NCBI RefSeq assembly: GCF_039541115.1
Contig: NZ_BAABFP010000004.1
Coordinates: forward strand, 236,005 to 300,004
Length of the DNA: 64,000 bases
Source: Angustibacter luteus
GTDB lineage: Bacteria > Actinomycetota > Actinomycetes > Actinomycetales > Angustibacteraceae
Direction: 5' to 3'
In this document: in pieces, positions 1-64,000 of the stretch
How the letters are laid out: the number at the start of each line of letters is the position of its first letter
Numbering within the stretch: position 1 is the stretch's first letter
Position numbers and translations under genes: made by a program
Notes under the pieces: model-generated
Database searches by the model: none
Told to the model about the DNA's origin: nothing
The model's input: the letters and a program-made list of their open reading frames with translations, nothing else

Positions 1-656
1 TCAACACGCTGCACAACGCGAACAAGCAGGTCGTGATCACCTCGGACCTGCCGCCCAAGCAGCTGTCCGGCTTCGAGGAGCGGATGCGAAGCCGGTTCGA
101 GTGGGGCCTGATCACCGACGTCCAGCCCCCCGACCTCGAGACCCGGATCGCGATCCTGCGCAAGAAGGCGATCCTCGAGCGGATGACCGCCCCGGACGAC
201 GTGATGGAGTACATCGCGAGCCGGATCTCGACGAACATCCGCGAGCTCGAGGGCGCGCTGATCCGGGTCACGGCGTTCGCCAGTCTGAACCGGCAGGCAG
301 TCGACCTGTCGCTGGCCGAGATCGTGCTGAAGGACCTGATCCCCAGCGACGGCAGCCCGGAGATCACCTCCGCCGTGATCATCGGGCAGACCGCGTCGTA
401 CTTCGGTCTGACGATCGACGACCTGCAGGGCTCGTCCCGCTCGCGGGTGCTCGTCAACGCCCGCCAGATCGCCATGTACCTGTGCCGCGAGCTCACGGAC
501 CTGTCGCTGCCCAAGATCGGGCAGCAGTTCGGCAACCGGGACCACACCACCGTCATGCACGCGGAGCGCAAGATCCGTCAGCTGATGGCCGAGCGCCGCA
601 GCATCTTCAACCAGGTCACCGAGCTGACCAACCGGATCAAGCAGCAGAGCCGCTGA
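1..656 (+). CDS. dnaA: Chromosomal replication initiator DnaA, 3' part
   Basis: The window opens inside this gene, so the start and most of the AAA+ domain are missing; the reading frame is open from base 3. DnaA binds 9-bp boxes in oriC, forms an ATP-dependent filament and opens the origin. What remains is the end of the AAA+ domain, including the sensor-2 region ([16 protein letters not shown]), and the C-terminal DNA-binding domain IV. Domain IV carries the family signature [15 protein letters not shown] near residues 170-185 of the visible part, the helix-turn-helix that reads the box. The gene ends with TGA at 654-656, directly before a stretch rich in DnaA-box-like sequences. The assignment is secure; only the 5' end is unseen. 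Confidence 0.97.
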
Positions 657-1212
657 ACTGCTCTCTCGTCACAGGGCAAATATCACGCTCTGTAGGGGTT
701 TGCCCCGTTGTTGCTCCGTTCGAGTGGAGCACCAGGTGTCCGTTTCTTCCCGAATTGGTGGCCCTCCCTCCACAGGATGTGGGTAACTCTGTGGATCTGT
801 GGACATCGTGTGACGGGCGTCACAATCGGGGCAGGACGACGTGCGCCGCCGTCGTGGACGCAGCCGTGGATATCCACGGGACAACCTGTGGACGACGTGA
901 CGTCGGCCGTGGGCAACGAGAAGTTGTCCACGGACGTCCACGGGACCCGGCGCCGCGTTCCACACCTCGTCAACAGGCTGAAAAGTGGGCTGACCTGCAA
1001 GAAGGGCCGTCTTCCACAGGATCCACAAGTGCTAAGACTATGAAGAGAGATACCTACTGGAGAGATCCTCCACGAACGACCACTGAGGGCCGATTCTGGG
1101 GACAACTCCACCGGAGCAGCCCTCGTGGTGTCGCGTGTCGGCTCTGCCGGATAGGGTCAGGCCACTCGTCGGTCGAGGTGACCGCAGCTGGGCAGGAGAG
1201 GGACGGTGGCCG
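657..1212. other. oriC: Candidate chromosomal origin oriC (dnaA-dnaN intergenic region)
   Basis: This 556-bp gap between dnaA and dnaN is the usual oriC site in Actinomycetes. It holds no convincing gene. DnaA-box-like 9-mers close to TT(A/G)TCCACA are frequent on both strands: the inverted boxes TGTGGATCT (790-798), TGTGGACAT (798-806) and TGTGGACGA (887-895), and the direct boxes TTGTCCACG (924-932) and GGATCCACA (1019-1027). There is also a 16-bp perfect palindrome at 864-879. All carry one or more mismatches to the strict consensus, as is common in GC-rich origins. The stretch around 1028-1070 is relatively AT-rich and could be the unwinding element or the dnaN promoter; that part is inference. 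Confidence 0.82.
864..879. repeat. Perfect 16-bp palindrome inside oriC
   Basis: CCGTGGATATCCACGG is its own reverse complement. It consists of two overlapping, oppositely oriented DnaA-box cores (GTGGATA and TATCCAC). It is probably a paired DnaA site, although each half is only a degenerate box. Confidence 0.7.
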
Positions 1213-2346
1213 GTGAAGTTCCGCGTGGAGCGTGACGTTCTCGCCGAGGCAGTGACGTGGGCGGCGCGTGGGCTGCCGACCCGCCCGCCCGTGCCGGTCC
1301 TGGCCGGGGTGCTGCTCGAGGCCAAGGACGACGGGACCCTGACGCTCTCGGCGTTCGACTACGAGGTCAGCGCACGGGTCACCGTGGCGGCCGAGGTCAG
1401 CGAGTCCGGGACGGTGCTGGTCTCCGGCCGGCTGCTCGCGGACATCTCGCGCAACCTGCCGGCCCGCCCGGTCGACGTCGTGACCCAGGACTCCAAGGTC
1501 TCGGTGACCTGTGGGTCGTCGCGGTTCACGCTGCTGACGATGCCCGTCGAGGACTACCCGACGCTGCCGAGCATGCCGCAGTCCGCCGGCACCGTGGCGG
1601 GCGACGTCTTCACCACCGCGGTCAGCCAGGTCACCACCGCGGCCGGCCGCGACGACACCCTGCCGATCCTGACCGGCGTCCGGGTCGAGATCGAGGGCTC
1701 GCGGATCACGATGCTGGCCACCGACCGGTACCGGCTGGCCATGCGCACGCTGGACTGGGCGCCGGAGGGAACCGACGCGTCCACCGTCGCTCTCGTGCCC
1801 GCCCGCACGCTGGCGGACACGGCCCGGGCGCTCGGTGCCAGTGGCACGGTCGAGCTCGCGCTCGGCCGCACCGGATCGGGCGACGGTCTGATCGGGTTCG
1901 AGGCTGGGGCCCGCCGGACGACGTCCCGGCTGCTCGACGGCGAGTACCCGAAGGTCGCGTCGATCTTCCCGACCACCAGCGACGCCCGCGTGGTGATCGA
2001 GACCGCGGTGCTGGTCGAGGCCGTCAAGCGCGTCGCCCTGGTCGCTGAGCGCAACACCCCGGTGCGGCTGAAGTTCAGCGCCGGCGCCGTGGTGATCGAG
2101 GCGGGCCAGGGTGACGACGCCCAGGCGAGCGAGCAGCTCGACGCCCTGCTCGACGGTGACGACATCGAGATCGCGTTCAACCCGCAGTACCTGCTCGACG
2201 GGCTCGGCGCGCTGCACCACCCGTACGCGCGGTTGGCGTTCACCCAGTCGACCAAGCCGGCTCTGCTCACGGGGCAGGCCGAGCCGGACGGCGAGTCGGA
2301 CGACAGCTTCCAGTACGTGCTCATGCCTGTCCGGCTGGCCGGCTGA
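1213..2346 (+). CDS. dnaN: DNA polymerase III sliding clamp, beta subunit
   Basis: The 377-residue product forms the ring-shaped dimer that tethers DNA polymerase III to DNA. The N-terminus MKFRVERDVLAEAVTWAARG and the three tandem clamp folds match the family, and the length is typical for Actinomycetes. The frame stays open upstream to an ATG at 1135. I chose the GTG at 1213 because it gives the conserved KFRVERD start and follows AGGAG at about 1194-1198, although the spacing is a little long. It follows oriC and is co-directional with gnd and recF, the standard origin order. Confidence 0.96.
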   Translation: MKFRVERDVLAEAVTWAARGLPTRPPVPVLAGVLLEAKDDGTLTLSAFDYEVSARVTVAAEVSESGTVLVSGRLLADISRNLPARPVDVVTQDSKVSVTCGSSRFTLLTMPVEDYPTLPSMPQSAGTVAGDVFTTAVSQVTTAAGRDDTLPILTGVRVEIEGSRITMLATDRYRLAMRTLDWAPEGTDASTVALVPARTLADTARALGASGTVELALGRTGSGDGLIGFEAGARRTTSRLLDGEYPKVASIFPTTSDARVVIETAVLVEAVKRVALVAERNTPVRLKFSAGAVVIEAGQGDDAQASEQLDALLDGDDIEIAFNPQYLLDGLGALHHPYARLAFTQSTKPALLTGQAEPDGESDDSFQYVLMPVRLAG

Positions 2347-2430
2347 CCTCACCCCCGTGCGGCACGGTCCGCACGGACGCGGCAGGCTGACCTCCGAAGC
2401 GAACGTCCTGATGAGAGCGAGGGGTCGCAC

Positions 2431-3360
2431 ATGAAGATCGGGTTGATCGGCCTGGGCAAGATGGGCGGCAACATGCGGACCCGCCTGCGAGCCGCCGGCC
2501 ACGAGGTCGTCGGGTACGACCGCAACGCCGACATCAGCGACGCGACCTCGCTCGAGGCGATGGTCGGTGAGCTCGAGGCACCCCGGGTGGTCTGGGTGAT
2601 GGTGCCGGCCGGCGAGCCGACCCGGCAGACGGTGGAGCAGCTCGGCGAGCTGCTGTCCGAGGGCGACCTCGTCATCGACGGCGGCAACTCGAAGTGGCTG
2701 GACGACGCCAAGAACGCCGCCCACCTGCACGAGCGCAACATCGGCTTCGTGGACTGCGGTGTGTCCGGCGGCATCTGGGGCGCCGAGCTCGGCTACGGGC
2801 TGATGTGCGGCGGCACCGCGGACAACGTCGCGATCGCCATGCCGATCTTCGACGCGCTGCGGCCCGAGGGTCCGCGCGAGGAGGGCTTCGTGCACGCCGG
2901 CGAGGTCGGTGCCGGGCACTACACGAAGATGGTGCACAACGGCATCGAGTACGGCCTGATGCAGGCCTACGCCGAGGGCTACGAGCTGCTGCTCAAGAAG
3001 GACCTCGTCACCGACGTGCCCGGCGCCTTCAAGGCGTGGAGCCGCGGCACCGTCGTCCGGTCCTGGCTGCTCGACCTGATGGTGCGCGCGCTCGAGCAGG
3101 ACCCTGAGCTCGACGAGATCCGCGGCTACGTGGACGACACCGGCGAGGGCCGCTGGACCGTGCAGGAGGGCGTCGAGAACGCCGTCCCGATGCCCGTCAT
3201 TTCGGGGGCGCTGTTCGCTCGCTTCGTCTCGCGCCAGGACGACTCCCCCGCGATGAAGGCCGTCGCCGCGCTGCGCAACCAGTTCGGTGGCCACGCGGTG
3301 AAGGCCGTCGAGGTCGGTCCGTCCGCCCCCGGCTCGCCGTCGTCCGCCGAAACGCCCTGA
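2431..3360 (+). CDS. gnd: 6-phosphogluconate dehydrogenase, decarboxylating (short form)
   Basis: This enzyme oxidises and decarboxylates 6-phosphogluconate to ribulose 5-phosphate in the pentose phosphate pathway. The 309-residue protein starts with a Rossmann fold ([12 protein letters not shown], residues 4-15). It then shows the family motifs DGGNSKW, CGVSGG and [16 protein letters not shown], which contains the catalytic lysine. Its length near 300 fits the short, usually NAD-preferring class rather than the 470-residue form. A gnd gene between dnaN and recF also occurs in Streptomyces-type origins, so its position is normal. The ATG at 2431 follows GAGAGCGAGGGG about 10 bases upstream. 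Confidence 0.92.
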
Positions 3361-3370
3361 CCGCGCGCAC

Positions 3371-4519
3371 GTGTACGTCGCCCACCTGTCGCTGACCGAC
3401 TTCCGCAGCTACCCCGCCGCCGAGCTGCCGCTCGACGCGGGCGTCACGGCGCTGGTCGGTCCCAACGGGCAGGGCAAGACCAACCTCGTCGAGGCCATCG
3501 GCTACGTCGCGACCCTGGGCAGCCACCGGGTCGCCAACGACGCGCCGCTGGTCCGGTTCGGCGCGGAGCGGGCGATCGTGCGTGCCTCCGTCGTCCGGGA
3601 CGACCGGCCGACCCTGATCGAGCTCGAGCTCACCCCCGGCCGGGCCAACCGGGCGCGGATCAACCGTGGCCCGGTGCCGCGTCCGCGCGAGGTACTCGGC
3701 CTGCTGCGCACGGTCCTCTTCGCGCCCGAGGACCTCGCGCTCGTCAAGGGCGACCCCGGCGAGCGCCGCCGGTTCATGGACGACCTGCTGGTGGCTCGGG
3801 CGCCGCGGTTCGCCGGCGTGCGGCAGGACTACGAGCGGGTGGTCAAGCAGCGCAGCGCCCTGCTGAAGTCGGCCGGCGCCGCGATCCGGCGTGGCCAGGG
3901 CGACGTGCGCACCCTCGACGTGTGGGACCAGCACCTGGCCACCGCGGGCGCCGAGCTCCTCGCCGGCCGGCTCCGGCTGCTCGGCGAGCTGGGTCAGCCG
4001 GTGCGGACGGCGTACGAGCAGGTCAGCAACGGGCAGGGCGAGGCGACGTTCACCTACAAGTCCTCGCTGGGTGACGAGCTGGTCGACGAGGTCGCGGATG
4101 CGCCGGCCGGCGGCCGGGAGTTGCTGCAGGCGCGGCTGCTCGAGCAGACCAGCCGGATGCGCAGCACCGAGCTCGAGCGCGGGGTGTGCCTGGTGGGCCC
4201 GCACCGCGACGACCTCGTGCTCCAGCTGGGGCCGATGCCGGCGAAGGGGTACGCCAGCCACGGGGAGTCGTGGTCCTACGCGCTCGCGCTGCGGCTCGCG
4301 TCGTACGAGCTGCTGCGGCACGAGGGCGGCGGTGACCCGGTGCTCGTGCTGGACGACGTGTTCGCCGAGCTCGACACCGGCCGCCGCGAGCGGCTGGCCG
4401 AGCTGGTCGCCGACGCCGAGCAGGTGCTGGTCACCGCGGCGGTGCCCGGCGACGTCCCGGAGGCGCTGCAGGGTGCCCGGGTGGATGTGATGGGCGGCGA
4501 GGTCACTCGTGTCCGGTGA
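3371..4519 (+). CDS. recF: DNA replication and repair protein RecF
   Basis: RecF is an SMC-like ATPase that loads RecA at gaps with RecO and RecR. The 382-residue protein has a P-loop GPNGQGKT near residue 31, the conserved [13 protein letters not shown] segment near residue 130, and a C-terminal Walker B region [11 protein letters not shown] preceded by the ABC-type signature area. Length is typical. The start is GTG at 3371, ten bases after the gnd stop, so the two genes are probably co-transcribed. Its 3' end overlaps the next gene by 11 bases. Confidence 0.95.
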
Positions 4520-5096
4520 CCGCCCTGATGCCGATGGCCCGGACGACGCGAGCCCGGCGGACGACGTCCCGGAGCAGCTCTCGGTGGAGGACGAGCTCGA
4601 GCGCGCGATGGACGCCGCCCGTGAGGCACTGGCCCGGGCCAAGGCCGGCGCGGCCGCGCGCGGACTGCGGCCCGGCGCTCCCGGCCGGGTGCGCCGCAAG
4701 CGGGTCGCCGGTGAGGCGCGCAGCTCGGCGGGCGCCGACGAGCGCGACCCGCAGTCGTTCGGCACCGGGATGGAGCGGCTGGTCGCGGACCGGGGCTGGA
4801 ACGTGGACGTCGCGGTCGGCGGGGTGATGGGCCGCTGGTCCCGCGTGGTGGGCGACCAGGTGGCCGAGCACTGCACGCCGGAGTCGTTCAACGAAGGCGT
4901 GCTGGTGGTCCGGGCGGACTCCACGGTGTGGGCCACGCAGGTCCGGCTGCTGCTGCCGACGGTGCAGCGGCGCCTGGCGGAGGAGCTCGGCGAGGGGGTC
5001 GTGGAGCAGATCCGGGTGCTCGGGCCGACGTCCCCGACCTGGCGCAAGGGCGCCCGCACGGTGCGCGGCCGGGGGCCGCGCGACACCTACGGGTGA
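4509..5096 (+). CDS. dciA: DciA-type (DUF721) replicative helicase loader
   Basis: This 195-residue protein begins at GTG 4509, inside the end of recF, which suggests translational coupling. The first 75 residues are acidic then basic and look disordered. The conserved DUF721 core runs from about residue 85 ([20 protein letters not shown]) through [17 protein letters not shown] and the strand-rich [17 protein letters not shown] to a basic tail. DUF721 proteins are now called DciA and are needed for loading of the DnaB helicase where DnaC/DnaI is absent. Its place between recF and gyrB is the classical actinobacterial one. Confidence 0.85.
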
Positions 5097-5404
5097 CCGA
5101 TTCGCCACAGGTGATCCACAATGCTTGTCCACATCCTGTGGACAGCGAATTTTGCGCCGGCGCTGCGCGCCGGGACTGCGGGGCCACGACCGGCCACGAG
5201 CGCGTGTGAGGGCCCGGTTGTCGAGGGGGGAGTCATCTGCCCCCGTGCGGGACTGTCCTAGGAGGCATCAGGCGCCCACAAACACGCGCTCCATCGTGGT
5301 GCTCGGGCCCCGTTCAGGTAGACTGATACAGATCCACGCTGAGTCCGACCGAGCCCTTCCCTGTGCTCACACCAGGTCGGCAGACCACAAGGAGCCCCGC
5401 CCTC
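5097..5404 (+). promoter_or_regulatory. DnaA-box cluster and gyrB leader
   Basis: This 308-bp stretch carries no convincing gene. Within 34 bp it holds a perfect DnaA box TTGTCCACA (5125-5133), a one-mismatch box TGATCCACA (5112-5120) and an inverted one-mismatch box TGTGGACAG (5137-5145), plus a weaker TTCGCCACA (5101-5109). Further down, TAGACT at 5319-5324 could be a -10 element for gyrB, but I see no clear -35. AAGGAG at 5389-5394 is the gyrB ribosome-binding site. DnaA control of gyrB or DnaA titration is inference. Confidence 0.6.
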
Positions 5405-7516
5405 GTGACGGATGCCACGCCAGAGCCCGCCGCCGCCCAGCAGCCGGATGCCGAGCAGTCCGCCACGATCGACCGGGATGAGCTCGTCCCCCTGGACACC
5501 GAGCGGGCTGCCCCCAGCCTCGCCGAGTCCGGCGGCACGTACGACGCCAGCGCGATCACCGTGCTCGAGGGTCTCGAGGCGGTCCGCAAGCGGCCCGGCA
5601 TGTACATCGGCTCAACCGGTCCGCGCGGTCTCCACCACCTCGTCACCGAGGTGGTGGACAACTCTGTGGACGAGGCGCTCGCGGGCTACGCGACGCGGAT
5701 CGACATCACCCTGCAGGCCGACGGCAGCGTCAAGGTCGTGGACGACGGCCGCGGCATCCCGACCGACATCATGCCGGGCGAGGGGCGCCCGGCCGTCGAG
5801 GTCGTGCTGACCGTGCTGCACGCCGGTGGCAAGTTCGGCGGCAGCGGCTACTCGGTCTCCGGTGGGCTGCACGGCGTCGGCATCTCCGTCGTCAACGCGC
5901 TGTCCACCCGGCTGGAGGTCGAGGTCGCCCAGCTCGGGCACGTGTTCCGGCAGACCTACGTGGACGGCGTCCCGCAGGAGCCGCTCGCGAAGGGCGAGGC
6001 GACGGACCGCACCGGCACCACGGTGACGTTCTACCCGAATGCCGAGATCTTCGAGACGGTCGAGTTCGACTACGAGACGCTGCGCGCCCGCTTCCAGCAG
6101 TACGCGTTCCTCAACAAGGGCCTGACCCTCACGCTGACCGACGAGCGTCCCGAGCACGAGGACGAGGCGGCCGACCAGCTGGACGACGGCACCGAGCACG
6201 AGAAGGCCGCGCCCCGGCACGTCGAGTACCGCTACGACGAGGGCCTGGTCGACTACGTCAAGCACCTCAACGCGAGCAAGCGCGCGGACGTCGTGCACCC
6301 CGACGTCATCGACTTCGAGTCCGAGGACGTCGAGCGCCGGCTGTCCGTCGAGATCGCGATGCAGTGGACGAACGCGTACTCCGACAGCGTGCACACCTAC
6401 GCGAACACGATCAACACGCACGAGGGCGGCACCCACGAAGAGGGCTTCCGCGCGGCCCTGACCAGCCTGATCAACCGGTACGCCCGCGAGAAGGGCCACC
6501 TGAAGGAGAAGGACGACAACCTCTCCGGCGAGGACATCCGCGAGGGCCTGACCGCGGTGGTCTCGATCAAGCTCGGCGAGCCGCAGTTCGAGGGACAGAC
6601 GAAGACCAAGCTCGGCAACACCGAGGCCAAGGGTTTCGTGCAGCGCATCGTCACCGACTCGCTCGGCGACTGGCTGGAGCGCCACCCCGGCGAGGCCCGC
6701 GAGATCATCCGCAAGTCGGTGCAGGCGGCAGCCGCGCGGGTAGCGGCCCGCAAGGCGCGCGATGCGACCCGGCGCAAGGGCTTGCTCGAGTCGAGCTCGC
6801 TGCCCGGCAAGCTGAGCGACTGCCAGTCCAACGACCCGAGCAAGTGCGAGATCTTCATCGTCGAGGGTGACTCCGCCGGCGGCTCGGCCAAGGGTGGTCG
6901 CGACCCGATGACCCAGGCCATCCTGCCGATCCGCGGCAAGATCCTGAACGTCGAGAAGGCCCGCATCGACCGGGTCATGGCGAACACCGAGGTGCAGGCC
7001 CTGATCTCCGCGTTCGGCGCGGGCATCGGCGACGACTTCGACGCCGAGAAGCTCAGGTACCACAAGATCGTGCTGATGGCCGACGCCGACGTCGACGGCC
7101 AGCACATCCGCACGCTGCTGCTGACGCTGCTGTTCCGGTTCATGCGTCCGCTGATCGACGGTGGTTTCGTCTACCTCGCACAGCCGCCGCTGTACCGGCT
7201 GAAGTGGAGCCAGGGCGTGCACGACTTCGTGTACTCCGACCGCGAGCGCGACGCCGTGATCAAGGCGGGGCTCGAGGCCGGGCGCAAGCTGCCGAAGGAC
7301 AACGGCGTGCAGCGCTACAAGGGTCTGGGTGAGATGAACGCCCACGAGCTGTGGGAGACCACCATGGACCCGGACCACCGCGTGCTCCTGCAGGTGACGA
7401 TGGAGAACGCCGCCGAGGCCGAGCAGATCTTCGCCGAGCTCATGGGCGAGGACGTCGAGCCGCGCCGGTTGTTCATCCAGCGCAACGCCAAGGACGTGCG
7501 CTTCCTCGACATCTAG
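5405..7516 (+). CDS. gyrB: DNA gyrase subunit B
   Basis: GyrB is the ATPase half of gyrase, which introduces negative supercoils. The 703-residue protein has the GHKL ATPase motifs ([14 protein letters not shown] and DDGRGIP), the transducer domain, the TOPRIM motifs [14 protein letters not shown] and DADVDGQHI, and the family C-terminus ending [11 protein letters not shown]. The frame is open to 5363. I chose GTG 5405 because AAGGAG lies 10 bases upstream and the conserved region begins well after it. A short acidic insert sits near residues 245-265 ([18 protein letters not shown]), as in other actinobacterial GyrB proteins. gyrA follows 78 bases downstream. Confidence 0.97.
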
Positions 7517-7594
7517 ACCCGAGCGGCGGCTGGTCGACCCAGCCGCCGCCCGACGTCGTCCAGCTGAGTCCCACCCGATCTTCGAAGGACATCC

Positions 7595-10189
7595 GTGAGC
7601 GAGCAGCCCCCCAGCACCCCGGTCGATTCGCCGGCCCACGAGGTCGACCTGCGGGTCGAGATGCAGCGGTCCTACCTGGACTACGCGATGAGCGTCATCG
7701 TGAGCCGGGCGCTGCCCGACGTCCGGGACGGGCTGAAGCCCGTGCACCGTCGCGTGCTGTACGCGATGTACGACGGGGGCTACCGGCCGGACCGCGGCTA
7801 CAACAAGTGCAGCCGCGTCGTCGGTGACGTGATGGGTCAGTACCACCCGCACGGTGACTCCTCGATCTACGACACCTTGGTGCGGCTGGCCCAGCCGTGG
7901 TCGATGCGGTACCCGCTGGTCGACGGCCAGGGCAACTTCGGCTCGCCGGGCAACGACCCCGCCGCCGCCATGCGGTACACCGAGTGCCGGATGGCGCCGC
8001 TGGCGATGGAGATGGTGCGCGACATCGACGAGGAGACCGTCGACTTCTCGCCCAACTACGACGGCAAGACGCAGGAGCCGAACATCCTGCCGGCGCGGTT
8101 CCCGAACCTGCTGGTCAACGGCAGCAACGGGATCGCGGTCGGCATGGCCACGAACATCCCGCCGCACAACCTGCGCGAGGTCGCGTCCGGCGTCCAGTGG
8201 TTCCTGGAGAACCCCGAGGCCGACCGCGAGACGCTGCTGAACGAGCTGATGGCGCGGGTGACCGGCCCGGACTTCCCGACCGGCGCGCTGATCATGGGCA
8301 AGCGCGGCATCGAGGACGCGTACCGCACGGGCCGCGGCTCGATCACGATGCGCGCGATCGTCGTGGTGGAGGAGATCCAGAACCGGCAGTGCCTGGTCAT
8401 CACCGACCTGCCGTACCAGGTGAACCCCGACAACCTCGCGCTGAAGATCGCCGAGCTGGTCAAGGACGGCAAGATCGGCGGGATCGCCGACGTGCGCGAC
8501 GAGTCGTCGTCCCGCACCGGCCAGCGGCTGGTCATCGTGCTGCGCCGCGACGCCGTCGCGAAGGTCGTGCTCAACAACCTCTACAAGCACACCCAGCTGC
8601 AGGACAACTTCAGCGCCAACATGCTCGCGCTGGTGGACGGCGTGCCGCGCACCCTGCCGCTGGACGGTTTCGTGCGGCACTGGGTGGACCACCAGATCGA
8701 GGTCATCCAGCGCCGGACGCGCTACCGCCTGCGCAAGGCCGAGGAAGAGGCGCACATCCTGCGCGGCCTGCTCAAGGCGCTCGACGCCCTCGACGAGGTC
8801 ATCGCGCTGATCCGCGCCTCGGCCACGGTCGAGGTGGCGCGCGACGGGCTGATGGAGCTGCTCGACATCGACGAGCTGCAGGCCCGCGCGATCCTCGACA
8901 TGCAGCTGCGCCGGCTCGCCGCCCTGGAGCGGCAGAAGCTGATCGACCGCTTCGAGGAGCTGCAGGCCCTGATCGCCGAGTACAACGCGATCCTGGCCTC
9001 GCCGTCCCGGCAGCGCGAGATCGTCGGCGAGGAGCTCGGTGCGATCGTCGACAAGTTCGGTGACGAGCGCAAGACCGAGATCCGGCCGTTCGACGGCGAC
9101 ATGTCCATGGAGGACCTGATCGCCGAGGAGGACGTGGTCGTCACGATCACCCGCGGCGGCTACGCCAAGCGCACCCGGGTCGACCAGTACCGCTCGCAGC
9201 GGCGCGGCGGCAAGGGCGTGCGCGGTGCGACGCTGCGCGGCGACGACCTGGTGGAGCACTTCTTCACCACCACGACGCACCACTGGCTGCTGTTCTTCAC
9301 CAACCTCGGCCGGGTCTACCGGGCGAAGGCGTACGAGCTGCCCGAGGGTGGGCGCGACGCCAAGGGTCAGCACGTGGCGAACCTGCTCGCGTTCCAGCCT
9401 GGCGAGCAGATCGCCCAGGTGCTGGACCTGCGGGACTACCAGGCCGAGCCGTACCTGGTCCTGGCCACGAAGGCCGGCCTGGTGAAGAAGACCCGGCTCA
9501 CGGACTACGACTCCAACCGCAGCGGTGGGCTGATCGCGATCAACCTGCGCGAGAACGGTGTCGGGGACGACGGCGGTGCGGTCGGCGACGAGCTGGTGTC
9601 CGCGCGACTGGCGTCGGCGGACGACGACCTGCTGCTGGTCTCGCGCAAGGGCCAGTCCGTGCGGTTCAAGGCGGCGGACGACGCGCTGCGCCCGATGGGC
9701 CGCGCGACGTCCGGTGTGACGGGCATGAAGTTCCGGGACGGTGACTTCCTGCTGGCCATGGACGTCGTGCACGACGACCAGGACCTCGACGTGTTCGTGG
9801 TGTTCGAGAACGGCCTCGCGAAGCGGACGCCGGTCGGCGAGTACCGCGTGCAGGGTCGCGGCGGGCTGGGGATCAAGGTCGCCAAGCTGTCCGACAAGGG
9901 CGGTGACCTGGTCGGTGCGCTGCTGGTCAGCGACGAGGACGAGGTGCTCGTCGTGATGGAGAAGGGCAAGATCGTCCGGTCGAAGGTGGACGGCGTCCGG
10001 TCGACCGGCCGGGACACCCAGGGTGTCCGGTTTGCCACCCCCGACAGTGGGGACTCGATCATCGGAATCGCGCGCTCGGTCGAGCGTGAGGTCGAAGATG
10101 GCGTACCGTCGGACGACGAAACGGTTGCATCCGCAGCCGACGAGTCGGTCGCCGGGGCGGCCGATGAGGACACCGGAGGCGAGCAGTGA
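7595..10189 (+). CDS. gyrA: DNA gyrase subunit A
   Basis: GyrA cuts and rejoins DNA and wraps it through its C-terminal beta-pinwheel. The 864-residue protein shows the catalytic tyrosine in [10 protein letters not shown], a quinolone-determining region reading [14 protein letters not shown] (serine and aspartate at the usual resistance positions, so no obvious resistance change), and the GyrA box QRRGGKG. The tail of about 25 acidic residues is variable. GTG 7595 follows GAAGGA at 7583-7588. The stop overlaps the start of the DUF3566 gene (GTGA), indicating coupling. Confidence 0.97.
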
Positions 10190-10692
10190 GTTCACCGGAG
10201 CAGGCTTACGGTGCGGGGACGCGTCCCTTCGCCGCTGGCGGGCAGACGGCAGCTGGCTCGACGTCGACGGCTGAGCGACCTGCGGTGCAGGCGCCGGCCG
10301 GCGCGGCCCGACCCGCTCCGCGGGGTCCGCGCAAGGTGCGGCTGACGCTGGCAAAGCTCGACCCGTGGTCGGTCATGAAGCTCGGCTTCCTGATCTCCGT
10401 GGCCATCGGCATCGCCTTCGTCGTGCTCGTCGCCGTGCTGTGGACGATCCTCGACTCGATGGGCGTCTTCAGCGACATCGACCGGACCGTCAGCACCGTT
10501 CTCGGGTCGTCGTCCGGCACGACGTTCGACCTGATGGACTACGTCGGGTTCGGCCGGGTCATCTCGCTCGCGACCGTCATCGCCGTCATCGACGTGTTCC
10601 TGCTGACGGCGCTCGCGACCCTCTCGGCGTTCCTGTACAACGTCTGCTCGCAGCTCGTCGGCGGCGTGCAGATGACGCTCACCGACGACTGA
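10186..10692 (+). CDS. DUF3566 transmembrane protein
   Basis: This 168-residue membrane protein of unknown function overlaps the gyrA stop by four bases. The first 45 residues are Pro/Ala/Gly-rich and probably disordered. A basic stretch ([20 protein letters not shown]) leads into a transmembrane segment near residues 65-90, and a second hydrophobic segment lies near 125-150. The [18 protein letters not shown] pattern is typical of DUF3566, which is found downstream of gyrA across Actinomycetes. No catalytic motif is visible. Confidence 0.88.
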
Positions 10693-10699
10693 GTTCGTG

Positions 10700-10714
10700 G
10701 CCGGCTTCGCCGGC
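10700..10714 (+). terminator. Short GC hairpin after the gyrA operon
   Basis: GCCGGC-TTC-GCCGGC forms a perfect six-pair stem with a three-base loop, eight bases after the DUF3566 stop. There is no T-tract, as is usual for GC-rich Actinomycetes. Confidence 0.5.
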
Positions 10715-10723
10715 TGATCCGAT

Positions 10724-10753
10724 TTGGGCGCGGCGTGCTCGGCGGGGTACCCT
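10724..10753 (+). promoter_or_regulatory. Putative tRNA-Ile promoter
   Basis: TTGGGC (10724-10729) and TACCCT (10748-10753) are separated by 18 bases and lie 25 bases before the mature tRNA-Ile. This fits a housekeeping-sigma promoter but rests on pattern only. Confidence 0.45.
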
Positions 10754-10778
10754 CGTCCGGCGCACTGTTGTGTCGCTG

Positions 10779-10852
10779 GGGCCTATAGCTCAGTCGGTTA
10801 GAGCGCTTCCCTGATAAGGAAGAGGTCACTGGTTCGAGTCCAGTTAGGCCCA
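10779..10852 (+). tRNA. tRNA-Ile (anticodon GAT)
   Basis: The 74-base cloverleaf has the acceptor pair GGGCCTA/TAGGCCC with discriminator A and the T-loop GGTTCGAGTCC. The anticodon loop CTGATAA is closed by CTTCC/GGAAG and gives anticodon GAT. CCA is not encoded. Confidence 0.97.
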
Positions 10853-10886
10853 CGTCTGTCTCGTTCTGCTGCTGCCGGAGGTTCGC

Positions 10887-11003
10887 GTGAAGAAGCTGCT
10901 TCTCCTGACGGCTGCCGCTGTCGGCGCGTTCGCCGTGTGGCGCAAGGTCGAGGCCGACAAGGCCGAGCAGAACCTCTGGGCAGAGGCGACCGACTCGGTC
11001 TGA
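10887..11003 (+). CDS. DLW-39 family microprotein
   Basis: This 38-residue protein lies between the two tRNA genes. It starts with GTG at 10887 after CGGAGG (about 10876-10881). It has an N-terminal hydrophobic stretch (LLLLTAAAVGAFAVWR), a charged region rich in Lys, Glu and Asp, and the C-terminal pattern NLWAEATDSV, close to the DLW signature of the family. Such proteins sit between tRNA-Ile and tRNA-Ala in many Actinomycetes; their function is unknown. The combination of position, length and sequence makes this a real gene despite its size. Confidence 0.85.
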   Translation: MKKLLLLTAAAVGAFAVWRKVEADKAEQNLWAEATDSV

Positions 11004-11037
11004 CCCACCCTGCCGGGCCCGCCCGGTGGTGTTACCC

Positions 11038-11110
11038 GGGGCCATGGCGCAATTGGTAGCGCACCTGCTTTGCAAGCAGGGGGTTAGGGGTTCGAGTCCC
11101 CTTGGCTCCA
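11038..11110 (+). tRNA. tRNA-Ala (anticodon TGC)
   Basis: The 73-base gene has the acceptor GGGGCCA/TGGCTCC with one G-T pair and discriminator A. The anticodon loop TTTGCAA is closed by CCTGC/GCAGG and gives anticodon TGC, and the T-arm is GGTTCGAGTCC. The restriction-modification island begins just downstream. Confidence 0.97.
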
Positions 11111-11194
11111 CCCCTCGTGCAAACGATGGTCAACCCATGACTTCTTCAATTTGGTCATCCCCCGTGCTGATTGTGGACCGCGATCGGGATGGTG

Positions 11195-12418
11195 TTAGGC
11201 GTTGGCGGGCACGTCGATCGACCTCGAGTAGATCAGGAAGTTGTCGATATCTTTCTTCCTGATCATGACCTTGCCCTTGCGGGGCTTGCCGTCAGGTTGC
11301 TTGAAGTCCGTCTGGAAGTCCCCGAGGACGATGCCGACGTTGGCCTGATTGACTTCGAGGATCTTCACGCGGACGAATCGCACCGCCTCCTTGAACCTCC
11401 CAGCGTAGGAGAGTGGGTCATAATCGCTGCCTCGCCCGACGTGCCCGACCGACCGGCGCCAATCGTTCCACGCGATCGTCGACATGTTGGCGTTGTCCCG
11501 CCCGTGCCATGTCTCGTGCTCGTAGATGACGTACCAAAAGCGCCCCGTCTCCGTGAGGCAGCGGTAGAAGTCAGCCGCATCGTTGCCGGGTGAGTCGTTG
11601 ACAGCAACATTGGAGGCCTTGAGGTCGCCGTAGTGCTCGAGCATGCCGTGATTGAGAAACCGAAGGTCATAGTCGTACTCGCCCTTGCGTTTCTCCTTCT
11701 GGACCTCGACGTGGTCGCGCAGGTTGTGCTCGGAAAGGAAGCGGCTCAGTCGGAACTCGACGTAGAAGCCCGCCCACTCGTTCTGGAATTTGTCCCGCCA
11801 GTTTGCGGCGTGCATCTCCTGCGCCGCCGCCAGACCCTCGATCCTCGCCCCGTTCAGAAGCACATCGCTAAACCGGTCGAACACTTCGATATGCGGGTTC
11901 CTCTCCTTGTAGCCCGCCTGTATGTACGTCGCGAACTGGTCAGCACGCACGCTGGTGAGCCGGTTGCCGCTCTTGTCCTCGCGCGAGAACTGCCCGACCG
12001 TCTGCGCCTGGTACAGGTCGTTCGACGAAACGTGGGCGGAGGAATTGTTCGCCTTGCGGGTGACGTACGTGTCAGGGTCGAAGTCGACGAGGATCGTGAC
12101 AGGTCCGTAGTGGTAGATCCCGACGAACCGCACGGTCAATCCGTCCTCTTCTGCTCGGCTGTAGACGTCCAGCCAGGTCTTCGGGATCTGGATCCGCTTT
12201 TTGTACGCCGGCCAGGGAACGCCCAGGTAGGTGACCTGCTTGCTCAGGATGATTTGACCCTCGATGGACACGACCCAGACACCGGCGTACTTCTGGAGCG
12301 TCGCGCTAGGTAGCGCCGCGAGCAGGAGCTCGGCTCGACCGCGGCTGGAGAGGGTGGTGTCGACATCCTGAAGCAGGGCGCCACTCGGCCCGATCTGATC
12401 GACAACGACGTTTCCCAC
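11195..12418 (-). CDS. Putative restriction endonuclease, PD-(D/E)XK-like
   Basis: This 407-residue protein is the last gene of the vsr-methyltransferase set and I infer it is the cognate nuclease. The segment GEYDYDLRF followed about 15 residues later by HYGDLKAS (roughly residues 247-272) fits a PD-(D/E)XK core, where D and the DLK lysine would bind metal and activate water. The N-terminal 200 residues lack recognisable motifs and may read the target sequence. I cannot name a restriction family. The start is GTG at 12418; the ribosome-binding site is weak. A 131-bp gap without a gene separates it from the methyltransferase. Base composition is less GC-rich than the neighbours, which suggests acquisition. 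Confidence 0.7.
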   Translation of the reverse strand: MGNVVVDQIGPSGALLQDVDTTLSSRGRAELLLAALPSATLQKYAGVWVVSIEGQIILSKQVTYLGVPWPAYKKRIQIPKTWLDVYSRAEEDGLTVRFVGIYHYGPVTILVDFDPDTYVTRKANNSSAHVSSNDLYQAQTVGQFSREDKSGNRLTSVRADQFATYIQAGYKERNPHIEVFDRFSDVLLNGARIEGLAAAQEMHAANWRDKFQNEWAGFYVEFRLSRFLSEHNLRDHVEVQKEKRKGEYDYDLRFLNHGMLEHYGDLKASNVAVNDSPGNDAADFYRCLTETGRFWYVIYEHETWHGRDNANMSTIAWNDWRRSVGHVGRGSDYDPLSYAGRFKEAVRFVRVKILEVNQANVGIVLGDFQTDFKQPDGKPRKGKVMIRKKDIDNFLIYSRSIDVPANA

Positions 12419-12549
12419 GCCACCATTGGTATCAGCCGGTGTCCCTAGGGTCGAGCGAGCGCAATGCCCTAGCCCATTCGGCGGATGGGGCCCAAAGGGC
12501 GCGTCTTGGCTGGCAGCCTCAGGGCACGGCTGCTCTGGGTGGGAGGGGC

Positions 12550-14040
12550 TTAGCCAACTGCCGCCTCCGGTGCGACAGCCCTGGCCTCGTGAGCTTTCGC
12601 GCCGTCGGCCAACGCATCGCCTGTCGGATTGAGAGGCGATGCGAGGACGGCGCGCACAAGGCGACGGGGCAAGTCGGACGCATCGCGCTCAACGTGTGTG
12701 CGGAAGACATGCCAGGCCGCCCCCACTGCGACACCATTACCTACCTGCTTGTACGACGCGGAATCCCGTTGGCCAGCGAAGGAGAGGCTTCGACTGAAAC
12801 CCTGCAGGCGCGCGGCCTCGTGAGGAGTGAGCCGGCGGCGGCGGCTGCCCATGACCGAGGTTTGCGTAATGGCCACGAGAGCGGGAAGGTACGTGGGCGC
12901 CTTTGCGCGGATCCCAGAGGGGCGGAAGTGCATGACCGTTTCCCAGAGCGAGGCGGTGTCCTGGGCCTGCCACTCGAGCTTGCGACGGGAATCTGGGAAC
13001 GAGGCGAAGGTGGGGTTCGCATGCTTCCATTCGCGGATCACGTCTCGGTGGTCGTCGTAGAAGCGGGCGTTCTTGATCAAGATCTGGGACTTCCACCGGG
13101 GCAGTGCTTCCAACTCGAGCGGATCTAGGCCACGCTCCGGAATCCAAGCGTCGGCCCACAGGGGGAAGCCGGGGAGGCGGACGCCGCGGGCTGTCCACAT
13201 TCTCTGGACAAGGTCATCCCAGACGTTCACCCAAGCAGTCTCGTCAGCCGTGAGCTGGTACTTCTGGATGTTGTCGATATCGACGTCGTCATCCAGGATC
13301 CACTCGGCGTTCCAGTCCGCCGCGTTCCACCCATCGACAGGGCCGCGGACCACGGTCGGCGGAACGTCGACCTCCGCCAGCGCCCGTTGGGGGCCAACGT
13401 AGGTGCCCAGGATGAAGACGCGGTCCCGGACTTGCGGTGTTCCTCCAAGAGAGGGGGGGAGAAAGTGCGGCGAGAACACAGACGGGGTCGACGACACGCG
13501 GTAGCCGATCTCTCGCAACGTCTGGATGATCACGTCCCATTCGTGCGTGTGACGGGGACCCGCGATGTTCCGCACGTTCTCGAGCAGCACAACCGCCGGC
13601 GTTCGGTCCTCGAGTATGCGGGCGATGTTCCAGAAGAGCGTTCCTCGCGCCTCGTCCATACCACGCTGGCGCCCGGACTTCGAGAACGGCTGGCACGGAA
13701 AGCCGGCCGCGAGCACGTCATGGGGCGGAACGTCGACCGGGCCGTCATCGGGAGTCGCCATGGTGATGTCGGTGTTGACGATGGGGCGCCTGGACGCCGG
13801 CAGCGGGTCCACCCAGTTGCGTAAGTAGGTCTGGCGCGCCTCGCGGTCGATCTCCGAGACGTAGACGCAGCGTCCGCCGGCGTGGTCGAGCATGGCGTGG
13901 AAGCCGCCGATGCCTGCGAAGAGATCTGCGTACTTGAACGCTGCAGAGTCCTTCGCCATGCCAGCAAGCTTAGCTGAACCGACAGCTAAGTCAAGCTCCC
14001 GCGCGGACTGATTGAAGTGGAGCGGCAGGGCATCGTTCAT
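12550..14040 (-). CDS. DNA (cytosine-5-)-methyltransferase
   Basis: The enzyme transfers a methyl group from S-adenosylmethionine to C5 of cytosine in a specific site. Motif I (ADLFAGIGGF), motif IV with the catalytic cysteine (GFPCQPFS), motif VI (ENVRN), motif VIII (QVRDRVFILG) and motif X (YKQVGNGVAV) are all present in order. The long stretch between VIII and IX is the target-recognition region. Three starts are possible: ATG 14103 overlapping the vsr stop, ATG 14040 after AGAGGA at a good distance, and ATG 13959 right before motif I. I chose 14040 (496 residues). An inverted repeat lies in the leader between 14040 and 13959. Confidence 0.93.
   Translation of the reverse strand: MNDALPLHFNQSARELDLAVGSAKLAGMAKDSAAFKYADLFAGIGGFHAMLDHAGGRCVYVSEIDREARQTYLRNWVDPLPASRRPIVNTDITMATPDDGPVDVPPHDVLAAGFPCQPFSKSGRQRGMDEARGTLFWNIARILEDRTPAVVLLENVRNIAGPRHTHEWDVIIQTLREIGYRVSSTPSVFSPHFLPPSLGGTPQVRDRVFILGTYVGPQRALAEVDVPPTVVRGPVDGWNAADWNAEWILDDDVDIDNIQKYQLTADETAWVNVWDDLVQRMWTARGVRLPGFPLWADAWIPERGLDPLELEALPRWKSQILIKNARFYDDHRDVIREWKHANPTFASFPDSRRKLEWQAQDTASLWETVMHFRPSGIRAKAPTYLPALVAITQTSVMGSRRRRLTPHEAARLQGFSRSLSFAGQRDSASYKQVGNGVAVGAAWHVFRTHVERDASDLPRRLVRAVLASPLNPTGDALADGAKAHEARAVAPEAAVG
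13969..13990. promoter_or_regulatory. Inverted repeat near the methyltransferase start, possible operator
   Basis: CTTAGCTG-AACCGA-CAGCTAAG has perfect eight-base arms around six bases. On the minus strand it sits 10-31 bases before the alternative start at 13959, where an autoregulatory operator would be expected. If translation starts at 14040 it lies inside the coding sequence. Confidence 0.45.
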
Positions 14041-14102
14041 GGGGCAGGTTCCTCTGGTCGTGCGCATCCCACAGGGTCGACCCGATGCGCCAACGCGAAG
14101 CA

Positions 14103-14582
14103 TCACCTCGCAAGAGGTACTCCATCAAGAGGGTCCGACAGGCCGCCAAAGGCCGGGTCTGGGTCGGGCCTCCGCGGACTCAAGACCCTGTCGGCTACGG
14201 CGCCCGGGTCCCGACGTACCTGGCACTCCCAAACCCTCAAGACGTGCCATCCGTGATGTTGTGCCAGTTGCGTGGACCGCCTGTCGCGTTCCGCGTTCCG
14301 CTCCATCTTTTGGGCCCAAAGCGCCGCGTTAGGTCCGGTCCATGGCGTCTTACGGCCGTGTTCGGGGCACCCGTGCCAGAAGCATCCGTCCACGAATACG
14401 GCGACGCGGCGCGACGGCAGGACAAAGTCAGGGGTGCAGCCCTTCGCGATCTGTCGGTGAAGTCTGAACCGCCCGCCGGCTGCATGCACCGCCTGGCGCA
14501 GCAAGACCTCAGGAGCCGTGTTGACCTTGCGACGCCCAGCGAGGTGCGCGCCTGCCTCAGTGCTGACCCACCGCTCTGCCAC
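14103..14582 (-). CDS. vsr: Very short patch repair endonuclease Vsr
   Basis: Vsr nicks DNA next to T:G mismatches that arise when 5-methylcytosine deaminates, so it usually accompanies a C5 methyltransferase. The 159-residue protein carries the family core VAVFVDGCFWHGCPEHG near residues 60-76, with the conserved aspartate and zinc-binding Cys/His residues, followed by NAERDRR and a WHVLRVWE strand. The start is GTG 14582. It is the first gene of the set on the minus strand; its TGA overlaps a possible methyltransferase ATG at 14103, which would couple the two. The methyltransferase adjacency supports the call. Confidence 0.92.
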   Translation of the reverse strand: MAERWVSTEAGAHLAGRRKVNTAPEVLLRQAVHAAGGRFRLHRQIAKGCTPDFVLPSRRVAVFVDGCFWHGCPEHGRKTPWTGPNAALWAQKMERNAERDRRSTQLAQHHGWHVLRVWECQVRRDPGAVADRVLSPRRPDPDPAFGGLSDPLDGVPLAR

Positions 14583-14729
14583 CGTGCCAACTTACGTCGG
14601 TCGCACTCAGATTCGTACTTCGAGAGGGAAGCAGCCGCACTCCCTGAGTCCACGGCGCTTGACGCGATGAGGCGCTGGCGACCTACACGAGGGCGAGGCC
14701 CACGGGCCAGCGCTCGCTGAGGCAACACG

Positions 14730-15209
14730 CTAGAGGTCTACCTGGACCCGGCGGTCGATGCCGGTGCCGTGAACAGGGTCGCTGCCGCGCACGTGCACGT
14801 CGTGCTGCACCACCCGCAGGCGGTACAGCCGAAGCTCGGCCGCGCCGGACAGCTCCTCGGGCGTGAACGGCTTCGCGGCGCCGCTGAGTTTCGCGAAGGC
14901 CCGCGCACAGGCAGACTCGAGCTCGTCGTCCGGCACCTGAGCGGCCGTCCCCGTCAGGTACACCGCACTGCCCTGGCCGACCTCCGCAGTGCTGTCGAAC
15001 ACCACCGCCGCGACGTCCGGACGAGCCGCGACGTTGTGCGAGTGGGCCGAGCCGGGCGACGAGACCCAGTAGACGTCGCGATAGCCGTCGTGCGTGAAGT
15101 ACACCGGCGAGACACGTGGCTGACCGTCGTCCTCGGTCGTCCCCAACGTCAGGTACTGGTTGGTGTCCAGCACCTGACGCGCCTCCTCCGCTAGGTCGTC
15201 CGTGCTCAT
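14730..15209 (-). CDS. Pyridoxamine 5'-phosphate oxidase family protein
   Basis: This 159-residue protein has the split-barrel flavin-binding fold: LDTNQYLTLGTTEDDGQPRV and SPVYFTHDGYRDVYWVSSPG are typical of F420/FMN-dependent members used as small oxidoreductases or haem-binding proteins. Substrate and cofactor cannot be told from sequence. I chose ATG 15209 (MSTDDLAEEARQ); a GTG at 15224 would add five residues. It is the first gene after the restriction-modification island, and base composition is back to the chromosomal pattern. Confidence 0.8.
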   Translation of the reverse strand: MSTDDLAEEARQVLDTNQYLTLGTTEDDGQPRVSPVYFTHDGYRDVYWVSSPGSAHSHNVAARPDVAAVVFDSTAEVGQGSAVYLTGTAAQVPDDELESACARAFAKLSGAAKPFTPEELSGAAELRLYRLRVVQHDVHVRGSDPVHGTGIDRRVQVDL

Positions 15210-15318
15210 GGGTCCACTGTCCACAGTCGAGGTGTGGAAGCGCTCACCCAGGACGGGTGAAGCGGCTGTCTCACCTCCGCCTCCAAGATCGCGTCAGGGC
15301 CACGGGTCGGGAGACGTC

Positions 15319-15687
15319 ATGATCACAGTCATCGAGCGGATGCCAGTCGGCACGATCGGTCTGAAGGCCAGCGGCAAGGTCACCGAGGACGACTACCGCG
15401 ACGTCCTCGTGCCGGCGGTCACGCTCGCCCGCCAGCAGGGCAAGGTCCGGCTGCTCTACGTGCTCAAGGACGGCTTCGACTCGTTCTCCGCCGGCGCGAT
15501 GTGGGCCGACGCCAAGGTCTGGGCGAAGAACATGGACGGCTTCGAGCGGATCGCCCTGGTCGCCGACGCCGACTGGCTCGAGCACGCAGCCAAGGCCGTG
15601 AACCTGGTGGTGTCGGGCGAGATCAAGGTCTTCGAGTCCGACGACGTGCGCGACGCCAAGATCTGGCTCGTCGGCATCGACGACTGA
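15319..15687 (+). CDS. SpoIIAA-like (STAS/SEC14-type) protein
   Basis: This 122-residue protein matches the SpoIIAA-like family, a STAS-like alpha/beta fold thought to bind lipids or partner proteins. It opens with ITVIERMPVGTIGLKASGKVT, then DDYRDVLVPAV, the strand RLLYVLKDGFDSF, and WLEHAAKAVNLVVSGEIKVF. It lacks the phospho-accepting serine motif of true anti-anti-sigma factors. ATG 15319 follows GGGAG by six bases. The lipoprotein gene begins 14 bases after its stop, so the two probably form one transcript. Confidence 0.75.
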   Translation: MITVIERMPVGTIGLKASGKVTEDDYRDVLVPAVTLARQQGKVRLLYVLKDGFDSFSAGAMWADAKVWAKNMDGFERIALVADADWLEHAAKAVNLVVSGEIKVFESDDVRDAKIWLVGIDD

Positions 15688-15701
15688 GGGATACCAACGC
15701 C

Positions 15702-16622
15702 ATGGCCCGTCACGAGCTCCGCATCCGACTGAACCGCTCCACGCTCGCCATGGCTGCGGTCGCCGCGGTGGCGGGAACAGCGCTGCTGGCATCCTGCAGC
15801 ACGGATGACGGTGCGCGCCCCGGCCTCAGCCCCACCCGCTCCGTGTCAGCCAGCATCACCGCCACCGTTCCGACACCGACGGTCACGCTGCCGACGCGCA
15901 CCACGACGGCCGAGCCCTCTAGCTCAACGACGTCCAGCACGGAGCCCACCAGCGAGCCCACCAGCGAGACCACGACAACCACGTCCGAACCCGAGACCTC
16001 GACCTCCACGACGACGACCACCAGCACGACGTCCACGACAACTACCACGACGACGGAACCAGAGACGCCCAGCGAGACCACCACCACGACCACGGTCACC
16101 GAGACACCCACCGAGTCGGCTACGTCGAGCCCGACCACCTCCAACCCGGACGCCGCCCCGATCGCGGAGGACTCGCTACCCGTCGGAGTGTGGTGGCTGA
16201 TCGCGGCCTTGCTGCTCGCGGCGCTGGCTATCGGCATCCCGCTGCTGATCCGGAGTCGCCGTCGCGCCGACTGGCTGGCTGAGCTGGACACCGCTGAGGC
16301 TGAGGCGATCTGGTTCGCTCGAGCGCTGATCCCGGAGCTCAAGGCCGCGGGCAGCCATGAGCGCGCGGCCGGAGCCTGGGGCGTCTCGTCGGCCAGGGTC
16401 GTCGCCACCGAGGACGCGCTGACCGGTCTGGAAGCCTCCGCACCGGACGACGAGTCCCGCATTCGAGCCACGACGTTGCGCGACGCCGTCCGCAGTGGGC
16501 GCGGGCAGGTCGAGCAGCTGGTCCGGGTGGGCGCCGACGCGACCCTCGGGTTCGGGCTGGAGGACGTCGCCGTCGAGCTCGAACGGGTCTTGCCGCCGGC
16601 GCCACCGCCCGGATCCCCGTAG
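15702..16622 (+). CDS. Thr/Ser-rich lipoprotein with an internal transmembrane helix
   Basis: The 306-residue protein has a basic N-terminus, a hydrophobic core and a lipobox with LASC, which places the lipidated cysteine at residue 32. Residues 45-150 are almost only Thr, Ser, Pro and Glu, like a cell-wall-spanning stalk. A strong transmembrane helix follows at about 161-183 (WWLIAALLLAALAIGIPLLI), ending in Arg-rich RSRRR, then 118 helical, probably cytoplasmic residues. If both signals work, the protein is anchored at both ends of the stalk. The ATG at 15702 lies 14 bases after the SpoIIAA-like gene. I do not recognise the C-terminal domain. Confidence 0.72.
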   Translation: MARHELRIRLNRSTLAMAAVAAVAGTALLASCSTDDGARPGLSPTRSVSASITATVPTPTVTLPTRTTTAEPSSSTTSSTEPTSEPTSETTTTTSEPETSTSTTTTTSTTSTTTTTTTEPETPSETTTTTTVTETPTESATSSPTTSNPDAAPIAEDSLPVGVWWLIAALLLAALAIGIPLLIRSRRRADWLAELDTAEAEAIWFARALIPELKAAGSHERAAGAWGVSSARVVATEDALTGLEASAPDDESRIRATTLRDAVRSGRGQVEQLVRVGADATLGFGLEDVAVELERVLPPAPPPGSP

Positions 16623-16638
16623 GCCGACCTACTCGGCC
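16622..16638 (+). terminator. Small hairpin after the lipoprotein gene
   Basis: GGCCGA-CCTAC-TCGGCC begins at the last base of the stop codon. The six-pair stem may end transcription of the SpoIIAA-like/lipoprotein pair. The remaining 175 bases up to the next start probably hold the promoter of the caspase cassette, but I see no clear -35/-10 pair. Confidence 0.4.
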
Positions 16639-16813
16639 GAGCAGACCCCAAGTGGCCAGGTTTGCGCTCCGTTAGGGATATGTCCGATCCCCGGCGCGAC
16701 GTCCCGACGCACGAGTACGCTGAGTGACGAAATCGCGATCACCCCCGGGCGTTCCGTCTGCTGTGTATCTGGCGTGCCCGTTCGGTGCTCCGATTCAGCG
16801 ACAGGGGGTCGCC

Positions 16814-17269
16814 ATGACCGAAGCCACTTCGCCGCCCGCCGGCGGTGACGCCGACGTCCTGCTCCTGCACGTCCGGCCCGACACGCTGGAATGGGGAACC
16901 GAGGACGACGACCGCTGGCGGTCCGACCTCGCCGAGCTGCAGCACCTGTTGCGTCGCGAGCTGCGCGACGAGACGCAGGAGCCGCCGCCCGCCGCAGGCA
17001 ACCGGGGCGCCGCGGAGATCAGCGACGTCATCGTCGCCCTGGGCAGTGCGGGAGCGATGACGGCGGCGGTCGAGGTCTTCAAGAGCTGGATCAACGCCCG
17101 ACCGGGCCGGCGCCAGGTCACGGTCACCATCGAGGGTGCCGGCGTCGAGCAGCGCTCCGTCTGCGTCCAGGCCGACGGGCTCGGCGCGGCCGAGCTGCGC
17201 GACCTTGCCGCCCAGGCGCTAGGTAGCGGTCCGGGGACACCCCCGGCAGGCGAGGCAGAGGCGCGGTGA
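16814..17269 (+). CDS. Effector-associated constant component 1 (EACC1)-like protein
   Basis: This 151-residue protein has an acidic, variable first third. Its conserved second half reads SDVIVALGSAGAMTAAVEVF, then SWINARPGRRQVTVTIEG and a C-terminal helix AAELRDLAAQAL. The pattern of a hydrophobic glycine-rich helix followed by a basic turn and beta strands matches my recollection of the EACC1 domain, an adaptor described in bacterial conflict systems next to caspase, trypsin-like and other effector domains. It begins at ATG 16814 and the caspase gene starts four bases after its stop, so they are very probably translated together. The family name is from memory, not a search. Confidence 0.68.
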   Translation: MTEATSPPAGGDADVLLLHVRPDTLEWGTEDDDRWRSDLAELQHLLRRELRDETQEPPPAAGNRGAAEISDVIVALGSAGAMTAAVEVFKSWINARPGRRQVTVTIEGAGVEQRSVCVQADGLGAAELRDLAAQALGSGPGTPPAGEAEAR

Positions 17270-17273
17270 GGAC

Positions 17274-19229
17274 GTGGGCTTCCGGGCACTGCTGATCGGG
17301 AACTGGAAGTACGCGCACCCCGACGGAGGCATGGCAGAGCTCAGCGGCCCGCGCCACGACATCCAGGCCCTCCGGTCCGCCCTCGTCCACCCCACGTTCG
17401 GGCTGTTCAAGACCGAGGACGTCGTGGTCAAGGAGAACCTCACGGCCGACGGCCTGTCCGACGCCCTCGCGCTGGCCGCGGACCAGAGCACGCCGGACGA
17501 CGTCCTGCTCATCTACTACTCCGGGCACGGCGAGCGCCTCGGCGCCGAGCAGCAGCTGGGACTTCTCGGCGTCGACGTCCCGTACGAGCGGCGGATGAAC
17601 CGCGCCCTGCACACCCGGCTGCTCCGCGACTGGCTCGACGGCGCCCGCGCCAAGTCGACCATCCTCGTCCTGGACTGCTGCTACGCCGGTCAGTACCGCG
17701 CCGACGAGCTCGTGGACGACGACCTGCTGGCGACGTTCGGCCGGGGCACCGTCGTGCTCTCCAGCGGTGGCAACCAGGTCGTCCCCGACGAGGGCGAGGC
17801 CGACGGTCCGAGCGCGTTCACCGCAGCGCTCGCCAAGGTGCTGGTCGACGAGAACCTGGTGGGTACCAACGGAGTTCTGACGGCCGAGGACGTGTACGCC
17901 GCCCTGGACCGCTTCGAGCCGCGGCTCAAGCCGCGGCCGCACCGCAACCTCGCGGCCGAGGGACGGATCGGCCTGGCGATGCGGCCGCGACCGGAGCCCT
18001 CGGCCAGCCCGATGGTCCTGCGTGGGTGGCCGAAGAACCTGCGAGTGATCGACGTCGGCATCACCTTCGCCGGTGAGCTCGTGGTCGCGACGTGGGACCG
18101 CGACGGCAACGGCCGGATCACCAACGACGAACGTGATGTCACGGCCCTGGACCCCACCCGGCTCGCTGCCATCCGTCGGCTCTGCCAGCTGGCGGACGCG
18201 GTGATGCGCGCCAAGGACTACAGCGACCCGCCGTGGCAGAAGCGGGCTCGTCGCGCGCTGGAAACCGCTGGTGCCAACCTGTTCCAGGCCGCCCTGCCCA
18301 CCCCGATCCAGAACCTGCTGCACCAGGCCGAGGACGAGGCCGACGTGGTCGTCCAGCTGAACCTCACGTTCGAGCCGCCGTGGACGAGCCTCGCGGAGTA
18401 CCCCTGGGAGTTCATGCACGTGCCGTCCGACCAGGGTGTCGACCCCACCGGTCTGGCGCAGCGCAAGCTGGTCGTGACCCGCGCTGGTCGATCGACCGAC
18501 CGGCCGGGCCGGGACTCCGATATCGCGGACGTCGCGGTGGTGAGCAGCGTCGTGCACCCGTACACGCGGCTGTCCAGCCGCCTCGGTGCCGAGCTGGTGG
18601 CGATGCCGTCCGTTCGAACGCTCACGACCGCGGACGACGGCAGGCCGGCGGACTGGGCGGACCTGATGGACGCGGTCGACCAGAAGCCGGAGTACCTCGT
18701 GATCTGCGCTCCGCTGCTGCGCTCGACGCGCGATGGCATCCCTTCTGCCAAGCTCGGTTTCCGCGGCGCTCGCGAGACCGACTGGCGCACAGCGGAATCG
18801 CTGGCCGACGAGCTGCGCAGCGCAGGTGGGCTCAGTGCCGTCGTGGTGGCGTCCGTCGCGGCCGAGACCGGACTCGACGCGATCCGCGCCGCGCCCAGTG
18901 CCGCCGCCGCACTCAACGCCGAGCTGGGCGTCCCAGTCGTGTTCATCTGCCACACGCCAGGCCTCGAGGGTTACGTCGATGACGCCGATCCGGAGGAACC
19001 GAAGACGTTCGTCGGTCTGCTGCTCGCGGCCCTCACGAGCGGTCACGACCCGGTCCGCAGCATGTGGTTCGCCCGGGACCGAGTGCTGCGCTACATCCCG
19101 TCCCACCTGCAGCCGACGTTCGGCGTCCCTGGGGTGTTCTACGGCGCAGGGCAGCGTCGCCGTGCCGGCGGTGCCGGTGAGCGGCAGCCCGGTCGGCTGG
19201 GCAACCGGTCCAGTCCAGGGAAGGGCTGA
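17274..19229 (+). CDS. Caspase-family protease with EF-hand loop and CHAT-like second half
   Basis: This 651-residue protein opens with an intact peptidase C14 (caspase-like) domain: GFRALLIGNWKY at the N-terminus, the catalytic histidine in IYYSGHGER (His85) and the catalytic cysteine in LVLDCCYAG (Cys136). Around residues 275-286 the stretch DRDGNGRITNDE is a complete EF-hand calcium-binding loop (D1, D3, N5, I8, E12). From about residue 355 a second alpha/beta region resembles the CHAT fold: AEYPWEFM (376-380), RKLVVTRAG, YLVICAPLL and VVFICHTPG. The usual HG of an active CHAT site is absent, so this half is probably non-catalytic. It sits between the EACC1-like and solenoid genes and likely acts as the effector protease of that cassette. 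Confidence 0.85.
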   Translation: MGFRALLIGNWKYAHPDGGMAELSGPRHDIQALRSALVHPTFGLFKTEDVVVKENLTADGLSDALALAADQSTPDDVLLIYYSGHGERLGAEQQLGLLGVDVPYERRMNRALHTRLLRDWLDGARAKSTILVLDCCYAGQYRADELVDDDLLATFGRGTVVLSSGGNQVVPDEGEADGPSAFTAALAKVLVDENLVGTNGVLTAEDVYAALDRFEPRLKPRPHRNLAAEGRIGLAMRPRPEPSASPMVLRGWPKNLRVIDVGITFAGELVVATWDRDGNGRITNDERDVTALDPTRLAAIRRLCQLADAVMRAKDYSDPPWQKRARRALETAGANLFQAALPTPIQNLLHQAEDEADVVVQLNLTFEPPWTSLAEYPWEFMHVPSDQGVDPTGLAQRKLVVTRAGRSTDRPGRDSDIADVAVVSSVVHPYTRLSSRLGAELVAMPSVRTLTTADDGRPADWADLMDAVDQKPEYLVICAPLLRSTRDGIPSAKLGFRGARETDWRTAESLADELRSAGGLSAVVVASVAAETGLDAIRAAPSAAAALNAELGVPVVFICHTPGLEGYVDDADPEEPKTFVGLLLAALTSGHDPVRSMWFARDRVLRYIPSHLQPTFGVPGVFYGAGQRRRAGGAGERQPGRLGNRSSPGKG

Positions 19230-19234
19230 CGACC

Positions 19235-21679
19235 GTGACCACGTGGGATGCGGGAGTCCGCGAGGCGAGGATGCGCCTCGCCCGCGCCCTGATCGGGCCG
19301 GGGGCCACGGACCGGGCGATCCGTGAGGCCGAGAAGCAGGCATTGCGAACCCTCGACTCGATCGAGGCGGACGGGCGTGCCGGGCGGGACGTCGAGGGTC
19401 CCGCGAAGTGGGAGGTCCTGGAGGAGCTGGCCGGGATCGCTCGCCTTCGCGGCCAGGCTCAACCGGAGATGGAGCGGCTGGTCGAGGCCGTCATCGCCGC
19501 ACCGCCCGACCCGGCGGCGCGGCTGGCGGACCAGATCGTGCAGCTCCTCGAGAGCTCCGGTGATGGGAGCCTGGTCGAGGGGCTGCCGAACGAGGTCGCG
19601 TCCCGACTCTGGGAGGCCGCCCACGACGACGAACGTCCGGACGCCGTCGTCCAGCTGGCCGCCCGGCTCGCCCTCGCGCGCGGGCACGTCACCGCAGCGA
19701 GCGAGGTGAGCCGCCAGCGCGACTCCGTCGCCTCCGCTGGCGCTGAGCTGCACGCCGTCAGCGTGGTCGCCGCGGTCCTCGACCTCCTCGCCGAGGGCGA
19801 CACCGGAGCGGCCGAGGCGCGGTTGGCCGAGGTCGGCCACCTCGACCGTGAGCCGTCCGTGGTGCTGGCCGACGCGCTGCTGCGGTACGCCCGGGGCGAT
19901 CTCGAGGGTGCCCGCCGCCTGGCTGAGGACTGGTCCGGCGCGGGCGACGTGGGGACGGTCGCGGTGATCGCGCTGCTCCGGCAGGCGGTGGACGAGGCGG
20001 ACGCCGCGGGGATCTTCAAGGCGGCGCGCAGTGCCGCGACCCGTACGGTCCGGCACGACCCGTCGTCCGGGGAACCGGTGCTGCTGCGGGCCCAGGTGCT
20101 GCTCGAGGCCGGGGTGGAGCTCGAGCTCGGGCGCGAGCTGCTGGCCACCGCCGTGACCCGGCTCGGCTCGCCGTACGCGCTGCCGTGGTGGCGGGTCCAG
20201 GACCGGGCCCGTGACGACCACCGGTACACCTACTTCCGCGTCGAGGTCGCCGCGGCGCTCGAGAACCCCGGCGAGATCCCCGGCCTGGCCGCGTCCTTCG
20301 AGGCGACCAGCCTCACGACGTACGCGCAGGACGCGAGGTTGCGCGAGCTCTGGGGCGGCGCCGCGGACGACCCGGACGAGGCTTTGAGCCTGCTCCGCGC
20401 CGCGGCGTCCGACTACCGGAACGCCGACGACATGCCCGCAGCGGTGCGGTGCCTGCGCGCCGTCCGAGACCGCGATCCCGACGCCAGGTCGGGCTTGGAG
20501 CTGGTGGATGCGCTGTGGGCCGCCTCGTTCGCCACGACGCCGGAGGTCGGCGACAAGCTCGTAGCCGAGGGGCTCGCACTGATGGGTGCGCTGGAGGGGC
20601 AGCACGGACCGGACGCGATCGGTCGGGCGAGCCTGGTGTGGGGGCTGTTGCTGGCGCGGGCGGACGCGATGGCTGCCGCTGATCACCCGGTCCGGACCAG
20701 CCAACGGTGGCGACCGCTGCCGCACCTGCTGCTGGCGGCGCTGCTCGACACCGAGGCTTCGTACACCTGGGCGCACCTGGCCTGGGCGTGCGTGGATGCT
20801 GATCTTCAGTGGCCGGCCGCGTGGTCCGGTCGGCGGGCGCTCGACCTGCGTCCGGGCGACAACTGGCTGATCGAGACGCGCGTGGTGTCCGAGACGAACT
20901 GGTGCGGCGTCCTCGACGACGACCTGCGGGACTGGTTGCAGCAGGTGCCGTCGGACGTCGCCGCCCCAGGCTGGGTGGCCACGGTGCAGGCGTACGACCT
21001 GCTGGTCCGCGAGCTGGCGCCCGACGCTGCGGACCTGGTGCCGCAGATGGACTTCGACGCCTGGTGGGCCCGCGAGATCCGGGTGCAGTCCCTCGCGCTC
21101 GGCCAGTCCCTGTCGGCGGCCGTCCGCGACCTGCGCGACCTGGTCCAGGAGGCCGAGAGGCGCGGTCAGCTGGTCGACGCGGCCTGGTACTGCCTGCTCG
21201 ACGACCCCGAGCGAGGGCGAGTACTGGCCGAGGAGGTGGACGCCGGGGGCGAGCGAAGCCCCAGCGCGGAGCTCCGGCTGGCGGCCATCCAGATCATGAC
21301 GTCCGCTGGGACGGCGGGCGCCGACCGGTACGCGGCGACCCTGCGGCGAAGCCGCCGACCCTCGCGGCTCGTCCAGGAGAGCACGATCGCGCTGCCGCTG
21401 CTCACCCTGGCCCAGCAGGACGACGAGCCGTTGTCGGTGTTGCGATCGCTCACCGACCTGGCGCGCTCACTGGCTGACGACGTCGAGCGGGCTCCTGCCC
21501 TGACGGTCGAGCTGGAGTCGCAGGAGGCCTGGTGCGACGACAGCGAGCTGGCCGCTCTCGTGCGTCGCCTGCTCGACGTCGCGGACTCCGGGTCACCGGA
21601 CGACGGCGCGCCGCCCGACCTCCCCTGGCTGCCGGGTGCGGCGACGGTCGCCGCCGCCTGGCAGGCCCTGAAGCCGTAG
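19235..21679 (+). CDS. Large helical solenoid protein of the caspase cassette
   Basis: This 814-residue soluble protein is almost entirely predicted alpha-helix, rich in Ala, Leu, Arg, Glu and Asp, with many TPR-like helix pairs, for example near residues 180-230 (AEARLAEVG and ADALLRYARGDLEGARRL). There is no signal peptide, membrane segment, P-loop or protease motif. It starts at GTG 19235, five bases after the caspase stop, with GGGAAGGG just upstream. In comparable gene sets such solenoids serve as scaffolds, sensors or protease substrates; which applies here is unknown. Conserved tryptophan clusters (residues 520-570) may mark a binding face. Confidence 0.72.
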   Translation: MTTWDAGVREARMRLARALIGPGATDRAIREAEKQALRTLDSIEADGRAGRDVEGPAKWEVLEELAGIARLRGQAQPEMERLVEAVIAAPPDPAARLADQIVQLLESSGDGSLVEGLPNEVASRLWEAAHDDERPDAVVQLAARLALARGHVTAASEVSRQRDSVASAGAELHAVSVVAAVLDLLAEGDTGAAEARLAEVGHLDREPSVVLADALLRYARGDLEGARRLAEDWSGAGDVGTVAVIALLRQAVDEADAAGIFKAARSAATRTVRHDPSSGEPVLLRAQVLLEAGVELELGRELLATAVTRLGSPYALPWWRVQDRARDDHRYTYFRVEVAAALENPGEIPGLAASFEATSLTTYAQDARLRELWGGAADDPDEALSLLRAAASDYRNADDMPAAVRCLRAVRDRDPDARSGLELVDALWAASFATTPEVGDKLVAEGLALMGALEGQHGPDAIGRASLVWGLLLARADAMAAADHPVRTSQRWRPLPHLLLAALLDTEASYTWAHLAWACVDADLQWPAAWSGRRALDLRPGDNWLIETRVVSETNWCGVLDDDLRDWLQQVPSDVAAPGWVATVQAYDLLVRELAPDAADLVPQMDFDAWWAREIRVQSLALGQSLSAAVRDLRDLVQEAERRGQLVDAAWYCLLDDPERGRVLAEEVDAGGERSPSAELRLAAIQIMTSAGTAGADRYAATLRRSRRPSRLVQESTIALPLLTLAQQDDEPLSVLRSLTDLARSLADDVERAPALTVELESQEAWCDDSELAALVRRLLDVADSGSPDDGAPPDLPWLPGAATVAAAWQALKP

Positions 21680-21701
21680 CAGCCGGTCCCCCACCACCCC
21701 T

Positions 21702-21772
21702 TTCCGCCACTCAGGCCGGTTTCCGCCGACCGAAAGCGGTCTGAGTGGCGGAAACCGGCCTGGGTGGCGGAA
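21702..21772. terminator. Long nested hairpin between convergent genes
   Basis: Arms 21702-21727 and 21747-21772 pair over 26 positions with one mismatch. The 19-base loop holds a second hairpin, GACCG-AAAG-CGGTC (21728-21741). It lies between two converging genes, so a two-way terminator is likely. Confidence 0.65.
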
Positions 21773-21789
21773 GCGGGTGGGGCAGGGGG

Positions 21790-22620
21790 TCAGTCGAGGG
21801 GGTCGGTGAGCGGGTCCTTCTTCGAGGACGCCTTGCCGTTGGCCTCGGCGGCGTCCGTGATGGCCTCCTCCGCCGCCGCGCTGTCCGCGGTCAGACCGGG
21901 GACCTCGGCGTCGTCCTCGCCCGCACCGTCGAGCGCCGCCTCGGCGGCACCGGAGTCCAGCGAGTCACCGGCGGACGTGGCGGACGTGGCGGACGTGGCG
22001 GCCGGCGTCGACCAGCTGTTCGCCCCCGGGTAGGTGCCCTCGGGAATGGCCCACGGGTCCTCGGCCGGGCCACGGCTCTGCAGCACCGCCCGCGCCGCTG
22101 CGGCGCCCGCCGCGATGGCGGCGAAGAACAGGAACACCTTCTTCTTGCTGCGCTTCTTCTTCGCGACTTTCTCGCCCTTGGCGACGGCCACGGCGTCCGC
22201 ACCGCGGCTCTTGGCGGTGTCCGCGACGTCCGATGCCTTGTCGGACGCCTTCGCGGCGCCGGCCGCACCCGCGGCGGCAGCTGCAGCGGCGGCCGCGTTC
22301 ACGGCCTCCACGAGCCGGGGCAGCAGGTCGTCCACGATCTTGTCGCGGGCGGCCTCAGCAGCCGGCGGCACGCGGTCGACCGCGGCCTCGACCTTCGGTG
22401 CGGCCGCCTCGACGGCCGCCGAGGCCTTCGGTGCCGCCCAGTCCCGCGCGTCCCGGGCCTTCGCGGCGGCAGCCGGAGCCACCGTCTCGCGCAGGGCGTG
22501 GCTGGCGCTCGCCACGGCGTCCTGCACCTGGGACTTGGCGTCCTTGGCCTTGTCGGCCGCAGAGTCCTTGACCGAGCTCGCCTGGTCCTTGGCCTTGTCG
22601 GTGCGGCTCTTCGTGAACAC
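21790..22620 (-). CDS. Ala/Lys-rich single-pass membrane protein
   Basis: The 276-residue product has no recognised function. The first half is made of amphipathic, Ala/Lys/Asp-rich helices (TDKAKDQASSVKDSAADKAK) resembling LEA or apolipoprotein-like repeats. A Lys/Arg-rich patch (KKKRSKKK) precedes one transmembrane helix near residues 155-175. The tail is acidic with TSATSATSA repeats. I chose GTG 22620 because GGGAGGG lies just upstream, although spacing is short. It diverges from the cyclophilin gene across a perfect palindrome. Similar proteins are common in Actinomycetes but uncharacterised. Confidence 0.65.
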   Translation of the reverse strand: MFTKSRTDKAKDQASSVKDSAADKAKDAKSQVQDAVASASHALRETVAPAAAAKARDARDWAAPKASAAVEAAAPKVEAAVDRVPPAAEAARDKIVDDLLPRLVEAVNAAAAAAAAAGAAGAAKASDKASDVADTAKSRGADAVAVAKGEKVAKKKRSKKKVFLFFAAIAAGAAAARAVLQSRGPAEDPWAIPEGTYPGANSWSTPAATSATSATSAGDSLDSGAAEAALDGAGEDDAEVPGLTADSAAAEEAITDAAEANGKASSKKDPLTDPLD

Positions 22621-22678
22621 GGGCCCTCCCTGGTGATGGTCTGTCGACGTCCCATCCTGCCCTGATGTGGGCAATCTC

Positions 22679-22696
22679 GCCTACCCAGGGGTAGGC
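22679..22696. promoter_or_regulatory. Perfect palindrome upstream of the cyclophilin gene
   Basis: GCCTACCC-AG-GGGTAGGC has eight-base arms around two bases. It lies between divergent genes, 33 bases before the cyclophilin start, a typical operator position. The regulator is unknown. Confidence 0.5.
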
Positions 22697-22729
22697 ACCG
22701 GATTCGCCCTCCGTGCGAGGATGTCGCGC

Positions 22730-23254
22730 ATGGACGTCACGCTGCACACGAACAAGGGCGACATCAACATCACGCTCTTTCCCGACCACGCGCCCGAGAC
22801 CGTGCGCAACTTCGTCGGCCTGGCCGACGGCACCAAGGAATGGAAGGACGCCGAGACCGGCGAGACCAAGACGGAGCCCTTCTACAACGGACTCACGTTC
22901 CACCGCATCATCCCCGGCTTCATGATCCAGGGTGGCTGCCCGCGCGGCGACGGCCGCGGTGGCCCCGGCTTCACCTTCGACGACGAGATCGCACCCGAGC
23001 TCGCCTTCGACAAGCCCTACCTGCTCGCCATGGCCAACGCCGGCAAGCAGGGTGGCAAGGGCACCAACGGCTCGCAGTTCTTCATCACCGTCGAGCCCAC
23101 CGGCTGGCTGCAGGGCAAGCACACCATCTTCGGTGAGGTCGCCGACCAGTCCAGCAAGGACGTCGTCGACTCCATCGTCGCGGTGCCCACCGGCCCCGGC
23201 GACGCCCCGCGCGAGCCGGTCGTCATCGAGTCCGTCACCACCACCGCCGCCTGA
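22730..23254 (+). CDS. Peptidyl-prolyl cis-trans isomerase, cyclophilin type
   Basis: Cyclophilins speed up proline isomerisation during protein folding. The 174-residue protein contains the catalytic arginine and conserved core FHRIIPGFMIQGG, the loop MANAGKQGGKGTNGSQFFIT, and the tryptophan region GWLQGKHTIFGEV. It lacks a signal peptide, so it is cytoplasmic. ATG 22730 follows GAGG by nine bases; another ATG at 22721 is too close to it. A cyclophilin gene here, followed by a rhomboid gene, matches the actinobacterial origin region. Confidence 0.93.
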   Translation: MDVTLHTNKGDINITLFPDHAPETVRNFVGLADGTKEWKDAETGETKTEPFYNGLTFHRIIPGFMIQGGCPRGDGRGGPGFTFDDEIAPELAFDKPYLLAMANAGKQGGKGTNGSQFFITVEPTGWLQGKHTIFGEVADQSSKDVVDSIVAVPTGPGDAPREPVVIESVTTTAA

Positions 23255-23291
23255 CCGCAGCACCACCACCAAGGCAACAGGGGACCGACCG

Positions 23292-24170
23292 GTGAGCACC
23301 TCGGCTGAACCGCCGTCCGGCTCACCGGTCGATCCGTCTGCGGAGCCCGTCTGCCCCCGCCACCCCAACCGGGTGAGCTACGTCCGCTGCCAGCGCTGCG
23401 AACGACCCACCTGTCCCGAGTGCCAGCGGCAGGCCGCGGTCGGCATCCAGTGCGTCGACTGCGTGCGCGAGCAGGCGAAGACCGTCCGCTCCGGTCGCAC
23501 CGCCTTCGGTGGCCAGATCCGCGACGGCAGACCCGTCGTCACCTTCGCGATCATCGGCATCTGCGTCGTCGTCTACCTGCTGCAACGCCTGCCGGGCACC
23601 GACATCACCGACCGGTTCGCCTTCGTGCCGGCGCTCGCGGACGCCGAGCCGTACCGGTTCATCACGTCGGCCTTCCTGCACTCCCCGGGCTGGCCGCTGC
23701 ACATCCTGTTCAACATGATCGTGCTCTACCAGGTGGGCCCGTTCCTCGAGCAGCAGCTCGGTCGGGTGCGCTACCTCGCGCTCTACCTGGTGAGCGCCCT
23801 CGGCGGCTCCGTCGGCTTCCTGCTGCTGGCCAACCCGCTGAACCCGTTCTCGTGGGGCGCCAGCGTCGTGGGCGCGTCCGGGGCGGTGTTCGGCCTCTTC
23901 GGCGCTCTGCTCATCGTGCAGCGCCGACTCGGCCAGGAGTCCGCCGGCGTGATCGTCTTCATCGTGATCAACTTCGCGCTCGGTTTCGTCGTCCCGAACG
24001 TCGCCTGGCAGGGTCACCTCGGCGGGCTGATCACCGGCGCTGCGGTGGGCCTGGTGATGGCGGCGCCGGTCAAGCAGCACCGGACGGCCATCCAGATCGC
24101 CGGCACCCTCGCGATCGTGGCCGTCCTCGTCGTCCTGTCGGTGTGGAAGCTGTCCACGGCCGTCTTCTGA
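23292..24170 (+). CDS. Rhomboid family intramembrane serine protease
   Basis: The 292-residue protein starts with a zinc-ribbon-like region holding paired cysteines (VCPRHPNRVSYVRCQRCERP and CPECQ, residues 20-50). About six transmembrane helices follow. The rhomboid catalytic dyad is visible as the serine in GASGAVFG and the histidine in WQGHLGG, with HILFNM in the conserved loop. Rhomboids cut transmembrane substrates inside the membrane. GTG 23292 is followed by a short disordered leader. It lies 37 bases after the cyclophilin gene, probably the same transcript. Confidence 0.92.
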   Translation: MSTSAEPPSGSPVDPSAEPVCPRHPNRVSYVRCQRCERPTCPECQRQAAVGIQCVDCVREQAKTVRSGRTAFGGQIRDGRPVVTFAIIGICVVVYLLQRLPGTDITDRFAFVPALADAEPYRFITSAFLHSPGWPLHILFNMIVLYQVGPFLEQQLGRVRYLALYLVSALGGSVGFLLLANPLNPFSWGASVVGASGAVFGLFGALLIVQRRLGQESAGVIVFIVINFALGFVVPNVAWQGHLGGLITGAAVGLVMAAPVKQHRTAIQIAGTLAIVAVLVVLSVWKLSTAVF

Positions 24171-24173
24171 CGG

Positions 24174-24203
24174 TTGTCCACAGGGTTGTCCCCACCCTGG
24201 GGA
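24174..24203. terminator. DnaA-box and hairpin after the rhomboid gene
   Basis: A perfect DnaA box TTGTCCACA occupies 24174-24182, followed by the hairpin TCCCCA-CCC-TGGGGA (24189-24203). The hairpin probably ends the rhomboid transcript facing crgA; the role of the box is unknown. Confidence 0.5.
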
Positions 24204-24248
24204 TGGAATCACACCTGTGTAAGCAGCACCCCGACGATCAGCGGGGGC

Positions 24249-24497
24249 TCAGCGCCAGCGGGTCGCCATCACGAAGCCGACCATGATGACGCCGAAGCCG
24301 AGGATGACGTTCCACGGGCCCAAGGCCTCGATCGGGTAACGACCCTGGCTGATGTAGAACGTGACGATGTACGCCAACCCGATCACGAACAACGCGCACA
24401 TCACGGGGGCGTACCACGACGGGCTCTGCTTCGGCCCGGCCGACTTCGCCGGCGGGGGCGTGTAGGCGGCCTTCTTGCGGGCCCTGGATTCGGGCAC
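24249..24497 (-). CDS. crgA: Cell division protein CrgA
   Basis: CrgA is a small membrane protein of the divisome that contacts FtsZ, FtsQ and FtsI in mycobacteria and controls septation in Streptomyces. The 82-residue protein has a basic cytoplasmic N-terminus (PESRARKKAAYTPPP) and two transmembrane helices (about residues 30-50 and 62-80) that end in MATRWR. Length and layout are typical. It is on the minus strand facing the rhomboid gene and divergent from the DUF881 gene. The start is GTG at 24497. Confidence 0.93.
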   Translation of the reverse strand: MPESRARKKAAYTPPPAKSAGPKQSPSWYAPVMCALFVIGLAYIVTFYISQGRYPIEALGPWNVILGFGVIMVGFVMATRWR

Positions 24498-24538
24498 GGC
24501 GACTCCTCAGGTTGCTGTGGTCGTCTAGCGTAGTGGTC

Positions 24539-25282
24539 ATGTTCACCCGCCTGCGCCAGTTGCGGCTGACGCGGTGGGGTGTCGCCGCGCCGGTCGTGTT
24601 CGCCATGGCCGGGCTGCTGGCCACGACGAGCGCCGCGACCGCCCGCGGGACGGACCTGCGCGCCGAGGGCCGCACCAACACCGCGGACCTCGTCCGTGAG
24701 CAGGAGCACCGCGCGCAGGTGCAGGAGAACCAGGTCGCGCAGCTGCGGGCCCAGGTGCAGGAGCTGAGCCGGGCCGGCGCGCCGTCCGGCTCCCAGCTCG
24801 AGTCGCTCACCAAGCAGGTCGTCGCTCTCGGCCAGGCCGCCGGCACCCGTCCGGTCCGCGGGCGCGCCCTGCGGGTCTCGCTGGACGACGCCCCGCACTC
24901 CGACCAGGTGCCCGACGGCTTCGAGCCGGACGACCTGGTCGTGCACCAGCAGGACGTCCAGGCCGTGGTGAACACGCTGTGGGCCGCGGGCGCCGAGGCC
25001 ATGATGCTGATGGACCAGCGAGTGATCTCGACCAGCGCCGTCCGCTGCGTCGGCAACGTGCTGATCCTGCAGGACCGCGTGTACTCCCCGCCGTACAAGA
25101 TCACCGCCATCGGTGACCCGGCGAAGATGGAGCGCGCGCTCGAGGACTCCGAGCAGCTGCAGATCTACCGGCAGTACGTGGACGCCGTCGGGCTGGGGTA
25201 CAAGGTCGAGCGCCTCGGCCTCACGAAGCTGCCCGGGTACGACGGCTCGCTGCTGCTCGAGCACGCGACAGCGATCCGGTGA
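24539..25282 (+). CDS. DUF881 family membrane-anchored protein
   Basis: The 247-residue protein has an N-terminal membrane anchor (residues 15-35), a coiled-coil with heptads (VREQEHRAQVQENQVAQL) and a globular DUF881 domain from about residue 105 (RVSLDDAPHSDQV, LVVHQQDVQAVVNTLWAAGA, CVGNVLILQDRVYSPPY). DUF881 resembles YlxW/YlxX proteins linked to division genes. No enzyme activity is known. The ATG at 24539 was chosen over a GTG six bases earlier. The end overlaps the sortase gene by four bases, so they are coupled. Confidence 0.88.
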   Translation: MFTRLRQLRLTRWGVAAPVVFAMAGLLATTSAATARGTDLRAEGRTNTADLVREQEHRAQVQENQVAQLRAQVQELSRAGAPSGSQLESLTKQVVALGQAAGTRPVRGRALRVSLDDAPHSDQVPDGFEPDDLVVHQQDVQAVVNTLWAAGAEAMMLMDQRVISTSAVRCVGNVLILQDRVYSPPYKITAIGDPAKMERALEDSEQLQIYRQYVDAVGLGYKVERLGLTKLPGYDGSLLLEHATAIR

Positions 25283-25962
25283 ACGCGGTGCGGGTCGCCG
25301 TCCGGGGGGTCGGCGAGGTCTTCATCACGGCCGGGATCGTGCTGCTGCTGTTCGTCGTCTGGCAGCTGTGGTGGACCGACGTCACCGCCACCCGCGTGCA
25401 GACCCAGCAGACCCAGGCGCTGCAGCAGCAGTGGGACGACCAGCCCCCGCACCCCAGCGCCTCGGCCGAGCCGAAGACGATCACCAGCGTCCCCTACGGC
25501 AAGGCGTTCGCGCTCATCCACATCCCGCGGTTCGGCAAGGGCTACGCCCGCCCGATCTTGGAGGGCACGTCGCTGGAGGTGCTCGACCGGGGCGTCGGCC
25601 ACTACGTCGGCGCCGCCTTCCCCGGGCAGGTCGGCAACTTCGCGGTCGCCGGGCACCGGGTCACCTACGCCAAGCCGTTCAACCGGGTCGACGAGCTCAA
25701 GGTCGGCGACCCGATCGTCATCGAGACCTCGAACGCCTGGTACGTCTACCGGGTCGTCTCGCACCGGATCGTCACCCCGGACCACACCGAGGTCATCGCG
25801 CCGGTGCCGAACCACCCGGGCCAGCAACCGACGGACGCCATGATGACCATGACGGCCTGCCACCCGAAGTTCTCGGCGCGCCAGCGGTACGTGCTGTTCA
25901 GCAAGCTCGACCAGACGATCGCGAAGGCGCCGGGCGTCGTCCCGGACGTCCTGAGGGGGTAG
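25279..25962 (+). CDS. Class E sortase
   Basis: Sortases are membrane-bound transpeptidases that attach proteins to the cell wall. The 227-residue protein has one N-terminal transmembrane helix (residues 13-30). The catalytic triad appears as histidine in VAGHRVT, cysteine in MTACHPKFS and arginine in SARQRY. The TAC variant and this genomic position mark class E, the housekeeping sortase of many Actinomycetes, which tends to recognise LAxTG. Its substrates are not in this window. The GTG start overlaps the end of the DUF881 gene, and a microprotein follows two bases after the stop. Confidence 0.92.
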   Translation: MNAVRVAVRGVGEVFITAGIVLLLFVVWQLWWTDVTATRVQTQQTQALQQQWDDQPPHPSASAEPKTITSVPYGKAFALIHIPRFGKGYARPILEGTSLEVLDRGVGHYVGAAFPGQVGNFAVAGHRVTYAKPFNRVDELKVGDPIVIETSNAWYVYRVVSHRIVTPDHTEVIAPVPNHPGQQPTDAMMTMTACHPKFSARQRYVLFSKLDQTIAKAPGVVPDVLRG

Positions 25963-25964
25963 CG

Positions 25965-26123
25965 GTGTACGGCTGGATCTGGCGCCACCTGCCCGGGCCG
26001 ACGTGGGCGAGAATCGTGCTGTCCGTCGTCCTCGCGTTGGCCGTGGTGGCGGTGCTGTTCGTGTGGGGCTTCGACCTGCTCGCCCCCTACATGCCCTTCA
26101 ACGACGGGACGGTGAACGAATGA
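25965..26123 (+). CDS. 52-residue membrane microprotein between sortase and pabA
   Basis: The GTG at 25965 follows GAGGGGG by about seven bases, two bases after the sortase stop. The product has a short amphipathic N-terminus (YGWIWRHLPGPTWAR), one transmembrane helix (residues 17-38) and the tail PYMPFNDGTVNE. Small proteins with this WRHLPG, helix and PF-D-V layout occur at the same place in other Actinomycetes, which supports a real gene. The stop overlaps the pabA ATG (ATGA). The function is unknown; a sortase accessory role is speculation from position. Confidence 0.75.
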   Translation: MYGWIWRHLPGPTWARIVLSVVLALAVVAVLFVWGFDLLAPYMPFNDGTVNE

Positions 26124-26752
26124 GCGAAGGCCCCCGCGTGCTCGTCGTGGACAACTACGACAGCTTCGTGTTCACGATCATCGGCTACCTGACCCAGCTC
26201 GGGGCGGTCTGCGACGTCGTCCGCAACGACGCGCTGTCCGTCGAGGACGGCGCCGGTTACGACGGCGTGCTGCTCTCCCCCGGCCCGGGCACCCCCGAGG
26301 ACGCCGGGATCTGCGTCGACATGGTGCGCGCCTGCGCCGACCGGGGCCAGCCCATGCTCGGGGTCTGCCTCGGCCACCAGGCCCTCGGCGTCGCCTTCGG
26401 CGGCGTGGTCGGCCGGGCGCCCGAGCTGTTGCACGGCAAGACGAGCCTCGTCGAGCACGAGGGCGCCGGCGTGCTGGCCGGCCTGCCGACGCCGTTCACC
26501 GCCACCCGCTACCACTCGCTGACCATCGAGCCCGAGACCGTGCCGGACGAGCTCGAGGTCACCGGGAGCACCGCGAGCGGCATCATCATGGCCGTCCGGC
26601 ACCGCGACCTGCCGCTCGAGGGCGTGCAGTTCCACCCCGAGTCGGTGCTCACCGAGGGCGGGCACCTGCTGCTCGCCAACTGGCTGACCACCTGCGGGGA
26701 CGACGGAGCCGTCGCCCGCTCTGCGGGCATGGCGCCGCTGGTGCGCAGCTGA
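26120..26752 (+). CDS. pabA: Anthranilate/aminodeoxychorismate synthase glutaminase subunit
   Basis: This class I glutamine amidotransferase releases ammonia from glutamine for the partner synthase, making 4-amino-4-deoxychorismate (folate) or anthranilate. The 210-residue protein shows VVDNYDSFVF at the start, LLSPGPGTPEDAG, the catalytic cysteine in GVCLGHQALG and the His/Glu pair in VQFHPESVLTEGG. In Actinomycetes the copy beside pknB is normally called pabA or trpG. No partner synthase gene is in the window. It overlaps the microprotein stop and ends ten bases from the convergent pknB. Confidence 0.9.
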   Translation: MSEGPRVLVVDNYDSFVFTIIGYLTQLGAVCDVVRNDALSVEDGAGYDGVLLSPGPGTPEDAGICVDMVRACADRGQPMLGVCLGHQALGVAFGGVVGRAPELLHGKTSLVEHEGAGVLAGLPTPFTATRYHSLTIEPETVPDELEVTGSTASGIIMAVRHRDLPLEGVQFHPESVLTEGGHLLLANWLTTCGDDGAVARSAGMAPLVRS

Positions 26753-26762
26753 TCCCGACGCG

Positions 26763-28547
26763 CTAGGGCGTACTCGTCGGGGTGCCCGTCGGGGTGCCCG
26801 TGGGCGTCTCGGTAGGCGTGGCCGGCGCCTTGGCGATCACCAGCTTGATCGTCGTCCCCTGGTCGACGGTCTTGCCGGCGTTCGTCTGCGAGATGACGGT
26901 GCCCTCGGGCTGGGTGCTCTCCTCGTACTGGGTCGCGTCGACCTTCAGGTTGGCGTTGGTCAGCGTGGTCGTCGCCTCGGACACCGTCTGGCCGCGCACG
27001 TTGGGCACGGTGACCTTGCCGTTGGCGATCTCGACGGCGACCGCAGTGTCCTTGGCCACGGAGTCACCGGCGGACGGGTTGCTCGACACGATGTGCCCCG
27101 CGTCCTGCTCGGTCGACTCGACCTCGGTGACCTCCCCGAGCTTGAGCCCGACCTCCTTCAGCGCACTGGTCGCCTGGCTCTTGGTCAGCCCCTCGAGCTT
27201 CGGCACCTCGACGGCGTCCGGCCCGGACGAGAGCACCACGTTGACCGCCGAGGCCGGTTCGACCTGCGCGTTGGCGCCGGGGTCCTGGCTGATGACCTTG
27301 CCCTCGTCCACCGTGTCGCTGGCTGCGGTCTCGTGGGTGCCGAGCTTCAACCCCTTGGCGGTGAGCGCGCTGACCGCCTGGTCGGCGGTCATCGACGTCA
27401 GGTCGGGCACCGCCACCTTGGTGACCGGTGGCGTCTCGTTGCCGCCGAGCATGCCAGGCAGCACGAGCACGGCCACCGCGATCAGTGCCGCGGCCAGCAG
27501 GCCGAGCAGGATCCACAGCCCGGTGCGGTTGGGCTTCTCCTCCTCGCCGGCGTCCGGCAGCATGTCCGCCTCGGGCACGGCCGGCGGCAGCGCGGTGGTC
27601 GCGGCCGTCGTCGGCACGGTGCCCATCGCCTCGGTCGCCAGCGCCGCACCGGCCAGCGCACCGGCGGCGACGGAGCCGAGCGCGGCGTTGCTGATCCGGC
27701 GGCCGGCCAGCGCGGCCTCGACGTCCTCGCGGAAGTCGTCGGCGGTCTGGTAGCGGCTGCCGCGGTCCTTCTCGAGCGCGTGCAGCACGATCGCGTCCAC
27801 AGCCGGCGGGACGTCGTCCGCGACCGTGCTCGGCGCGATCGCCGCCTCGCTCACGTGCTGGTACGCGACGGCGACCGGGGAGTCCGCGATGAACGGCGGC
27901 CGCAGGGTGAGCAGCTCGAAGAGCAGGCAGCCTGCCGAGTAGAGGTCGCTGCGGGCGTCGACGGTCTCGCCGCGGGCCTGCTCCGGTGAGAGGTACTGGG
28001 CGGTGCCGATCACGGCCTGCGTCTGGGTCATCGTCGCCGAGGAGTCGGCGATGGCCCGGGCGATGCCGAAGTCCATGACCTTGATGTCACCGGACGGCGT
28101 GACCATCACGTTGGCGGGCTTGATGTCGCGGTGCACGATGCCGGCGCGGTGGCTGTAGCCGAGCGCGGCGAGAACCCCGCTGGTCACCCGGAGCGCCTCG
28201 CGCCAGCCCATGGGCTGGCCGGTGCTGACGAGCTCGCGCAGCGTGCGGCCCTCGACGTACTCCATGACGATGTACGGCACCGCGACGCCGCCCTCGACCG
28301 CGGGCTCCTCGCCGCTGTCGTAGACCGCCACCACCGCGGGGTGGTTGAGCGCTGCCGCGGACTGGGCCTCGCGACGGAACCGGGCCTGGAACGACGGGTC
28401 GCGGGCGAGGTCGGAGCGCAGCATCTTGATGGCCACGGCACGACCGAGCCGGGCGTCCCGGCCGAGGTGCACGTCGGCCATGCCGCCGCGTCCCAGCAGG
28501 TCGCCGACCTCGTAGCGTCCGCCGAGCAGGCGGGGTGTCGCGTTCAC
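26763..28547 (-). CDS. pknB: Serine/threonine protein kinase PknB with PASTA domains
   Basis: PknB is the essential kinase that senses cell-wall fragments and phosphorylates division and wall-synthesis proteins. The 594-residue protein has the kinase domain at residues 11-275 (GRGGMADVHLG, AIKML, HRDIKPANVM, DFGIA, GTAQYLSPEQA), a transmembrane helix near 345-365, and three extracellular PASTA repeats (from VAVPDLTSM, VEVPKLEGL and VTVPNVRGQ). It ends in a Thr/Pro tail (PTGTPTGTPTSTP). One fewer PASTA repeat than the mycobacterial protein. GTG 28547 starts 31 bases after the pknA stop, at the end of the operon. Confidence 0.95.
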   Translation of the reverse strand: MNATPRLLGGRYEVGDLLGRGGMADVHLGRDARLGRAVAIKMLRSDLARDPSFQARFRREAQSAAALNHPAVVAVYDSGEEPAVEGGVAVPYIVMEYVEGRTLRELVSTGQPMGWREALRVTSGVLAALGYSHRAGIVHRDIKPANVMVTPSGDIKVMDFGIARAIADSSATMTQTQAVIGTAQYLSPEQARGETVDARSDLYSAGCLLFELLTLRPPFIADSPVAVAYQHVSEAAIAPSTVADDVPPAVDAIVLHALEKDRGSRYQTADDFREDVEAALAGRRISNAALGSVAAGALAGAALATEAMGTVPTTAATTALPPAVPEADMLPDAGEEEKPNRTGLWILLGLLAAALIAVAVLVLPGMLGGNETPPVTKVAVPDLTSMTADQAVSALTAKGLKLGTHETAASDTVDEGKVISQDPGANAQVEPASAVNVVLSSGPDAVEVPKLEGLTKSQATSALKEVGLKLGEVTEVESTEQDAGHIVSSNPSAGDSVAKDTAVAVEIANGKVTVPNVRGQTVSEATTTLTNANLKVDATQYEESTQPEGTVISQTNAGKTVDQGTTIKLVIAKAPATPTETPTGTPTGTPTSTP

Positions 28548-28578
28548 GTCGTGCCCTTCGTGTCGGTGCGGTCGTGGA

Positions 28579-30063
28579 TCATCCTGCCGCCTCGGTGCTG
28601 ATCGGGTCCCCGGGGTCGCCCGTCGCGTCTGCGGTGCCGGCCGCGTCCCCGGTCGGGGAGGTCGCCGGGGTCTCCGGGGTCGTCGTGGTGGTGGTCGTGG
28701 TGGTCGTCGTGCTGGTGGTCGATGTCGTCGGGGTGTTCGTGGGCTCGGACTTTCCCTTCGCCACGTCGAGGGTGACGGTGTCGCCCTCCTGCAGCCCGGA
28801 CGTCGGCGAGAGCGCGACCACGGTGTTCTGCTCCGCGCCGGTGTCCTTCACCGGGTTCTGCGTGACCTCCAGCCCCATCGCCTTGAGCTCGCGCTCGACG
28901 TCCTTCGCCGGACGCCCGACGTAGTCGGCGGGGTCGAGGGTGATCTCGTCCGGGCTCGAGGTGGTCTGCGAGGTCGTCGGGGCGGAGGTCGTCGGGGCGG
29001 ACGTCGTGGCCGTCGTACCGGGGGTGGGGTTGGTGGTGTCATCGCCCAGCTGGTGCACGGCGAGGGCGACCAGCGCGGCGACGAGCAGCACGCCGAGGAC
29101 GGCCAGCAGGACGTTGCGCGTGCGGTGGTCGGCCGGCACCGGGCCGGACGCGGCGGTGACCGTGGTCGGCGGCCCGGTGACCGGCACGGGGGCGACCACC
29201 GCGGGCATGACCTGGGTGCCCGACGGCGCCGTGTCGACGCCCTGCATGGCGCCGCCGAGGGCCTGCCCGAGCTCGGCCGCGCTCTGCGGGCGGTGCGCCG
29301 GGTCCTTCTCCATCGCCCACAGGACGACGGCGGCCACCGACGCCGGGACGTCCGGCGGCAGCGGGTCGGGCGCGTCGTTGACCTGAGCCATCGCGGTGGC
29401 CACGGCGGTGCCGTGGTCGAAGGGACGACGTCCGGCCAGGGTCTCGTACGCCACGACGCCGAGCGCGTACACGTCACTCAGCGGGGTGGCCGGCTGGCCG
29501 ATGGCCTGCTCCGGGGACAGGTACTGCGCCGTGCCCATCACCTCGCCGGTGCGGGTGATCGGCACCTGGTCGCCGGCCCGGGCGATGCCGAAGTCGGTGA
29601 TCTTGAGCGTCTCGTCGTGGGTGATCAGCAGGTTCGCCGGCTTGATGTCGCGGTGCACCACGCCGCCGTCGTGCGCGGCCTGCAACCCGGCCGCCGCCTG
29701 CTGGATCAGCGGCACGGCGGTCGCGGCGGGCAGCGCGCCCTGGCGGGACAGCCACGCGGACAACGGCTCGCCGTCCACCAGCTCCATCACCAGGTAGGCG
29801 GTGCCCAGCGTCTCCCCGTAGTCGTAGACCGAGGCGATGCCGGGGTGGCTCAGGGACGCCGTGTGCCGGGCCTCGGCGCGGAAGCGGGTCAGGAACATCT
29901 CGTCCTGGGCGAACTCGCGGCGCAGCAGCTTGACCGCGACCTCCCGGCCGAGGATCTCGTCCTGCGCGCGCCACACCTCGCCCATGCCGCCGACGGCGAT
30001 CCGGGAGGTCAGCTGGTACCGGTCGGCGACCCGCAGGCCGGGCTCGGGGTGCAGGTCGCTCAT
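28579..30063 (-). CDS. pknA: Serine/threonine protein kinase PknA, PASTA-bearing
   Basis: The 494-residue kinase carries IAVGGMGEVWRAQD, AVKLLRR, HRDIKPANLL, DFGIARAG and GTAQYLSPEQA within residues 14-275, then a transmembrane helix near 340-360. Outside the membrane it has one PASTA-like repeat (DYVGRPAKDVERELKAMGLE), unlike M. tuberculosis PknA, which has none, and an extracellular tail of Thr/Ser/Pro repeats. ATG 30063 overlaps the pbpA stop by four bases. With PknB it phosphorylates cell-shape and division proteins; PstP is the opposing phosphatase. Confidence 0.93.
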   Translation of the reverse strand: MSDLHPEPGLRVADRYQLTSRIAVGGMGEVWRAQDEILGREVAVKLLRREFAQDEMFLTRFRAEARHTASLSHPGIASVYDYGETLGTAYLVMELVDGEPLSAWLSRQGALPAATAVPLIQQAAAGLQAAHDGGVVHRDIKPANLLITHDETLKITDFGIARAGDQVPITRTGEVMGTAQYLSPEQAIGQPATPLSDVYALGVVAYETLAGRRPFDHGTAVATAMAQVNDAPDPLPPDVPASVAAVVLWAMEKDPAHRPQSAAELGQALGGAMQGVDTAPSGTQVMPAVVAPVPVTGPPTTVTAASGPVPADHRTRNVLLAVLGVLLVAALVALAVHQLGDDTTNPTPGTTATTSAPTTSAPTTSQTTSSPDEITLDPADYVGRPAKDVERELKAMGLEVTQNPVKDTGAEQNTVVALSPTSGLQEGDTVTLDVAKGKSEPTNTPTTSTTSTTTTTTTTTTTPETPATSPTGDAAGTADATGDPGDPISTEAAG

Positions 30064-31511
30064 CGCAGCACCGCCTCCATCACGGACTTGGCGATGGGGG
30101 CGGCGATCCGGCCGCCGAACGCCTCGTTGCCGGCCTTGCCGCCGTCCTCGACGACCACGGCCACGGCGACCTTCGGGTCGTCGGCGGGCGCGAAGCAGAT
30201 GAACCACGCGTGCGGCGGCTCGCCCTTGGCGTGCTGGGCCGTGCCGGTCTTGCCGGCGACCTTGATGCCGGGGATCTGCGCGCGGGTGCCGGTGCCGGAC
30301 TCGACGACCTTCTCCATCATCCGGGTCAGCTGGTCCGCGACGCTCGAGTCGACGGCGCGGCTGAGCTCCTGCGGCTTCGCCTGGTCGAGGACGTCGAGGT
30401 CCGGGCCGCGCACGGTCTTGACCGAGTAGGGCGCCATCACGACGCCGTCGTTCGCGACGCCGGCCGCGACCATCGCCATCTGCAGCGGGGTGACCCGGAC
30501 GTCGTACTGGCCGATGGCGGCCTGCGCGGTCTGCGGCTTGTTCATGTCGGCCGGGACGATGCTGGGCGCGACCGGCATGGGGACGCCGATCCGGTCGCCG
30601 AACCCGAACTTCTCGGCCTGCGCCCGGATCGCGTCGTCGCCGAGGGCCAGGCCGAGCGAGGCGAACGCCGTGTTGCACGAGATCTGCAGGGCGCGGGTCA
30701 GGTCGACCTTGTCGTTCGGCCCGCAGCTGCCCGCGAAGTCGTTGCGCAGGTTCGCCGTGGTCTGCGGCAGGTCGAGGACGGCCGGGCCGGGCACCACGGA
30801 GTTCTCGGTGTACCTGCCGCTGGACAGGGCCGCTGCCGCGGTCACCACCTTGAACGTCGACCCCGGCGGGTAGAGCGCCTGGATCGACCGGTTGATCAGC
30901 GGGTCGTCGTCGTCCGCGAGCAGCCGCTTGTAGTTGGCCTGCACCGTGGTGAGGTCGTGGCCGGCCAGCTCGTTCGGGTCGTACGTCGGGTTGCTGGCCA
31001 TCGCCAGGATGGCGCCGGTGCGCGGGTCGAGGGCCACGACGGCGCCGCGCTGCTCGCCCAGGCCGTCCGCCGCCGCCTTCTGCGCCGCCGGGTCGACGGT
31101 CAGCTCGACCGAGGCGCCCTGCTGCTCTCGGCCGGTCAGCACGTCGACGACGCGGCGGTAGAACAGCTGGTCGGCCTGGCCGGAGAGCAGGTCGTTCTCG
31201 GAACGCTCGATGCCGGCGCCCGCGCCGTACACGAACGAGTAGTACCCGGTCAGGTGCGAGTACAGCTCGCCGTTGCTGTACTGCCGCACGTACTTCAGCT
31301 CGTCGTCGGTGGCCACCGACCGGGCGACCGGCTTGCCGGTGATCAGGATCGGGCCACGCTGGCGGGAGTAGTTCTCCAGGAGGGTGCGACGGTTGTTCGG
31401 CTTCTCGCGCAACGACGACGCCTGCACGAACTGGATGTACGTGGACGACAGCAGCAACGAGCCGAAGAGCACGAGCACGAGGACGGAGAGCCGCCGGATG
31501 GGTGCGTTCAT
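30060..31511 (-). CDS. pbpA: Class B penicillin-binding protein PbpA
   Basis: PbpA is a transpeptidase that cross-links peptidoglycan and works with the SEDS polymerase encoded upstream. The 483-residue protein has an N-terminal membrane anchor (residues 8-28), a dimerisation region, and the three penicillin-binding motifs: SxxK in PPGSTFKVV, SxN in ISCNTA and KTG in AGKTGTAQ. Length is typical. ATG 31511 overlaps the rodA stop and its own stop overlaps the pknA start, so translation is coupled along the operon. Confidence 0.95.
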   Translation of the reverse strand: MNAPIRRLSVLVLVLFGSLLLSSTYIQFVQASSLREKPNNRRTLLENYSRQRGPILITGKPVARSVATDDELKYVRQYSNGELYSHLTGYYSFVYGAGAGIERSENDLLSGQADQLFYRRVVDVLTGREQQGASVELTVDPAAQKAAADGLGEQRGAVVALDPRTGAILAMASNPTYDPNELAGHDLTTVQANYKRLLADDDDPLINRSIQALYPPGSTFKVVTAAAALSSGRYTENSVVPGPAVLDLPQTTANLRNDFAGSCGPNDKVDLTRALQISCNTAFASLGLALGDDAIRAQAEKFGFGDRIGVPMPVAPSIVPADMNKPQTAQAAIGQYDVRVTPLQMAMVAAGVANDGVVMAPYSVKTVRGPDLDVLDQAKPQELSRAVDSSVADQLTRMMEKVVESGTGTRAQIPGIKVAGKTGTAQHAKGEPPHAWFICFAPADDPKVAVAVVVEDGGKAGNEAFGGRIAAPIAKSVMEAVLR

Positions 31512-32890
31512 CGCAGCTTCACCACCTCGGTGGGCGCGTCGTCCAGCCCGAGGTTGGTGGGCTCGATCGCCGGGGCCGGACGTCGGGCCTGGTCGCTGAT
31601 CCGCAGCAGCAGCCCGAGGATGGCCCAGTTGGCGACGAGCGAGCTGCCGCCCGCGGACAGGAACGGCATCGTCAGACCGGTCAGCGGGATGACCCGGGTG
31701 ACGCCGCCGACGACCACGAAGCACTGCAGCGCAACGGTGAACGCCAGGCCGCTGGCCAGCAGCTTGCCGTAGCCGTCGCGCACCCCCAGGGCCGTGCGCA
31801 GGCCGCGCTCGACGAAGATCAGGTAGAGCAGCAGCAGGGCGAAGACGCCGACCAGGCCGATCTCCTCGCCGAACGACGGCACGATGAAGTCGCTCTCGGC
31901 GTAGTAGGTCAGGTCGGGGTGACCGCGTCCGAGACCGGTCCCCAGCAATCCGCCGTCCGCCATCCCGAACAGGCCTCGCACGAGCTGGTCGCTGACCTCG
32001 AGAGCCTTCTGCGAGAACGGGTGCAGCCACAGCAGCACGCGGCGCTGCACGTGCCCGAACATCAGGTAGGCGAGGTAGGAGCCGGCGACGAACAGCACGA
32101 AGCCGATGAAGATCCAGCTCTTGCGCTCGGTCGCCACGTACAGCATGGCGACGAAGAGCCCGAAGAAGAGCAGCGACGAGCCGAGGTCGCGCTCGAAGAT
32201 CAGCACGGCAAGGCTGGCGAGCCAGGCCACGATGATCGGGCCGAGGTCGCGGGCCCGCGGGAACGAGATGCCGAGCACCTTGCGACCGACCAGGGCCAGG
32301 GAGTCGCGGGTCTGCACGAGGTAGCCGGCGAAGAAGATCGCCAGCAGGATCTTGGCGAGCTCACCGGGCTGGAACGACAGCGACCCCACGCCGATCCAGA
32401 TCCGCGAGCCGTTGATGTTCTTGCCCAGCCCGGGGACCAGCGGCAGGAGCAGCAGGCCGAGACCGACGAGCATCGCGGTGAACGTGTAGCGCTGCAGCAT
32501 CCGGTGGTCGCGGATGACGTAGAGGATCGCCAGGCAGATCGCGACGCCGATGGTCATCCAGATCAGCTGCCGGGCAGCCATTCCGCCGCCGCTGCGGTCC
32601 TCCGCCAGGTCGAGGCGGTGGATCATCACGAGGCCGAGACCGTTGAGCAGCGTGGCGATCGGCAGCATCACGGGGTCGGCGTACGAGGCCTTCCAGCGCA
32701 GCATCAGGTGCACCGCGCCGACCAGCACGATCAGCCCGACGCCGTACGAGACCATGCTCGGCGGCAGCTCGCCGTCCACCGCCAGGCCGACGTTCGCGTA
32801 CGCCACCAGCACGATGCCCACCGCGAACACGAGCAGCACCAGCTCGACGCCACGGCGGGTGCGCGGGACGACCGTCGTGATCGTGGCCAT
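31508..32890 (-). CDS. rodA: SEDS peptidoglycan polymerase RodA/FtsW
   Basis: RodA polymerises glycan strands from lipid II. The 460-residue protein has about 12 transmembrane helices and the family motifs around NINGSRIWIGVGSLSFQPGE and GMADGGLLGTGLGRG, plus the C-terminal conserved region LTMPFLSAGGSSLVANW. Its place upstream of pbpA makes it the RodA-type partner rather than division FtsW. ATG 32890 shares one base with the pstP stop (TGATG). Confidence 0.94.
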   Translation of the reverse strand: MATITTVVPRTRRGVELVLLVFAVGIVLVAYANVGLAVDGELPPSMVSYGVGLIVLVGAVHLMLRWKASYADPVMLPIATLLNGLGLVMIHRLDLAEDRSGGGMAARQLIWMTIGVAICLAILYVIRDHRMLQRYTFTAMLVGLGLLLLPLVPGLGKNINGSRIWIGVGSLSFQPGELAKILLAIFFAGYLVQTRDSLALVGRKVLGISFPRARDLGPIIVAWLASLAVLIFERDLGSSLLFFGLFVAMLYVATERKSWIFIGFVLFVAGSYLAYLMFGHVQRRVLLWLHPFSQKALEVSDQLVRGLFGMADGGLLGTGLGRGHPDLTYYAESDFIVPSFGEEIGLVGVFALLLLYLIFVERGLRTALGVRDGYGKLLASGLAFTVALQCFVVVGGVTRVIPLTGLTMPFLSAGGSSLVANWAILGLLLRISDQARRPAPAIEPTNLGLDDAPTEVVKLR

Positions 32891-34245
32891 CAGCCCGCGC
32901 TCCCGCAGTCGGTCGTCGTGCCCGTCGTGGGGGTCGGGGTGGGCGTCGGGGTGGGCGTGGCCGTGGGTGAGGCGGTCGGGCTCGCGCTCGCGCTCGGACT
33001 GGGGGTGGTGGTCGGGCTGGGGGTGGCGCTGGGCGTCGGGGTCGCACACACCTGGGTGCGCAGCTCGTCGACCTTGGCGTGCGCGGCGCTCAGGTCGTCC
33101 ACGGTGATCGCGTCACGGACCCGCTCGGCCGTGTACTCCGGCAGGTCACTCAGCGCCAGGTCCTGCGCCTCGTAGACGTGCGAGAGGCTGATCGGGCCGA
33201 GGTCCTGGGGCAGCCCGCGGTAGATGGCGACGTTCTCGCCGTCCGCGCCGACGTAGTACTGCTGCTGGCTCCAGGCGTAGGCCGCGTAGCCGCCGGCCAC
33301 GAGCACGCCGACCACGAGCAACGCCGCGACGGCACGCATCGCCCGGCGCGCACCGGACACCGGTCGCGCGGTGGGCGGCTCGTCGTCCGGCTCGGTCGGG
33401 TCGGGACGGTCGAGCGCGGCGGCCTTGGCGGCGGGCGTGCTGGGCGGGGTGACCGGCGGGACCGTGCCGCGCACCGCGGCCGAGCCGACGACCTGCGGAG
33501 CCGAGCTCGGGGCGGCCGACCCGGGGTCGACCACGTGCGCGACCACGCAGGTGATGTTGTCGGCACCACCGCCACGCAGCGCGAGGTCGACTAGGGCCTG
33601 TGCGCAGGTGCCCGGGTCGTCCTGCTCGCCGAGCACCTCGGCGAGCGTGTCGTCGCGGACGACGCCGGTGAGGCCGTCGGAGCAGACGAGGTACCGGTCG
33701 CCCACCCGGGCCTCGCGCACGGACAGGTCGGGCTCGTCGTCCGGGTCGCCGGTCAGCACCCGGGTGATCACCGACCGCTGCGGGTGCCGCTCCGCCTCGT
33801 CCTCGGTGATCTTGCCCTCGTCGACGAGGCGCTGGACGAACGTGTGGTCGTGCGTGAGGCGGGTGATCTCGCCGTCCCGCAACAGGTAGCAGCGTGAGTC
33901 GCCGATGTGCGCGAGCGCGATCCGCTGCCCGTGCAGGACCAGTGCGGTGGTCGTGGTGCCCATGCCGGCCAGGTCCGGCTCGGCGCGGACCCGCGCCTGC
34001 AGGGCCGCGTTCGCGGCGTGAATCGTCGCGTCGAGCTGCTGCAGCGCGTCGCCGCCGTGGGACTCGCCGTCCAGGGCGACCAGCTCGCCGAGGGCGACCG
34101 AGCTCGCGACGTCCCCCGCGGCGTGCCCACCCATGCCGTCGCAGACCGCGAGCAGGTGCGGCCCGGCGTACCCGGAGTCCTGGTTGTTCTTGTAGCGACC
34201 CAGCCCGATGTCCGAGCGGGCCGCGTAGCGCAGCGCGACAGCCAT
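32890..34245 (-). CDS. pstP: PP2C-type serine/threonine phosphatase PstP
   Basis: PstP removes phosphates placed by PknA and PknB. The 451-residue protein begins with the PP2C catalytic domain (NNQDSGYAG, CDGMGGHAAGDV, IGDSRCYLL, SDGLTGVV and GGADNIT give the metal-binding aspartates). A transmembrane helix follows near residues 310-330, then an extracellular region with a cysteine pair. The last 45 residues are Thr/Pro/Ser/Ala repeats (TPTPTPTPTPTTG). The full catalytic set is present. The start is ATG 34245, six bases after the fhaB stop. Confidence 0.94.
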   Translation of the reverse strand: MAVALRYAARSDIGLGRYKNNQDSGYAGPHLLAVCDGMGGHAAGDVASSVALGELVALDGESHGGDALQQLDATIHAANAALQARVRAEPDLAGMGTTTTALVLHGQRIALAHIGDSRCYLLRDGEITRLTHDHTFVQRLVDEGKITEDEAERHPQRSVITRVLTGDPDDEPDLSVREARVGDRYLVCSDGLTGVVRDDTLAEVLGEQDDPGTCAQALVDLALRGGGADNITCVVAHVVDPGSAAPSSAPQVVGSAAVRGTVPPVTPPSTPAAKAAALDRPDPTEPDDEPPTARPVSGARRAMRAVAALLVVGVLVAGGYAAYAWSQQQYYVGADGENVAIYRGLPQDLGPISLSHVYEAQDLALSDLPEYTAERVRDAITVDDLSAAHAKVDELRTQVCATPTPSATPSPTTTPSPSASASPTASPTATPTPTPTPTPTTGTTTDCGSAG

Positions 34246-34251
34246 CCGGCG

Positions 34252-34737
34252 CTACCTGCGCAGCTCGAGGACGGTGGTGCCGATCCGCAGCGTCGATCCC
34301 ACCGACAGCTGCTGCGGCGCGGTGAGCCGGTCGTTGCCGAGGTAGGTGCCGTTGGTCGAGCCCAGGTCCTCGACGAACCACTCCTCGCCCTCGGGGTAGA
34401 TGCGCGCGTGCCGTCCGGACGCGTAGTCGTCCTCGAGCACCACGGTCGAGCCCGGGTTGCGACCGATCAGCACGGACTGCTGGCCGAGCGAGATCGTCGT
34501 GCCCTTGAGAGGTCCCTCGGTCACCAGGACGTGGGACGGCGTGCGCCGGCTGGTGCGGGCGGCCTTCGGGGGCTTGGCCGGGGCCGGCTCCTTGCGCGGG
34601 GCGGGCGTGGTGGCGGCCCGCTGGGTGACCCGGGTGCCGAACAGGTCGCCGCGCAGCACGCCGACCACCGAGAAGACGAACACCCACAGGACGGCGAGCA
34701 GCCCGAGCCGGATGATCGTGACGGTGAGCTCGCTCAT
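34252..34737 (-). CDS. fhaB: FHA-domain protein FhaB
   Basis: FhaB (FipA in mycobacteria) binds phosphothreonine partners and links kinase signals to division. The 161-residue protein has an N-terminal transmembrane helix (residues 7-28), a basic Pro/Ala linker and a C-terminal FHA domain with the binding residues GRNPGS, SGRH and STNGTYL. ATG 34737 overlaps the fhaA stop by four bases. The length and layout are those of the family. Confidence 0.94.
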   Translation of the reverse strand: MSELTVTIIRLGLLAVLWVFVFSVVGVLRGDLFGTRVTQRAATTPAPRKEPAPAKPPKAARTSRRTPSHVLVTEGPLKGTTISLGQQSVLIGRNPGSTVVLEDDYASGRHARIYPEGEEWFVEDLGSTNGTYLGNDRLTAPQQLSVGSTLRIGTTVLELRR

Positions 34738-35519
34738 CGCGCTCCGCTGCGGTAGACGGCGCGGGTCCGTCCGATGGTGATCGTGGACCCGTTGCCGAGC
34801 TCGGCTGCCCCAATGCGCTGCGCGTCCAGGAAGGTGCCGTTGGTCGAGCCGAGGTCGCGCAGCGTGGCCACCAGGTGGGGGCCGTCCGTGGTCACCCGGA
34901 TCTCCGCGTGCTTGCGGCTCACGCCGGGGTCGTCGATCACGATGTCGGCCTCGTTGCCGCGGCCGATGACGGTGCTGGACGACGTCAGCGGGTAGGCGTG
35001 GCCGTCGATGTCCAACCAGGGGCGTCGTCCAGCCTCGTGGCTCTGCTGGCGCTCGGCGTGCAGCTCGCGGGCGTGCAGGACGCTCGGGCCCGGGGTCTCG
35101 GGGTCGCGCGGGATGGGGGCCGGCGCCGGGCCCGCCTCGGGCTGGCGGCCCTTCACCGTGGCGGTGCGAACCCGGAACAGTCCGGTGGCCAGGTCCGGGA
35201 TCTCCTCGAACTCCACCGACACCGGTCCGACGAACGCGTAGCCCTGCTGCTCGGCGTGCGCGCGCAGGTTGTTGGCGAACTCCTTGGACAGCTCGTCCTC
35301 GTAGTCGTAGAGCCGGTCGTGGTCGGTCGAGCCCAGCTCGACGACGAAGGCGTTGGGGACGAGGGTGCGGCCGCGGCCCACGACGGCGGCCTTCTCGTCG
35401 GCGGCGCGACGGAGCTGGCTGGCGATCTCGACGGGCTGCACCTCGGACCGGAAGGCCTTGGCGAAGGCGCCGTTGACGGCGCGCTCGATCCCCTTCTCGA
35501 ACCGGTCGAACACTCCCAT
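34734..35519 (-). CDS. fhaA: FHA-domain protein FhaA
   Basis: FhaA begins the kinase operon and in mycobacteria binds phosphorylated MviN/MurJ to control peptidoglycan synthesis. The 261-residue protein has the conserved N-terminal domain (MGVFDRFEKGIERAVNGAF to about residue 125), a Pro-rich linker, and an FHA domain with GRGNEAD, SRKH and STNGTFL. This is shorter than mycobacterial FhaA because the linker is short. ATG 35519 follows GGGAGGT by six bases, a strong ribosome-binding site that fixes the start. Confidence 0.94.
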   Translation of the reverse strand: MGVFDRFEKGIERAVNGAFAKAFRSEVQPVEIASQLRRAADEKAAVVGRGRTLVPNAFVVELGSTDHDRLYDYEDELSKEFANNLRAHAEQQGYAFVGPVSVEFEEIPDLATGLFRVRTATVKGRQPEAGPAPAPIPRDPETPGPSVLHARELHAERQQSHEAGRRPWLDIDGHAYPLTSSSTVIGRGNEADIVIDDPGVSRKHAEIRVTTDGPHLVATLRDLGSTNGTFLDAQRIGAAELGNGSTITIGRTRAVYRSGAR

Positions 35520-35693
35520 GTGGCACCTCCCTCGGGTGGGTCGTGCGTGGCTCACGTCCGTGCTGGCACAGCGGGCACCCAACGGCCGCTCGCTGGCCAG
35601 CCGTCATCGTAACGGTGGACGGAGCAACCACCAGCCCGTGCTAGCCTTGTGCGCGAACTTCGGGGGCACTTCTGGGTGTCTGCCGAGGTTCAC

Positions 35694-35776
35694 GCGCGAG
35701 TGGCGGAATGGCAGACGCGCTGGCTTCAGGTGCCAGTGTCCGAAAGGGCGTGGGGGTTCAAATCCCCCCTCGCGCA
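35694..35776 (+). tRNA. tRNA-Leu (anticodon CAG)
   Basis: The 83-base class II tRNA has the acceptor GCGCGAG/CTCGCGC with discriminator A and the anticodon loop TTCAGGT, closed by CTGGC/GCCAG, giving anticodon CAG. The long variable arm and the T-arm GGGGGTTCAAATCCCCC are clear. TAGCCT at 35642-35647 may be its -10 element. Divergent from fhaA. Confidence 0.97.
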
Positions 35777-35787
35777 CCCTTCACGAA

Positions 35788-35820
35788 GAGCCCCCGAGAC
35801 CTTCACGGTCTCGGGGGCTC
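35788..35820 (+). terminator. Strong intrinsic terminator of tRNA-Leu
   Basis: Arms 35788-35801 and 35807-35820 pair perfectly over 14 bases around TTCAC. It starts 11 bases after the tRNA and lies before the convergent dehydrogenase gene, which it may also terminate. Confidence 0.85.
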
Positions 35821-35842
35821 TCGCGTACCCACCGGCGCACGC

Positions 35843-36622
35843 TCACCAGGTCGGGACGAGCCCGCCGTCGACGGTGAAGTCGGCGCCCGTGACGTTCGCC
35901 GACCGCTCGCTCGCCAGCAGGAGCACGAGGTCCGCGACCTCGTCGGGCGTCGTGAACCGACCGGTCGGCGACTGCCGGGCCGCCTGGTCGACGACCTCCT
36001 GCGCGGTGGCGCCGCCCGCCGCGGCGAACGTCTCCGCCACGCCGCCCGCGCCCAGCCACAGCGCCGTCGACACCGGCCCGGGCGAGACGGTGTTGAGCCG
36101 GATGCGGCTCGGAGCGAGCTCCTTGGACAGCGCCTTCGAGGCGTTGGCGAGCGCGGCCTTGGCCGCCCCGTAGTCGAGCACCGCCGGGTCGGGCAGCACC
36201 GCGTTCACCGACACGACCGTGACGACGGACCCGCCGCCCCCGGCGATCATCACCGGGACCGCGCTGCGCAGGATCCGCACGGCGCTGAGCAGGTTCAGGT
36301 CCAGGCTCTGCTGCCACTGCTCGTCGGTGATCGCCAGGAAGCCCTCGGTCCGGGCAGGGGCGTGCCCGACGTTGTTGACCAGGACGTCGATGCGCCCCGC
36401 GGCGGCGTCGACGAGCGTCGCGGCCGCCTCCGGACGGCCGAGGTCGACGGCCACGAACTGGACGTCGCCGCCGGCCACCAGCGAGTCGAGCTCGGCGGAC
36501 GTCGTCCGCGCACCCGCGACGACCCGGGCTCCCTCGCGCACGAGGGCCTGGGTGATCGCCAGCCCGATCCCGCGGCTCGCGCCCGTGACCACCGCCGTCT
36601 TGCCGTTCAGCTGCAGGTCCAT
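35843..36622 (-). CDS. Short-chain dehydrogenase/reductase
   Basis: The 259-residue NAD(P)-dependent oxidoreductase has the classical SDR signs: TGASRGIG for cofactor binding near residue 13, NNVG, a catalytic serine near VVSVNAV, and YxxxK in DYGAAKAAL. The Arg after the first turn (GARTTS) suggests NADP preference. The C-terminus TGADFTVDGGLVPTW is family-typical. The substrate is unknown. ATG 36622 overlaps the stop of the upstream gene, and GAGGAG lies six bases before it, so it is translated with that gene. Confidence 0.9.
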   Translation of the reverse strand: MDLQLNGKTAVVTGASRGIGLAITQALVREGARVVAGARTTSAELDSLVAGGDVQFVAVDLGRPEAAATLVDAAAGRIDVLVNNVGHAPARTEGFLAITDEQWQQSLDLNLLSAVRILRSAVPVMIAGGGGSVVTVVSVNAVLPDPAVLDYGAAKAALANASKALSKELAPSRIRLNTVSPGPVSTALWLGAGGVAETFAAAGGATAQEVVDQAARQSPTGRFTTPDEVADLVLLLASERSANVTGADFTVDGGLVPTW

Positions 36623-37245
36623 CACGGGCTCCTCGTCGTCGGCGTGGGCCCGACGCTACTCACCGCCGGCCCGCGGCGGGCGACGGCCAGTCCCGCCGTC
36701 CAGCCGGGTGCGCGCCCGCCCAGCGGGGGCGCGACGTCGTCCGTGCCGATGCCGGCGCTCGCGATCAGCCACGACGTCAGCGAGTTCGAGTTCCACATGT
36801 CGCCGGTGCCGAGCTCGTCCCGGCCCCAGGTGGCGGTCGGCACTGTCGAGACGAGGTCGAGCACGCGTCGCGCGACGTGCGGGTCCGTGCGCAGGGTCCG
36901 TCGTCCGCCGGCGGCCTCGGCCAGGTCGGGGATGCTTCCTCCGCGCCAGCACCGCACCTCGTAGCGGAAGAACCTCGAGCGACCCAGTGCGCGCAGGCCG
37001 ACCGGACCGGTCGCCACGACCCCTCGGTCACCAGAACCGTTGCCCCACACCGGAGTCATCTCGATGGTGAACCGGACGTCGTCCAGGTGGATCTCGAGCG
37101 CCGAGTGGTAGAGGTCGGACGGCATCCGGCGTGTGCGCCTGGCCACGATCGACTCGAACAGCCGGCCGTTCCAGCGCACGCAGCCCGAGCGCTCCCCCGC
37201 CCCGAGGGGCAGCCAGTAGAGGTCGACCTGCCCGGTGCTGGTCAC
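36622..37245 (-). CDS. Unknown 207-residue protein of a coupled trio
   Basis: I do not recognise this family. The protein has no signal peptide and is mixed alpha/beta. Visible islands are an N-terminal VDLYWLPLGAG, then SDLYHSALEIHLDDVRFTIEM, a repeated pattern GDRGVVATGPVG, FFRYEVRCWR, and TGDMWNSNSLTSWLIASAGI. The His in the second and the Asn-rich turn in the last loosely recall the H and NC boxes of permuted papain-like folds, but the cysteine is a serine here, so this is only a thought. The GTG start overlaps the upstream stop (GTGA) and its own TGA overlaps the dehydrogenase ATG. Confidence 0.65.
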   Translation of the reverse strand: MTSTGQVDLYWLPLGAGERSGCVRWNGRLFESIVARRTRRMPSDLYHSALEIHLDDVRFTIEMTPVWGNGSGDRGVVATGPVGLRALGRSRFFRYEVRCWRGGSIPDLAEAAGGRRTLRTDPHVARRVLDLVSTVPTATWGRDELGTGDMWNSNSLTSWLIASAGIGTDDVAPPLGGRAPGWTAGLAVARRGPAVSSVGPTPTTRSP

Positions 37246-38117
37246 GAGGCGCGCAGCAGCGGCCGGTACGCGACCGCAGTGAGGGACGCGAACAGGACAG
37301 CGAAGGCGGCGAACCCGCAGAGCAGGGCGACCGAGGCGTCCGGGTCGCCCCGCAGCACCATCACCAGCGCCATCGCGGCGACGGACGTGGCCAGGCAGGC
37401 GTAGGCGGTCAGCAGCGGGTACATGACGCGAGGCGCCCAGTCGGCGCCGCGCAGCATGCCGATGCCGGTGACGACGGCGACCGGTACGACGATGCCGAGG
37501 TCCATCAGCTTCACCATCCAGAACGGCGTCGGGCTGGGCGCGTACTGGGGCATCGAGGTCGGGTCGCGCCAGGCGGTCAGCATCGTGGGCAGGTGCAGGC
37601 CGACGAGGACGAACGCCGCCACGCAGAGCAGGACGACGCCCAGGGTGCGCCCGACCCGCGGCGACAGGGCCGGCAGCACGGCGGGGGTGAGTCGTTGGCC
37701 GAGCACAACGGCCGCCCCGCCCAGGACAAACACCGCCAGCAGCAACGGGAAGAACCGCTCGACGTTGCCGGGCAGCCGCAGGTACTCCTGCCCGATCACG
37801 ACCTGGGCGTACGTGTAGAGCGCGTACGCCCCGAGTCCGGTCGCCAGCAGCGGGGACGCCGGGTGCCGGCGCCACGCGAGGGCGGCGGCTGCCAGGGTCA
37901 ACGGTGCGATGAGGAACAGGGTTGCCGCGTCGCTGCCCCTGAGCTGGTTCAGCGAGGTGGACGACGTCCGGTACGCCATCGCCCCGAAGCCCACCGGCCC
38001 GAGCAGCGAGCAGGCGACCATCCCGCTGGCCAGCAGCACCAGCACCCACGCCAGGGCCCGGCTCGCCCGAGCTGCTTCCGGGGCGCGCGTGAGGGGTGGG
38101 GAGTCGAGGAGCGTCAT
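37242..38117 (-). CDS. Polytopic membrane protein, first gene of a coupled trio
   Basis: The 291-residue protein has about eight hydrophobic helices and little else: short loops, a conserved-looking VIGQEYLRLPGNVERFFPLL in the middle and a loop TAWRDPTSMPQYAPSPTPF. No transporter or enzyme motif is visible. ATG 38117 is preceded by GAGGAGCGTC. Its stop overlaps the start of the 207-residue gene. The trio (membrane protein, unknown, dehydrogenase) is probably one transcript from the gap that also serves the divergent gene at 38304. Confidence 0.75.
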   Translation of the reverse strand: MTLLDSPPLTRAPEAARASRALAWVLVLLASGMVACSLLGPVGFGAMAYRTSSTSLNQLRGSDAATLFLIAPLTLAAAALAWRRHPASPLLATGLGAYALYTYAQVVIGQEYLRLPGNVERFFPLLLAVFVLGGAAVVLGQRLTPAVLPALSPRVGRTLGVVLLCVAAFVLVGLHLPTMLTAWRDPTSMPQYAPSPTPFWMVKLMDLGIVVPVAVVTGIGMLRGADWAPRVMYPLLTAYACLATSVAAMALVMVLRGDPDASVALLCGFAAFAVLFASLTAVAYRPLLRAS

Positions 38118-38303
38118 GGCTCGAGCGTGGTGGGTACCGCGCCGTCGCGGCAGTGCCGAACGTCCCCCCCGGTGGCACTGGCCCGGCCGGGTGAACGTCG
38201 CCTCGGTGGTCCGCCTGGCCTGTCCGGATGTGGCTAGCATCCGCGCGCACCGTTCGTCCGCCCGCGCCGATCCGGCGTCGGCCAACCTCCCCCAGGAGCC
38301 TTC

Positions 38304-38909
38304 GTGACCACGCCGGACCAGTCCGCGCCCGAGCCCTCCCCCGAGCCCGCGTCCGAGGCCTCCCCCGAGCCCTCCCCCGTGGTGTCGCCCGGGTACTACT
38401 CCGGGACGCCGTTCTTCAGCGAGGGGCCGGTGGCGGCGGCCGCCGCGCCGATCGAGCTGCCGCAGGAGGAGCTGGTGTCGCGCGGGCTGGCGTTCTCGCT
38501 GGGCGCGATCCCGGTCGGGATGTTCCTGGCGGTGGTGATCTGGAAGCTGGGGTTCGTCGGCGCCATCTCCAGCTTCGTGATCGCTGGCGGCGCGGTGTTC
38601 CTCTACTCCAAGGGCGCGTTGACGCCGCCGAAGCGCGGGCTCGTCCCGTTGGTCGGCGTAATCATCGTGGGGGTCGCTGCCTCGTTCCTGGCGATCGTGG
38701 CGTCCGACCTGCTCGACTACTACAAGACGCCGTCGGGCCAGGCGCTCGGCTACCCGTCGTCGTACGAGTTCGTGAAGACCAACCTGTTCAACATGGATGT
38801 GATCACGTCGTACGGCAGCGACCTGGCGATGTTCGGCGTCTTCGCGCTGCTGGGCATCTTCGGGACGCTGCGCCGGCTGATGACCTCCGCGAAGGGCGCC
38901 CCCGCGTAG
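38304..38909 (+). CDS. Membrane protein with Pro/Glu-rich N-terminus
   Basis: The 201-residue protein has a 45-residue acidic, Pro/Ser-rich cytoplasmic start (PSPEPASEASPEPSP) and four hydrophobic helices (about 65-85, 88-108, 115-140 and 170-190). A short soluble loop (DYYKTPSGQALGYPSSYEF) lies before the last helix. No known function. GTG 38304 follows AGGAG (38294-38298) at a good distance. It ends before a long hairpin that separates it from the convergent GH26 gene. Confidence 0.75.
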   Translation: MTTPDQSAPEPSPEPASEASPEPSPVVSPGYYSGTPFFSEGPVAAAAAPIELPQEELVSRGLAFSLGAIPVGMFLAVVIWKLGFVGAISSFVIAGGAVFLYSKGALTPPKRGLVPLVGVIIVGVAASFLAIVASDLLDYYKTPSGQALGYPSSYEFVKTNLFNMDVITSYGSDLAMFGVFALLGIFGTLRRLMTSAKGAPA

Positions 38910-38919
38910 CTGGTCGAGG

Positions 38920-38967
38920 TTTACGTCCGCTTCTCGAGGGTCCTTCGCCTCGAGAAGCGGGCGTACA
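38920..38967. terminator. Hairpin between convergent genes
   Basis: Arms 38920-38939 and 38948-38967 pair at 18 of 20 positions around an eight-base loop. The convergent setting suggests a two-way terminator. Confidence 0.6.
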
Positions 38968-38997
38968 CCCACTGAACGTGATCAACGGCGGGAGGCG

Positions 38998-40665
38998 TCA
39001 GCCGGAGCCGCGGCCGGTCGAGGTGGACGCCGCGGCGACCTCGGCGGTGGTGCCGGCCTTGACGACGGTGTCGGGTGAGCGGCCGCTGGACCAGATCGGG
39101 TCGGCGATCGCCTTCGTGAAGGCGGCGAGCGACGCCGGCGAGCTGTCCCACTTGTTGTCCGTGGTGATCTTGACCCCGTCGACGGTGTGCACGTCGACCA
39201 CGGTGTTGTTGAACCACACGAACCCGACGACGCTGGGGTCGGCCGCGAAGCCGGTCAGGCTGTCGGTGATCCACGACGCCTTGCGCGCGGTGTTGCTCAC
39301 CGCGCCGGTGTTCTCCGCGGCGCCGGTCTCGGCGATCAGGATCGGCTTGCTCGGCGCGACGGCCTTGAGCTGGGTCAGCGACTTGCTGAACGTCTTGCTG
39401 AAGGACCAGCTGGTTCCCTTGTAGGAGTAGCCCGACATGCCCACCCAGTCGACGTACTGGTCGCCCGGGTAGTCCTCGGCGATCGACGTCATCCCGTAGG
39501 TGACCTGGGAGGTGTTCGTGGTGTTCGGGGTGATCCCGTTGGAGGACACCGGGGTGTAGGCCCAGATCGCCTCGTCGTTCGCGCCGACCTTCTCGAACAG
39601 CGACCAGACGTGCTGCCAGGCCGCCCGGTACAGCGCGGGGGTGTTGTAGAACTTCTCGGCTCCGTTGTCTCCGCGCTCGAAGCGCCGGTTGCCGCCGGCG
39701 GACCACGGGTACCAGTTGCCGTTGGCCTCGTGCGCGAACCGGATCACGACCGGCTTGCCCTCGCCGACGACGTCCCCGGCGTAGCGCAGGATGTAGTCGT
39801 CCCACTCGCCGTCCACGATCTTCTGCAGCGAGGTGTCGGCCGGGTTCTTGTTGCCCTTGTGCGCGGGCATCCAGGTGATGACCGGCAGGGCGCCGCGGGC
39901 CCAGGACGCCTGCACCTTGGTGGCGTTGAAGTCCTCGTCCCAGGTGCCGAACCACTCGACCATGCTCGGCGCCTTGCCGACCTGGGTGGACAGCTTGTTC
40001 ATCAGCGCCGTGTCGCCGGGGACGCCGTCCTCGGCCACCCCGAAGTACTTCGTGGCGGGCGCGACGAGCTGGGCCTTGGTCTTCACCGAGGCCGCGGGGG
40101 CGACGTACGCGCCGACCGGCTTGGACGCCGCCCGCGACGGGTCGAGGGGCAGCTGCGTGCACGCCAGGCCGTCCCCGTTGAACGGGCCCTTGGCCCCGTC
40201 CAGCCCGAGCGGGTCCGACAGGTTCTTGGCGTAGGCGGCCTGGGCGTCCTGCTGGTACGTGAAGCTCCAGCAGCCCTGGACCTTCGGCTTGCTGGCGGGC
40301 TTCACCGCGGGCTTGGCGGCGGCCGTCACGGTGGTGCGCACCGTGGGCCGGACGACCGTCGTGCTGGACGACGCCCCGGCGGTGCCGCCGTGCCAGGAGA
40401 CCCCGGCGGCGCGGACGGCGGACCCGGTGCCGGCACCCGGCTTGGGCGCCGGCGTGGTGGTCGACCCGGACGGCGGAGCCACCGGCGTGGTGGTCGGCGT
40501 GGTGGTCGGGGTGGTGGTCGGTGCCGGCGCGGCGCTCGACCGCGGCTTCGCGGCGCCCGCCGACTGCGCGTCACCGGCCGGGGACAGCCACAGCGCCGTC
40601 CCGGTGCTGACGATCGCGAACGAGAGCAGGACGACGTTCAGCTTGCTAGACGAGTTGCGCGTCAT
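38998..40665 (-). CDS. Secreted or anchored GH26-type glycoside hydrolase
   Basis: The 555-residue protein has an N-terminal signal/anchor (residues 8-28), a long Thr/Pro/Ala linker to about residue 130, and a TIM-barrel catalytic domain. GH26 hallmarks are VIRFAHEANGNWYPW, with the acid/base glutamate, and ILIAETGAAE, with the nucleophile. GH26 enzymes are mostly beta-mannanases, but the substrate cannot be read from sequence. ATG 40665 overlaps the glycosyltransferase end by 20 bases, which implies one operon, so a role in trimming or releasing the operon's own polysaccharide is likely. Confidence 0.85.
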   Translation of the reverse strand: MTRNSSSKLNVVLLSFAIVSTGTALWLSPAGDAQSAGAAKPRSSAAPAPTTTPTTTPTTTPVAPPSGSTTTPAPKPGAGTGSAVRAAGVSWHGGTAGASSSTTVVRPTVRTTVTAAAKPAVKPASKPKVQGCWSFTYQQDAQAAYAKNLSDPLGLDGAKGPFNGDGLACTQLPLDPSRAASKPVGAYVAPAASVKTKAQLVAPATKYFGVAEDGVPGDTALMNKLSTQVGKAPSMVEWFGTWDEDFNATKVQASWARGALPVITWMPAHKGNKNPADTSLQKIVDGEWDDYILRYAGDVVGEGKPVVIRFAHEANGNWYPWSAGGNRRFERGDNGAEKFYNTPALYRAAWQHVWSLFEKVGANDEAIWAYTPVSSNGITPNTTNTSQVTYGMTSIAEDYPGDQYVDWVGMSGYSYKGTSWSFSKTFSKSLTQLKAVAPSKPILIAETGAAENTGAVSNTARKASWITDSLTGFAADPSVVGFVWFNNTVVDVHTVDGVKITTDNKWDSSPASLAAFTKAIADPIWSSGRSPDTVVKAGTTAEVAAASTSTGRGSG

Positions 40666-42103
40666 AGAGCACTCCCAGGGTCACGGCGGCGACGGCGATC
40701 AGGTAGGTCACCAGGGCGCGGGGGTCGCCGGGTTGGCTGCGCGGAGAACGCAGTGGGGACGTCGGTAGGCGGGCGGCGAGGGCCGGCGAGCTGGTCAGAC
40801 CCTCGGGGTGCTCGCGACCAGGTCGGACGTCGGAGCCAGACGTCGCCTCGCCCTGGTCCGCGACGTAGGCGTCGGCCCTGGTGCCCCAGCCGCCGATGTG
40901 CCCGAGTCGCAGGAAGCCGTACATCCGCAGCGGCATCAGGAACACCGAGCTGAACACCGTGTAGACCGGCATCAGCAGCAGGTCGACGGGACGTTCCTCG
41001 ATGTGCCGGATCTGCCGCAACGCCATGGACAGCGTGGACATCAGGATCGTCAGCAGCACGATCGCGACGATGGAGACCCAGCGGTCGTGCAGGTGCAGCA
41101 GGCCGACGTACAGGTTCTGCCCGGTGTGGGTGGCCAGCCGGACGCCCCACGCGATGACGACGACCAGCAGCAGGAACGGCAGGATGATGTCGGCGAGGAA
41201 GAAGAACGCCAGGAACGGCGTGTGCACGAGCATCCAGGGCAGCATCCGCAAGGTGTTGTACTGGCTGCCGCGCGACCACCGCAGCTGCTGCTTGCGCATC
41301 TTGCGCAGCTCGGTGGGGGCGTCGGTGTAGACGAGGCTGGTCGACTGGTAGACCGTCTTGAACCCGCGCTTGAGGGCCAGGTTGGTCAGCGTCCGGTCGT
41401 CCGAGACCTCGAGGAAGACGCCGAGGAACTGCTGCGTCATGAAGTCCTGCATCGAGTCGAGCAGCACCGTGCGGCGGAAGGCGATCGTGCGTCCGGGCAG
41501 GCAGCCCACGGACCCCAGCACGCTCTGTGCGGGCATCGAGTACAGCGCGCGGCTGTTCTCCATCCAGTCCGCCCAGCGGGTCAGGAAGCCGCGCTCCGGC
41601 TCGAGGATGCGCTGGCGGGTGGTCACGCCGCCGACCGCCGGATCGGCGAACGGCTTCACCAGCTCGGGCAGCGTGTCCGTCGTCCAGATCGTGTCGCTGT
41701 CGACCAGGACGACGACGTCGCCCACCGAGGCCTCGGTGCCGAGCAGGACGGCGTTGCGCTTGCCCGCAACCGGCGTCCAGGTCCACTGCACGAGTGGCGC
41801 GAACTGCTCGCAGACCTGTTCCAGCACCGGGTTCCGCCGCCCGTTGATCACGACGATCACCTCGGTCGGCTGCTGCTCGACGATGCGCGTCAGGACCTCG
41901 GCGAACAGGTCGACGGGCTCGTCGACCACGGGGATCACCACCGAGGTGCTGACCTCGTAGGGTGCGATCCACGGCCGGTAGCGCCACGACAGCGCGACCT
42001 TCAGCGCCCAGATCGCCCAGGTGAGAGCGACGAACGCGCTGAACAGGTACAGGTGGCCGTGGTCGGTGATCGTGTGCCGCATCTCGAGGATCGCGATGAA
42101 CAT
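40646..42103 (-). CDS. Processive family 2 glycosyltransferase (hyaluronan/cellulose synthase-like)
   Basis: The 485-residue membrane enzyme polymerises a polysaccharide from nucleotide sugars. It has an N-terminal helix (16-40), the cytoplasmic GT2 domain with VVIPVVDEP, VLVDSDTIW (DSD metal site) and the processive signature QQLRWSRGSQ, close to Q(Q/R)xRW. Four or more C-terminal helices follow. The last 60 residues are a variable tail. The ATG at 42103 follows AGGGGTGAG. It lies between an acyltransferase and a GH26 gene, which together suggest synthesis, acylation and cleavage of one glycan. Confidence 0.87.
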   Translation of the reverse strand: MFIAILEMRHTITDHGHLYLFSAFVALTWAIWALKVALSWRYRPWIAPYEVSTSVVIPVVDEPVDLFAEVLTRIVEQQPTEVIVVINGRRNPVLEQVCEQFAPLVQWTWTPVAGKRNAVLLGTEASVGDVVVLVDSDTIWTTDTLPELVKPFADPAVGGVTTRQRILEPERGFLTRWADWMENSRALYSMPAQSVLGSVGCLPGRTIAFRRTVLLDSMQDFMTQQFLGVFLEVSDDRTLTNLALKRGFKTVYQSTSLVYTDAPTELRKMRKQQLRWSRGSQYNTLRMLPWMLVHTPFLAFFFLADIILPFLLLVVVIAWGVRLATHTGQNLYVGLLHLHDRWVSIVAIVLLTILMSTLSMALRQIRHIEERPVDLLLMPVYTVFSSVFLMPLRMYGFLRLGHIGGWGTRADAYVADQGEATSGSDVRPGREHPEGLTSSPALAARLPTSPLRSPRSQPGDPRALVTYLIAVAAVTLGVLYDAQLV

Positions 42104-42108
42104 CCGGC

Positions 42109-44223
42109 TCACCCCTTCGTCGTCTGCAGGACGGACCTGGCCAGCGGCGCCAGCCAGGTGCTGTACGGCACCGTCATGTGCGAGTCGTCGCGGTAGACCA
42201 GGACGTTCCCGACGACCGGCGGGCACTCACTCGCGGTGCAGAACCACGGCTGGGTGTCGATCGTGCGGACCGACAGCGCCTTCATCGCGGGGGCGATGGC
42301 CGCGTGCCGGTGCGGGTAGCTGTAGGCCTTGCCCGCGCGGTAGGTGCAGGAGTCGACGGCGTCCAGGTTGCTGGCCACGCACTCCGGCAGGTTCTTGCCG
42401 GGGATCGGGATGTCCTGCAGGTAGGCGACCTCACCATCCGTCGCCGCCTTGATCCGGCTGACCGTCGTGGCGGTGGCGGCGGCGAAGTCCTCCGGTGACA
42501 CGTCCCCGGGTACGACCGTCTCGGACTGGCTGACCAGGACCAGGTCCGGTTGCAGCGCACCGATCCTGGCGATCGTCTGACGACGCCACTGGTCGCACTC
42601 GGTGTACGTGCGCTGCAGGCTCGAGTTGCGCACCGTGATCGCCGCGGCCGGGCAGGCGGACTTGGTCCAGCTGACCACCCGCCAGTGGTCGCGGTCGGCG
42701 GCGGCGACGAAGGCGGGCAGCCACTGCTCCATGTGCGAGTCGCCGAACAGCACGACCGTGCGCTTGGCGCTCGCGTCGCCGAAGACGCACGCGCCCTGCT
42801 GGACCTGGGTGAACTCGGCGTGGCAGCCGGTGCCGCGGTCGCCGGGCAGGCTGTCGGCGGCCGCGGCGGGTCGCGGGGTCAGGTTCCGCGGCGCCTGGGT
42901 GGTCTTCGTGCCGGCGGCGATGGCGTCGCGCATGACCGCGGGCACGGTGGATGTCGCCGAGTCCGACGCCGCCAGCGTGACCGCAGCGCCGTTGCCGGTC
43001 GAGCTGGGTGGGAACGCCAGGACGACGACCGAGGCCGCCACGATGGCGGCGCTGAGCCCGGCCCCCACCCCGAGCCAGGCCACGCTGGGCAGCCGGAGGG
43101 TGCGGGTGGGTTGTTCCACGAGCACGTAGCTGAGCAGCGCGGCGACCAGGGAGAGCCAGACGACGCCCGCCCGCTCGATCCAGCCGAGCTGGTGCCCCAA
43201 CCCCATCGGGATGATGACGAGCATGGGCCAGTGCCACAGATACCAGGAGTAGGAGACCCGGCCCAGGCACTGCATCAGCGGCTCGGACAGCAGCCGCTCG
43301 GCGCCGACCCGGGTGCCGCAGCCCGCGGCGATGACCAGAGCCGTGCCGCCGACCGGGAGCCACGCCGCGTAGCCGGGGAACGGGGTCGAGTCGGTGTAGG
43401 TCAGGCCGGCGAGCAGGATCGCGGCCAGGCCGAGCACCGCGGCGCCGCCCCGGATCCGTTGCGGCACAGCGGTCAGCGACCGGGCGGTCAACGCGACGAG
43501 CGCGCCGAGCCCCAGCTCCCAGGCCCGGGTGTGCAGCGAGAAGTACGCCCACGGGGCCGAGTGCTCGGTGACCGTGACCGAGTACCAGCCGGAGACCGCG
43601 ACCACGGTGACCACGACGGCGACGAGCACCTGGTGCGCCCGGCGACGGGCCACCACCATCAGCACGACGATCAGCAGCGGCCAGAGCAGGTAGAACTGCT
43701 CCTCGACGCCGAGCGACCAGAAGTGCTGCAGCGGTGAGGCCGCCGCCCCCATGTGCTGGTAGTCCGTACCCAAGGCGGCGAGGCGGTAGTTCAGCCCGTA
43801 GAACGTGGAGTACACCGCGTCGGTCGCGATGCCGGGGACGGACAGCACTGGTGCCCACAGGCGGGCCGCGACGACGGTGGCCACGACGACCACGGCGGCG
43901 GCCGGCAGCAGGCGCCGGACGCGACCGCCGTAGAACGCCGGCAGCGCGCGGATTCCGTTGCGGCTGATGGCTTTCACGAGGTGCCGGGTGATCAGGAACC
44001 CCGAGATGACGAAGAAGACGTCGACCCCGACGTACCCGCCGGGGAAGGCGAGGTGGGCGTGGTAGAGCACGACGAGGACGACGGCGATGGCCCGCAGGCC
44101 CTCGATGTCCGGTCGGAAGCCGCGGGGTTCGCGGCGACGGCTGGGCTTGGTTGGTGCGCTGGGCCTCGCGGGGGTGACCCGGTCGAGGACGTCGACGTCT
44201 GGAGCACTCTGAACGGTGGTCAT
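42109..44223 (-). CDS. Acyltransferase 3 / SGNH fusion (OafA-like)
   Basis: The 704-residue protein O-acetylates surface glycans. Residues 45-400 hold the ten-helix acyltransferase-3 domain, with GLRAIAVVLVVLYH and FFVISGFLITR, including the catalytic histidine region. From about residue 480 an extracellular SGNH-like domain carries VVLFGDSHMEQWLPAF and the His motif DDSHMTVPYSTW. Both halves are intact. ATG 44223 is preceded by GGAG. The glycosyltransferase gene starts five bases after its stop. Confidence 0.9.
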   Translation of the reverse strand: MTTVQSAPDVDVLDRVTPARPSAPTKPSRRREPRGFRPDIEGLRAIAVVLVVLYHAHLAFPGGYVGVDVFFVISGFLITRHLVKAISRNGIRALPAFYGGRVRRLLPAAAVVVVATVVAARLWAPVLSVPGIATDAVYSTFYGLNYRLAALGTDYQHMGAAASPLQHFWSLGVEEQFYLLWPLLIVVLMVVARRRAHQVLVAVVVTVVAVSGWYSVTVTEHSAPWAYFSLHTRAWELGLGALVALTARSLTAVPQRIRGGAAVLGLAAILLAGLTYTDSTPFPGYAAWLPVGGTALVIAAGCGTRVGAERLLSEPLMQCLGRVSYSWYLWHWPMLVIIPMGLGHQLGWIERAGVVWLSLVAALLSYVLVEQPTRTLRLPSVAWLGVGAGLSAAIVAASVVVLAFPPSSTGNGAAVTLAASDSATSTVPAVMRDAIAAGTKTTQAPRNLTPRPAAAADSLPGDRGTGCHAEFTQVQQGACVFGDASAKRTVVLFGDSHMEQWLPAFVAAADRDHWRVVSWTKSACPAAAITVRNSSLQRTYTECDQWRRQTIARIGALQPDLVLVSQSETVVPGDVSPEDFAAATATTVSRIKAATDGEVAYLQDIPIPGKNLPECVASNLDAVDSCTYRAGKAYSYPHRHAAIAPAMKALSVRTIDTQPWFCTASECPPVVGNVLVYRDDSHMTVPYSTWLAPLARSVLQTTKG

Positions 44224-44433
44224 GTCGTCTCCGGAGCTGGGCAGGTGCGGATGGCACGAGGAGCAGCGGCGATCCCGGGGGTCGTCTTCGATGGCGACCA
44301 CCTGGCCGGAGTCTCATCCGGTCCAGGAGCCTCGAACCTAGGCAGCCCATGAGAACGGGACGTGTCCGGGTTTGTCCCTCCGTGTAAAGAGTGGGCACCG
44401 GGTGATTCGGACAGGAGCGCCTACGCTGAACCG

Positions 44434-44853
44434 GTGCGCACCGTGGGCAACATCCTCTGGCTCGTCCTGGCCGGCCTCTGGCTGGCCATCGGCTACGTGC
44501 TGGCCGGGATCGTCTGCTTCATCTTGATCATCACGATCCCGTTCGGGATCGCCAGCTTCCGGATGGCCCGCTACGCGTTGTGGCCCTACGGGCGCTCGGT
44601 CGTGCGCCGTCCGACGTCCGGGGCGATGAGTGCGATCGGGAACGTGATCTGGTTCGTGCTGTTCGGCTGGTGGCTCGCCCTGGAGCACGTGCTCGCGGGC
44701 CTGCTGCTGTGCCTGACGATCATCGGCATCCCGTTCGGCATCGCCTGCTTCAAGATGGCCGGCCTCGCCCTGTTCCCGCTGGGCAAGCAGATCGTGCCCA
44801 CCAGCGAGCTCCAGGCCGCCGGGGCGCAGGACGCGGTCGTCTCGTTCGGCTGA
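44434..44853 (+). CDS. YccF domain membrane protein
   Basis: The 139-residue protein has two YccF repeats, each starting with NILWLVLAGLWLAIGY or NVIWFVLFGWWLALEH and ending in TIPFGIASFRMAR or GIPFGIACFKMAG. It forms about four transmembrane helices. The function of YccF proteins is unknown. The GTG at 44434 gives the family N-terminus (RTVGNILW). It is divergent from the acyltransferase gene across a 210-bp gap that must hold both promoters; I see nothing else in it. Confidence 0.9.
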   Translation: MRTVGNILWLVLAGLWLAIGYVLAGIVCFILIITIPFGIASFRMARYALWPYGRSVVRRPTSGAMSAIGNVIWFVLFGWWLALEHVLAGLLLCLTIIGIPFGIACFKMAGLALFPLGKQIVPTSELQAAGAQDAVVSFG

Positions 44854-44882
44854 GGTCGGCTGAGGCCGGCCCAGTCGTGCCC

Positions 44883-45887
44883 TCAGGCGTCCGGCAGCCC
44901 GACCAGCTCGTGCGCGGCCCGGTTGCGGCGGATGCTGCCCAGTCCCAACCCGGCGCGTTGCAGGGTGGGGTGGTCGACCAGGGGTCGCAGGTCGGCGGGC
45001 TCCAGGTGCCCGGCCCCGACCAGGCGCAGCACTCGCAGGGCCGGGGCCGTCCGCAGCGGCCCCAGGTCACTCAGCCCGCGCATGGTCTCCAAGTGGATGG
45101 TGTGCAGCCGGGTCAGCCGGCTCAGGTCGGGCAGCGCGGTCACCTGCCGTAGCGACTCCAGCCGCAGGGTCTCCAGCTCGTCCAGCTCGCCGATCGCGCT
45201 GAGATCGGTCAGTCCACGGACCTGCCAGAGCGCCAGGTGCCGAAGCCGCCCGACCGACGGCAGGGCGCGCAGGTCGTCCGCACTGCCCAGGTTGACGACC
45301 AGGGTGTCCAGCCGGTCGAGGGCAGTCAGCGGCTCCAGGGCCTTCGCGTTTACCGACCGCAGGGTGAGCCGACGCAGGTCGGGAAGGGTGGCGACCGAGT
45401 CGAGGTTCGCCACGGGACCCTCGACCGACAGCTCCTGCAGGTCGCGGTAGCCGGACAGGAACGACGGCAACCGCCGCTGGCCGCTCACGGCCAAGGACCG
45501 CAACGCGGACAGTCGGGCCAGCAGGTCGAGGTCGGCGCCCACCGGCGCCCGGACACCCAGCCGCAGCGTGTGCAGGTCGGCCGGGAGGAACCGCAACCCC
45601 GACAGGTCGACCGGCTCGCGACCCTGCATCGTGTCGATGCCGAAGCCGGTCAGGGCCGGGTACTGCCGCAGGAACTCCAGGTGCTGGATGTCGCGCCGGT
45701 AGTTGCCGAAGACCCGCAGACCCAGCTGTGGCCGGCCGGTCGCCCAGGCGCTCAGCACGGCGTGGTCGTCGGGCCCGAGCGCCTCGTGGAACTGCACGCT
45801 CGTCACCTCGGGGCCGACGGCCTCCAGCTCGCGCGCGTGCAGCGGCGGCGAGGCCTGGACGCGTCCGGGAGCGACAGTGGTGATCAT
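44883..45887 (-). CDS. Leucine-rich-repeat-like protein
   Basis: The 334-residue protein is built of about eight repeats of roughly 22-24 residues with the spacing LxxLxLxxxxxLxxL, for example LDTLVVNLGSADDLRALPSV and LETLRLESLRQVTALPDLS. There is no signal peptide or membrane helix, so it is probably cytoplasmic. The first 90 residues have no clear repeat. Such bacterial LRR proteins bind protein partners; which one is unknown. I chose ATG 45887 because the open frame further upstream would run into the oppositely oriented gene at 46003. Confidence 0.72.
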   Translation of the reverse strand: MITTVAPGRVQASPPLHARELEAVGPEVTSVQFHEALGPDDHAVLSAWATGRPQLGLRVFGNYRRDIQHLEFLRQYPALTGFGIDTMQGREPVDLSGLRFLPADLHTLRLGVRAPVGADLDLLARLSALRSLAVSGQRRLPSFLSGYRDLQELSVEGPVANLDSVATLPDLRRLTLRSVNAKALEPLTALDRLDTLVVNLGSADDLRALPSVGRLRHLALWQVRGLTDLSAIGELDELETLRLESLRQVTALPDLSRLTRLHTIHLETMRGLSDLGPLRTAPALRVLRLVGAGHLEPADLRPLVDHPTLQRAGLGLGSIRRNRAAHELVGLPDA

Positions 45888-46002
45888 CGACGGCGAATGT
45901 AGCGGCGGGACGGACGTGCGGTGGGCGAAACGGACCATCTGCACCCGTGCGGCCGCAGCGGGGCCGTCGTGCCAGCATGGCGCGTGTGAACGGGAGCATG
46001 AG

Positions 46003-46365
46003 GTGACCGGACCGCTGACCTTCGTCCTCGCCACGGGGTGTCTGCTGTTCGCGCTGTGGGTGGCCTTCCTGCTGATGCGCGACCGCCAGATCGGCCGGGC
46101 GACCGTGCTGGCCGCCGCGGCGCTCGAGGTCGGGTTCGTCGTCCAGGCGGTGCTCGGGATCGTGCTGCTGATCGGCACCGACCGGGACGTGAACGGCATC
46201 GTGTTCGTGGCCTACCTGATCGGCGCGCTGATCGTGCTGCCCGCCGGGGTGTGGTGGGCGCGGGCCGAGCCGAGCTCGTGGGGCACCGGGGTCCTGGTCG
46301 TCGCGGCCCTCGTGGACGCCGTCCTGCTGGCCCGCCTGCACGACATCTGGAACGGCCGGGCGTGA
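46003..46365 (+). CDS. Small four-helix membrane protein
   Basis: The 120-residue protein has four hydrophobic helices and short basic loops (LMRDRQIGR, WWARAEPSSWG). The pattern is common among uncharacterised actinobacterial membrane proteins. GTG 46003 follows GGGAG by seven bases. Its TGA overlaps the GTG of the next gene by four bases, so the two are coupled and may work as a pair. Confidence 0.8.
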   Translation: MTGPLTFVLATGCLLFALWVAFLLMRDRQIGRATVLAAAALEVGFVVQAVLGIVLLIGTDRDVNGIVFVAYLIGALIVLPAGVWWARAEPSSWGTGVLVVAALVDAVLLARLHDIWNGRA

Positions 46366-46805
46366 GCGCACCCGATCCGGCCACCCCGACGACTCGGCGT
46401 GGGCCCGGCCGCGTGCTCATCGCGGTCTACGCCGTGTTCGCGCTCGCGGCGACCTCGCGCGCCGTCTTCCAGATCGCCACCCAGTTCGCGGTGGCGCCGC
46501 TCGCCTACGTGCTGTCGGCACTGGCGGCGGTCATCTACATCGTGGCCACGGTGGCGCTGGCCCGCGGCGGCCGGACGTCGGTCCGGGTGGCGACCGCGGC
46601 GTGCACGGTCGAGCTGGTGGGTGTCCTCGCGGTCGGCATGCTCAGCGTGCTGCGGCCGGACGACTTCCCGGATGCCACGGTCTGGTCCGACTTCGGCGCG
46701 GGCTACGGCTTCGTGCCGCTCGTGCTCCCGGTGCTCGGCCTGCTGTTCCTGCGGCGGGTCCGGCACGAGGACGCGTCGGGGGACGACGGGTTGATCGTGG
46801 GCTGA
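46362..46805 (+). CDS. Small membrane protein, partner of the upstream gene
   Basis: The 147-residue product has a basic start, four transmembrane helices and the acidic end HEDASGDDGLIVG. The loop LRPDDFPDATVWSDFGAGYG between helices three and four looks conserved in similar hypothetical proteins. No known function. It starts inside the stop of the preceding gene (GTGA) and ends in a hairpin shared with the convergent protease gene. Confidence 0.8.
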   Translation: MSAPDPATPTTRRGPGRVLIAVYAVFALAATSRAVFQIATQFAVAPLAYVLSALAAVIYIVATVALARGGRTSVRVATAACTVELVGVLAVGMLSVLRPDDFPDATVWSDFGAGYGFVPLVLPVLGLLFLRRVRHEDASGDDGLIVG

Positions 46806-46816
46806 CACTGGTCAGC
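46801..46816. terminator. Hairpin spanning two convergent stop codons
   Basis: GCTGAC-ACTG-GTCAGC includes the plus-strand TGA (46803-46805) in one arm and the minus-strand stop (46812-46814) in the other. Confidence 0.45.
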
Positions 46817-47636
46817 GCTTGGTGGCGTACAGGCAGCCGCTGGACCGGCCCAGGTAGTGCAGGCCCGTCCGGTCGCCGGCACCGAACACCGCGGCCTTGC
46901 GGGTCATCGTCGGGTACATGATCTGGTTGCGGTCGGTGGTGTGGTCCAACCCGACGGCGTGCCCGAGCTCGTGCATGACCAGCTGTCCGCGGGTCCCCTG
47001 CCAGCCGGTGGCCGGGCCGGCGCCGAAACCGTGCGCGAAGTGGTAGCCGGAGTTCAGCACCACGTAGCCCTGCAGGAACCGGCCCCACTGCCGGCCCTGG
47101 GCGTCCCAACCCGTCGTCCACGAGCCCCCGCCGTACCCGGCGACGGCGTACGTGCCCTTGCTGGGCTTGGGCAGGAACCGGGTGAGACCGGGCTTGCTCC
47201 AGGCGACGACGATCTGGGTGTCCTTCGGGTACGCCGCGGTCCCCTTGCCGGGCACCACGGAGGTCTGGCCGCGGTAGACCAGCGGGAGCCCCGTCGCGGC
47301 CCGGATCCGCTTGGCGGCCTCGATGACGTCCGCCGTGGCGCCCGCGCCGCCGCCGACCGAGCTGACCCGGTACCCGATCGCCGCGCACGGGTTCCACCGG
47401 GCCACCGGCGCCTTCGCGTTGACCTGTCGGGACAGGAACCCGTAGTGGGTGGAGGCGGCGGACGCCGAGCTGGCGGCCCCGGTCGACCCGGTCGCGCCAG
47501 TGGGCTGGTCGGCGGTCGGCGACGTGCCGATGCCGCCCAGCACGGCGGCGGTGGCGGCGAGCGCGACGACGAAGGTCTTCACGCCAGCCCATCGGCTCGG
47601 CGGGCCCGCAGTGTCGAGGTCGCCGCCCTGGTCCAA
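46812..47636 (-). CDS. Secreted matrixin-like zinc metalloprotease
   Basis: The 274-residue protein has an N-terminal signal anchor (residues 18-40), a Ser/Ala/Thr linker and a metalloprotease domain. The zinc-binding motif HExxHxxGxxH is complete in MHELGHAVGLDH near residue 220, followed by the Met-turn IMYPTM. This is the matrixin (M10) pattern. There is no cysteine-switch propeptide. It ends with GCLYATKR. Substrates are unknown; extracellular protein turnover is likely. It is convergent with the membrane-protein pair. Confidence 0.85.
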   Translation of the reverse strand: MDQGGDLDTAGPPSRWAGVKTFVVALAATAAVLGGIGTSPTADQPTGATGSTGAASSASAASTHYGFLSRQVNAKAPVARWNPCAAIGYRVSSVGGGAGATADVIEAAKRIRAATGLPLVYRGQTSVVPGKGTAAYPKDTQIVVAWSKPGLTRFLPKPSKGTYAVAGYGGGSWTTGWDAQGRQWGRFLQGYVVLNSGYHFAHGFGAGPATGWQGTRGQLVMHELGHAVGLDHTTDRNQIMYPTMTRKAAVFGAGDRTGLHYLGRSSGCLYATKR

Positions 47637-47741
47637 CCGGTTGGCGGCGTGGGTGTTCAGTTGCGTGACCAGCGCGCGGGAGTGCTGGGCCGAGCGAGTG
47701 ACACCGTCCGGGTGAGCGGCTCGGGCCAGGGGGGGCCGGGC

Positions 47742-48572
47742 TCAGGGCAGGCGGTCCAGCAGCCAGGTGGCGACGTCGATGTGCCCGGGCAGCACGGCGC
47801 CGTCCTCGGTGCACCAGGCGATCGTCTGGACGATGCTCCACCCGCGGGCCCGATCGGCGTCCAGACCCAGCTCCCCGACCAGCCGGTCGAGCCGGTACCG
47901 GACGTCGCGGGCGGAGTGCCCGAGCTCGGCCGACCGCACGATCGGAGCCACCGCGAACTCGCGCTCCCCGACCAGCGGGAGGGGGTCGATGACCAGCCAG
48001 GGCTCCCGCTCGGCGGCCAGCACGTTGTCGCCGTGCAGGTCCTGGTTGACCAGCACCTGCGGGCCTTGCGACCCGGGGAGCCAGCGCAGCAGCTCGGCCG
48101 CCGCGTCCACCAGCCGCCGGTCGACGCCGCGGCCGGTGCGCTCCCACATCGGCTCCAGCTGGTCGAACCAGTGCGCGGCCTCGTCCCGCAGGGTGGTGAA
48201 GGGTCGGTCGGTCGACACCCAGGTGCGCGGCAGCAGGCCGACGAGGACGTCCAGGGCGACCTGGCCGCCGGCGCTGGACAGCGGGTGGCCCGGCTCGCAG
48301 CGCTCGAGGAGCATGCCGGCCCCGTCGGGCGTCGACGCCAGCAGCCGGACGGCGCCCCGCCCGTCCAGGGTCGCGAGGGCGGCGCTCTGCAGAGCCCCCT
48401 CCCGGTCGGCGACCGAGACCTTCAGTGCGGCCGGGACCCCGTCCGGCGTCCAGGCGCGGTACACCCGTCCGCCCCAGCCCCGCTCGTACGGCTCGCCGAG
48501 ACGGACCTGCCAACGCCCCGCCAGCGCGGTGGCCCGGGCCAGCAGCTCGGCGTCCCCGACGGTCTCGTCCAC
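47742..48572 (-). CDS. Aminoglycoside/hydroxyurea phosphotransferase family kinase
   Basis: The 276-residue protein has the kinase fold of aminoglycoside phosphotransferases: an N-terminal lobe with RVYRAWTPDGVPAALKVSV (ATP-binding lysine), the Brenner-type catalytic loop VNQDLHGDNVLAA and the metal-binding WLVIDPLPLVG. The pattern LVNQDLHGDNVL and length fit the streptomycin 6-kinase-like subgroup, which also includes sugar kinases, so resistance must not be assumed. GTG 48572 starts 24 bases from the divergent aldo/keto reductase. Confidence 0.8.
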   Translation of the reverse strand: MDETVGDAELLARATALAGRWQVRLGEPYERGWGGRVYRAWTPDGVPAALKVSVADREGALQSAALATLDGRGAVRLLASTPDGAGMLLERCEPGHPLSSAGGQVALDVLVGLLPRTWVSTDRPFTTLRDEAAHWFDQLEPMWERTGRGVDRRLVDAAAELLRWLPGSQGPQVLVNQDLHGDNVLAAEREPWLVIDPLPLVGEREFAVAPIVRSAELGHSARDVRYRLDRLVGELGLDADRARGWSIVQTIAWCTEDGAVLPGHIDVATWLLDRLP

Positions 48573-48596
48573 TCGCAGGAGCCTAGGGTGGCGAGC

Positions 48597-49553
48597 ATGG
48601 TGAGCACCCCGGACATGACCTACCGCCCGCTCGGCCGCTCCGGCCTCATGGTCAGCAGGGTGGGGGTGGGCTGCAACGCTTTCGGTGCCCGCATCGACGC
48701 CGAGCAGACCCAGGCGGTCGTCGACGCGGCCATCGAGGTCGGCATCACCCTGTTCGACACCGCCGACATCTACGGTCGCGGTGAGAGCGAGGAGCTGCTC
48801 GGCCGCGCGCTGGGCGCGCGCCGCGGCGACGTCGTGGTGGCCACGAAGTTCGGCATGGACATGCAGGGCGACAACGGCCCGGACTGGGGCGCGCGCGGGT
48901 CCCGGCGGTACATCCGCAAGGCCGTCGAGGCCAGCCTGCGCCGGCTCGGCACCGACTGGATCGACCTGTACCAGCTGCACGAGCCCGACCCGGTGACGCC
49001 GATCAGCGAGACGCTCGCCGCGCTGCACGAGCTGGTGCTGGAGGGCAAGGTCCGCACCGTCGGCTGCTCGAACTTCGCTGCCTGGCAGGTCGCGGACGCC
49101 GACTGGACCGCCCGCACGTCCGGCTACGAGCGCTTCATCAGCGCGCAGAACAAGTACTCGCTGCTGGATCGCGACGTCGAGGACGAGCTGGTGCCCGCGT
49201 GCGAGGCGCTCGGCCTGGGAGTGCTGCCGTTCTTCCCGCTGGAGTACGGGCTGCTCACGGGCAAGTACCGGCGCGGCCAGGCCGCGCCGGACGGGTCGCG
49301 CCTGCAGCAGCAGACGGCCCGGCTGGAGTCCGCCGACTGGGACGCGATCGAGGCCGTCGAGGGGTTCGCCGGCGAGCGCGGGGTGAGCGTGCTGGACGTC
49401 GCCATCGGTGGGCTGGCCGCGCAGCCCGCCGTCGCCAGCGTGATCGCCGGGGCGACCCGCCCCGAGCAGGTCTACGCGAACGCCGCCGCCGGCGCCTGGG
49501 AGCCGACGCTCGAGGACCTCGCGGCCCTGGACGCCATCACGACGCAGGCGTAG
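48597..49553 (+). CDS. Aldo/keto reductase
   Basis: The 318-residue NADPH-dependent oxidoreductase has the catalytic tetrad of the family: aspartate and tyrosine in FDTADIYGRG, lysine in VVATKFG and histidine in YQLHEPD. The C-terminal cofactor region SVIAGATRPEQV is present. The arrangement is close to the YdhF/voltage-gated-channel-beta group. The substrate is unknown. ATG 48597 is preceded by GGTGGCGAGC; a GTG directly follows it. Confidence 0.9.
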   Translation: MVSTPDMTYRPLGRSGLMVSRVGVGCNAFGARIDAEQTQAVVDAAIEVGITLFDTADIYGRGESEELLGRALGARRGDVVVATKFGMDMQGDNGPDWGARGSRRYIRKAVEASLRRLGTDWIDLYQLHEPDPVTPISETLAALHELVLEGKVRTVGCSNFAAWQVADADWTARTSGYERFISAQNKYSLLDRDVEDELVPACEALGLGVLPFFPLEYGLLTGKYRRGQAAPDGSRLQQQTARLESADWDAIEAVEGFAGERGVSVLDVAIGGLAAQPAVASVIAGATRPEQVYANAAAGAWEPTLEDLAALDAITTQA

Positions 49554-49626
49554 TCGGGTATCCGATGTCACCATGGGTGTGACGGGGGCGGCGGCCGTCC
49601 TCGCGTGACCCTCGTGGAGGCCGGCG

Positions 49627-50940
49627 GTGACGGACACGGTGCCGCGCGCCGTCCAGCCGGCCCCTGCCTCGCCTGACCTGCGGACGCCCGCCCCGCCCCC
49701 TCGCCCGTCGTTGCGGACGGCGGCGCACGAGCGCGTCCTGGCCACCTGGGGCCGGTTCCTGACGTGGCCGTCGTGGGTCCAGGTCGTCGTGATCTACCTC
49801 GGCACCCGGGTGCTCAGCGCGGTCGTCATCGAGCTCGCGGCCCGATGGGGGCAGAACCCCGCCGGGGTCGGCGTCCTGAGCCCGCACTACCTCGACATGG
49901 TGCGGATCTGGGACGGCGAGTGGTACGAGCGCATCGCCCGGCACGGCTACCCGCACACGCTGCCGCACGGCGAGGTCGGCACCGTGGACTACAACAGCTG
50001 GGCGTTCTTCCCGTTGTTCCCCATGCTGGTGCGCGGCGTCCTCGTCACCGGGGTGTCCTTCTCGGTGGCCGCCACGGTGGTGAACCTCGTCGCCGGAACC
50101 GCTGCGGCCGTGGTGATCTGGCGGTTGTTCAGCCAGCGCCCGGGGCACGACCGGTTGGCCGTGCTCGCGGTCGGGATCTGGTGCCTGCTGCCCTCGGCGC
50201 CGGTGCTGCAGGTCGCCTACACCGAGGCGCTCGCTGCGCTGCTGCTGTCGGGTGCGTTGCTGCTGCTGGTCCGCCGGCAGTACCTGTGGGCCGTGCCCGT
50301 GGTGCTGCTGCTGGGCCTGACCCGGGCGGTCGCCGCGACCCTGCTGCTGGTCGTGCTCTGGCACGGCTGGCTGCGCTGGAGGGGACGGGCCGGCGACCCG
50401 TGGCCGGTGTGGCAGCAGGCGTCCTGGGCCGCGCTGGTCGTCGCAACGGGCGTGTCCGCCGTGCTGTGGCCGGTGATCGTCGGCGTGGCCACCGGCGTCC
50501 CCGACGCGTTCCTGCAGACCCAGGCGGCGTGGGGTCAGAAGCCGGCGGACGGGCCGTTCCTGCCCTGGCTGGAGTGGGCCTGGACCGGGCTCGGGCTGAT
50601 CGGCGTCGCCCTGCTGCTCGGGGTGGTCGCCCTGTCGGTCCGGGTGCTCGCCGGCCGGCACACGGCGTGGCTGGTGCCCGAGCTGCGCGTCTTCGGCGTC
50701 GCCTACCCGGTGTACCTGCTGGCGGTGGTGCGGCCGATCACCAGCATGTGGCGGTTCCTGCTGCTGGACCTGCCGATCGCGGCGGCGCTGGCCAGCCTGG
50801 CGGCGCGCGGGTCGCGGGACCGGGTCGGCAGCGGCTGGTGGTGGCGGGTCGGGGCGGTGGCCGTGCTCGCGCTGGCCGCGCTGAGCTGGTGGACCGCCGT
50901 GTACCTGACCCGGATCCCGTGGGGCGACTCGCCGCCCTGA
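49627..50940 (+). CDS. PIG-V-like membrane mannosyltransferase
   Basis: The 437-residue protein has ten or more transmembrane helices and the PIG-V/GT-C signature IWDGEWYERIARHGYP (metal-binding aspartate) followed by WAFFPLFPMLVR. Actinobacterial members are believed to move mannose from polyprenyl-phosphate mannose onto lipids or glycans. The first 45 residues are Pro-rich and cytoplasmic. GTG 49627 follows GGAGGCCGGCG. It stands alone, with a DNA-repair gene downstream. Confidence 0.82.
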   Translation: MTDTVPRAVQPAPASPDLRTPAPPPRPSLRTAAHERVLATWGRFLTWPSWVQVVVIYLGTRVLSAVVIELAARWGQNPAGVGVLSPHYLDMVRIWDGEWYERIARHGYPHTLPHGEVGTVDYNSWAFFPLFPMLVRGVLVTGVSFSVAATVVNLVAGTAAAVVIWRLFSQRPGHDRLAVLAVGIWCLLPSAPVLQVAYTEALAALLLSGALLLLVRRQYLWAVPVVLLLGLTRAVAATLLLVVLWHGWLRWRGRAGDPWPVWQQASWAALVVATGVSAVLWPVIVGVATGVPDAFLQTQAAWGQKPADGPFLPWLEWAWTGLGLIGVALLLGVVALSVRVLAGRHTAWLVPELRVFGVAYPVYLLAVVRPITSMWRFLLLDLPIAAALASLAARGSRDRVGSGWWWRVGAVAVLALAALSWWTAVYLTRIPWGDSPP

Positions 50941-50972
50941 CGTGAGCTGCCCCGCGATGGCAGACTGCGCCC

Positions 50973-51833
50973 GTGCCTGAGTTGCCCGAGGTCGAGGGAC
51001 TGGCCGCCTTCCTGCGCGAGCACGCGGTCGGCCACGTCGTCGCGCGGATCGACGTCGCCGCCTTCAACGTGCTGAAGACGTTCGACCCGCCGCCGACGTC
51101 GCTGCACGGCCTCGAGGTCACCGAAGTCGCCCGGCACGGCAAGTGGGTGGACCTGGACGTCGATGGTCTGCACCTGGTCTTCCACTTGTCCAAGGCGGGC
51201 TGGCTGCGCTGGTCGACGAAGCTCAACCCGACGCCGTTGCGGCCGGGCAAGAGCCCGATCGCCCTGCGGGTCGTGCTGGACGACGACACCGGGTTCGACC
51301 TCACCGAGGCGGGCACCCGCAAGCGGCTGGCCGTGTACGTCGTCCGCGATCCGGCGTCCGTGCCGCAGATCGCCTCGCTCGGCCCGGACCCGCTGGACCC
51401 TGCCTTCGACCGGGCTGCCTTCGGGGCCCTGCTGGCCGGGCGGCGCACCCAGGTGAAGGGCCTGCTGCGGGACCAGTCCGTGCTGGCCGGCGTCGGCAAC
51501 GCCTACTCCGACGAGGTGCTGCACGCCGCCAAGCTGTCGCCCTACGCGCTGGCCGGGTCGCTCGACGAGGGGCAGGTCGACGTCCTGTACGAGGCCCTGG
51601 AGTCGGTGCTGCGCGAGGCCGTGGCCGGGTCGGCCGGGCGGCCCGCGGCCGAGCTCAAGGACACCAAGCGCGCCGGGATGCGGGTGCACGGCCGCGCGGG
51701 ACAACCGTGCCCGGTGTGCGGCGACACGGTCCGCGAGGTGAGCTTCGCCGACTCGGCGCTGCAGTACTGCCCGACCTGTCAGACCGGCGGCAAGCCGCTG
51801 GCCGACCGGCGGATGTCCCGACTGCTCAAGTAG
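50973..51833 (+). CDS. Formamidopyrimidine-DNA glycosylase family (Fpg/Nei)
   Basis: The 286-residue base-excision repair enzyme starts with PELPEVEGL, where the N-terminal proline is the catalytic nucleophile, and contains the helix-two-turn-helix region VKGLLRDQSVLAGVGNAYSDEV. It ends in a zinc finger (CPVCGDTVREV and YCPTCQTGG). All functional parts are present. Whether it acts as MutM or as endonuclease VIII cannot be decided. GTG 50973 encodes the first residue before PELPEVE. The rhodanese gene follows 61 bases later. Confidence 0.92.
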   Translation: MPELPEVEGLAAFLREHAVGHVVARIDVAAFNVLKTFDPPPTSLHGLEVTEVARHGKWVDLDVDGLHLVFHLSKAGWLRWSTKLNPTPLRPGKSPIALRVVLDDDTGFDLTEAGTRKRLAVYVVRDPASVPQIASLGPDPLDPAFDRAAFGALLAGRRTQVKGLLRDQSVLAGVGNAYSDEVLHAAKLSPYALAGSLDEGQVDVLYEALESVLREAVAGSAGRPAAELKDTKRAGMRVHGRAGQPCPVCGDTVREVSFADSALQYCPTCQTGGKPLADRRMSRLLK

Positions 51834-51894
51834 AGCTGCTCACGGAGTGGTCGCAACAGGCGGGCGCCGCGGCGACCGTGGCAGGATCGTGCGC

Positions 51895-52218
51895 ATGACT
51901 GGTGTGCCCGAGATCTCCGTCCAGGACCTGCCCGCCGACGCGGTGCTGCTCGACGTGCGCGAGCAGGACGAGTGGGACGCCGGGCACGTCGACGGCGCCG
52001 TGCACGTGCCGCTGAGCGAGGTGCCCGCGCGCCTGGGCGACCTGCCCGAGGCCGACCCGCTCTACATCATGTGCCGGTCCGGCAACCGGTCCGGCCGCGC
52101 GGCCGCCTGGCTGAACGCGCAGGGCATCGACTCGGTCAACGTCGCCGGTGGCATGAAGGCCTGGGCGTTCGCGGGCAAGCCGATGGCCGCGGCGTCCGGC
52201 TCCCCCACCGTCATCTGA
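51895..52218 (+). CDS. Rhodanese-like sulfurtransferase
   Basis: The 107-residue single-domain protein has LLDVREQDEWDAGHVDGA and the active-site loop MCRSGNRSGRAA with the catalytic cysteine. Such proteins carry sulfane sulfur or act in redox signalling. The AGGMKAWAFAGKPM end is typical. ATG 51895 gives the expected N-terminus. No partner gene is evident. Confidence 0.92.
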   Translation: MTGVPEISVQDLPADAVLLDVREQDEWDAGHVDGAVHVPLSEVPARLGDLPEADPLYIMCRSGNRSGRAAAWLNAQGIDSVNVAGGMKAWAFAGKPMAAASGSPTVI

Positions 52219-52253
52219 CGCCGCCCCCTGCGCCGCCCCTTTCCCGCATGTAG

Positions 52254-52298
52254 CGCGCTTCACGTGGTGATCGCGGCCCCATAGCCACGTGGAGCGCG
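52254..52298. repeat. Imperfect inverted repeat between genes
   Basis: Arms 52254-52267 and 52285-52298 (CGCGCTTCACGTGG and CCACGTGGAGCGCG) pair at 13 of 14 positions around 17 bases. It follows the rhodanese gene and may be its terminator or an operator for the ATPase gene. Confidence 0.5.
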
Positions 52299-52388
52299 AA
52301 TGGTGCGAGGTCGAGGGTGGGCGACACGGTGATCGGCTAGTCTGCGGATGTATCGGCTCAGGGCTAGAGAGCCCGATAGTGTCCGATC

Positions 52389-53591
52389 GTGGACCCGATC
52401 CGGAACCCCTACGCCCCCGGCGCCGGCCAGCGGCCGCCCGAGCTGGCCGGTCGGGACGCCGAGCTGACCGCGTTCGACGTCGTGCTCGAGCGCGTCGCCC
52501 GCGGCCGTCCCGAGCGCTCGCTCGTGCTCACCGGCCTGCGCGGGGTGGGCAAGACCGTGCTGCTCGGCGCGCTGCGGTCGGCGGCGGTCCGAGCCGGGTG
52601 GGGCAGCGGCAAGCTCGAGGCCCGACCGGACACCTCGCTGCGCCGACAGCTCGCCGCCGCCCTGCACCTCGCGATCCGCGAGCTCGGCCCAGTAGAGGAC
52701 GCCGACGACGGCACCCGGCACGTCCTCGGCGTGCTGAAGAGCTTCGCGCTGCGGGACGCCGGCCCGACCAGCAAGCTCCGCGAGCGCTGGCAGCCCGGGA
52801 TCGACGTCCCGGCCGTGCCCGGACGCGCGGACTCCGGGGACATCGAGATCGACCTCGTCGAGCTGCTCGGGGACGTCGCGGGGCTGGCTGCCGAGCGCGG
52901 CCGCGGGGTCGCGATCTTCATCGACGAGATGCAGGACGTCGGGCCGGACGACGTCTCCGCGCTCTGCGCGGCCTGCCACGAGATCTCGCAGCAGGGCATG
53001 CCGCTGATCGTCGTCGGCGCCGGGCTACCGCACCTGCCGGCCGTGCTGAGCGCCAGCAAGTCCTACAGCGAGCGGCTCTTCCGGTACGTGCGGATCGACC
53101 GGCTCGACCCGCAGGCCGCCGGGCTGGCCCTGCGCTCGCCGGCCCACGAGGAGGGCGCCGACTGGACCGACGAGGCGCTCGCGGCCATGTACGACGCGAC
53201 GGCCGGCTACCCGTACTTCGTGCAGGCGTACGGCAAGGCGGTGTGGGACGTCGCTCCGCGGTCCCCCATCACCGCGGACGACGTCCGGGTCGGTGCACCC
53301 GAGGCCGAGGCCGAGCTGACGGTCGGCTTCTTCGGCTCGCGGTACGAGCGTGCCACCCCCGGCGAGCGCGAGTACCTGCGAGCGATGGCGGACATCGAGA
53401 GTGCGGACGCGGAACCCGCCCAGGCCGGGGTGCCGACGTCCGCGGTCGCCGAGCAGCTGCAGCGCAAGCCGCAGTCGCTGTCGCCCGCCCGCGACGCGCT
53501 GCTGAAGAAGGGCCTGGTGTACAGCGCCGAGCGGGGCCGGATCGCGTTCACCGTGCCGCACTTCGGCCGCTACCTTCGCTCGCACGGCTAG
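52389..53591 (+). CDS. AAA/STAND-type ATPase with winged-helix end
   Basis: The 400-residue protein has a Walker A GLRGVGKT near residue 50, a Walker B VAIFIDEMQDV near 180 with a catalytic Glu, a sensor region IVVGAGLPHLP, and a winged-helix-like C-terminus (LQRKPQSLSPARDALLKKGL). This is the layout of the AAA_16/ARCH-like ATPases, often orphan in Actinomycetes. A role in regulation or defence is possible but unproven. GTG 52389. The sigma factor gene follows 11 bases downstream, so they are probably co-expressed. Confidence 0.8.
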   Translation: MDPIRNPYAPGAGQRPPELAGRDAELTAFDVVLERVARGRPERSLVLTGLRGVGKTVLLGALRSAAVRAGWGSGKLEARPDTSLRRQLAAALHLAIRELGPVEDADDGTRHVLGVLKSFALRDAGPTSKLRERWQPGIDVPAVPGRADSGDIEIDLVELLGDVAGLAAERGRGVAIFIDEMQDVGPDDVSALCAACHEISQQGMPLIVVGAGLPHLPAVLSASKSYSERLFRYVRIDRLDPQAAGLALRSPAHEEGADWTDEALAAMYDATAGYPYFVQAYGKAVWDVAPRSPITADDVRVGAPEAEAELTVGFFGSRYERATPGEREYLRAMADIESADAEPAQAGVPTSAVAEQLQRKPQSLSPARDALLKKGLVYSAERGRIAFTVPHFGRYLRSHG

Positions 53592-53602
53592 GGACCTCGG
53601 CG

Positions 53603-54856
53603 GTGGCGGAGGTGGCTGGGGCGGCGCTGGAGGACCTGTGGCGCGGGCTGGCGCCCCAGGTGCTCGGCGCGGTCGTGCGCCGGTACGGCAGCTTCGACGC
53701 CGCCGAGGAGGCCGTGCAGCTGGCCGGCCTGGCGGCAGCGACGCAGTGGCCGGTGGAGGGGGTGCCGGACGACCCGAAGGCGTGGCTCATCACGGTGGCC
53801 TCGCGGCGGCTGATCGACCAGTACCGCAGCGACCAAGCCCGCGAGCGGCGTGAGCTGGAGGCCGTGGCCATGGCGCCGTCCGACACGTTCGTCGCCCCGG
53901 CCGCGGACGCCGACGACTCGGCCGGGCAGGACGACACCCTCACCCTGCTGCTGCTCTGCTGCCACGAGTCGCTCACAGCGCCGTCCCAGGTCGCGCTGAC
54001 CCTGCGGGCCGTCGGCGGGCTGAGCACGGCGCAGATCGCCCGGGCGTTCCTGGTGCCGGAATCGACCATGGCGCAACGGATCAGCCGGGCCAAGCAGCGG
54101 ATACGGGAGGTCGGCGCGCACTTCACGATGCCGACCGGCGACGCGCTGGCCGAGCGGTTGGGCGCGCTCCTGCACGTGCTGTACCTGGTCTTCAACGAGG
54201 GGTACACGGCGACGGCGGGGCCGGAGTTGGCGCAGGTCGAGCTGAGCACCGAGGCGATTCGCCTGACCCGGCTGGCCTTCGAGCAACTCCCGGACGACGG
54301 TGAGGTCGCCGGCCTGCTGGCCCTCATGCTGCTCACCGATGCGCGGCGTCCCGCGCGCACCACGGCGGCGGGCGCGCTCGTCCCGCTCGCCGACCAGGAC
54401 CGGTCGCTGTGGCGTCGTCCGCTCATCGACGAGGGCGTCGCGTTGATCACGAAGACGTTGTCCAGCAAGGCCGTGGGGCCGTACCAGGTGCAGGCCGCGA
54501 TCGCCGCCGTGCACGACGAGGCGCCGACCGCTGCGGAGACGGACTGGCGGCAGATCGTGGTGCTCTACGACCTGCTGGAGCGGTTGTCGCCCAACCCGGT
54601 CGTCTCGCTGAACCGGGCCGTGGCGGTGGCCATGGCGGGCTCGCCCACGGACGGGCTGGCCGTCGTGGAGGCGCTGGCGGCTGATCGACGACTCAGCGAT
54701 CACCACCGGCTGCACGCGGTGCGGGGGCACCTGCTGGAGATGTCCGGTGACCCGGTGGGTGCCGAGGCCAGCTACCGCCGCGCCGCCCAGCTCACCACGA
54801 GCCTGCCCGAGCAGCGGTACCTCATCGAGCGGGCGGAGCGCCTGTCTCGCAGGTGA
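53603..54856 (+). CDS. ECF-type RNA polymerase sigma factor with C-terminal extension (ECF42-like)
   Basis: The 417-residue protein carries sigma-70 region 2 at the start (VLGAVVRRYGSFDAAEEAVQ, WLITVASRRLIDQYR) and region 4 near residues 115-160 (GGLSTAQIARAFLVPESTMAQRI). A long C-terminal part with TPR-like helices (NEGYTATAGP, PNPVVSLNRAVAVAM) follows, as in ECF42-type factors. These usually pair with a DGPF/YCII gene and have no anti-sigma factor; neither is here. GTG 53603 starts 11 bases after the ATPase gene. Confidence 0.87.
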   Translation: MAEVAGAALEDLWRGLAPQVLGAVVRRYGSFDAAEEAVQLAGLAAATQWPVEGVPDDPKAWLITVASRRLIDQYRSDQARERRELEAVAMAPSDTFVAPAADADDSAGQDDTLTLLLLCCHESLTAPSQVALTLRAVGGLSTAQIARAFLVPESTMAQRISRAKQRIREVGAHFTMPTGDALAERLGALLHVLYLVFNEGYTATAGPELAQVELSTEAIRLTRLAFEQLPDDGEVAGLLALMLLTDARRPARTTAAGALVPLADQDRSLWRRPLIDEGVALITKTLSSKAVGPYQVQAAIAAVHDEAPTAAETDWRQIVVLYDLLERLSPNPVVSLNRAVAVAMAGSPTDGLAVVEALAADRRLSDHHRLHAVRGHLLEMSGDPVGAEASYRRAAQLTTSLPEQRYLIERAERLSRR

Positions 54857-54865
54857 TCTGTGATG

Positions 54866-55768
54866 TCACCGCTGGTCCGACACCACCGCGGCGAGCCCTC
54901 GGCGGGCGGTCTCGACCATCGACGGGTTGGTGTGCTGGTAGTACGGCAGCGCGATGGCCGCCCCCGACACGACGAGACCTTGCGCGCGGAGCCAGGTCGC
55001 GTCGTCCGGCTGGACGATCTCGCGGAAGGTCCGGCGGCTCGGGCCGTCGAGCACGTGCCAGGCCGCGGTGATGTCGTACGCCGGGTCGCCGGTGGCCATC
55101 GCACCGAAGTCGAGGACGCCGGCCAGGACCCCGTCCCGCACCAACAGGTTGCCGGGCAGCAGGTCGGCGTGCAGCCACACCGACGGTCCGGTCCACGCCG
55201 GTGCTGCGAGGGCGTCGTCCCAGATGCTGGTGACTCGCTCGACGTCCAGGAGACCGTCGCAGCGCACGATGAACTCACGGAAGGCCGGATCGCGGCCGAC
55301 GAGCGGGCCGCCGCGCCCGAAGTCCTCTTGCGAGCCGGGCGGTGGGACGTCGGGGATCGCCTGCAGCTCGAGGACGACCTCGCCGAGCCGGCGGGCCGTG
55401 TCGGCGAGCGACGTGAACTCCTCGGCAAGGGCGTCGTTGCCCGGCAGCCAACGCACGACCGCCCACGGGAACGGGTAGTCCGCGGCCGGCGCGCCGGTGG
55501 CGACGACCTCGGGGACGTCGAGGGTCAGGTGCGGCCCGACGACGGGCAGCCAGCGGATCTCCTTGAGCAGCCCACCCACCGCACCGGGAGTCAGCGGCAG
55601 CCGCAGCGCGAGGTCGTCGCCGAGCCGGAACACCGCGTTCTCCGTGCCGCCGGACGCCACCCGCCGTACGGGCAGCGACGCATACCGGGGCAGCTGCTCG
55701 GCGACCAGCCGCTGCGCCAGCGCGATGTCGATCTCGACCTCGTCGTCGTGCAGGCGGGGCGGCGGCAT
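54866..55768 (-). CDS. Aminoglycoside phosphotransferase-family kinase
   Basis: The 300-residue protein has an N-lobe with RRVASGGTENAVFRLGDDLA, the catalytic loop WLHADLLPGNLLVRDG and the metal-binding GVLDFGAMATGDPAYD. This subgroup is widespread in Actinomycetes and may phosphorylate small metabolites or macrolide-like compounds; resistance is not implied. I chose ATG 55768; a GTG at 55774 is also possible. It converges on the sigma factor gene with nine bases between the stops. Confidence 0.82.
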   Translation of the reverse strand: MPPPRLHDDEVEIDIALAQRLVAEQLPRYASLPVRRVASGGTENAVFRLGDDLALRLPLTPGAVGGLLKEIRWLPVVGPHLTLDVPEVVATGAPAADYPFPWAVVRWLPGNDALAEEFTSLADTARRLGEVVLELQAIPDVPPPGSQEDFGRGGPLVGRDPAFREFIVRCDGLLDVERVTSIWDDALAAPAWTGPSVWLHADLLPGNLLVRDGVLAGVLDFGAMATGDPAYDITAAWHVLDGPSRRTFREIVQPDDATWLRAQGLVVSGAAIALPYYQHTNPSMVETARRGLAAVVSDQR

Positions 55769-55916
55769 CCGCACATGCTCGCGACCTGGGTGGTGGCAGG
55801 CAAGCGGATTGACGGCTACCAGATCGTCCGGAGGCCGGTCAGTCCGTGGAATGCCGCATCGCTGGTCACCAGGGTCAACGACTCCACCATGCACTGCGCC
55901 GCCAGCACTCGGTTGG

Positions 55917-57032
55917 TCAACCTCGTCGTGCGAGGTCGAGGACCTGTCCCACGCGCGCGGCGGCCTGCTCGGCCGACCAGTCGAGGTGGTCCACGTCGAC
56001 GACGAACTCGACCTTGCTCCAGCCCGGCACCGCCGCGCTCGTGGCCCAGTCCAGCACCCAGACCTGCTCGGCCTCGGCGAACGCGATGCAGGCCTCGCGC
56101 AGGGCCTGCGGCTCGACGTCGGCGTAGATGACGAAGGCGTTGGTGTGCGGGGGATCCGGCGTCACGCGCACTCCCTCGAGGGCGCCGATCGCGGCCGCCC
56201 GCTCCCCGGCCAACCGGTGCAGCTCGGCGAACTGCCCGAGCCGGTCGCGCAGCCCCGCGCGGGCGGCGACCGCGTACGGCATGGACGAGAACAGCGTGCC
56301 GCCGTGCCGGTGCCGCCACTGGCGCACCTCGTCGACGACGTCGGACGGACCGGCGAGCGCGGCACCAGCCGGCGCCCCGAGTCCCTTGTAGAAGGACACG
56401 TAGACGGTGTCGGCCAGGGCGGCGATCTCGGCGAGGTCGCGGCCGTAGAACGGCTGGCTCTCCCACAGCCGCGCGCCGTCGAGGTGCACGGCGATGCCGC
56501 GCTCGCGGGCCGCCCCGGTCAGCGCGACGAGCTCGTCCCAGCTGGGCAGCAGGTAGCCGGCGTCGCGCAACGGAAGCTCGACCACCAGGGCGCCGAGCGG
56601 GCCGGGGTGCCCGGCCAGGTCGTCGGCCACGAGCGGGCTGGGGCCGTCCGCGAGCTCGCGCATCCGGATGCCGTGCAGCTCCTCGAGCGCGGCTTCCTCG
56701 TGCACGACCAGGTGGGACAGGGCGTGCACCCCGACGGCCCGGTGGCCCGTGCGATCCGACCAGACGCGCAGCGCGCACTGCTGCGCCATCGTGCCGCTGG
56801 GGACGAACGCCGCGGCCGGCTTGCCGAGCAGCCCGGCCACCTCGACCTCCAGGGCCGTGACGTCGCCGCCGGCGGCGTAGAAGTCACTGCTCGGCTCCTC
56901 CGCCGAAGCGGCCAGCGCCTCGAGCTGCTCGCGCGGGGTCCGGTGCGGGCGGCCCTGCAGGAAGCGGGTGCACTGCGCGCGGGCGGCGAGGCGACGCTCG
57001 TTCACGGCCTTGAGGTCGTCGGGTCCAGGCAT
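55917..57032 (-). CDS. Threonine aldolase-type PLP enzyme
   Basis: The 371-residue protein belongs to the beta-eliminating lyase family that includes low-specificity L-threonine aldolase, which splits threonine into glycine and acetaldehyde. The PLP-binding region shows the histidine stack ALSHLVVHEE, the aspartate in VHLDGARLWES and the Schiff-base lysine in VSFYKGLGAPAG. The first 40 residues are a family extension. ATG 57032 is the only good start. It is divergent from the glycerophosphodiesterase gene. Confidence 0.87.
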   Translation of the reverse strand: MPGPDDLKAVNERRLAARAQCTRFLQGRPHRTPREQLEALAASAEEPSSDFYAAGGDVTALEVEVAGLLGKPAAAFVPSGTMAQQCALRVWSDRTGHRAVGVHALSHLVVHEEAALEELHGIRMRELADGPSPLVADDLAGHPGPLGALVVELPLRDAGYLLPSWDELVALTGAARERGIAVHLDGARLWESQPFYGRDLAEIAALADTVYVSFYKGLGAPAGAALAGPSDVVDEVRQWRHRHGGTLFSSMPYAVAARAGLRDRLGQFAELHRLAGERAAAIGALEGVRVTPDPPHTNAFVIYADVEPQALREACIAFAEAEQVWVLDWATSAAVPGWSKVEFVVDVDHLDWSAEQAAARVGQVLDLARRG

Positions 57033-57122
57033 CCCGACACCCTAGGGCCGCCGCCGAGACGAGGACGGCTCGCACCACGAGCCTCTGCCCGGATCGGCCC
57101 GAGCCGTGCCAAGATCGTGCGC

Positions 57123-57935
57123 GTGAACGGCGGCCCCGAGGTGGTGGCGCACCGTGGCTCGAGTGCCGAGAAGCCCGAGCACACCCTCTCCGCGTACCTG
57201 CGTGCCATCGAGCAGGGCGCCGACGCCCTCGAGTGCGACGTCCGGCTCACCGCCGACGGGCACCTGGTGTGCGTGCACGACCGCAAGGTCAACCGGACGT
57301 CCAACGGTCGCGGCGTCGTCTCGACCCTCGAGCTCGCGCACCTGGAGCAGCTCGACTGGGGATCCTGGATGCAGGACTGGGACGACGCGGACTCCGTCGA
57401 GACCCCCGACCGCGACCACGGCCGGCTCCTGACCCTGCGTCGCCTGCTGGACGCCGTCCGGGACTGCGGTCGCCCCGTCCAGGTGGCCATCGAGACCAAG
57501 CACCCGACCCGGTACGCCGGGCTGGTCGAGCGCACGCTGGCCCGGGTGCTGGCCGAGTACGGCTGGGACGGCGCGCACCCGCAGTTCCCGTCGCCCGTGC
57601 GCGTCATGTCCTTCTCGTCCCTGGCGTTGCAGCGGATGCGTCAACGCTCGCCGGACGTCCCGCGGGTGCTGCTGGTCGAGGACCGGATCCCCGTCCGGAT
57701 GCGGGACGGAACCCTGCCCAAGGGCGTGGGGACGGTCGGGATCGACGTCCGGCTGCTGCGCCGTCACCAGGGCTTCGTGCGCTCGGTGCAGGGCCTCGGC
57801 GGCAAGGTGCACGTGTGGACCGTGGACCGGGACGAGGACGTCGAGCTCTGCCTCGCCCTCGGGGTCGATGCGATCATCACCAACCGCCCCCGGCACGTCC
57901 TGGAGCTGCTCGGACGCGGCGTGCACCCGGCCTGA
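57123..57935 (+). CDS. Glycerophosphodiester phosphodiesterase
   Basis: The 270-residue enzyme hydrolyses glycerophosphodiesters to glycerol 3-phosphate and alcohols. It shows VVAHRGSSAEKPEHTLSAY (catalytic histidine), the metal-binding glutamate and aspartate in ALECDVRLTADG, the second histidine in VCVHD, and GGKVHVWTVDRDEDVELCLALG. There is no signal peptide, so it acts in the cytoplasm on lipid turnover products. GTG 57123 is the start used. A small hairpin ends the gene. Confidence 0.92.
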   Translation: MNGGPEVVAHRGSSAEKPEHTLSAYLRAIEQGADALECDVRLTADGHLVCVHDRKVNRTSNGRGVVSTLELAHLEQLDWGSWMQDWDDADSVETPDRDHGRLLTLRRLLDAVRDCGRPVQVAIETKHPTRYAGLVERTLARVLAEYGWDGAHPQFPSPVRVMSFSSLALQRMRQRSPDVPRVLLVEDRIPVRMRDGTLPKGVGTVGIDVRLLRRHQGFVRSVQGLGGKVHVWTVDRDEDVELCLALGVDAIITNRPRHVLELLGRGVHPA

Positions 57936-57936
57936 C

Positions 57937-57949
57937 GGGCATTCTGCCC
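57937..57949 (+). terminator. Small hairpin after the glycerophosphodiesterase gene
   Basis: GGGCA-TTC-TGCCC, one base after the stop codon. Weak five-pair stem. Confidence 0.4.
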
Positions 57950-58008
57950 AGAAGGGGTGCACCTTGGCCGTCCTCGGGTTAGTGTGAGCCGGTAGCAACG
58001 GGTGACGC

Positions 58009-58023
58009 GCCGTGACTCACGGC
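58009..58023. promoter_or_regulatory. Inverted repeat upstream of the anti-sigma-type ATPase
   Basis: GCCGTG-ACT-CACGGC, 57 bases before the start codon, followed by the AT-rich stretch ACAGTATTTG that may belong to the promoter. Confidence 0.35.
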
Positions 58024-58080
58024 AATCCAGCACAGTATTTGTCCGTTTTGACGGCGACCGGGGCGAGCAAGGGAGGTTCC

Positions 58081-58515
58081 GTGACACAGGTGGCCACGCG
58101 CATTCCGACCCGCACGCGCACCTTGCGGGTGCCGCACGCCTTCGCCTCGGTGCCCCGCACCCGGCGAACGGTCGTCGAGGACCTGCGCGGCCGCGACGTC
58201 CCCTCGGCCGTGGTCGACGAGGTCGAGATCGTGGTCACCGAGCTGCTCGGCAACGCCGTCCAGCACGCTGCCGCCCTACCCGACGGCACCGTGCGCGTGC
58301 ACTGGCAGGTCAAGGGCGGGGTCGTCGAGCTCGACGTCACCGACGGCGGGGGCAGCACGACGCCTCGCGCCCAGCAGCCCACGGTGTACGCCACCCGCGG
58401 CCGTGGCCTGCGCATCGTCCGTTCGCTCGCCCACGAGTGGGGTGTGCTGGACGAGGACCGGGGCCGCACGGTCTGGGTCTGCCTCGGTGGACCGTCCCGC
58501 CGCCGCCGTCCCTGA
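58081..58515 (+). CDS. Anti-sigma/RsbW-type ATP-binding regulatory protein
   Basis: The 144-residue protein has the GHKL ATPase fold of SpoIIAB/RsbW kinases: the N box ELLGNAVQHA (Asn and His), a G1-like DVTDGGGS and the G2-like GRGLRIV, with HEWGV near the end. Such proteins bind sigma factors or phosphorylate anti-anti-sigma factors. There is no sigma or STAS antagonist gene beside it. GTG 58081 follows GGGAGG by four bases. An ATG further upstream would lack a ribosome-binding site. Confidence 0.85.
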   Translation: MTQVATRIPTRTRTLRVPHAFASVPRTRRTVVEDLRGRDVPSAVVDEVEIVVTELLGNAVQHAAALPDGTVRVHWQVKGGVVELDVTDGGGSTTPRAQQPTVYATRGRGLRIVRSLAHEWGVLDEDRGRTVWVCLGGPSRRRRP

Positions 58516-58554
58516 GCGCCGCCGTCCCTGAGCGAGCGCCTAGAGTCTTCGCCC

Positions 58555-59547
58555 ATGGGCAAGTCCTCGCGCCGTCCCTCGACCACCTCCACCGCCAGCG
58601 CGGTCGCTGACGCCGACGTCCCCGTCGTCGGTCAGCGTGAACCGTGCCCCTGTGGTTCCGGCAAGAAGTACAAGGCCTGCCACGGCCGGGCCCGCGCCGT
58701 CGCGGCGCCGACGCCCACCGGCCGGACGTTCGAGGGCCTGCCCGGCGAGCCCGACTGGGTGGCGCTGCGCGAGGTGGTGCCGGCCGCGACCGCGACCCTG
58801 ACCCTGGCTCCGGCCCTGCGCCGCAAGAAGTCCGGCGACCAACCGGCGTTGAACGAGATCACCGTCGCGACCGTGCTCCCGCTGGCCTGGCCGGCCATGC
58901 GTCGCGCGGACGGTCGGGTGCTCGTCGGGCTGCAGACCGGTGGTGGCTCCGGCGACCCGAGCCGGGACGTCGGGTCCGCGGCCGCCGCGGCGGTGGCCGC
59001 CGAGCCCGGCACCCCGATCACGCTGACCGACCTGCCGTCCGACGGCCCGCGCCTGCAGGCCGTCGTCGCGCCCGACGCGACCATGACCGTCACCCTGCAC
59101 GAGGGCTTCGACTTCTGGGTCGAGGGCGCGGACGACCTCGACGCCGAGGTCCGCGAGAGCCTGGAGCGGGCCAACTCCGCGGTGATCCCGACCGCCCGGC
59201 TGACCGGGGTCGAGGCGGCGTACTGGTGCCAGATCGGCGACCGGACGCACCTGCGCTGGGTGCTGCCGCAGGGCGAGGACGAGCTGCTGGACGGCCTGGC
59301 CCGCCTGCACGCGACCGGCGAGAGCAGCCTCGGCGACGGCACCCGGTACGTCGGGGCGTTCCGCGCGCACGGACTGCTCGTGCCGGTCTGGGACCTGCCG
59401 CAGGAGTGGACCGCCGACGACGTCGAGGGGCCCGCCGCGGCGTTCGCCGAGCGGCTGGCCGAAGCGCTCGCGAAGGACGAGCCGCTGACCTACGACGAGC
59501 GTCGCGCCCGGGCCGGGGTCGTCAGCCGCCAGCTCACCCTGCGCTGA
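58555..59547 (+). CDS. SEC-C motif protein, DUF5926-like
   Basis: The 330-residue protein has a Ser/Thr-rich start and a SEC-C zinc motif (REPCPCGSGKKYKACHG, residues 28-44), the same CxCx(8)CH ending as SecA. The remaining 280 residues are an alpha/beta domain of the DUF5926 type seen in Actinomycetes (PLAWPAMRRADGRVLVGLQT, EGFDFWVEG). Its function is unknown. ATG 58555. Its end overlaps the convergent phosphotransferase gene by 14 bases. Confidence 0.82.
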   Translation: MGKSSRRPSTTSTASAVADADVPVVGQREPCPCGSGKKYKACHGRARAVAAPTPTGRTFEGLPGEPDWVALREVVPAATATLTLAPALRRKKSGDQPALNEITVATVLPLAWPAMRRADGRVLVGLQTGGGSGDPSRDVGSAAAAAVAAEPGTPITLTDLPSDGPRLQAVVAPDATMTVTLHEGFDFWVEGADDLDAEVRESLERANSAVIPTARLTGVEAAYWCQIGDRTHLRWVLPQGEDELLDGLARLHATGESSLGDGTRYVGAFRAHGLLVPVWDLPQEWTADDVEGPAAAFAERLAEALAKDEPLTYDERRARAGVVSRQLTLR

Positions 59548-60490
59548 CCTGCACGGCGCGTTCGGCGGCCAGCCCGACCAGGCCGGACGGCGAGAGCAGG
59601 TCGCGCACGATCGCGAGGGCCTGCTCGCGGTCGCGCGCCGGCAGCCGGACGTCGAGGGCCTGGCGGGTCCAGTCCGTGATGTCCTCGAGCGCTCGGCGGC
59701 AGGCGTAGAAGGCGAGCAGCTCGGGATCGAGGGCCGCGTCGGTGATGCCGTAGCCGGCGTCGAACGCGGTCCGCTGCTCGGTGTCGGCGGGGCCGAAGAA
59801 CGGCAGGCCAACCCGCCCGAACATCAGGTCGCACTCGCGTGGGGCCAGCACCGCGTCGTCCCAGTCGATGAGCCAGACCTGGTCACCGCGGACGAGGAGG
59901 TTGCCGCGGTGCGGGTCGGCGTGGCAGAGGACGAGCCGGAACGTCCGGCGGCTCAACCGGTCGGCCTGCTGGACGACGCCGTCGATCACAGTCGCGAGCG
60001 CCTGCGCGGCGGCCGGCCACTGCTCGGCGAGTGGTCGTGCGTCGTCCACCAGCTCGCCGTGCCAGAGGTCCTCCGACCGCAGCACCGCGGCCAGCTCGGC
60101 CGGCACCGGTGCCGCGTGCACAGCGGCCAGCACCCGGCCGAGGTCGGTCCACTGCGCCAGCGTGGGATCGACGTCCGCTGCCCGGTCGCCCGCGATCCAG
60201 GTCATGACGGACAGGCGTCCACCCGGCCGCTCGCTCCACGGTCGGCCATCGGTGGCCGTCAGGGGTTCCGGGACGCCGGGGACCCCGGTGCCGGCGAGGT
60301 GCTGCGTCACGAGCAGCCCCGCGGCAGAGCCGCCGGTGCTGAGCTTGACCGCGAAGGAGGACCCGTCGTCGCAGGTGCCACGCCAGACCTGGGCCTGCCG
60401 GTCCGCGCCGTGCGGGACGGCGACCAGCGAGGACAGCCGCAAGCCAAAGTCGTGCGCGACCCAGCCCACGACCTCACCCTCGCTGCTCAC
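59534..60490 (-). CDS. Spectinomycin-phosphotransferase-like kinase
   Basis: The 318-residue protein has the phosphotransferase fold with the catalytic loop VLCHADPHRGNLLVRG and the metal motif VWLIDWDDAVLAPRECDLMF. The WDD and P-R-E-x-D-L-M-F pattern is that of the APH(9)/spectinomycin kinase branch. Chromosomal members in Actinomycetes often have no resistance role. GTG 60490 starts the gene, 61 bases from the divergent aldo/keto reductase. Confidence 0.8.
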   Translation of the reverse strand: MSSEGEVVGWVAHDFGLRLSSLVAVPHGADRQAQVWRGTCDDGSSFAVKLSTGGSAAGLLVTQHLAGTGVPGVPEPLTATDGRPWSERPGGRLSVMTWIAGDRAADVDPTLAQWTDLGRVLAAVHAAPVPAELAAVLRSEDLWHGELVDDARPLAEQWPAAAQALATVIDGVVQQADRLSRRTFRLVLCHADPHRGNLLVRGDQVWLIDWDDAVLAPRECDLMFGRVGLPFFGPADTEQRTAFDAGYGITDAALDPELLAFYACRRALEDITDWTRQALDVRLPARDREQALAIVRDLLSPSGLVGLAAERAVQVSAG

Positions 60491-60551
60491 CCGGCCACCC
60501 TGACACCGCGGCCGCAGCGCGTCCTGTGAATTTCGGACGTAGCCTGGCGCG

Positions 60552-61436
60552 ATGGAGTACCGACGGCTCGGCCGGCTCGGCCACGAGAGCTCAGTGATCA
60601 TCTACGGCGCGGCGGCGCTCGCCGACGTCGACCAGGACACCGCTGACCGCTCGATCCAGCAGGCCCTGGACGCGGGGGTGAACCACCTCGACGTCGCGGC
60701 CAGCTACGGGGACGCCGAGCTGCGGCTGGGGCCGTGGATCCCGCAGATCCGGGATCGGGTCTTCCTCGCGACGAAGACCGGCCTGCGCGAGCGCGAGGCG
60801 GCGTGGGCGCAGATCAACGACTCGCTGGAGCGGTTGCAGACCGACAGCGTCGACCTGCTGCAGCTGCACGCCGTCGGCGACCTGGACGAGCTCGACCTGT
60901 GCACCCGGGACGGCGGCTCGCTGCAGGCGGCCCTGCGCGCGCGGGACGAAGGGATGGTGTCCGCGATCGGCATCACCGGGCACGGCTCGCAGGCACCCGC
61001 CACGCACCTGGAGGCGTTGCGGCGCTTCGACTTCGCGACCGTGCTGAGCCCGCTGAACTACCGGCTGGCCAGCGACCCGGCGTACCGCGCGGACTACGAG
61101 GCGCTCGGCGCCGAGGTGCAGCGTCAGGACGTCGGCCTGATGATCATCAAGTCCGTCGCCCGGCGGAACTGGCCCGGCGTCGGAGCGGGCGAGGACCGGG
61201 GTCAGCAGGCCTACGACACCTGGTACGAGCCGTTCGACCAGGCCGAGCGGATCCGCGCCGCGGTGTCCTGGGTGCTGTCGCACCCCGAGATCACCGGACT
61301 GGCCAGCGCGGGCGACGTCCGGCTGCTGGCCGACACCCTCGCGGCCGAGGCCGACCGGCTGCCGGTCCCCGAGGCGGAGGCCCTGCTCGCCGGCGTCGAC
61401 GACTACACGTCCCCGTTCCTGAACCAGCCCGCCTGA
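60552..61436 (+). CDS. Aldo/keto reductase, second copy
   Basis: The 294-residue protein contains the family residues: [11 protein letters not shown] (Asp, Tyr), FLATKTG (Lys) and LLQLHAVG (His). The C-terminal region around [18 protein letters not shown] resembles the uncharacterised YghZ/SAM-independent branch. It is only distantly like the copy at 48597. ATG 60552 follows a short AT-rich stretch. A long hairpin separates it from arcA. Confidence 0.87.
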
Positions 61437-61454
61437 CCCCACCGCCCGCCACAC

Positions 61455-61517
61455 CGCAGATGTCCCGCTTTCCGGGCTCACAGCGCGCGGATGGCCCCGA
61501 ATAGCGGAACATCTGCG
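61455..61517. terminator. Long imperfect hairpin between convergent genes
   Basis: Arms 61455-61469 and 61503-61517 pair at 14 of 15 positions, with further partial pairing inward. It lies between convergent stops and probably serves both. Confidence 0.6.
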
Positions 61518-61545
61518 CGGGCCGGGCGAGAGTTTGGGGGCGGGG

Positions 61546-62754
61546 TTACGGGGTGAGGGAGTCGCGCTCGATGGGGCAGGACATGCACCGGGGGCCGCCG
61601 CGGCCGCTGCCGAGCTCGCTGCCCGCGATGGCCACGACCTCGATGCCGGCGGCCTCGAGGCGGGTGTTCGTCTCGCTGTTGCGCTCGTAGGCGACCGCGA
61701 CCCGCGGCGCGAGCGCCAAGGTGTTGTTGCCGTCGTCCCACTGCTCGCGCTCGGCGGTGACCGGGTCGAGGCCGGTGTCCAGCACGTGCAGGCGCTCGAT
61801 GCCCATGGCCCGCGCGGCGACGTCCAGGAACGGCCCGGCCGCGTCGACCCGCAGCACGTCCTCGCCGTTCAGCGTGATCGCCAGCGCCTGCAGCGAGTGC
61901 GCGACGTTGGGGTACATGACGATCGCGTCGACGTCGACCATCGTGCAGACGGTGTCCAGGTGCATGGTGGCCCGCTCCTGCGCGATCGGCACCGCCAGCA
62001 CGGTGTGCGCGAGCCCGGCCCGCAGCAGCCGCCCGGCCAACCGCTCCACGCCGGCGGGCGTCGTCCGCTCCCCGGTGCCGACCGCGACCACGCCGGACGC
62101 GAGCAGCAGGACGTCGCCGCCCTCGACGTGCTCGAGCTCCGGCTGGTACGCGAGCGGGGTGCCGGCGAACCGCGGGTGGTGCTGGTAGATCGCCTTGGTC
62201 AGCGACGTCTCGCGCCGACGCGCCGGCATGGCCAGGCTGGTGACGGCGACCTGCGGACCCACCCAGGCGCTGGAGTCGCGGGTGAACAGCAGGTTGGGCA
62301 GCGGGTCGATGACGAAGTCCTCGGGCGAGGCCAGTGACGACACCACTCCGGGGCGCAGCATCGGACGCCGGGCCGAGAGCTCGTCGTGCCGCAGCCCCGA
62401 GATGAGCACCTCGGCGAGCTCGGCCTCGTCCAGGTCGCCGAGCAGCGCACGGGCGCGGCTGGCCAGCCGGTCCCCGACGTGCGGCTCGCCCAGCGCGTAC
62501 TCGACCGTGTCGTGCCGCGCCTGCGGCACCGTCAGCGCCTCGCGCAGCAGGTCCGCCAGGTAGAGCACCTCGACCCCGCGGTCGGTCAGCGCGGCGGCGA
62601 AGGCGTCGTGCTCGTCCTGGGCGCGGTCGACCCACGGGATGCCGTCGAAGAGCAGGCGGTCGTTGTTCCGCGGGGTGAGGCGGCGCAGCTCGTGACCGGG
62701 ACGGTGCAGCATCACGGTGCGCAGCCGTCCTACCTCGCTGTCTGCTCCTGCCAT
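61546..62754 (-). CDS. arcA: Arginine deiminase
   Basis: The 402-residue enzyme turns arginine into citrulline and ammonia. It shows [14 protein letters not shown], the catalytic residues in [11 protein letters not shown] and [10 protein letters not shown], and the C-terminal active cysteine in [10 protein letters not shown]. Length is typical. No ornithine carbamoyltransferase or carbamate kinase lies nearby, so it stands alone rather than in an arc operon. I chose ATG 62754; the longer open frame above it overlaps the divergent glycosyltransferase gene. Confidence 0.93.
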
Positions 62755-62788
62755 GGCGCCGACCCTACCTGCGGCTAGGCTCCACCGG

Positions 62789-63505
62789 GTGAGCGAGCAG
62801 CCGACGTCCGTCGCCGTGGTGATCCCGGCCAAGGACGAGGCGCAGCGCATCGCGGCGACCATCGCCGCGGCCGCGACCATCGCCGGCGTCGACCTGGTGG
62901 TCGTGGTGGACGACGGGAGCAGCGACGAGACGTCGACGGTGGCCCGCGAGGCGGGGGCCGAGGTGGTCCGGCACGACCGCAACCAGGGCAAGGGCAAGGC
63001 GATGCAGACCGGCGCGGCCTACGTGGCCCGGCACGAGAGCACGCCGCACGCCTTGCTCTTCATCGACGCCGACCTGGAGGGCTCCGCGGTCGAGACCGGT
63101 GCCCTGGTCGCTCCGGTGGTCAGCGGCGCCGCGGACATGACGATCGCGGTGCTGCCGAAGCAGAAGAGCGCCGGGGGTGGCCGCGGGTTCGTCGTCGGGC
63201 TGGCCAGCCGCGGGATCGAGCGGGCCACCGGCTGGACGCCGACCCAGCCGCTGTCCGGGATGCGCTGCCTGACCCGGCCGGCCTACGAGGCGGCCCAACC
63301 GCTCGCGGCCGGCTGGGGCGTGGAGGTCGGCCTGACCATCGACGTGCTGCGGCGCGGGATGACCATCGAGGAGGTGCCCTGCGAGCTGCACCACCGGGTC
63401 ACCGGCACCGGCCTGAGCGACCAGCTGCACCGGCTGAGCCAGTACCGCGACGTCTGGCGCGCGCTCGCCGTCCGGCGCGTGCGCGCCGCCCTGCGACGTC
63501 CATGA
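62789..63505 (+). CDS. Family 2 glycosyltransferase (dolichol-phosphate-mannose-synthase-like)
   Basis: The 238-residue soluble GT-A enzyme has [37 protein letters not shown] and the metal site FIDADLEGS. It resembles polyprenyl-phosphate glycosyltransferases that make the lipid-linked sugar used by membrane mannosyltransferases. This fits the next gene, an MptB-like enzyme whose ATG overlaps its stop (ATGA). The GTG at 62789 was chosen because the open frame upstream overlaps arcA. Confidence 0.85.
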
Positions 63506-64000
63506 CGGACGCGCCGTCCATGACGGACGCCGGGTCGCGGCGCCGGGTCTCCCCGTGGGCGCTGCTCGCGGTCGGCACGTCGTTCGTGCTGCTGATCGGC
63601 ACCGCGGCGTTCGGCCCGTCGGCGGCCTCACCGGACCTGGGCGCCGATACCGGTTGGCGCGCAGCACTTCCACCCTGGTCCATCGGCTTCCACGCCTCGT
63701 CCGCGCTGGTGACCGGCCTGGTCGACACGGGCTACCTGATCGGCGGTATCGGCGTCGCGCTCGGCCTGTGGGCGGCGTACCGGGGGGAGCGGGTGCCCCC
63801 GCAGGCCCTCGGGGTCGCCGGCGCCTTCGCGGTGCTGGCCGTCCTCGTCGCCCCGCTCGGCTCCGCCGACCACGTCAGCTACGCGGCCTACGGTCGGATC
63901 GCGGCGAACGGCGGTGACCCGTACGTCGTCCCGCCGCAGAGCTGGGCTGGCGGGCACGACCCGGTGGCCGGCGCGGTCGAACCACCGTGGACGACGACCC
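63502..64000 (+). CDS. MptB/DUF2029-like polyprenol-phosphate-mannose mannosyltransferase, 5' part
   Basis: The gene is cut by the window end; 166 codons are visible. The start ATG 63502 overlaps the glycosyltransferase stop. Visible are a basic N-terminus, three hydrophobic helices (about 18-40, 72-92, 105-125) and the motif GSADHVSYAAYGRIAANGGDPY, close to the acidic first loop of actinobacterial alpha-mannosyltransferases such as MptB. With the preceding enzyme it would use polyprenyl-phosphate mannose to build mannan or lipoglycan. Confidence 0.78.
   Translation, partial: MTDAPSMTDAGSRRRVSPWALLAVGTSFVLLIGTAAFGPSAASPDLGADTGWRAALPPWSIGFHASSALVTGLVDTGYLIGGIGVALGLWAAYRGERVPPQALGVAGAFAVLAVLVAPLGSADHVSYAAYGRIAANGGDPYVVPPQSWAGGHDPVAGAVEPPWTTT

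Follow-up and report, generated by a model that had tools for sequence, protein, structure and literature searches.

AGCT sites in nearly all predicted promoters of an actinobacterial C5-methyltransferase family suggest that the enzyme limits its own synthesis

A central question for restriction-modification (R-M) systems is how, on arrival in a new cell, they give the protective enzyme a head start and later keep its level low. The question is raised by three minus-strand genes in a 64,000-nucleotide stretch of the Angustibacter luteus genome (hereafter, the window; positions 236,005 to 300,004 of contig NZ_BAABFP010000004.1), which encode a restriction endonuclease (R), a C5-cytosine methyltransferase (M) and a Vsr-type mismatch endonuclease (V). 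We consider it likely that these genes form an AluI-like R-M-Vsr system directed at AGCT, in which M methylates its own promoter and turns it down. The AGCT-packed M promoter found in nearly all close relatives examined suggests that M limits its own synthesis; control of this kind is already known from a few systems, and it is the family-wide form that looks new.

In line with a preliminary description of this DNA, gene models, domain matches and ARAGORN place R, M and vsr directly after a tRNA-Ala (TGC) gene (11038-11112, plus strand), which forms the left edge of a variable segment. When the window was aligned with the sister genome G001 (gyrA 87% identical, the sole other member of the genus compared), the alignment ended at 11111, the end of tRNA-Ala, as expected from the break in gene order proposed at this point, and picked up again at 21848. 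The intervening segment (11112-21847, no strand) is absent from the sister by both alignment and DNA search, and about 10 kb of other DNA occupies the matching place; a DNA-level search of 14583-21900 against G001 returned only 25 fragments of around 30-100 bases. The proposed left edge of the island therefore stands, whereas the right edge at 14729 does not, since the non-shared segment extends to 21847 and also includes an EACC1-caspase pair.

The composition of the island is, as had been claimed, less GC-rich than its surroundings: the GC content of 11195-14582 is 0.640, against a mean of 0.718 over 400 kb of the same genome, where 11 of 680 overlapping segments of equal length go as low, and when the window is cut into 64 one-kb bins, 11001-12000 has the lowest GC content. 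R is rare in the order, where its own genome and nine others out of 396 have it, and M and Vsr are 90% and 81% identical, respectively, to Knoellia aerolata proteins, whereas gyrA is 75-76% identical in the two f17 genomes used for that comparison (G019 and G035). The absence from the sister, the rarity of R, the high identity of M and Vsr to Knoellia and the low GC content together support, at the level of sequence comparison, a recent gain of the R-M-Vsr island by horizontal transfer. The same genes at the same place in relatives, which would speak against such a gain, were found in one partial case, a Tetrasphaera metagenome-assembled genome (L060) in which R and M lie downstream of gyrA-DUF3566-tRNA-Ile-tRNA-Ala in the orientation seen in the window, 3.4 kb from tRNA-Ala. 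Because the sister genome lacks them, we read this placement as a shared hotspot and not as vertical inheritance. Integration at tRNA-Ala found no support in a repeat, since no second exact copy of the tRNA-Ala 3' end of at least 12 nt occurs within the window. As for mobile carriers, tblastn with R gave no match in either 72,556 plasmid or 50,697 phage records, nor did scanning IMG/VR by pattern confirm any relative.

M (12550-13959, minus strand, 469 aa) was identified by motif alignment, PADLOC and PF00145 (218 bits), and carries PCQPFS and ENV motifs; a Pfam scan found the methylase domain only. Its best PADLOC match is PDLC00034 (DruM2/DruM, Druantia-type methyltransferases; 840 bits), a label that reflects the methyltransferase family only: M is alone among the three island proteins scanned in matching a Druantia model and, in contrast to Druantia, is paired here with a classical restriction endonuclease and Vsr. 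The PADLOC MTase_II model PDLC03220 is matched by all seven M proteins scanned (416-563 bits), and its length of 525 equals what we take to be the length of M.AluI. Of the possible starts of M, 13959 is the most likely, ahead of the frame's earliest start codon (14106): a -35/-10 pair lies immediately upstream of it, and relatives have a start equally far from the first motif, which 11 residues then precede. Methyltransferases of this family (E <= 1e-60) occur in 45 of the 396 genomes of the order, and the 30 best of their loci were taken, with weaker members uncounted. Their partners vary from locus to locus, comprising two types of restriction endonuclease, an HNH nuclease and a Z1/GmrSD module. 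M contains a conserved RRKLEWQAQD...QTS block, and in the alignment of 57 M proteins also used for the tree (L056, with a broken M frame, was left out) one block within the region separating motifs VIII and IX shows high conservation (0.81-0.87). The remainder of that region (176-315) is conserved at only 0.46-0.65, so that a single target for all M proteins can only be proposed.

The M promoter is predicted to be leaderless. Its putative -10 box, TAAGCT, recognised from the promoter pattern and from relatives, lies 7 nt before the ATG (13967-13972, minus strand) and itself contains AGCT; a predicted -35 box, TTGACT (13989-13994, minus strand), also fits the promoter pattern, with a 16-nt spacer. 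Within these 31 nt (13967-13997, no strand) there are four AGCT sites, at 13967, 13972, 13984 and 13994, and it is the enrichment of this word across the family that draws attention to them. Over 58 non-redundant actinobacterial loci, the 110 nt upstream of M contain 148 AGCT sites against about 16 expected, an approximately ninefold enrichment that is spread over 54 loci; the four without the word are L072, L090, L097 and L189. Sites number one to five per locus, mostly with one within the leaderless -10. The same pattern is seen in both parts of this collection. In a set of 42 loci (53 minus two without an M start, L063 and L076, five duplicates at >=92% and four distant loci; L056 was counted here), AGCT ranks first among 136 four-base words, with 102 sites observed against 11.9 expected and 39 loci carrying it against 10.1 expected. 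A further 16 loci (21 from an additional family search minus five duplicates) yielded 46 sites against 4.2 expected, in 15 of the 16.

The enrichment is confined to the immediate upstream region of M. Between -300 and -190 in the 42 loci, AGCT occurs 13 times against 13.9 expected, and upstream of R there is no enrichment in 18 actinobacterial loci (5 against 5.8 expected; the count covers the window but excludes L038, L044 and five distant R loci, L073-L077). Upstream of 18 other C5-methyltransferase frames of the order, AGCT was found twice against 5.7 expected, although the true starts of these controls are uncertain and coding sequence may take up some of their 110 nt. These controls derive from 50 loci in which 36 methyltransferase frames were picked out by their motifs; half of these frames (18) belong to the family and the other 18 serve as controls, some of which are alike (e.g. 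L124/L125). In the M tree, the AGCT signature appears to either side of the deepest split drawn, with the AGCT-less loci as scattered tips. For four distant loci (Clostridia and others), the five top-ranking enriched words listed do not include AGCT, so that the feature seems, on this sequence evidence, to be limited to the actinobacterial branch.

Could TAAGCT simply be an inherited -10 box, with the remainder due to drift and no regulation involved? The methyltransferases are homologous and may share a promoter, and TANNNT is the normal shape of a -10 box. TAAGCT lies 5-9 nt before a start codon in 40 of the 58 M loci, compared with a mean of 0.18 in 300 shuffles, and is absent at the scanned distance in the other 18. 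When M identity of at least 64% and a start codon at a fixed distance from the first motif were both required, all 20 qualifying loci had TAAGCT at positions -13 to -8, so that the inner -10 bases, which are normally free, are fixed as AGC, whereas the mean share of the commonest base over the other 54 columns is 0.61. (Of 28 loci at this identity, eight were dropped because no start codon lies 10-13 codons ahead of the motif: L081, L083, L084, L090, L181, L182, L184 and L185, of which L090 lacks AGCT and L181 has TAAGTT.) In addition, of the 102 AGCT sites counted over the 42 loci, 72 lie outside the predicted -10, at varying positions, and these, together with the ninefold enrichment, make mere inheritance of a -10 box highly improbable.

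Around those 72 sites no flanking position exceeds 0.28 bit, and this low information implies a reader of only 4 bp. Such a reader might be another regulator, host-encoded or linked, for which the AGCT sites would be an operator without being the target of M. A regular AGCT-N8-AGCTAAGCT array, present in 12 of the 58 loci, all but one of these 12 belonging to the clade of the window, could indeed be the operator of a dimer. In the remaining loci, however, the number and spacing of AGCT sites vary freely and their flanks are nearly information-free; moreover, regulators that read 4 bp alone are few, and the neighbouring genes, compared in general terms, differ from locus to locus. We therefore think a separate regulator quite unlikely, and M most likely methylates AGCT itself.

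AGCT is the site of the AluI system, in which M.AluI makes AG5mCT. The likeness between the two, the AluI proteins having been compared by description only, lies in a C5-methyltransferase with an AGCT target, predicted for M from its promoter sites and the conserved block; the island differs in that Vsr adjoins M. In an actinobacterium, Arthrobacter sp. NEB688, AGCT carrying m5C was found in an m5C survey (PMC8112702), where AGCT was detected at 2.1% of sites overall and at 5.2% of those that can be cleaved; the accessible part of that survey describes no promoter for the enzyme concerned, M.AscII. Avoidance of AGCT by the host was also considered and rejected, the observed/expected ratio being 1.17 in A. 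luteus and 1.14 in the sister (400 kb each); an undepleted word is consistent with recent gain and lends no support to AGCT specificity.

From the sequence comparisons we infer that AGCT is the target, that the predicted promoters are real (AGCT falls within the predicted M promoter region in 54 of 58 loci), that methylation is what acts on the M promoter, that it represses, and what role Vsr has; together these would work as follows. R would cut unmethylated AGCT and M would protect it through 5mC, with Vsr repairing the T:G mismatches that arise when 5mC made by M deaminates. M would be transcribed from its own leaderless promoter, with AGCT in the TAAGCT -10 and at three further sites. On entry into a naive cell this promoter would be unmethylated and M would be made first; accumulating M would then methylate AGCT in its own -10 and the flanking sites, weakening the binding or opening by RNA polymerase and bringing M down to a maintenance level. 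R, expressed from a separate promoter without AGCT enrichment, would be unaffected.

There are precedents for such a circuit. In the accessible part of PMC12707154, three systems are named, CfrBI, AhdI and LlaDII, in which the methyltransferase promoter is methylated by its own methyltransferase; the effect is confined to M in AhdI and LlaDII, which is also the prediction for the island. (The phrase "apparently rarely used" in that text refers to endonuclease transcription that depends on a working methyltransferase.) These are single systems, however, whereas here the arrangement is family-wide, in 54 of 58 loci with differing partners. Our literature search, which covered subscription journals thinly and leaves absence unproven, found no AluI or AGCT methyltransferase promoter containing its own site. 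The sign of the effect is not fixed by sequence alone, and methylation of the -10 might instead activate M and create a bistable positive loop. A new entrant, however, needs M before any methylation exists, and promoter methylation in CfrBI lowers methyltransferase transcription (PMC12707154, in the part accessible), so that activation appears very unlikely.

A different agent for the same repression would be the M protein itself, binding AGCT without any need for methylation, as in M enzymes with a fused repressor. Binding by M predicts an identical distribution of sites, but the mere 11 residues before the first motif of M and the lone methylase domain found by Pfam speak against it. A C5-methyltransferase is also generally expected to leave its site once it has methylated it. 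Protein-mediated repression of methyltransferases is known from Ecl18kI, SsoII and EcoRII, according to the accessible part of PMC12707154, and we regard binding by M as unlikely here.

We thus favour repression through methylation, and lean towards viewing the actinobacterial M subfamily as a portable, effector-independent thermostat, in which the 4-bp target placed in the leaderless -10 and its flanks allows methylation of the enzyme's own DNA to set expression. The comparison suggests that control by own-promoter methylation is standard in a widespread subfamily of actinobacterial methyltransferases, and that promoter sequence alone could yield the target site of uncharacterised ones. TAAGTT, found in L097 and L181, is what deamination of TAAG5mCT gives, and control may have been lost there through the enzyme's own mutagenic product.

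The assignment of V (14103-14582, minus strand, 159 aa) rests on TIGR00632 (105.8 bits, cut-off 97.85), PF03852 (62.3 bits, cut-off 27) and PADLOC. R (11195-12418, minus strand, 407 aa), recognised by PADLOC, Pfam, alignment and a structure model, had been described as unassignable to any known restriction family; this is contradicted by its match to PADLOC PDLC03409 REase_II (residues 1-401, 530 bits) and by that of its N-terminal domain to Pfam MTaX1 (PF20296). The new specificity suggested for it is also unlikely, since AGCT, the site indicated by the evidence, is already known from type II systems. Residues E221, D251 and D265-x-K267 are invariant in 24 sequences from several phyla, and the C-terminal domain is probably PD-(D/E)XK-like, with the catalytic residues plausibly chosen from among these. 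In the model built from those 24 sequences (pLDDT 88.0; an earlier 10-sequence model at 65.7 was set aside), residues 172-400 align to SwaI (Z 8.5) and HincII (Z 8.3), although a Z near 8 may reflect a common arrangement. Residues 23-172 align to Hjc resolvases (Z 8.3); no conserved (D/E)xK was seen there in the 24-sequence alignment, and we take this part of the model as a putative DNA-binding relic. Foldseek gave a best E of 5e-3 with the model, and a BFVD search nothing at E <= 1e-3; against the sequences of solved structures, the single protein returned weak, unrelated matches only and the 24-row profile no match.

R relatives were found at 22 loci in named genomes. Where both genes are present, R and M lie within about 2.3 kb of each other, and at one R locus (L063) M was not found. 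Upstream of R, a putative -10 inferred from relatives, TACCAA (12426-12431, minus strand), lies 7 nt before the GTG, and a TGGTA element occurs at the corresponding place in 9 of the 17 relatives listed.

Three minus-strand genes directly follow tRNA-Ala (11038-11112), as the preliminary description had it, and each matches known families: vsr (14582-14103), encoding a Vsr-type mismatch endonuclease (TIGR00632, 105.8 bits against a cut-off of 97.85, and PF03852); M, encoding a C5-methyltransferase (3' end at 12550; PF00145, 218 bits); and R, encoding a 407-aa nuclease (12418-11195). The nuclease had been described as unassignable to a known family; it can in fact be assigned, since R matches Pfam MTaX1 (PF20296, 81 bits) and, over residues 1-401, the PADLOC REase_II model PDLC03409 (530 bits). 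The host genome also contains a second C5-methyltransferase, a 319-aa frame with PF00145 (G000:C8:604678-605583).

The M frame stays open up to 14106, and its predicted start at 13959 is preceded by TTGACT, 16 nt, TAAGCT, 7 nt and ATG, an arrangement that we predict to be the promoter of a leaderless M mRNA. AGCT, the predicted target of M, occurs four times within 31 nt of this putative promoter (13967, 13972, 13984 and 13994). Four AGCT sites per 31 nt were found at one other place in 400 kb of the host genome outside the window, and nowhere in a 400-kb portion of the sister genome. AGCT is not depleted in the host genome.

The same tetranucleotide recurs upstream of M relatives: in each of the first 12 loci inspected, the window among them, the 150 nt ahead of M contain AGCT once or more. 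Across 42 non-redundant actinobacterial loci, the 110 nt preceding the first conserved motif of the M protein hold 102 AGCT sites, spread over 39 of the loci, where 11.9 would be expected given the background of the individual loci. When all 136 four-base words are ranked by enrichment upstream of M in this set, AGCT comes first; the next-ranked words overlap TAAGCTTA, and CATG corresponds to the start codon. Further upstream, at -300 to -190, AGCT is not enriched in these loci (13 versus 13.9 expected). Sixteen additional M loci gave 46 sites versus 4.2 expected, present in 15 of them. The pooled 58 loci thus hold 148 sites, with AGCT present at 54; at 40 of the 58 a start codon comes 5-9 nt after TAAGCT, versus a shuffle mean of 0.18. 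Neither control group displayed the enrichment: other C5-methyltransferase frames of the order (n=18, with true starts not established) had 2 sites versus 5.7 expected, and the regions upstream of R genes (n=18) had 5 versus 5.8. At four distant non-actinobacterial loci, AGCT fell outside the five most enriched words listed.

The M loci are homologous and hence not strictly independent, and their M starts and promoters are predictions; the argument for AGCT rests on sites being kept amid changed spacers and on further sites varying in number and place. In the 42-locus set, the flanks of the 72 AGCT sites outside the predicted -10 carry at most 0.28 bit per position. Among 20 loci chosen solely by M identity of at least 64% and by start distance, every one has TAAGCT at -13 to -8, with the remaining columns averaging 0.61; a second AGCT lies at -16 in 16 of them and a third at -28 in 11. 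The signature is found on either side of the deepest drawn split in a tree of 57 M proteins (rooted for drawing only), on which the -10 site changes at least 8-9 times. AGCT is missing from L072, L090, L097 and L189. L072 has TAGGCT instead of TAAGCT, and its R is frameshifted. The -10 of L097 reads TAAGTT, as does that of L181, which retains two other AGCT sites; the two sit in separate branches of the tree, and TAAGTT is what TAAGCT would become if its methylated cytosine were deaminated.

The conserved site is a bare 4-bp palindrome in the predicted promoter region of one methyltransferase subfamily, and on the simplest reading its reader would be the methyltransferase itself. Among the 57 M proteins, one block within the region from motif VIII to motif IX is conserved at 0.81-0.87 and the remainder of that region (176-315) at only 0.46-0.65, so that a target shared across the family is likely, short of proof. 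AGCT 5mC has been reported for Arthrobacter sp. NEB688 (PMC8112702). CfrBI, AhdI and LlaDII are known examples of systems controlled through promoter methylation (PMC12707154). On the basis of AGCT in the M promoter, the likely shared target, the Arthrobacter report and these precedents, we propose that M autoregulates by negative feedback via AGCT methylation, with target, methylation dependence and sign all predicted. The unmethylated M promoter would be active and, on entry into a new cell, M would be produced first; M would then methylate its own -10 and its output would fall, with R unaffected.

Within the examined flank (mostly 1.5 kb), an R relative accompanies M at 20 of the 58 loci and Vsr at 29. 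Twenty wider neighbourhoods, all from M loci without R nearby, revealed a second type of restriction endonuclease beside M at L192, L204, L208, L210 and L211. This type and R have their C-terminal catalytic region in common (176 columns at an hhalign probability of 98.5%), including the E...FDYxL...WDLKAH core, but differ in the N-terminal half; Pfam gave no match in L192, L204, L208 and L211, and PADLOC none in L192, L208 and L211. HNH_2 nucleases lie near M at L196 and L205, and HNH partners are present for two of the four AGCT-free loci, L090 (at L196) and L097 (at L205). At L198, a Pfam scan identified a Z1, GmrSD_N and DUF4420 module adjoining M; two of its proteins were scanned with PADLOC, the best match of the Z1 protein being MzaC, and blastp clustering put L199 and L201 in the same module group. 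A third, blastp-linked group of neighbours (about 330 aa at L193 and L207, 364 at L202) is possibly yet another restriction endonuclease; the L193 protein, the sole member scanned, matched nothing in Pfam or PADLOC. The M family methyltransferase may thus be common to quite different defence systems, with cooperation between M and its neighbours inferred from position.

R itself has relatives at 22 loci among 84,980 genomes, 17 actinobacterial and five distant (Clostridia, Clostridiaceae, Roseburia, Paceibacterota and Bacteroidetes; 29-32% identity). Residues invariant in a 24-sequence alignment include E221, D249, D251 and G264-D265-L266-K267. In an AlphaFold model built from this alignment (mean pLDDT 88), residues 172-400 align best to the type II enzymes SwaI (Z 8.5) and HincII (Z 8.3), and also to MvaI and EcoRV, and residues 23-172 align to Hjc resolvases (Z 8.3); Z values of about 8 are at a level where a common arrangement is possible, and the best Foldseek E value was just 5e-3. 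SwaI, HincII and EcoRV are blunt cutters, as is AluI. MTaX1 potentially takes part in discriminating modified DNA, according to published analysis (PMC10853773). In 9 of the 17 relatives listed, TGGTA lies about 16 nt 5' of the start codon of R, suggesting that an extended -10 promoter drives a leaderless R transcript.

R is absent from the sister genome, the single congener compared (gyrA 87% identical). The alignment with this genome ends at 11111, placing the left edge at tRNA-Ala as originally described; the right edge set at 14729 did not hold. Because the alignment restarts only at 21848, the sister genome having roughly 10 kb of different DNA in between, and a DNA search of that genome with 14583-21900 matched only pieces of about 30-100 bases, the variable segment is 11112-21847. 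The lower GC content attributed to the three genes was borne out: it is 0.640, and 11 of 680 overlapping same-length stretches from 400 kb of the host genome are as low. The 3' end of the tRNA is not repeated over 12 nt or more anywhere else within the window. Within the order, 10 of 396 genomes carry R, and within the class 5 of 394 do, the host counted in both. Identity to Knoellia aerolata is 90% for M, 81% for Vsr and 70% for R, and host gyrA is 75-76% identical to that of the two family f17 genomes compared (G019 and G035, neither of them Knoellia); this pattern fits transfer between families. The tRNA-Ala neighbourhood is probably a hotspot, since in a Tetrasphaera MAG (L060) R and M, oriented as here, lie downstream of gyrA-DUF3566 at a distance of 3.4 kb from tRNA-Ala. 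The variable segment also holds, on the plus strand at 16724-19229, an EACC1 protein (PF19953) followed by a caspase-domain protein (PF00656), a predicted conflict/effector pair.
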